A stretch of DNA of 20,855 bases from a virus. The stretch lies in the IMG/VR virus record IMGVR_UViG_3300037137_000530, positions 1-20,855 of that record. One strand, 5' to 3'. Below the pieces are notes generated by a model. It was not told the DNA's origin and ran no database searches. It was given only the letters and a program-made list of their open reading frames with translations. Positions 1 through 20,855 of this stretch are shown one piece after another (position 1 is the first letter of the stretch; each line of letters opens with the position of its first letter). Position numbers and translations under genes: made by a program.

Positions 1-3
1 CCA

Positions 4-249
4 ATGAGTAAAATTTTGTCTTCGCGTAGGTTTTGGTCACTGATAATTTCCCAGATTGTGGCCATAACCCTGTTTGTTTTATCCAATTATGTTCAGGACC
101 CTAAAACGGTCGAGTTGGCAAAGATTGTTATTGCCGGGGTCGATTCGGTTGCTGCCGTGATTATCGCAGCTTACACCGTCGATGATGTGGCCAGCAACGT
201 AACCGCGATCAAAGCCGGGCTACATCCAGATTATCCACCTAAGCCATGA
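4..249 (+). CDS. Small two-span membrane protein, holin-like
   Basis: This 81-residue protein has two hydrophobic stretches, roughly residues 10-28 and 38-57, joined by a short polar turn (QDPKT), and a hydrophilic tail ending in PDYPPKP. Small size, two predicted membrane spans and a basic N-terminus (SSRR) fit the general shape of phage holins, which permeabilise the inner membrane so that the endolysin reaches peptidoglycan. No family-specific motif is recognised, so the holin role is inferred. The start lies at the extreme left edge of the window; its ribosome binding site is not visible and a longer upstream start cannot be excluded. The stop codon overlaps the next start as ATGA, suggesting translational coupling with the second small membrane protein. 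Confidence 0.55.
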   Translation: MSKILSSRRFWSLIISQIVAITLFVLSNYVQDPKTVELAKIVIAGVDSVAAVIIAAYTVDDVASNVTAIKAGLHPDYPPKP

Positions 250-554
250 GTCCCGATGTAATCACTTCCCTCGTCAATTTAGGATCGGCTGGAGCCGTCA
301 TCATTGTGGTCATCATCTTCCTCAAGTCGATCAAGGAGCGTGACGCCGAATGGCGGGGTTTTTTTACGACCTTGAGCGCAGACAACAAGGACGACATCAC
401 CGACATGCATCAAGTCTCGGACCGAATCGTGAAGGCCCTTGACAATCTGGTACTGAGTTGCGCTAATCACGATTTACAAGCTAAAGAACTAAAAATAACA
501 GTAATGGAGATCCGAATGGAATTAGCCAGGTGGATTGTGGGAAAAGAGAAGTGA
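246..554 (+). CDS. Small membrane-anchored coiled-coil protein, holin/lysis-associated candidate
   Basis: This 102-residue protein has one hydrophobic segment near the N-terminus (about residues 9-27, rich in V and I) followed by a charged, probably helical region with heptad-like spacing (residues 28-98). It looks like a single-pass anchor with a cytoplasmic or periplasmic coiled coil. No named family is recognised. It overlaps the preceding holin-like gene by four bases (ATGA) and shows no clear ribosome binding site of its own, so it is probably translated by coupling. By position it could be a holin partner or antiholin; this is inference. Its stop codon lies inside an inverted repeat that precedes the small terminase gene. 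Confidence 0.55.
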   Translation: MSPDVITSLVNLGSAGAVIIVVIIFLKSIKERDAEWRGFFTTLSADNKDDITDMHQVSDRIVKALDNLVLSCANHDLQAKELKITVMEIRMELARWIVGKEK

Positions 555-567
555 TTGAATAATCACT
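550..567. repeat. Perfect inverted repeat upstream of the small terminase gene
   Basis: AGTGATT and AATCACT form a 7-bp perfect dyad separated by GAAT. The element covers the stop codon of the preceding gene and ends 8 bases before the ATG of the small terminase. No T-run follows, so it does not look like an intrinsic terminator. It could be an operator, a terminase (pac/cos) recognition site or a small RNA hairpin; the sequence does not decide among these. Confidence 0.5.
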
Positions 568-575
568 GATTGCAT

Positions 576-1130
576 ATGCAAAAACAGGATACAGTCCGGT
601 CGAAAACTGAAATCGAGAATCGCCGCCAGCAGGTGAGCGACAAATATTTACGCGGTATGCCGCAAATGCAGATTGCCGATGAGCTGGGGGTAAACCAGGC
701 AACCATCTCCCGTGACCTGGCTGAGCTGCGTAAGGAATGGCTGGAACGCAGTATCAACCATATCGATCAAAAGAAAGCGATTGAACTGGCGAAATTAGAT
801 AGGCTTGAAGTAACCTTTTGGGAAGCCTGGGAATTGAGTCTCAAAGATGTCGAAACCATTACCGAAGAAGTGGGCGGCAAGTATGGGCCTAAAACAACCA
901 CCCGGCGCGAAGGCCAATCCGGCAACCCCGCATTTTTGGAAGGCGTTTTAAAGTGCATCAATAAGCGATGTGAATTACTCGGCCTAGACGCACCTAAGCG
1001 GACAGAACTAACCGGCGCGAGAGGTGAACCTTTAAAGGTCCATTTAGAATATGTCACCCGAAATTACGATCAAGCTGCCGGACTACCACCCGGACCAACA
1101 GACGATCCGGCGCCAATTAGCCAGGTTTAA
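576..1130 (+). CDS. terS: Terminase small subunit
   Basis: The small terminase subunit recognises viral DNA and loads the large subunit for packaging. The protein (184 residues from the ATG) has an N-terminal helix-turn-helix around residues 20-50, with the pattern MPQMQIADELGVNQATISRD, typical of small terminases and other DNA-binding phage proteins. A helical, charged middle region follows and probably mediates oligomerisation; near residues 125-140 there is a segment (CINKRCELLGLDAP) of the kind often seen at the end of this family. An in-frame TTG six bases upstream is possible, but ATG is preferred. No strong ribosome binding site is seen. The last 80 bases overlap the large terminase gene in another frame. 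Position directly before the large terminase supports the call. Confidence 0.85.
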   Translation: MQKQDTVRSKTEIENRRQQVSDKYLRGMPQMQIADELGVNQATISRDLAELRKEWLERSINHIDQKKAIELAKLDRLEVTFWEAWELSLKDVETITEEVGGKYGPKTTTRREGQSGNPAFLEGVLKCINKRCELLGLDAPKRTELTGARGEPLKVHLEYVTRNYDQAAGLPPGPTDDPAPISQV

Positions 1131-2259
1131 TGTCCTGTGTTGTGGCCGGCGTTACGGTAAGGATATCTTCGGCCAGAACTGGACGGTCGAGGGTCTTCTC
1201 CACGGATATTCTATGGCCTGGTATCTGCCATCGTATAAAGACCTTTTAGAAAACTGGCGGTATTTTGTGGACGTAATGTATCCCGTAACGACCCGGAAAA
1301 ACGAGCAAGAGAGGCGCCTGGATTTTGTCACCGGCGGCTTTCTTGAAATGTGGTCGCTGGAAGACAAGGATGCCAGCCGGGGCAGGCATTATAAACGGAT
1401 CGTGATCAACGAATGTGGCATGATACCCAACCTCGAATATTCCTGGAACGCAGCCATCCGCGCGACGCTGGTAGATAACCGCGGCCACGCGCTTTTCATG
1501 GGCACTCCCAAGGGGATCAACTATTTTCACACCCTGTATCAAAATGCGTCGTCTGATACTGAGTGGAAATCTTTTCACCGGACCAGTTATGACAATCCGG
1601 TAATTGATGCACGAGAAATTGACGCCATCAAACGGACGGCACCCGACTTGTATTTTCGCCAGGAATACATGGCCGAGTTTGTCAATTTTGAGGGGTCAGT
1701 ATTTAGGCGGATTCAAGAAGCAGCCACACTGCAATCCATTGATAACCCAGTTAAGGATAGACAGTACATTGCTGCTGTGGATCCAGCAGCCAGCGTAGAT
1801 TACACGGTGGTCACGGTGTGGGATGTGGCTGATAAAGCTTGCGTTTTCTTTGACCGTTTCAACCGGGTAGATTACGGAGTGTTGGAGGATAGACTTCACG
1901 CCGTTTATACTCGCTTTAATTGCACCTCCATGACTATCGAAATCAACGGTATCGGTCAGGGCGTGATTGATCACTTGCAGGGGAGAGAGATGAACGTAAT
2001 TCCGTTCACCACGACCAGCGCAACCAAGCAGGCTATTATTATTCAATTACAATCCGCATTCGAACATACTGAGCTGAAGATTGTCAACAATCCAGTAATC
2101 ATCGGGGAGTTGTTGAGTTTCGAAGCGAAGCGTTCGCCTTCAGGCAGCTATCAATATAGTGCCCCAGAGGGCGGTCACGATGATTGTGTGATGTCGCTGG
2201 CCATGGGTTGGAATGCGCTGTCCGGATCGGGTTGGATTATCGCAGGAAGCAGGTATTAA
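1051..2259 (+). CDS. terL: Terminase large subunit (ATPase and nuclease)
   Basis: This is the packaging motor ATPase and headful/cos nuclease. At 402 residues it is at the short end of the family. Visible landmarks: an N-terminal HPDQ adenine-binding-like element (13-16), a Walker A variant GRRYGKD (32-38), Walker B-like RIVINE (116-121) with the catalytic Glu at 121, the coupling motif MGTPKG (149-154), and a RuvC-like nuclease domain with Asp243 (AVDPAAS), Glu296 (TIEINGIG) and the C-terminal pair Asp377-Asp378 (GGHDD). Walker A ends in Asp rather than Thr/Ser, and Walker B has Asn where Asp is usual. The ATG lies inside the small terminase gene, but no alternative start exists downstream before the conserved HPDQ and Walker A region, so the 80-base overlap appears real. 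AAAGG lies about 12 bases upstream. The portal gene follows with no gap. Confidence 0.95.
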   Translation: MSPEITIKLPDYHPDQQTIRRQLARFNVLCCGRRYGKDIFGQNWTVEGLLHGYSMAWYLPSYKDLLENWRYFVDVMYPVTTRKNEQERRLDFVTGGFLEMWSLEDKDASRGRHYKRIVINECGMIPNLEYSWNAAIRATLVDNRGHALFMGTPKGINYFHTLYQNASSDTEWKSFHRTSYDNPVIDAREIDAIKRTAPDLYFRQEYMAEFVNFEGSVFRRIQEAATLQSIDNPVKDRQYIAAVDPAASVDYTVVTVWDVADKACVFFDRFNRVDYGVLEDRLHAVYTRFNCTSMTIEINGIGQGVIDHLQGREMNVIPFTTTSATKQAIIIQLQSAFEHTELKIVNNPVIIGELLSFEAKRSPSGSYQYSAPEGGHDDCVMSLAMGWNALSGSGWIIAGSRY

Positions 2260-3846
2260 ATGCCCAAACAAAAGTTATTGCTTTATAACGGCGTCAAGAC
2301 CATGGATTTATACAATGGGGATAGAGGTTGGGACATCCTCAGCGGTCCGGGCAGCGAAACGCAGCGCACGCCTACCACCCAGGATCTATTCATTGCCGTG
2401 CCCTGGTTATACCGTGCGGTCAAGGATCGAGCCACGACCCTCAAGAAAGTAGCCTTTGCAATTGTAAATGACCAGGGTAACGACTTGGACAATTCCGCGA
2501 CCTGGCAAGATGAGTTAGATCTATTTCCTTACCCCCGGCGCATGTTGCACCAGATCGAAGAAAGCCTGGTGATGACCGGGCGGGCGTACCTGTTTTTGGA
2601 GACTAACAATTATGGCTATGTGACGGCGGTCAAATACTGCCTGCCCACCTCGATCCGCGAGAAATACAACGATAATGGCGAGCTGCTATTTTACGAGCGT
2701 AGTCTCCCCCGTGGGGTAAAGGTCCAGGTTGAACCGTTAAATATCGTGGCCATTTATGACCCAGATTACACCGTGGAGCAGGGGCCGGGACAATCGAGTG
2801 CGGCAAAGGCAGCATTGTTAGCAGCCAATGTCCTGTTCAATGCCGATCTTTTTATTGCTCATTATTTTGGCCGCGGTGCGATCAAGGCAACCATCCTGTC
2901 AGTTGACACAGCCGACAGCCGCGAGGCCAACCGGCTACAAGCCTGGTGGGAAGATGTAATTTCAGGAATCCGTAATGCCTGGGCGGCGTTGGTCATCCGC
3001 GCCAAAATGGCGACCCCGACCATTATCGGTCAGGGGTTGGAGGGTTTGGAAAATGATAGCCTGACCAAGAGCAAGCGCCAGGATATATCAACCGCTATCG
3101 GCGTCCCAGAGTCGAGATTGTGGGCAGCCAGTGCCAATTTTGCCACAGCGGAAGTGGAGGGTAAAGCTTATTACAACGATGTCATCGTGCCTGAGTGTTG
3201 GACCATCGAGGAAGCATTGAATGCCCAGCTTTTTACCGAAGAACATCACATGGCGGGCTACCGCTGGGAGTTTAGGCCGGAGATGGGATCAGGATTTGGC
3301 AAGGACCAGCAAGCGCAATCGACTGCTTACGTGGATTATGTGGGCGCGGGTATGCTCCCCTCCATCGCCGCGCAACTGGTCGGGTTGGAACTTCCAGGGG
3401 AGATGGAGTTTGCCGACTTAGACCCAGTAGAGAAGCCACCACCACCGCCCCCACAAATTATCGTGACTAACCCAACCACTCCAGCGTTAGGTCCTGGTAC
3501 GCTGCCCCCTGAAAAGGGTCCGGCTGGCGATGGCGGGGGTATGATGAGTTTTGCCGACTTTCACGAGCTGGAAATCTGGCAACGAAAATGTATCAAGGCG
3601 ATGAATGCGGGCAAATCTCCTCTATTGAGTGGTTTTGCATCCATGACATTGCCCCCCGAAATTGTGCGAGTTATCTCCGATGAGTTAACGTCGTGTAAAT
3701 CAGTGGTAGAGATCAAGGATCTGTTTGCGCGTTACACTGGCAAAATCAGATCATTCGGTACGGATGATAGTGGCCCGCTGCTGCTGCTCTATACTGAGCT
3801 CAAACGGGCAAATGATTTAGTCGAGGCCAATGAACAAACCGCTTGA
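2260..3846 (+). CDS. Portal protein, HK97 type
   Basis: The portal forms the dodecameric ring at one capsid vertex through which DNA passes. The 528-residue protein has features of the HK97/SPP1-like portal family: an N-terminal segment with VPWLYRAVKDRATTLKKVAF (about residues 47-66), a middle with Tyr/Gly-rich strands, and the region KSKRQDISTAIGVPESRL (about 271-288) typical of portal wing/crown helices. After a run of six prolines (393-398) and a Gly/Pro-rich linker comes a separate C-terminal helical domain (about 428-528; LEIWQRKCIKAMNAGK), as in many environmental portals. The ATG immediately follows the terminase stop codon, with AGG seven bases upstream inside that gene. The 3' end overlaps the head morphogenesis gene by 17 bases. 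Position between terminase and morphogenesis genes is canonical. Confidence 0.92.
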   Translation: MPKQKLLLYNGVKTMDLYNGDRGWDILSGPGSETQRTPTTQDLFIAVPWLYRAVKDRATTLKKVAFAIVNDQGNDLDNSATWQDELDLFPYPRRMLHQIEESLVMTGRAYLFLETNNYGYVTAVKYCLPTSIREKYNDNGELLFYERSLPRGVKVQVEPLNIVAIYDPDYTVEQGPGQSSAAKAALLAANVLFNADLFIAHYFGRGAIKATILSVDTADSREANRLQAWWEDVISGIRNAWAALVIRAKMATPTIIGQGLEGLENDSLTKSKRQDISTAIGVPESRLWAASANFATAEVEGKAYYNDVIVPECWTIEEALNAQLFTEEHHMAGYRWEFRPEMGSGFGKDQQAQSTAYVDYVGAGMLPSIAAQLVGLELPGEMEFADLDPVEKPPPPPPQIIVTNPTTPALGPGTLPPEKGPAGDGGGMMSFADFHELEIWQRKCIKAMNAGKSPLLSGFASMTLPPEIVRVISDELTSCKSVVEIKDLFARYTGKIRSFGTDDSGPLLLLYTELKRANDLVEANEQTA

Positions 3847-4519
3847 GAACTTGAAGTCTGCCATTGAATTAGTCACTTCCATCCTGCCTGCCTGGGTAGA
3901 GTGGAAAACTTACAATGAATTTCACAGCCGATTATGGCGTGCTATGCTGCGTCTATTCCACGGAGGTAGGGATGCAAATTTCCTTGGCTCGTTTGTACGA
4001 TCAATTGACCAGCAACTGACCGAGGCGTGGAACGAAGGTGCCGCCGATATGGGAGTCCAACCGGATGAGATGAGTGACGATGATATCGCAATCCTCGAGG
4101 CGATCGTCAACAGTGAAAATGATTTTGTAAATAATTTAGCTGATGACATTCAGGGAGCACGGGAAAATGGTGTAACTGAGGAACAGTTTGTAGGTAGTTT
4201 TGGGGCCAGGTGTAATTTATGGGCCAATCGCTACACCGAAACAGTCAACCGGGCGCGGATGCAGTTTGGCGCAAAGGAACGGCTGATGTGGCACGAGGGC
4301 AGCACTGAGGATAAGTGTGAGACCTGCAAAAAGTTAGATGGCATCGTCGCCTTTGGCTACGAGTGGGAAGACGCGGGCTTCCATCCGCAGATGCCGCCCA
4401 ATGATATGCTTGAATGTGAAGGGTGGAATTGTTTATGCACGTTGGAACCAACGACCAGGAGACGGACGCCGCGGGCGTTGGACAAACTAACCAGTATTGC
4501 AGTGAGCAGCCATTTATGA
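3830..4519 (+). CDS. Head morphogenesis protein, Mu gpF-like minor head protein
   Basis: Minor head proteins of this family associate with the portal during capsid assembly and may enter the procapsid. The 229-residue protein has a helical N-terminal two-thirds and the family's C-terminal signature: a cysteine cluster with STEDKCETC (Cys163, Cys166), then GIVAFGYEW and finally ECEGWNCLC (Cys196, Cys201, Cys203), matching the usual pattern of a CxxC, an acidic/aromatic stretch and a Cys-rich end that probably binds metal. The start codon lies 17 bases inside the portal gene. The TGA stop is shared with the next ATG as ATGA. Together with the portal this forms a standard portal-morphogenesis pair. 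Confidence 0.85.
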   Translation: MNKPLENLKSAIELVTSILPAWVEWKTYNEFHSRLWRAMLRLFHGGRDANFLGSFVRSIDQQLTEAWNEGAADMGVQPDEMSDDDIAILEAIVNSENDFVNNLADDIQGARENGVTEEQFVGSFGARCNLWANRYTETVNRARMQFGAKERLMWHEGSTEDKCETCKKLDGIVAFGYEWEDAGFHPQMPPNDMLECEGWNCLCTLEPTTRRRTPRALDKLTSIAVSSHL

Positions 4520-5028
4520 GTGACAGTTTTTCTGCATCCATCATCGGGATTGATAAGCTGCGGGCGAAATTAATGCTGGTTGCCCCCGCCGTAGCTGACG
4601 AGGCTTTTGTCCAGGCGAGTAAATACCTGCTGCATGTGCTGGTCAACAAAGAGGTTCCCCCCTATAAACATGTATCACGCGCAACCGCTTACCCCAACGC
4701 CCCATATAAACCGGGCTGGTTTTCACTTAAACAATTCCGATATGTTATGTGGGCCATCGGTAAGGGTCTGATCAAAATCCCCTACCAACGCGGCGGGCGG
4801 GCGAAAGGTATCGAAACGGGCTGGGTAATCAAAGGTACGGGTGTCAATACCACCATTACCAATATCACCCCTGGCGCCCAGTATATCTATGACCCAAACA
4901 AACAGGCGCGTCAATTGAAACTGGTTGGCTGGAAAACCCTGCCCCAAATCATCGAAAAGTATCAAAAGAATATTCACGACTCGTTTGTGCGTGGGACAAA
5001 GGCGGCACTTAAAAGATTAGGTCTCTAG
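4516..5028 (+). CDS. Putative HK97 gp10-like head-tail or capsid-associated protein
   Basis: This 170-residue protein begins at an ATG coupled (ATGA) to the head morphogenesis gene; a longer in-frame start 93 bases upstream lies well inside that gene and is unlikely. The N-terminus reads as a gp10-like opening (IIGIDKLRAKLMLVAPAVAD), followed by a helix, a basic middle with GRAKGIETGWVIKGTG, beta-rich ITPGAQYIYDPNKQARQ and a C-terminal helix. This general order resembles HK97 gp10/tail-completion proteins, but no diagnostic motif is complete. In HK97-type phages gp10 usually sits after the capsid gene with the other joining proteins; here it sits before it. It could instead be another portal-associated morphogenesis protein. 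After its stop comes the longest intergenic gap of the window. Confidence 0.5.
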   Translation: MSDSFSASIIGIDKLRAKLMLVAPAVADEAFVQASKYLLHVLVNKEVPPYKHVSRATAYPNAPYKPGWFSLKQFRYVMWAIGKGLIKIPYQRGGRAKGIETGWVIKGTGVNTTITNITPGAQYIYDPNKQARQLKLVGWKTLPQIIEKYQKNIHDSFVRGTKAALKRLGL

Positions 5029-5045
5029 CAATTTTTCAAATATCG

Positions 5046-5054
5046 TGCTAATAT
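5046..5054 (+). promoter_or_regulatory. Candidate extended -10 promoter upstream of the capsid operon
   Basis: TGCTAATAT matches an extended -10 element (TGn followed by a TATAAT-like hexamer) in the 168-base gap before the protease-capsid gene. No convincing -35 hexamer is found 17 bases upstream, which an extended -10 can tolerate. If active, transcription would begin near 5061 and give a leader of about 135 bases containing the hairpin described separately. Short AT-rich motifs arise by chance, so confidence is low. Confidence 0.25.
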
Positions 5055-5134
5055 GTTCGTGACAAGCACATAGGTTTTTTGCCGGGCGGCGGGTCCGTAA
5101 GCGAAAGATCAGCGCTAACAGACGGAGATCATGA

Positions 5135-5179
5135 GCGCACAAACCACTACATCGTGTGGATTGTGCGTTTTTCGTTTTT
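5135..5179 (+). terminator. Terminator-like hairpin or attenuator before the protease-capsid gene
   Basis: CGCACAA (5136-5142) pairs perfectly with TTGTGCG (5161-5167). Inside, after one A-A mismatch, CCAC (5144-5147) pairs with GTGG (5156-5159), leaving an 8-base loop. The 3' foot runs into TTTTTCGTTTTT. This is the form of a Rho-independent terminator, although CG interrupts the T-run. It lies only 3 bases before the GGAGGTG ribosome binding site of the downstream gene, so it may work as an attenuator or partial terminator, or as a stabilising 5' end. A weaker dyad, GTGCT (5045-5049) with AGCAC (5065-5069) followed by TTTTTT, lies upstream in the same gap. Confidence 0.6.
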
Positions 5180-5196
5180 ATCGGAGGTGCAAACAA

Positions 5197-7386
5197 ATGG
5201 CGGAAATGATGAAAAAAGAAATGGACGGCGATCATCCCGCTAAACATTACCTGGTCGTTGACGATCCGCAAACCGTGACCACCTGGCACTTACGTGTTAT
5301 GGGCATGGATGGCAAGCCGGATCATACCCTGATGGGTGCTGCCTGGGCAGCCCTACACGGCGGTTATCGTGGCAGCAAGTACGAGGGACCGAACAAACAA
5401 AAAGCCATCGACAAACTGACCGCGTTGTATGCCAGTGAGAACATGAACACGCCAGGCAAGACGCGCACCGTTGAGGAATGGCTCGCGGGAGAGATGAAAG
5501 TCGGGCGTACCATCAGCGCGGATACCGCGACCCAACTTCAATCCATTTTGGACATCGTAACTAAACTGCTCGGATTGGAAGAAGCGGACGCCGCGGAAGA
5601 CGCCGCCGAACCCCAGGGCATGATGAGCATGAACGAAACCCTGGTCCAATTCGGTGATGCGGTCAAGGCCATTTCAACTGATGATGGTAAGGTCAAAGTA
5701 GGCGGTTACCTGGTGCGATTTACCCCCAGGGGTGACTATGACGCCTCTTACAATCGGGACCGGTTCGACAAAACCACTGATTTTGACTTTGACTTTCCCG
5801 GAAAGTCCACGGCTTATTTCAACCATGGGCTGGATAACACCCTAAAAAAGCGGCGGCTTTCCCCTGTCATACTGAGCGCGGATGACGTGGGCATCTGGGC
5901 CGAAGGATTGCTGGATGAGCGCGACAAGTACGAGGCGATCCTCGCCGAGCTTGCCAAAGATGGCCTGCTCGGTTGGTCGTCCGGCGTACCTGCCCATCTA
6001 GTGGACCGTGAGAAAGAGGGCAAGGGTCATCTGATCACTTACTGGCCGCTGGGCAAAGACGCTTCTTATACCCACACCCCGGCGGAGCCGCGCAACGTGG
6101 TACTACCGCTCAAGTCGTTACATATGACCCCCGCTAAATTGCAGGAGTCAATTGAATCTAAACCAATTAATCATGAGGAGTCAGAAATGCCAGAAATCGA
6201 CGTTAAAACGAGTTTACAAGACGCGGCTAAGGCCGAGGCCAAAGTCTACATGGATGCCTTCATCGAGGAATTCAAGCGGACTGCGCCTGCTACGATCAAA
6301 GCCAGCATGGCGGTGCAGGTAACGCAGGACGAGGCCGACATCCCATTCAAAACCATGGGCGCGCAGCTCGCGGCGGTCAAACAAGCGACCCTGACCCAGG
6401 GCCGTGAGCTTGCCCCACGACTCAAGGCGCTCAATATCAAGGCGCTGGGCGCGAACGAGTTGATCGGTTCGGAAGGTGGCTTTTTGCTCGAGCCAACCTT
6501 TGCCGCCGCGTTGCTCACCCCCGTGCATGCTACCGGGCCATTTTCCAGCCGGGCGTCAAAGCTGCCTATCGGTCCCAACTCCAACGGCGTAACCGTGCGG
6601 GCGGTGGATGAAATTAGCCGTGTGGCTGGCGCTCGCTGGGGTGGTATCCAAGGCTATCGCCTGAACGAAGCCGGGACCGCAACCGCTTCCCAGCCAAGTT
6701 TTCGGCTGGTCGAGTTGCGGCTCAAAAAATACGTGGTGTTATGCTATGCCACGGAAGAATTGATGATTGATACGATTGCGTTGGGTGCGATCATGCAGCA
6801 GGGCTGCTCGGAAGAATTTGACGTGCTGGTCAATGAAGACATCGTCAACGGCACCGGCGTCGGCGGTCCGCTGGGGATCATGGCCTCCCCCGCCCTAATT
6901 TCGGTAACGAAAGAGAGCGGGCAGGCGGCTGCCACCATCGTGACGCAGAACATCTTAAACATGTGGAAACGGATGCACCCCGCCAGTAAGGGAAATTCGG
7001 TGTGGTACATCAATACCGACTGCACCAGCCAAATCTACGCTATGAGCATGGCGGTCGGTACGGGCGGTATGCCGATGTTTATGCTGCCTGGTTCCCTGCC
7101 CAATTCTCCCGCCGGAACCTTGATGGGTCGCCCGGTGATCGAGACCGAGTACAACCAGACCTGCGGCACCACGGGCGATATCATCCTCGCGGACATGAGC
7201 CAGTACGCCATGATTGACCGGGATGTACAGAGCGCGAGCAGCATCCACCTGCAATTCTTGACCGACCAGCTCGCCTTCAGGTTTATCTATCGCTGCGACG
7301 GACAGCCAAAAGTGGCCTCGCCGCTGACCCCACTGCATGGTTCCAACACCCTCAGCCCATTTGTCGCGCTCAACACTCGTGCATAA
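5197..7386 (+). CDS. Fusion: small N-terminal domain, prohead protease and HK97 major capsid protein
   Basis: This frame encodes 729 residues in three parts. Residues about 12-88 form a compact domain (HYLVVDDPQTVTTWHLRV, then LMGAAWAALHGGYRG) that I have no firm name for. Residues about 160-320 are an S78/U35-type prohead protease, with His210 in FNHG and a Ser in GWSSG (Ser261 probable nucleophile). Residues 331-729 are an HK97-fold capsid protein with an N-terminal scaffold-like helix (331-420), the usual GSEGGFLLEP transition and a C-terminal core (GGPLGIM, IILADMSQYAMIDRD). GGAGGTG nine bases upstream selects this ATG; a frame-compatible ATG at 5131 has a poorly spaced GGAG and would place the upstream hairpin in coding sequence. 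The protease would cut the scaffold segment from capsid subunits. A second start inside the gene probably makes capsid protein alone. Confidence 0.88.
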   Translation: MAEMMKKEMDGDHPAKHYLVVDDPQTVTTWHLRVMGMDGKPDHTLMGAAWAALHGGYRGSKYEGPNKQKAIDKLTALYASENMNTPGKTRTVEEWLAGEMKVGRTISADTATQLQSILDIVTKLLGLEEADAAEDAAEPQGMMSMNETLVQFGDAVKAISTDDGKVKVGGYLVRFTPRGDYDASYNRDRFDKTTDFDFDFPGKSTAYFNHGLDNTLKKRRLSPVILSADDVGIWAEGLLDERDKYEAILAELAKDGLLGWSSGVPAHLVDREKEGKGHLITYWPLGKDASYTHTPAEPRNVVLPLKSLHMTPAKLQESIESKPINHEESEMPEIDVKTSLQDAAKAEAKVYMDAFIEEFKRTAPATIKASMAVQVTQDEADIPFKTMGAQLAAVKQATLTQGRELAPRLKALNIKALGANELIGSEGGFLLEPTFAAALLTPVHATGPFSSRASKLPIGPNSNGVTVRAVDEISRVAGARWGGIQGYRLNEAGTATASQPSFRLVELRLKKYVVLCYATEELMIDTIALGAIMQQGCSEEFDVLVNEDIVNGTGVGGPLGIMASPALISVTKESGQAAATIVTQNILNMWKRMHPASKGNSVWYINTDCTSQIYAMSMAVGTGGMPMFMLPGSLPNSPAGTLMGRPVIETEYNQTCGTTGDIILADMSQYAMIDRDVQSASSIHLQFLTDQLAFRFIYRCDGQPKVASPLTPLHGSNTLSPFVALNTRA
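6175..6189 (+). promoter_or_regulatory. Internal ribosome binding site and in-frame start for the major capsid protein
   Basis: GAGGAG is followed after six bases by ATG, in frame with the long protease-capsid gene. It lies exactly at the domain boundary, after the protease and before the scaffold-like helix (MPEIDVKTSLQDAAKA). Initiation here would give a 399-residue capsid protein ending at 7386 without protease. Capsid protein is needed in hundreds of copies and protease in few, so such a nested start would solve the stoichiometry problem. The alternative reading is that the motif merely encodes His-Glu-Glu-Ser-Glu-Met by chance. Confidence 0.7.
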
Positions 7387-7397
7387 AGGAGCATGAA

Positions 7398-7898
7398 ATG
7401 CCAGTAAACTTTTGTTTTCCTGAAAATTGCAAAGTTGTAAACGGTTATGCTCCCCGTGTTGGGGCAGCCGCCGCGGTCACCGGGGCTTATATCAGCCTCA
7501 AGAACATCCAGCGAGCCTGGGTTGTGTTTCACTACTTCCAGGCTGACGCCAACGCTATCACGTTCAACGTACTCAAGGCGACTGACGTTGCGGCAAGCGG
7601 CTCGATCGCGACCGATGTTCTTATGCCGATCTGGTCCAACCTGGCCTGCGCCGTCAGTGACTTGCTGGTCCGGCGCACGGATGCCATCAGTTATGCGGCG
7701 GGCACCGGTGCGGCTTCCAAAATGATTATCATGGAAGTCGATCCAGATGCTTTGGGACAATTGGCCGGGGTGCAGTATGACTGTATCGCGGGGTATTCGA
7801 CCGCCATCGCTGCTGCTCAGTATCTGGGCATCACCTACGTGTTGCAGCCGCGCTACCAATCTCGTGTCTTGACCCAGCCGACCGTCGTGACTGACTAA
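7398..7898 (+). CDS. Putative head decoration or minor structural protein
   Basis: The 166-residue product has no catalytic motif and no membrane segment. It is rich in Ala, Val and Thr, alternates short beta-prone stretches (VTGAYISLKNIQRAWVVFHY near residues 27-46) and ends with a beta-rich tail (YLGITYVLQPRYQ). This composition and the place directly after the major capsid gene suggest a capsid decoration or other virion structural protein. AAAGGAG lies ahead of the ATG and overlaps the capsid stop codon region. I do not recognise a named family, so the function is inferred from position. The 48 bases after its stop hold a GC-rich hairpin and the ribosome binding site of the next gene. Confidence 0.6.
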   Translation: MPVNFCFPENCKVVNGYAPRVGAAAAVTGAYISLKNIQRAWVVFHYFQADANAITFNVLKATDVAASGSIATDVLMPIWSNLACAVSDLLVRRTDAISYAAGTGAASKMIIMEVDPDALGQLAGVQYDCIAGYSTAIAAAQYLGITYVLQPRYQSRVLTQPTVVTD

Positions 7899-7912
7899 CA
7901 CCAGATGCCGAA

Positions 7913-7934
7913 GGGCGGGTGTAACAGCCCGCCC
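7913..7934 (+). promoter_or_regulatory. Intercistronic hairpin 1 abutting a ribosome binding site
   Basis: GGGCGGG (7913-7919) pairs perfectly with CCCGCCC (7928-7934) around the loop TGTAACAG. AAAGGAG begins at the next base and ATG follows at 7947. There is no T-run, so this is not an intrinsic terminator. The same design recurs at 8943 and 10365. A role in translation tuning, mRNA processing or mRNA stability is inference. Confidence 0.75.
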
Positions 7935-7946
7935 AAAGGAGAAAAC

Positions 7947-8429
7947 ATGCCAATCTATACCCAAGATAAACGGAACGCGCAAGCGGACGTGACGTTAGGG
8001 TTGCGCGTGGATCGTGCGGCGGCGCTGGTGGTTACGGGCACGAACAACATCTTCACCATCACCGGCGGGCGCGTGCTGCTGACCTGCCTGCTGGGCGAGA
8101 TCTCGGTACAAATCGCAGCTACCGCCACCACCCTGCAAATCTCCAGCCTTCGAACCGACGTGACTACGCCAGTGGCTACTGTGCTGGATATCGCCTCGGC
8201 TGATATCCAATCCATGGCTCCAGGGCGCATGTTCACCCTGCCCGACGCGGTAGGTTCGGCCTTGACCATCTCGACCGGATCAAGCGCGGCGCTGGTGACC
8301 AAAGTGCGCTACGTTATCCCAACCGGAGCGTTGCGGCTGGTCGCCTCGGCCTCGCCCGCCACCGGCACGGTCAAATGGTCGGTATGGTACTGGCCCATTG
8401 ATGATGGCGCTTACGTAAGCGCGGCTTAA
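7947..8429 (+). CDS. Putative virion structural protein A (first copy of a tandem pair)
   Basis: This 160-residue beta-rich protein carries GLRVDRAAALV near the N-terminus (about residues 18-28), GGRVLLTCLLGE (about 40-51) and ends with GTVKWSVWYWPIDDGAYVSAA-like sequence. The same landmarks in the same order occur in the next gene, so the two are clear paralogues from tandem duplication. No signal peptide, membrane span or catalytic motif is visible. Location among capsid and head-tail genes suggests a capsid decoration, spike or neck protein. The start is set by AAAGGAG five bases before the ATG; an upstream in-frame start would translate through hairpin 1 and is rejected. Confidence 0.65.
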   Translation: MPIYTQDKRNAQADVTLGLRVDRAAALVVTGTNNIFTITGGRVLLTCLLGEISVQIAATATTLQISSLRTDVTTPVATVLDIASADIQSMAPGRMFTLPDAVGSALTISTGSSAALVTKVRYVIPTGALRLVASASPATGTVKWSVWYWPIDDGAYVSAA

Positions 8430-8442
8430 AGGAGACGATAAA

Positions 8443-8928
8443 ATGCCACAATATAACGAGGATTCAAGCGCACGGCAGTTTATCGCCGACAACATCGGCG
8501 GGTTACGGGTTGACCGTGCCGCCGCGTTGGTTACTGCCGCCACTGTTGCCCTATTCAATGTCGTCGGCGGGCGGGTGCTGCTGCTCAACTTCCTGGGCGA
8601 GGTCGCCACCATCATGGACGGGACCGCTTGTACACTGCGTATCCAGGCATTGACCACGGATGCGACCGCGGTGCAAACGTTCCTCACCTCCGCGGTGACC
8701 GACTGCGCCAACGACACAAAGGGCACGATGTACACCCTACCGGCGGCGGTTGCCTCTGACCTGGTCAAGTCTACCAACAACAGCGCGGCAGTATCCAGCA
8801 CCCAAACGCCACTGGTAATCAAAACGGGGGCGTTGAATTTGATAGGGGGCGGTGCGAGTGCAGGCACGATCAAATGGTCAGCCTGGTACATCCCGCTGGA
8901 TGACGGCGCGTACATGGCGGCGGCCTAA
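8443..8928 (+). CDS. Putative virion structural protein A' (second copy of a tandem pair)
   Basis: This 161-residue protein is a diverged copy of the preceding one: it shares GLRVDRAAALV, GGRVLLLNFLGE and a near-identical C-terminal pattern (GTIKWSAWYIPLDDGAYMAAA differs mainly at hydrophobic positions). By eye about two-fifths or more of positions agree. The middle is more divergent (CTLRIQALTTDATA). It has its own AGGAG site nine bases before the ATG and only 13 bases separate it from the first copy, with no hairpin between them. Two related proteins may form hetero-oligomers or occupy different virion sites; this is not shown by the sequence. Confidence 0.65.
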   Translation: MPQYNEDSSARQFIADNIGGLRVDRAAALVTAATVALFNVVGGRVLLLNFLGEVATIMDGTACTLRIQALTTDATAVQTFLTSAVTDCANDTKGTMYTLPAAVASDLVKSTNNSAAVSSTQTPLVIKTGALNLIGGGASAGTIKWSAWYIPLDDGAYMAAA

Positions 8929-8942
8929 ATCGACTTTTTATG

Positions 8943-8962
8943 GGGGGGTAGCAATACCCCCC
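8943..8962 (+). promoter_or_regulatory. Intercistronic hairpin 2 with GCAA tetraloop abutting a ribosome binding site
   Basis: GGGGGGTA (8943-8950) pairs with TACCCCCC (8955-8962), closing a GCAA loop, which belongs to the very stable GNRA class. AAAGGAT starts at the next base and ATG follows at 8978. There is no T-run. The arms share no sequence with hairpin 1 beyond being G-rich and C-rich, but the architecture is the same. Confidence 0.75.
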
Positions 8963-8977
8963 AAAGGATAAAAATAA

Positions 8978-9655
8978 ATGGCACAAAATACGACTGATGT
9001 TTATGGCAACACGCGGGCCACTACTGAGATTTTTAACGGTAGTCAAGGCCAGGAAGCCCCGATGTTGTTTAACAATCGCGGTGATGAGCTCGTCGCGCAG
9101 GCACTACCCAGTAAAGCTGAATTGACCCGCATGGGCGCCATGTGGACCATGCGTACTGCCACCGGCTCCGTGTTTACCGCGGTGGTTGGCTTGCCGACCA
9201 CCCTGGCCGTGGCAATCCTGTACAATGGCGAGCCCTCCGGTGGCAAGTCCTACGTGATTGACAGTGCTTTCTATCTCAACTCGGCAACCAGTTTTGCTGC
9301 GGTCAACCAGGTCGCGCTGATTGCGCAACTCCAGGGACCGGCGGTCGCCACCAAGCCGACCGGCTCGACCACTACCACCATAATCAACTCATGCAACGGC
9401 AAACCCACCTATGGCGGGGCGGCCTTGCGGGCGATCAACGTAACCACGATGGTCGCGGATTATTGGACCGTGCTTGCGCCATCCTCGACCACTACCGCCG
9501 CCGCGACCTTGGGCCTGGGCGTCTATGCCGAATTATGGGGCGGGTTTATCGTGCCCCCTGGCGGCGCTTTTGGCATCAACCTGGTTTCTGGTATCGTCAC
9601 CGGTACGGGCATCGTGGGCATCACCTGGGCGGAAGTTCAACTGGCGCTGGGATAA
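8978..9655 (+). CDS. Putative virion structural protein B (first copy of a second tandem pair)
   Basis: This 225-residue protein is Ala/Thr/Gly-rich and beta-prone, with landmarks FNNRGDELVAQALPSKAEL (about residues 31-49), NGEPSGGKSYVID (about 82-94), TTAAATLG and the C-terminal run GINLVSGI followed by GITWAEVQLALG. The next gene shares all of these, making a second tandem pair next to pair A/A'. No enzyme motif or membrane span is seen. It is probably a head or neck structural component; no named family is recognised. Hairpin 2 and AAAGGAT precede the ATG. The stop codon is embedded in the AAGGAGAT site of the second copy. Confidence 0.65.
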   Translation: MAQNTTDVYGNTRATTEIFNGSQGQEAPMLFNNRGDELVAQALPSKAELTRMGAMWTMRTATGSVFTAVVGLPTTLAVAILYNGEPSGGKSYVIDSAFYLNSATSFAAVNQVALIAQLQGPAVATKPTGSTTTTIINSCNGKPTYGGAALRAINVTTMVADYWTVLAPSSTTTAAATLGLGVYAELWGGFIVPPGGAFGINLVSGIVTGTGIVGITWAEVQLALG

Positions 9656-9668
9656 GGAGATATCCATA

Positions 9669-10349
9669 ATGGCAAATACAACGACTGATGAGTTTGGAAT
9701 TGTAAGGGCCGTTGCGGATATCTATAACCTGCCGCAAGGCGGTGACATCCAGATGACGTTCAACAACCGCGGCGACCAGCTCTATGCGCAGGCGCTTCCC
9801 CCCAAAGCGGAGATCGTGCGCATGGGTTACATGTGGACCTGTCGCCAGACTGCCGCCGCTGCCTTCACCCATGTAGCCGCGCTCCCAACCACACGCGCTG
9901 AACTGTTCGTTATGAACAACGAACCGTCGGGCGGTAAATGTTATGTGATCGATACCGTCTGGTCGCTGAACGTCACTACGAGCATGGCGGCGGTCAACCA
10001 GTTAGGGTTGATCGTCCAGATTGTCCCGGCGGCTACCATGGTCGCCCCCACGCATGATGCGACGACCAGCTTTATCGACTCGCGCAATGGCAAGGCGTCT
10101 TACACGGGCAATATGAAACGCGCGGTTGCGCAGGCTACCGGCTGTTTTACCGATTTGTGGACCCTGTTGGCCACGTCAGTTTACACGACCGCGGCTGCCA
10201 CCCTGGGCACCGCGACCTTCGCCGAAGTTTGGGGCGGGCTGATTATCCCGCCTGGCGCCGGTTTGGGTATCAACCTGGTTTCAGGTATCGCGGTAGGAAA
10301 GTCTATCGTGGGCTTTTCCTGGGCTGAGTTACAGCTCCCCCTGGCGTAA
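9669..10349 (+). CDS. Putative virion structural protein B' (second copy of a second tandem pair)
   Basis: The 226-residue product matches the preceding protein along its full length: FNNRGDQLYAQALPPKAEI, NNEPSGGKCYVID, TTAAATLG, GINLVSGI and a similar ending (GFSWAELQLPLA). About half of the positions agree by eye, and stretches around GGCATCAACCTGG are still alike in DNA. The ATG is chosen because AAGGAGAT lies just upstream and the protein then aligns with its paralogue from the first residues; a longer in-frame start inside the first copy is rejected. Function is unknown, probably virion structural. Its 3' end is followed by hairpin 3. Confidence 0.65.
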   Translation: MANTTTDEFGIVRAVADIYNLPQGGDIQMTFNNRGDQLYAQALPPKAEIVRMGYMWTCRQTAAAAFTHVAALPTTRAELFVMNNEPSGGKCYVIDTVWSLNVTTSMAAVNQLGLIVQIVPAATMVAPTHDATTSFIDSRNGKASYTGNMKRAVAQATGCFTDLWTLLATSVYTTAAATLGTATFAEVWGGLIIPPGAGLGINLVSGIAVGKSIVGFSWAELQLPLA

Positions 10350-10364
10350 CTCGCCTTATTGGTA

Positions 10365-10410
10365 GGGTGTGGGATGTTCTCCTTCCTCCCCATCCCACAC
10401 CCAAAGGAGA
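10365..10410 (+). promoter_or_regulatory. Intercistronic hairpin 3 whose loop is complementary to the adjacent ribosome binding site
   Basis: GGGTGTGGGATG (10365-10376) pairs without mismatch with CATCCCACACCC (10391-10402), a 12-bp stem. AAAGGAG starts directly at its foot and ATG follows at 10414. The 14-base loop contains TCTCCTT (10378-10384), the exact reverse complement of AAGGAGA (10404-10410). Loop pairing to the ribosome binding site would give an H-type pseudoknot that hides it. The stem is certain; the pseudoknot is a hypothesis. Confidence 0.75.
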
Positions 10411-10413
10411 CCC

Positions 10414-11034
10414 ATGGCATACGCGGCAAAGGTAGACATCAAAGCGCGGATACCAATATTAACGACTGACACGAGTCAGGATGCGTTTATTGATACCCTG
10501 TGTCTCAATGTCAAGGCGGTGATTGATTCTTACTGTGATAACACATTTGAATCAGTCAACGCGACCCGGAAATTTGACATGCCCCGTAGATCACGCAGGT
10601 TATTGCTGGACGAGTGGATGCTTACATGCACCAGCGTGACCAACGGTAACGGGGTTCTTATTCCTGCTACTGAGTATATCTTGGAGGATTACAACAACCC
10701 GCCATATTACGCTATCGTGTTGACGCCGATCACTTCCTATTATTGGCTGCCGGATACTAAGATGAACCCTCAACGGGCGATAACAGTAGTGGGCACATGG
10801 GGTTATACCGCGACGGCTCCCCTGGACATCCAGGAGGCAGCGCAACGATTGGTAGTTTCGTGGTTCCGCAGCCGGGACGGATTAAATGCCGGACCCACGC
10901 GGGCCATCGTCACCGCCGCCGGGGTTGAGATTGCCTCGACCACGTTTCCCGAAGATGTAGCGGAATTATTGGCTCCTTACAAACGGATTGCGCTGTCCAC
11001 CCAAATCGGGCGCACGTTGGGAGAGTTTTACTAA
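10414..11034 (+). CDS. Head-tail connector (HK97 gp6-like adaptor)
   Basis: Adaptor proteins of this family form a ring under the portal and begin the neck. The 206-residue protein has the expected layout: N-terminal helices after an AYAAKVDIKARIPI opening, a middle beta hairpin with GVLIPATEYILEDYN, then WGYTATAPLDIQEAAQRLV (about residues 130-148), where the GWGY-like segment followed by P.DI..AA is characteristic of the gp6 family. AAAGGAG five bases before the ATG sets the start; the upstream GTG in the same frame lies inside hairpin 3. The next gene begins at the base after the stop codon. Confidence 0.8.
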   Translation: MAYAAKVDIKARIPILTTDTSQDAFIDTLCLNVKAVIDSYCDNTFESVNATRKFDMPRRSRRLLLDEWMLTCTSVTNGNGVLIPATEYILEDYNNPPYYAIVLTPITSYYWLPDTKMNPQRAITVVGTWGYTATAPLDIQEAAQRLVVSWFRSRDGLNAGPTRAIVTAAGVEIASTTFPEDVAELLAPYKRIALSTQIGRTLGEFY

Positions 11035-11478
11035 ATGGCTCTGGCAATTAAATCTATCGCGGATCTGATTTCGGGTATCACCATTACCGGGGTGACCATC
11101 AATACCCTGGCAACCCTGAACAAGTGGGAGTTTACGGGGCCAACGCTTTTTCCCGACCCCGTAGATTTTGTAACCAACGTCACATTTACCCGGGACTCTT
11201 TCGGAACAAATGCCACAGCAAAAGCACACCTCGAATATACCCTGCATTACACGTTTGCTTACGCCTGGGTTGGCAGTGGGTATAACCTGTGGTCAATTTA
11301 TGACGGCATGACCACCTTGTTTGGTCAAATCCTGGACGCACTATTAGCTCTGGATGTCGCGGGCGCGGTTGATTTACAGCTGGCTGAGGTGTTTAATTTT
11401 GGGCAGGTAATTATCCCCAATGATACCGCCTGGCACGGTTGTAAAATCGCGCTGCGCGTGTTGGAATTTTTGAACTGA
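11035..11478 (+). CDS. Putative tail terminator/tail completion protein
   Basis: The 147-residue protein starts immediately after the adaptor stop codon. It begins with a helix (IKSIADLISGI), has a central strand region rich in aromatic residues (LEYTLHYTFAYAWVGSG, about residues 67-83), a helix (MTTLFGQILDALLAL) and a C-terminal strand pair (FGQVIIPNDTAWHGCKIALRV). This strand-helix-strand order and place between the adaptor and the tail tube resemble tail terminator proteins of the gpU/gp10 group. No decisive motif is seen. An alternative is a stopper or head-closure protein. Confidence 0.5.
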   Translation: MALAIKSIADLISGITITGVTINTLATLNKWEFTGPTLFPDPVDFVTNVTFTRDSFGTNATAKAHLEYTLHYTFAYAWVGSGYNLWSIYDGMTTLFGQILDALLALDVAGAVDLQLAEVFNFGQVIIPNDTAWHGCKIALRVLEFLN

Positions 11479-11486
11479 GGTAATTG

Positions 11487-12266
11487 ATGCCAAGACAATT
11501 AAATCGTAACAACCGAGTTTACATCGGCGGTCGGGATTACTCCGGGGCCGGGGTCGCCATTGGGCCATGTGTATCTCAGTATAACCCGGTCGACATGACT
11601 GTTCCCATGGCCGATGCGGTGCATGGCAAGTTGCCCGGACAGGCGCATTTTACCCCCACCCAGTTTCGCGGGGTGCTTGATAACACCGCGACCACGGGCC
11701 TGCATATCAACCTGGCTACGCCTGGGCAGGCGCGCGCGGTGATGGCGATTATGGGCATGGTCGCGGCGCCTGCCATCGGCGCGCCGGCCTATTGCGGCGT
11801 GTTTGAGCAAACCGGGTATGAGGCGACCATATCCAATGATTTCGCGGTGGTCAATATCCCCTTTGGCGGGTTGGATCAGCCTAGTTGGACGGCCAATTAC
11901 CGTCAATGCTGGGGTAATCTGCTCCACCTGATGGGTTCAGAAACCGGCGTCAACTCCGCCAACACCAACATGGACGGCCTGGCGCAGTCCACCCTGGGTG
12001 GGGTGATGTGGTATCAGATTACCTCGATCACCGGTGGTACAGGGGTGACACTCAGTATTGACGATAGTGCTACCGGGGTAGGCGCGTGGGCGACCCTGAC
12101 CGGATCGAGCGTGACCGTGGCAACTGCGACCCCGCCCGTGGGCGGATTTGTCGCCCTGGCTAATAATCAAACTGTCAAGCAATATACCCGCTGGCAGATC
12201 GTATTCAACGGCGGCGCATCCGCCTGTACATTCGCAATGGCCTTTGTAAGAGGCACAGGAGCTTAA
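11487..12266 (+). CDS. Major tail (tube) protein, candidate
   Basis: The 259-residue protein is beta-rich. Its N-terminus (NNRVYIGGRDYSG) and long middle (PTQFRGVLDNTATTG) fit tail-tube-type proteins. The C-terminal third is the most telling: GGVMWYQITSITGGTGVTLS, IDDSATGVGAWATLTG and the terminal TRWQIVFNGGASACTF with AMAFVRG reproduce the order of strands seen at the end of many siphovirus tube proteins. Location between the terminator candidate and the assembly chaperones is where the tube gene normally lies. GAGGT about six bases before ATG selects this start over an adjacent TTG. The tube protein polymerises around the tape measure protein. Confidence 0.7.
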   Translation: MPRQLNRNNRVYIGGRDYSGAGVAIGPCVSQYNPVDMTVPMADAVHGKLPGQAHFTPTQFRGVLDNTATTGLHINLATPGQARAVMAIMGMVAAPAIGAPAYCGVFEQTGYEATISNDFAVVNIPFGGLDQPSWTANYRQCWGNLLHLMGSETGVNSANTNMDGLAQSTLGGVMWYQITSITGGTGVTLSIDDSATGVGAWATLTGSSVTVATATPPVGGFVALANNQTVKQYTRWQIVFNGGASACTFAMAFVRGTGA

Positions 12267-12269
12267 ATT

Positions 12270-12788
12270 ATGGCAACCGGCAGAACTCTATCCCGTTGGA
12301 CGAGATTTGTTCTCAAAGATTCGGGCGCAACCATGCGCGAAATTCCAGTTGACAGTGTATCGGGGGTCGGACCTCAATTTCAAACGGTCGACCTCTCAGC
12401 CTTTCAGGACCCGGCGCATGGCTTCCTGCCTGACATGCCGATCGTGCAAATCAAGATCACCGGCCCATTTGATAACACCGCGCCGGTCGCCATGGCTGGT
12501 TCAGCGGCGGCCCCGACCCTGAGTGGCTCGCATACCGTACTCTCAGCCATCGCGGGGGTGGTTCCGCCGTGTTCTGGCCCGGTGTACATGAGCCTGGCGG
12601 TGATGTTCGGCATCCGCGGCTATTACACCACCGGCGATCCAGCATTTGGCCTGGCAACCGGCGCGATTGGTTCAGGGTTCTGGTGCAGCGAATACACCCC
12701 CGACCCAACCAATGGCAAATACTCGGCCACGTTTGACCTGTACCCTGGATCAACTTTGCCCACCTGGATCAACGCCATACCGTCATAA
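12270..12788 (+). CDS. Second tail-tube-like protein
   Basis: The 172-residue protein has a tube-like opening: WTRFVLKDSGATMREIPVDS, then FQTVDLSAFQD, HGFLPDMP and IKITGPFDNTAP, a pattern seen in siphovirus tube proteins where the first strands are followed by an acidic phrase and a FDN loop. The second half is Gly/Ala-rich and ends DLYPGSTLPTWINAI. It follows the larger tube candidate with a three-base gap and has GGAG within the end of that gene. Either this or its neighbour could be the main tube subunit, with the other a minor or decorated form. No signal peptide or enzyme motif is present. Confidence 0.6.
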   Translation: MATGRTLSRWTRFVLKDSGATMREIPVDSVSGVGPQFQTVDLSAFQDPAHGFLPDMPIVQIKITGPFDNTAPVAMAGSAAAPTLSGSHTVLSAIAGVVPPCSGPVYMSLAVMFGIRGYYTTGDPAFGLATGAIGSGFWCSEYTPDPTNGKYSATFDLYPGSTLPTWINAIPS

Positions 12789-12800
12789 GGTTAATAAGAT

Positions 12801-13178
12801 ATGTTGAAACGTGAAGACATTCTCGGAGTGGTTGATATTCCAAGGGAAGAAATTTCCGTCCCTGAATGGGGCGGATCGGTGATGGTTTATGGCCTCAACG
12901 GTACTGAGCGCGATGCCTTCGAAATCTCAATTGCGGGTAATGGCCGGGTAGAATTGGCGAACTTGCGTGCCCGATTATGCGCAATTTCTATCCGGGATGA
13001 GACCGGAGATCGGATATTTAATGATAAGGATTGCGAACTTTTGGGAAAGAAAAGTGCGCAGGCCCTACAACGTGTTTTTGAGGTTGCACAAAGATTGTCC
13101 GGTTTGACCGCGGGTGACGTGGATGCGCTCTCAAAAAACTCAAAGAGCGCCCCGAAAGGCGCTTCTGGTTCCGGTTAG
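12801..13178 (+). CDS. Tail assembly chaperone, zero-frame product (gpG-like)
   Basis: Tail assembly chaperones coat the tape measure protein before the tube grows round it. The 125-residue protein opens with MLKREDILGVVDIPREEISV and WGGSVMVYGLNGTERDAFE, followed by RLCAISIRDETGDRIF and a short helix (QALQRVFEVAQRLSGLT), the normal layout of gpG-type chaperones. Near its 3' end lies a canonical A AAA AAC slip site; ribosomes that stay in frame finish after 12 more residues (SKSAPKGASGSG) at a TAG. AAGG lies nine bases before the ATG. It sits directly upstream of the tape measure gene, as in lambda and HK97-like phages. Confidence 0.88.
   Translation: MLKREDILGVVDIPREEISVPEWGGSVMVYGLNGTERDAFEISIAGNGRVELANLRARLCAISIRDETGDRIFNDKDCELLGKKSAQALQRVFEVAQRLSGLTAGDVDALSKNSKSAPKGASGSG
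13133..13163 (+). promoter_or_regulatory. Programmed -1 ribosomal frameshift signal in the tail chaperone gene
   Basis: The heptamer A AAA AAC occupies 13133-13139 with codons TCA, AAA, AAC in the zero frame, exactly the X XXY YYZ arrangement. After a 6-base spacer comes a GC-rich hairpin: AGCGCC (13146-13151) with GGCGCT (13158-13163) round CCGAAA. Shifting back one base continues reading as LKERPERRFWFRLALKMGVP, which joins smoothly to the downstream frame. The heptamer, spacing and hairpin all agree with known tail-chaperone frameshift sites. Confidence 0.9.
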
Positions 13179-13396
13179 CCCTTAAAATGGGCGTGCCCGT
13201 TACTGAGTTACAACGCCGAATGAGCTCGCTGGAATTCAGTGAATGGCTGGCATTTTACAGCCTGGAACCGTGGGGCTGGGAGGCTGAAATGTACGGACAT
13301 GCGCAAACCGCTGCTGTGGTTGCTAATGTTCACCGCAACGCGGAAACGGCGCCCTTTCATGCGAGTGATTTTATGCCGAAAGAAGATGATTCATGA
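13139..13396 (+). CDS. Tail assembly chaperone, frameshift extension (gpT part of gpGT-like fusion)
   Basis: This frame is read after a -1 slip on A AAA AAC, giving a fusion of 113 zero-frame residues plus 85 residues encoded here (198 in total). The junction RRFWFRLALKMGVPVTELQR and MSSLEFSEWLAFYSLEPWG is the familiar beginning of gpT-type segments in many siphoviruses, which strongly supports the shift. An ATG at 13187 lies within it but has no ribosome binding site. The extension probably contacts the tape measure protein or tube subunits during tail assembly. Its TGA overlaps the tape measure ATG as ATGA. Confidence 0.88.
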   Translation, partial: LKERPERRFWFRLALKMGVPVTELQRRMSSLEFSEWLAFYSLEPWGWEAEMYGHAQTAAVVANVHRNAETAPFHASDFMPKEDDS

Positions 13397-15549
13397 GCAT
13401 CGCTGAAGAAATTCTGGTCGCACTGAAACTCGACTCCCGCCAATTTCAGGAGGGGATAGATAAAGCGACCGAAAAAGCGAAAACGGGTGGGGGAAATATT
13501 ATCGCTAGCCTGGCCAATGTGGGCGGGGCCGTGGTACTTACCGGATTAGCTGCCGCTGCTGCTGGAGTGGTCGCTATCGGCGCTGCCATGGAACACAGTG
13601 TTCACCAGGCGCTTGATTGGGGCAATGCGGTCAAGGAAATTTCAGAGAAGACGGGGCTTGCGGCGCAGGCGGCCAGCGGTTTGGCGTTGATGACTGAGGC
13701 CGCCGGAGCCAGCCTGGAAATGTCTGAAACCATGTGGCTAAAATTTGCCCGTGGGTTGGAATCGGTCAAGGGCGCAGCAGGTCCAGCTGGTATCGCTTTA
13801 GCTGAAATGGGCATCAAGTCCGTTGACATGAAAGGAAAGTTGCTGCCCGTGACGACCATCATGCAGCTCGTGGCCGACAAATTAAACATCATGGATGACG
13901 GCCTTGAGAAGGACCGTCTATTGATGGAATTGTTTGGCAAGACCGGCGCGGAAACCAAAGATATTTTAGAGTTGGCAGCTAACGGCGGCGTGAAATACTT
14001 TGCGGAGCAGGCGGAACGATTGGGATTGTCATTTAATAGTGAACAACTTGAACGAGTGCGCTTAATTGGCATCCAATGGCGCCTGCTGGGAGAGCGATTT
14101 AAAGGCATCGCCGTGCAAATTGGCAATCAATTACTACCGTTGATTCAGCGGATTTTGCCCGTTTTAACAAAGGTGTTTGACAGCCCCATGGTTCAGAGCG
14201 CGATTAAAAGCTTTGTGGGGTGGATTGGCAGCATTGTCGAGAAAATTGAATGGCTGATTGGCGATCTCCAATATGGGAACATCGAGGCTGGATTAAAAAA
14301 TGCTTTTGGTGATGAGGTTGGAAGTGCCATTTATAAAATCGTTAATGCATTTAAAGACGTGTATAACTGGTTGAGCATCAACATCCCCGCCGCGATCAAG
14401 ACCGTGGAGACGTTTTGGAACACTAATTTTGTTCCAGTAATTACCACGGTAAAGGATTGGATCAGAGACAATTTGTTGCCAAAATTTAAGGACATTTACG
14501 AGTGGCTCAAAACAAGCATACCCGAAGCCATTAAATGGGTAGACGCTAAATGGAAAGAATTCAAAACAACCCTGGGCACAGTGGGGGATTGGATCAGAGA
14601 TAACCTGCTGCCAAAATTTAAGGATTTGTATGACTGGTTGACTCCCAAAATGCAGGACGCCATTCAATGGGTCGTGGATAAATGGAATAAAGATTTCATG
14701 CCAGCGGTACAAGGTGTAGTGACCTATATCAACGGGCCAATGCACGATTCAATTAGCGGATGGCAAAAACAAATGGAGGATGATCTACCAGGTGCATTGG
14801 ATACGTTCAAAACTAAATTTTATTACGGTACATATGCACAGTTCATCGAGGTACGTAACTACCTAAATACTTACGTTGTCCCTATTTTTAAAGACCTGAA
14901 AAATATTGTTGTTTTGGTAACAGAAATAGCGTTCACTCCTCTGGCGAATTTTATCAGTGGAACGTTTATGGTGACGCTTGGCTCGTTACAAAAAGCCATT
15001 GGGTGGGCTCCTGGCGGGTTAAGTGAACTTTGGTCAGGTCTATCTGGACAGGTTGCGGGTTTTAATAACGGACCAGGAGCAGCCATCGTTGCTTTTTTCA
15101 ATGGTCCGTTTGCAACCGCGTTGTCCAACGTTCATAATTGGCTGAAAAGTATTATCGCCGCGCTGGGGAATATTCACGCGCCTAATCTCGGTGGTGACGG
15201 GGGAGGCGGTGACGGGGGAGGCGGTGACGGGGGAGGGACTCCTGCACCCTCATGGCACTGGCTTGATGGGTATTGGACGACGAATGAATACGGCGAACCT
15301 TTGTGGGTCGATGGGTCATGGCAATGGTATAAACGTGGCGGTAAATTTTCTGCTGGCCAGCCGATGATTGTCGGAGAAAACGGGCCGGAGGCGATCATCC
15401 CCGACGCGGGGGGCACGGTAATCCCTAACAACCAACTTGGTAATTTGGGCGGTAATACCACTATAAATATTTACGGCTGGCAGGGTAACGCGGTCAGCCT
15501 GGCCCGTGAGGTGGATCGGCAAATGCAATTAAGGAGACTGCTGGCATGA
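13393..15549 (+). CDS. Tape measure protein
   Basis: The tape measure protein fixes tail length and later helps DNA entry. At 718 residues and about 1.5 angstrom per residue the tail would be near 108 nm. The N-terminus is typical (AEEILVALKLDSRQFQEGID), followed by a hydrophobic Ala/Gly/Val segment (about residues 43-66). A helical region leads to three tandem 44-45-residue units rich in Trp (FKDVYNWL, FKDIYEWL, FKDLYDWL at about 320, 365 and 409). Near the C-terminus are a GGGGD repeat (601-615), a Trp/Tyr-rich patch (WHWLDGYW) and the common ending GGKFSAGQPMIVGENGPEA. The ATG is coupled to the chaperone stop. Its 3' end overlaps the next gene by four bases. Confidence is high from length, motifs and position. 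Confidence 0.93.
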   Translation: MSIAEEILVALKLDSRQFQEGIDKATEKAKTGGGNIIASLANVGGAVVLTGLAAAAAGVVAIGAAMEHSVHQALDWGNAVKEISEKTGLAAQAASGLALMTEAAGASLEMSETMWLKFARGLESVKGAAGPAGIALAEMGIKSVDMKGKLLPVTTIMQLVADKLNIMDDGLEKDRLLMELFGKTGAETKDILELAANGGVKYFAEQAERLGLSFNSEQLERVRLIGIQWRLLGERFKGIAVQIGNQLLPLIQRILPVLTKVFDSPMVQSAIKSFVGWIGSIVEKIEWLIGDLQYGNIEAGLKNAFGDEVGSAIYKIVNAFKDVYNWLSINIPAAIKTVETFWNTNFVPVITTVKDWIRDNLLPKFKDIYEWLKTSIPEAIKWVDAKWKEFKTTLGTVGDWIRDNLLPKFKDLYDWLTPKMQDAIQWVVDKWNKDFMPAVQGVVTYINGPMHDSISGWQKQMEDDLPGALDTFKTKFYYGTYAQFIEVRNYLNTYVVPIFKDLKNIVVLVTEIAFTPLANFISGTFMVTLGSLQKAIGWAPGGLSELWSGLSGQVAGFNNGPGAAIVAFFNGPFATALSNVHNWLKSIIAALGNIHAPNLGGDGGGGDGGGGDGGGTPAPSWHWLDGYWTTNEYGEPLWVDGSWQWYKRGGKFSAGQPMIVGENGPEAIIPDAGGTVIPNNQLGNLGGNTTINIYGWQGNAVSLAREVDRQMQLRRLLA
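14350..14650 (+). repeat. Tandem 132-135-base repeats within the tape measure gene
   Basis: Units beginning with the codons for FKD(V/I/L)Y start at 14350, 14485 and 14617, spaced 135 and 132 bases. The last two share DWIRDNLLPKFKD almost exactly, including DNA such as GATTGGATCAGAGA. In the protein they form repeated helical segments with regularly placed Trp. Unit gain or loss in such repeats changes tail length in known phages; here that is inference. Confidence 0.8.
15193..15237 (+). repeat. Three 15-base direct repeats encoding a GGGGD linker
   Basis: GGTGACGGGGGAGGC occurs twice in succession, followed by a third copy differing only in its last base. They encode glycine-aspartate linkers in the tape measure protein between the helical body and the aromatic C-terminal part. 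Exact short tandem copies suggest recent slippage. Confidence 0.9.
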
Positions 15550-17999
15550 GTTTGCGCGCCCCGCAAGTTCAATTCATTATCCCTAAAGAGGCGACCAACC
15601 TGATTACCAATCCCTCGATCGAGATTGACGCGTCAGGTTATACAGCCGTGGGGGCGGGTGTATCGGTGGCCAGGGTCACGACTCAATCCCGTAGGGGGAA
15701 TGCATCGCTTGAGGTTACTACAGCCAGCGGTGTAATTTCGAGCGTTTATTATGCCATTGCGCTTACCAACGCTACTCAGTATAGCTTTGGCGCGGATATT
15801 TTGGACGTGGCTGGTCAGACCTTCACTTTATGGATTGCAACCGCCGGGGATGCCGTCAAGTCAGCGGTGGTATCCTGGACAGGCACGGGGTACTGGAAAC
15901 GACGCAGCGTCACATGGACAGCAGATGCCAGTGCGACCTTTAGACTGTATATCTCCCGCGCTTCCGTCGCCTCAACCACCAAATATTACATTGACGGGAT
16001 GCAGCTCGAAACCGGCGCGGTTAGCACCTATCTGGATGGGGATATGACCGGGTTTGTTGCCGGGGAAACGGCGTATATTTGGAACGGCACGCGGCAAGCG
16101 TCTACCTCGTGGCGATCCGGGAAATCCCGCTCAGGAGGGACTTATTTGAACCTCTCAACTTATGCTCGATTGTTGGCAATTGTCGGCTTAGGCGTCGCGC
16201 CGATTACCAATATTGGAATTCCGTCTTCCACGGGCGGCAGCCTGTATCAAAACTCAATCTATACTGAGCGCCCATTTACCCTGATAGCTAATTTTACGTC
16301 GGCTGGGGATTATGGGACCATCCAAAAAAATAAGGCTACGATAACCGCCGCGCTTATGCCTGATAAAGTCTCCAACCGGCAGCCGCTGTTAATTCAGTAT
16401 GATGAGTTAGATTCTACTGGTCTGGAGATTGCCGAAACGCTTGAAATACCGGCGGTATATGAGGGCGGGCTAGAAATGGCCGGGGACGGCAACGCGAACA
16501 ACGAAAAGATACCGTTGAATTTTAGGATGTACATGCCACTGATAAAACAGCAGGGAGAGAAATACAGCACATTGGGATTTCAGACGGCGGTAATGATTGA
16601 TGCCATTGCGCAGCGAAAAATTGATGGAACATGGTCGGGAATGGGGGAAACTTCAGTAGCTAATCATTCTGTCCGCGCCATCGCAGTTGGGCAAGACAAT
16701 ACAGTATATGTTGGTGGCTCTTTTGCGACCATTGGCGGCGTAGCCAATACGGTCTCCATCGCGAAATGGAATGGAACGGCCTGGTCTCCATTAAGTGTTG
16801 GTATGACGGGCGGAAGTTTAACCGTTTTCGCATTAGTCCTGGGGCCAGATGGTACGTTATATGTAGGAGGGAATTTTGTAGATCAGGGGGATGCGAACGG
16901 AGATTATATTGTACGCTGGACAGGCGCTGCTTGGTCTTCAATGGGGACTGGTATGCAAGGAGGTCAAGTATGGTCTTTAGCTTTCGCTTCTGATGGGGTA
17001 ACGCTTTATGCGGTGGGTGAATTCACGGGGGCGGGCGGTGTGGCAAATACTGGTAGATTTGCCAAATGGAACGGCGCAGCCTGGGTTTCTGTTACTGCCA
17101 CTCTACCCGGTGCTGCGGTTTATGCAACGGCGATTGATAAACTTGGCAATGTTTACATTGGTGGGGCGTTTACCAATCTCGGCGACGCGAACGGCGATTA
17201 TATTGCGATGTGGAATGGAACGGCCTGGGTATCACTGGGAACGGGAATGAATAATGATGTCCGTGTTTTGTGCGTTGGCCCAGATAATCGATTATATGCC
17301 GGTGGACCATTCACGACCGCCGGGGGTGTAACTGTCAATGGAATAGCGGTATGGAATGGAACAAATTGGGCAGCGGTAGGCGGAGGTCTGGGTACCAGCG
17401 CTGATGTTCGTGCTATTGGATTCGGGCCAGATGGGTTGATGTATGTGGGGGGGTTCGGGACATGGACCACTGGTGGTGGTTGGTTAGTGGTGGCTGCAAA
17501 ATATACTGGATCGTCCTGGGTTCCAATAGATATTGCTTTGTACGCGACGGGTAATGTATGGTGCCTGGGTTTTGATAAGGGCGGTATCTTATATCTGGGG
17601 ACTTGGTATGTACTGGCTCCATCAAATTCATATAGCGGCACCGTGACTGTTCCTAACGTAGGGTCCGCTACAGCATTCCCGAAATTTATTTTTACTGGTC
17701 CAGGACAGTTGTATTCAATCACAAATTATACATCCAGTAATGCAATCTATTTTTCAAACCTGACGCTGCAAACCGGCGAAACAGCTATTTTAAACCTTGA
17801 CCCGCTAAATTTATTCTTTATTTCATCTACACGCGGAAATTTAATATCATATATCTCACCTGGATCGAATTTGACCCTGGCCCTTTTGCCTGGAACGAAT
17901 AATATTAGCGCCTTAATTTATGGCAGTACAGCAGGAACAACTGCAATTACTATGACCTGGCGCGATCAATACTGGTCCATTGACGGGGCTGTCAGATAA
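15546..17999 (+). CDS. Distal tail protein (Dit-like) with N-terminal carbohydrate-binding-like module and inserted beta-propeller
   Basis: The 817-residue protein has four visible parts. Residues about 14-180 resemble a jelly-roll carbohydrate-binding module (NLITNPSIEIDASGYTA, ending IDGMQLETGAVSTYLDG). Residues about 196-355 look like the N-terminal ring domain of distal tail proteins (ERPFTLIANFTSAGDYGTI, QPLLIQYDELD). Residues about 358-690 form a propeller of seven 47-51-residue units with the pattern V..L..G.DG.LYVGG.F and KWNGTAWS. Residues about 695-817 resemble the C-terminal domain of phage tail proteins (TVPNVGSATAFPKF, LPGTNNISALIYGS). Dit forms the hub ring at the tail tip; extra modules usually bind host sugars. 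It overlaps the tape measure gene by four bases and the next gene by one. Propeller DNA looks more AT-rich than neighbouring genes. Confidence 0.8.
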   Translation: MSLRAPQVQFIIPKEATNLITNPSIEIDASGYTAVGAGVSVARVTTQSRRGNASLEVTTASGVISSVYYAIALTNATQYSFGADILDVAGQTFTLWIATAGDAVKSAVVSWTGTGYWKRRSVTWTADASATFRLYISRASVASTTKYYIDGMQLETGAVSTYLDGDMTGFVAGETAYIWNGTRQASTSWRSGKSRSGGTYLNLSTYARLLAIVGLGVAPITNIGIPSSTGGSLYQNSIYTERPFTLIANFTSAGDYGTIQKNKATITAALMPDKVSNRQPLLIQYDELDSTGLEIAETLEIPAVYEGGLEMAGDGNANNEKIPLNFRMYMPLIKQQGEKYSTLGFQTAVMIDAIAQRKIDGTWSGMGETSVANHSVRAIAVGQDNTVYVGGSFATIGGVANTVSIAKWNGTAWSPLSVGMTGGSLTVFALVLGPDGTLYVGGNFVDQGDANGDYIVRWTGAAWSSMGTGMQGGQVWSLAFASDGVTLYAVGEFTGAGGVANTGRFAKWNGAAWVSVTATLPGAAVYATAIDKLGNVYIGGAFTNLGDANGDYIAMWNGTAWVSLGTGMNNDVRVLCVGPDNRLYAGGPFTTAGGVTVNGIAVWNGTNWAAVGGGLGTSADVRAIGFGPDGLMYVGGFGTWTTGGGWLVVAAKYTGSSWVPIDIALYATGNVWCLGFDKGGILYLGTWYVLAPSNSYSGTVTVPNVGSATAFPKFIFTGPGQLYSITNYTSSNAIYFSNLTLQTGETAILNLDPLNLFFISSTRGNLISYISPGSNLTLALLPGTNNISALIYGSTAGTTAITMTWRDQYWSIDGAVR
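16618..17600 (+). repeat. Seven-unit beta-propeller repeat in the distal tail gene
   Basis: Blade-start Val codons fall at residues 376, 427, 475, 525, 572, 621 and 671, giving periods of 51, 48, 50, 47, 49 and 50. The tryptophan strand WNGTAWS ends blades 1-6, while the matching strand of blade 7 is supplied from the front of the array (IDGTWSGMGE, about 359-368), the velcro closure typical of propellers. The DNA copies are diverged. Confidence 0.82.
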
Positions 18000-19090
18000 T
18001 GGCTACGCACATTAACTGGCGCGATCCGCTGGGTAACCTACTGACCATTATTACTCAGTACAGCAGCCTGGATTATATTCGGGCAGAAAACAAAGTCGGG
18101 TGGCTGACCCTGGAAATTAATCCAACCCTGATACCTACAAGTTTTTTAGCGGTCAATGCGCGGCTAGAACCGTGGCGCAGCGTGGGCGCGTATTCCCCTT
18201 ACCTGGACGGGGAGAGCGTATTTTTTTTGAGAAATTGGACCTATGCCATCGATGATGCAGGACAAGAGGTTCTCCGGCTATCTGCGTTTGATGCCAATTA
18301 TTTACTAGACAGCCGGATCGTCGCCTATGCCGCAGGATCTGCGCAAGCAGAACGCACCAACGAAATTGACGACATGATGAAAAGCATTGTCCGTGATAAC
18401 TTGGGTGTGGATGCCACGGATACCCTGCGCAACTTATCCCCCTATTTGACGGTGCAAGTGGATGTAAGCGCGGCCCCCTCGACCACGAAGGCTTTTAGTC
18501 GTCGTAATGTTTTGGTCGTGTTACAAGAGTTAGCGGATATTGCGTTTAAATTGGGAACCTATCTCGCTTTTGACATCGTTTATACCGGATCCACCACCTT
18601 AGAATTCCGCACGTTTACCGGCCAGCGTGGGGTGAACCTGGGGCGAACGAGCGCGAATACGCTGGTGGTCAGCCGCGAACGGCGCAACCTGGAAAGTCCT
18701 CAATTGATCGAAGATCATGAAACTGAGGAAAATTATATTTACGCAGGGGGTCAAGGTACGGAGACCGACCGGGTAATTAAAACAGCCTATACCACAACGG
18801 CTTTAGGATTAAATCGCCGCGAACTATTTGTGGATGCGGCCATGAGCGAGCTGGAGACATCAGTGCAGGCTGAGGCGGATGCCGCTCTATTTGACTACCG
18901 CGCCAAAAAGACCCTTATAGGACGAATTGTGGATACGACCGGTTGTCGTTACGGGGTGCATTATCACTTTGGCGATCTGGTCTATGCCGAGTATAAGGGG
19001 CAGGGGTACGATGCTCACATAGACGCCGTTCATATTACTGTCCAGGACGGGGCAGAAATCATAGATACGCAGATTCGGGCGAGTGCTTAG
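17999..19090 (+). CDS. Tail hub/Tal-like protein (gp37-like of siphoviruses)
   Basis: The 363-residue protein begins with INWRDPLGNLLTIITQYSSL and WLTLEINPTLIP, continues with RLEPWRSVGAY and VFFLRNWTYAIDDAGQEVLR, then a helical section (IDDMMKSIVRDNLGVDA), ENYIYAGGQGTETDR and a C-terminal beta domain (VHYHFGDLVYAEYKGQGYDA). This order matches gp27-like hub proteins annotated as gp37-like in siphoviruses, which form the trimeric tail tip below Dit. No peptidase or lysozyme domain follows, so it lacks the enzymatic extension seen in some Tal proteins. The start shares one base with the Dit stop (TAATG), and the next gene starts right after its stop. The Dit-hub-fibre order supports the role. 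Confidence 0.78.
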   Translation: MATHINWRDPLGNLLTIITQYSSLDYIRAENKVGWLTLEINPTLIPTSFLAVNARLEPWRSVGAYSPYLDGESVFFLRNWTYAIDDAGQEVLRLSAFDANYLLDSRIVAYAAGSAQAERTNEIDDMMKSIVRDNLGVDATDTLRNLSPYLTVQVDVSAAPSTTKAFSRRNVLVVLQELADIAFKLGTYLAFDIVYTGSTTLEFRTFTGQRGVNLGRTSANTLVVSRERRNLESPQLIEDHETEENYIYAGGQGTETDRVIKTAYTTTALGLNRRELFVDAAMSELETSVQAEADAALFDYRAKKTLIGRIVDTTGCRYGVHYHFGDLVYAEYKGQGYDAHIDAVHITVQDGAEIIDTQIRASA

Positions 19091-19798
19091 ATGGACATCG
19101 TTAAACAGGTTGACAGCCTACAAAAAATGATTGGGAAACTCACCGCCCATGATGTAACTTCCATGGTCTCTGGCGGGTGGTTTGCGGATAATGAAACCTG
19201 GGTATATGTTTCCAGCACCTCGTTTAAAGTTGTGGGGAGGGATGTTACCCTTAAATACCCGGTAGGGACGAAAGTTAAATGGAACGATGGCAGCTTGAAA
19301 TATGCTTATGTGATCAGTACCGCGTTTGGCACGGATACGACGGTCACGATTTGCGCGGGGTCAGATTATGCGGTCGTTAATGCCACAATCACAGCCAATT
19401 ATTACAGTTATTCGGCAGCGGTGAGCGGGTTCCCACAGTGGTTCAACTGGACACCGACCCTGACTGGGTTCTCGGCCGATCCTACCAATTGCGTTAATAG
19501 GTTCCAGATCAAGGGCAGGACCGTGACCTTTACGATCAGACAGGTGACGAACGGAACCTCTAATGCAACCACCATGAAATTTAGCCTGCCAGTCACCCCG
19601 GCCACCATCACCAACCAGATCTGGCTGTTCCCCATTGTTTACACCGATAATTCGGTAGCCGCAACCGTGTTTGGCCGGGGGATCATCGCGAGTGGAGATG
19701 TGACAATGGCTTGCGGCATCAACGCCGGGACCAGCGACGGATTTACAAACAGCGGTGGAAAAAGAGCAGCATCGATAGACGGATTCTACGAAATTTAG
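19091..19798 (+). CDS. Putative tail fibre or receptor-binding protein
   Basis: The 235-residue protein has a short helical N-terminus (MDIVKQVDSLQKMIGKL) that could trimerise, then a beta domain with ETWVYVSSTSFKVVGRDVTL, KYPVGTKVKWNDGSLKYAYV and YYSYSAAVSGFPQWFNW, and a C-terminal domain beginning WTPTLTGFSADPT. Such phrases are common in short tail fibre or baseplate proteins of environmental siphoviruses. No enzymatic residues are identified. It begins immediately after the hub gene stop codon and is followed by an AGGAG site that overlaps its own stop. Receptor binding is inferred from position after Dit and hub and from the beta-rich composition. Confidence 0.6.
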   Translation: MDIVKQVDSLQKMIGKLTAHDVTSMVSGGWFADNETWVYVSSTSFKVVGRDVTLKYPVGTKVKWNDGSLKYAYVISTAFGTDTTVTICAGSDYAVVNATITANYYSYSAAVSGFPQWFNWTPTLTGFSADPTNCVNRFQIKGRTVTFTIRQVTNGTSNATTMKFSLPVTPATITNQIWLFPIVYTDNSVAATVFGRGIIASGDVTMACGINAGTSDGFTNSGGKRAASIDGFYEI

Positions 19799-19806
19799 GA
19801 GAACAA

Positions 19807-20097
19807 ATGTCAAAACAAATTTTTATTCAGCAGGTCGGCGGCGTTGTGACAGAAATGGCGCGCTTGGAAGAGACGATCAAGGGGATGGCCGGGGTATTTA
19901 CTGCACGCGGGTACCAGGTTGGGGGCAGCGACCCAATCCTAGATATTGACATCCAGAACGCCGGCAGCAGTATGACCGCGGCGCAATTTAATATCATCGC
20001 CGGAATTTTAGGCGATTACCTTTCATTTTGCGGTAATACCCCTGTTATCACTAAAGACCGTAAGGTTGAATTAAATAAGGCTCGAACTGATATTTGA
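19807..20097 (+). CDS. Small protein of unknown function before the endolysin
   Basis: The 96-residue product (MSKQIFIQQVGGVVTEMARL) has no signal peptide or membrane span. It mixes a helical N-terminus with a hydrophobic helix (TAAQFNIIAGILGDYLSF, about residues 56-73). I do not recognise the family. AGGAG five bases before the ATG sets the start; a longer frame runs back into the fibre gene but lacks a site. Its TGA shares one base with the endolysin ATG, so the two are probably co-translated. It may be a tail-associated or lysis-associated accessory protein; neither is shown. Confidence 0.6.
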   Translation: MSKQIFIQQVGGVVTEMARLEETIKGMAGVFTARGYQVGGSDPILDIDIQNAGSSMTAAQFNIIAGILGDYLSFCGNTPVITKDRKVELNKARTDI

Positions 20098-20855
20098 TGA
20101 CCATCAATGGGCTGGACATCAGCATGTATCAAGAGTCTAGCAGCCTGATCAATTGGCCGGCTCTTTCTCACGATCCACGCCAATTTAAGTTTATCTGGAT
20201 TAAATGCGCGGAGGGTGAGTTAGCCCCAACCGACGCAGGCGCTTATCCGGTCAAAATATTTCAGCGGCAGGTGGTCGGGGCCGTAGGTGCGGGACTGAAA
20301 GCCGGTCCTTACCATTTTTATTATTATCATGTATCGCTGGGCAATGGCAGTTATTACCCGTTATCGCCGTATGTTCAGGCGGCGGCATTTTGCGCGGCGG
20401 CGCAGGATTACGAGGGCGAACTTCCGCCAATGGTCGACCTGGAGGACCCCTATTTATATAATCCGGTCAGGTTGTTTGATTTTCACGACACCCCTACGGC
20501 TAATAATGCGCTGGCCTGGGCACGGAAGGTCTGTAACCACGTCCGCCAGTATGTCGAGGAGGTAGCCCGATTGTTCGGGCGTAAGCCGGTAATTTATACC
20601 GGCACCTGGTGGTGGAACCCGTGGGCGTTCCTGGCACAATCCTATACCGAAGAAATGAAATGGGCCAAGGACTATGATTTTTACCTGGCGGATTACGCGC
20701 ACGAGAAACCGGACACCTGCCTGGGTGCTGGCCGTGTAATTGCGCATCAATATACCAGCACGCCCAGCCCGGTGATCGCTGGGATCCCCAACGGGGGCCA
20801 TGTGGATTGTGCCAGGTGGTTATTGTCTGATACTGAGTATGCAATATGGGGCGGG
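20097..20855 (+). CDS. Endolysin, GH25 muramidase (partial, cut by the window end)
   Basis: GH25 muramidases cleave the beta-1,4 bond between N-acetylmuramic acid and N-acetylglucosamine in peptidoglycan. The frame is open to the right edge (253 residues visible). It starts INGLDISMYQ (Asp7 in the conserved GLD.S.YQ), has FKFIWIKCAEG, then GPYHFYYYH and the catalytic phrase MVDLEDP with Asp114 and Glu116 as the expected active pair, and later PVIYTGTWWW, HQYTS and the domain end GHVDCARW. All are in family order. The catalytic domain appears complete near residue 245; whether a cell-wall-binding domain follows is beyond the window. The ATG shares one base with the preceding TGA. No spanin or holin is seen on this side. 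Confidence 0.92.
   Translation, partial: MTINGLDISMYQESSSLINWPALSHDPRQFKFIWIKCAEGELAPTDAGAYPVKIFQRQVVGAVGAGLKAGPYHFYYYHVSLGNGSYYPLSPYVQAAAFCAAAQDYEGELPPMVDLEDPYLYNPVRLFDFHDTPTANNALAWARKVCNHVRQYVEEVARLFGRKPVIYTGTWWWNPWAFLAQSYTEEMKWAKDYDFYLADYAHEKPDTCLGAGRVIAHQYTSTPSPVIAGIPNGGHVDCARWLLSDTEYAIWGG

Follow-up and report, generated by a model that had tools for sequence, protein, structure and literature searches.

Strong hairpins between translation units of a viral late structural-gene block, a phage form also found in T4, as probable intercistronic punctuation elements

The DNA analysed here, a 20,855-base virus record from IMG/VR (hereafter the window), carries a late structural block that runs from the large terminase and portal genes through a head-tail connector gene. 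All features described below lie on the plus strand. The major capsid protein ORF (5131..7386; PF05065, phrog_10) has an N-terminal extension, and its stop is tightly linked to the start of a 166-aa gene (7398..7898), whose product is, by position, a putative decoration protein. Downstream follow gene A (7947..8429, 160 aa), gene A' (8443..8928, 161 aa), gene B (8978..9655, 225 aa), gene B' (9669..10349, 226 aa) and the head-tail connector gene (10414..11034; phrog_442). A preliminary description of this DNA had read A, A', B and B' as two duplicated gene pairs, and the paralogues indeed share 50% (A/A') and 54% (B/B') identity. The fold predicted for A' (pLDDT 73) is beta-rich and weakly similar to phage cement proteins, with weak Foldseek matches to those of KHP40 (7dou) and Carin1 (8cjz) at E about 0.02-0.03; this prediction is in keeping with, but does not prove, A' being a high-copy capsid protein. 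The structure model of gene B was too poor for use (pLDDT 41).

The six junctions from the capsid gene to the connector gene split into two kinds. At the tight junctions (capsid/166-aa gene, A/A' and B/B'), 11-13 nt separate the genes and the Shine-Dalgarno sequence shares bases with the stop codon (TAAAGGAG at capsid/166-aa, TAAAGGAG at A/A' and TAAGGAG at B/B'), which is the usual arrangement for coupled translation. The wide junctions measure 48, 49 and 64 nt, each holds one hairpin, and no other wide gaps occur between capsid and connector. Because the junctions are of these two kinds, we read the hairpins as delimiting four translation units, two of which are the duplicated pairs. The earlier proposal that the hairpins bracket these pairs was therefore right as to their positions, but they are not brackets of duplications as such. 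Its statement that no hairpin lies inside the pairs fails for the B/B' gap, where a weak 5-bp hairpin (GGATA-AGGAGA-TATCC) carries the Shine-Dalgarno sequence inside its loop.

Hairpin 1 (7913..7934), between the putative decoration gene and A, reads GGGCGGG-TGTAACAG-CCCGCCC; the stem GGGCGGG/CCCGCCC has 7 bp, or 8 bp with an inner U-G pair closing a GUAACA loop. The Shine-Dalgarno AAAGGAG that abuts it and the ATG of A (7947) together span 7935..7949. Hairpin 2 (8943..8962), between A' and B, consists of GGGGGGTA-GCAA-TACCCCCC, an 8-bp stem capped by a GNRA tetraloop, with the abutting AAAGGA and the ATG of B (8978) at 8963..8980. Hairpin 3 (10365..10402), between B' and the connector gene, is GGGTGTGGGATG-TTCTCCTTCCTCCC-CATCCCACACCC, a 12-bp stem with a 14-nt loop, and is abutted by AAAGGAG, which with the connector ATG (10414) occupies 10403..10416. 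Within its loop, TCTCCTT (10378..10384) forms a 7-nt complement of the AAGGAGA after the stem (10404-10410). Perfect stems of 7, 8 and 12 bp, with AAAGGA at the very next base and then an ATG, are exactly what had first been described. The sequence CCCAAAGGA, made up of stem end and Shine-Dalgarno, occurs three times in the whole record, each time at one of these hairpins, and beyond it the arms are unrelated in sequence. The loops are mutually unlike (GUAACA, GCAA and a pyrimidine-rich 14-nt loop), and that of hairpin 2 belongs to the stable UNCG/GNRA class while those of hairpins 1 and 3 do not. Folding energy showed hairpin 1 (z -2.9) and hairpin 2 (z -2.2) to be more stable than shuffles, the result being less clear-cut for hairpin 3 (z -1.5). 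No Rfam 15 family matched the window at the gathering score. In-frame upstream start codons are present at 7905 and 10369, and their use would make hairpins 1 and 3 coding sequence; we favour the start at 7947, to which homologues and a better Shine-Dalgarno sequence point, and that at 10414, to which its Shine-Dalgarno sequence alone points.

As a set, the three hairpins are real and non-random. Stems of at least 7 bp with zero gap to AAAGGA numbered three in the window, against a mean of 0.01 (maximum 1) in 1,000 dinucleotide shuffles of it, which refutes chance for the set as a whole and leaves coincidence a next to negligible probability. The minus strand of the window held no stem of at least 7 bp abutting AAAGGA. 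Exact abutment is nonetheless rare though enriched, since in a sample of GCCC-AAAGGAG sites a stem of at least 7 bp was present at only 2 of 63 gene starts (0.1 expected). A survey of 1,817 viral gene starts, with the window's three hairpins counted in, gave 13 abutting or near-abutting stems versus about 3-4 expected.

A search of viral contigs with A' returned two loci and an A-family alignment 80 loci, whereas named phages searched with A' gave no match, and a genome scan for A relatives found two loci only, in Nonomuraea and in an Acidobacteria MAG. For gene B, a single-sequence search of viral contigs found no relatives and an alignment search 15 loci, in only a few of which a hairpin lies at the B/connector border. 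We folded the relatives' intercistronic gaps of 25-200 nt and scored them against shuffles. Across about 80 loci, and with genes called by a home-made gene caller, a strong hairpin was found at 38 of 83 junctions touching a capsid, decoration, A, B or connector gene, compared with 14 of 121 others (Fisher p=7e-8); under stricter gene criteria the fractions were 30/60 and 8/47 (p=5e-4). In both comparisons, the late virion region and these particular genes are not fully separable as the seat of the enrichment, because the genes labelled in this way are concentrated in the late region. Hairpin arms are unrelated between the relative loci, G-left/C-right stems make up 29 of the 38 strong hairpins, and loops of stable classes (UUCG, UCCG, GUAA) occur. 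Relatives other than the actinophage-like ones mostly have 3-13 nt between hairpin and Shine-Dalgarno, against 0 in the window.

At single loci, the positions vary. One relative (L005) has hairpins 3' of its capsid gene and 3' of its homologue of the 166-aa gene, and its capsid/decoration hairpin shares the GUAACA loop with hairpin 1 although the stems are unrelated. Two others (L031, L038) have hairpins around A; in L004 no hairpin adjoins the A genes, and hairpins near B are sporadic among relatives. Gene order is the same in relatives with and without hairpins. Because many relatives lack a hairpin at the same junction, it is not essential there. These comparisons show conservation of kind and not of position, with positions turning over and the exact Shine-Dalgarno contact not being kept. 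Accordingly, the earlier suggestion that structure and not sequence is kept stands at the level of the clade, and does not extend to position or to direct abutment.

The preliminary description knew of no named element of this form. This must be revised, because in a 49-kb stretch of T4 the junction between wac and gene 13 reads CAT-GGGGCC-GCAA-GGCCCC-AAAGGA-TTTTAA-ATG; a G-left/C-right stem abuts AAAGGA and is followed by ATG between late virion genes, so the form is not new. Even the loop, GCAA, is that of hairpin 2. However, this is a single T4 site, in an unrelated phage and between unrelated genes; the likeness is probably convergent, and we claim no homology. The T4 junctions 8/9, 18/19 and 19/20 hold hairpins too, that at 8/9 being followed by a T-run. 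A scan of viral sequences for GGGG-N6-CCCC, followed after 1-12 nt by AGGAG and then by ATG, yielded at least 122 sites; among the 122 matches listed, 62 had UNCG loops and 15 GNRA loops. In its strict form, with GGGG-N6-CCCC abutting AAAGGA, the pattern occurred in 62 IMG/VR stretches of the whole collection, and of 65 such sites opening an ORF, 16 had GNRA and 3 UNCG loops. A group of related metagenomic phage contigs (L372, L387, L389, L393, L395 and L399) carries GGGGC-GAAA-GCCCC-AAAGGA in 2-3 copies per contig, every copy before an ATG; in contrast to the window, one stem is repeated there, before other small genes and not structural pairs.

In 1988, Tuerk and colleagues reportedly described the CUUCGG hairpins of T4. 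Phage hairpins with stable UNCG or GNRA loops resemble those of the window in having a GC-rich stem downstream of a stop codon and ahead of the next gene's ribosome-binding site, but a stable loop is seen in hairpin 2 only, and the Shine-Dalgarno contact, direct in the window, is usually a few nucleotides off elsewhere. At all three sites of the window, as in T4, a GC-rich stem separates a stop codon from the Shine-Dalgarno sequence of the next co-directional gene. Judged by sequence, the window hairpins belong to a widespread, already known sort of phage spacer hairpin. A literature search that covered few subscription papers found no paper on this hairpin form, and the accessible part of a review of T4 post-transcriptional control does not cover it.

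A different hairpin was found near the capsid gene in actinophage-like relatives. In these high-GC loci, the capsid gene is closely followed by one hairpin or by two in tandem, which present a conserved 10-nt loop, CANUNAMRCC, closed by G-C on variable stems of 5-12 bp. The GUAACA of hairpin 1 and of L005 fits the core of this loop, a resemblance noticed post hoc and weak as evidence. Since a first scan had required pairing, which biased the pair counts, we relied on the loop alone as the fair test, with a loop pattern derived from the same sites as those tested: within 250 nt downstream of a capsid stop there were 27 matches, of which 22 sat in a stem of at least 5 bp, whereas of 25 matches elsewhere two were in stems, and even these two lay no more than 277 and 336 nt past a capsid gene. 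The density of loop matches was 1.6 per kb after capsid genes versus 0.03 per kb elsewhere. Several copies abut a Shine-Dalgarno sequence. Streptomyces phage Dagobah (MT711977) carries two copies, and its matches to the covariance model are not independent because it went into model building. No Rfam family matched the tested loci at the gathering score, and the conserved-loop hairpin looks undescribed. Like the window hairpins, it has variable perfect stems at capsid-region junctions in the same clade, but a fixed 10-nt loop is found in it only; the conserved-loop model (R1) gave no match in the window up to E=10, and the window hairpins are not members. We regard the conserved-loop hairpin as the better candidate for a specific regulator, and as a more promising lead than the hairpins of the window.

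We consider it probable that hairpins 1-3 are intercistronic punctuation elements of the late structural-gene mRNA. A stable stem would keep terminating ribosomes from running on or re-initiating into the next unit, such that each translation unit would start from its own strong site. The stem could also act as a barrier to 3'-to-5' exonucleases, shielding the message of the preceding unit, and give the following unit a well-defined 5' border. The net effect would be that a single transcript yields each high-copy virion protein in an amount of its own. Arm sequence would be irrelevant as long as a G-rich/C-rich stem forms, and a Shine-Dalgarno sequence right after the stem may reflect compact packing that still lets ribosomes bind, and not a signal for recognition. 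We also considered that the stems keep the Shine-Dalgarno sequence open, but with the left arm held open in folding, its accessibility changed from 0.68 to 0.66 at hairpin 1 and from 0.53 to 0.68 at hairpin 2. Because opening the left arm does not lower access, such a role is not supported at these two sites. More broadly, the sequences show that phages repeatedly set strong hairpins right at the borders between virion-gene translation units, holding the stem and leaving its sequence free, and hairpin-bordered units would be a simple design by which one transcript could supply each protein in a separate amount.

The same stems could instead be weak, T-less terminators or pause sites, where RNA polymerase partly stops so that later units are transcribed less. 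Like intrinsic terminators, they are GC-rich, follow a gene and have a G-rich left and a C-rich right arm. Among the listed GGGG-N6-CCCC matches with a downstream ORF of at least 40 codons, 24 of 111 have a T-run, which indicates that the two kinds grade into each other, as does the T-run behind the hairpin at T4 8/9. Yet in the window no T-run follows any of the three stems and AAAGGA comes at once, a terminator scan of the region listed none of them, and five or more T within the next 8 nt occur at only 1 of the 38 strong hairpins of relatives. The earlier view that these are not ordinary terminators is thereby borne out, and we regard partial termination as rather unlikely. The early suggestion that the hairpins delimit gene cassettes, taken in the sense of recombination borders of movable cassettes, found nothing in its support beyond the bracketing of duplicated pairs in the window; the unrelated arms offer no shared recombination site, relatives keep their gene order with or without hairpins, and T4 and other phages show the form without duplicated genes, which makes this reading highly improbable.

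The direct contact of stem and Shine-Dalgarno sequence would also suit occlusion by an operator, in which stem and loop would be the binding site of a protein, from phage or host, that shuts off the neighbouring ribosome-binding site, amounting to autogenous control of virion protein levels. The GUAACA loop shared by hairpin 1 and the L005 capsid/decoration hairpin despite unrelated stems, and the loop that a related clade clearly conserves at its capsid junction, point the same way. Against this stand the three window loops, which are unlike one another, and the failure of the conserved-loop covariance model to match the window even at E=10; overall we give the operator reading a slim chance. 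As a long shot of much the same order, the window and conserved-loop hairpins could descend from one family of capsid-junction RNA operators with freely drifting stems. Their loop (core NUVAMR; GUAACA for hairpin 1 and L005) would be recognised by a virion protein, which would thereby regulate how the neighbouring gene is translated. If true, dsDNA phage heads would have an autogenous stoichiometry switch not represented in Rfam. A reading specific to hairpin 3, that it is a conformational switch in which an opened stem lets the loop's TCTCCTT pair with AAGGAGA and shut the connector gene, seems very doubtful to us, as it concerns a single site, a loop made almost wholly of pyrimidines could plausibly match by chance, and there is no known agent for opening a 12-bp stem. 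An intramolecular pseudoknot between this loop and the Shine-Dalgarno sequence was rejected by reasoning and not by computation, as a single base or so would need to bridge the 12-bp stem. What speaks for the switch is the folding model of hairpin 3, where keeping the left arm open lowers the unpaired probability of the Shine-Dalgarno sequence from 0.75 to 0.18, because TCTCCTT then pairs with AAGGAGA.

At three tight junctions in the window the stop codon overlaps the Shine-Dalgarno sequence, as TAAAGGAG at 7384-7391 and again at 8427-8434, and as TAAGGAG at 9653-9659. The overlap suggests that translation is coupled within each gene pair (capsid/166-aa gene, A/A' and B/B'). We noticed that the B' Shine-Dalgarno also sits in the loop of a weak 5-bp hairpin (9651-9666, GGATA-AGGAGA-TATCC). 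At hairpin 3, TCTCCTT in the loop (10378-10384) is complementary to the Shine-Dalgarno 3' of the stem (10404-10410), and folding prediction suggests that this Shine-Dalgarno would enter a duplex when the stem is prevented from forming.

Hairpins with stable loops occur in other viral contigs. In one phage contig group (L372, L387, L389, L393, L395 and L399), repeated copies of GGGGC-GAAA-GCCCC-AAAGGA lie ahead of several small genes. Among the matches listed, UUCG-capped hairpins are common to several viral contigs (L297, L326, L253, L337 and L279), where they separate two small proteins, one beginning MGFATHLGPW or MARTTFxGP and the next MMQTDVK or similar, for which no PHROG function was found.

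A separate element is present in actinophage-like relatives, namely one or two tandem hairpins whose 10-nt loop, CANUNAMRCC, is conserved while their perfect stems vary freely. These hairpins lie within about 130 nt 3' of the capsid gene in L011, L013, L017, L021, L029, L030, L032, L048, L049, L064, L068, L077 and L081, among others, and Streptomyces phage Dagobah carries two (L343:2320-2352 and 2357-2382). Their density is ~49-fold higher 3' of the capsid gene than elsewhere, for a pattern derived from these same sites. A search of Rfam gave no match at gathering score in the loci covered, and the hairpin is a candidate for an RNA element not yet described.

The window's capsid ORF (5131-7386) encodes 751 aa, with the Phage_capsid domain at residues 449-735 preceded by a long N-terminal part, a putative fused prohead protease; L004 and L005 have a shorter capsid gene and a separate protease-like ORF upstream. 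The predicted fold of A' (8443-8928) is beta-rich (pLDDT 73) and weakly matches two phage proteins, a trimeric KHP40 cement protein and a Carin1 capsid chain.
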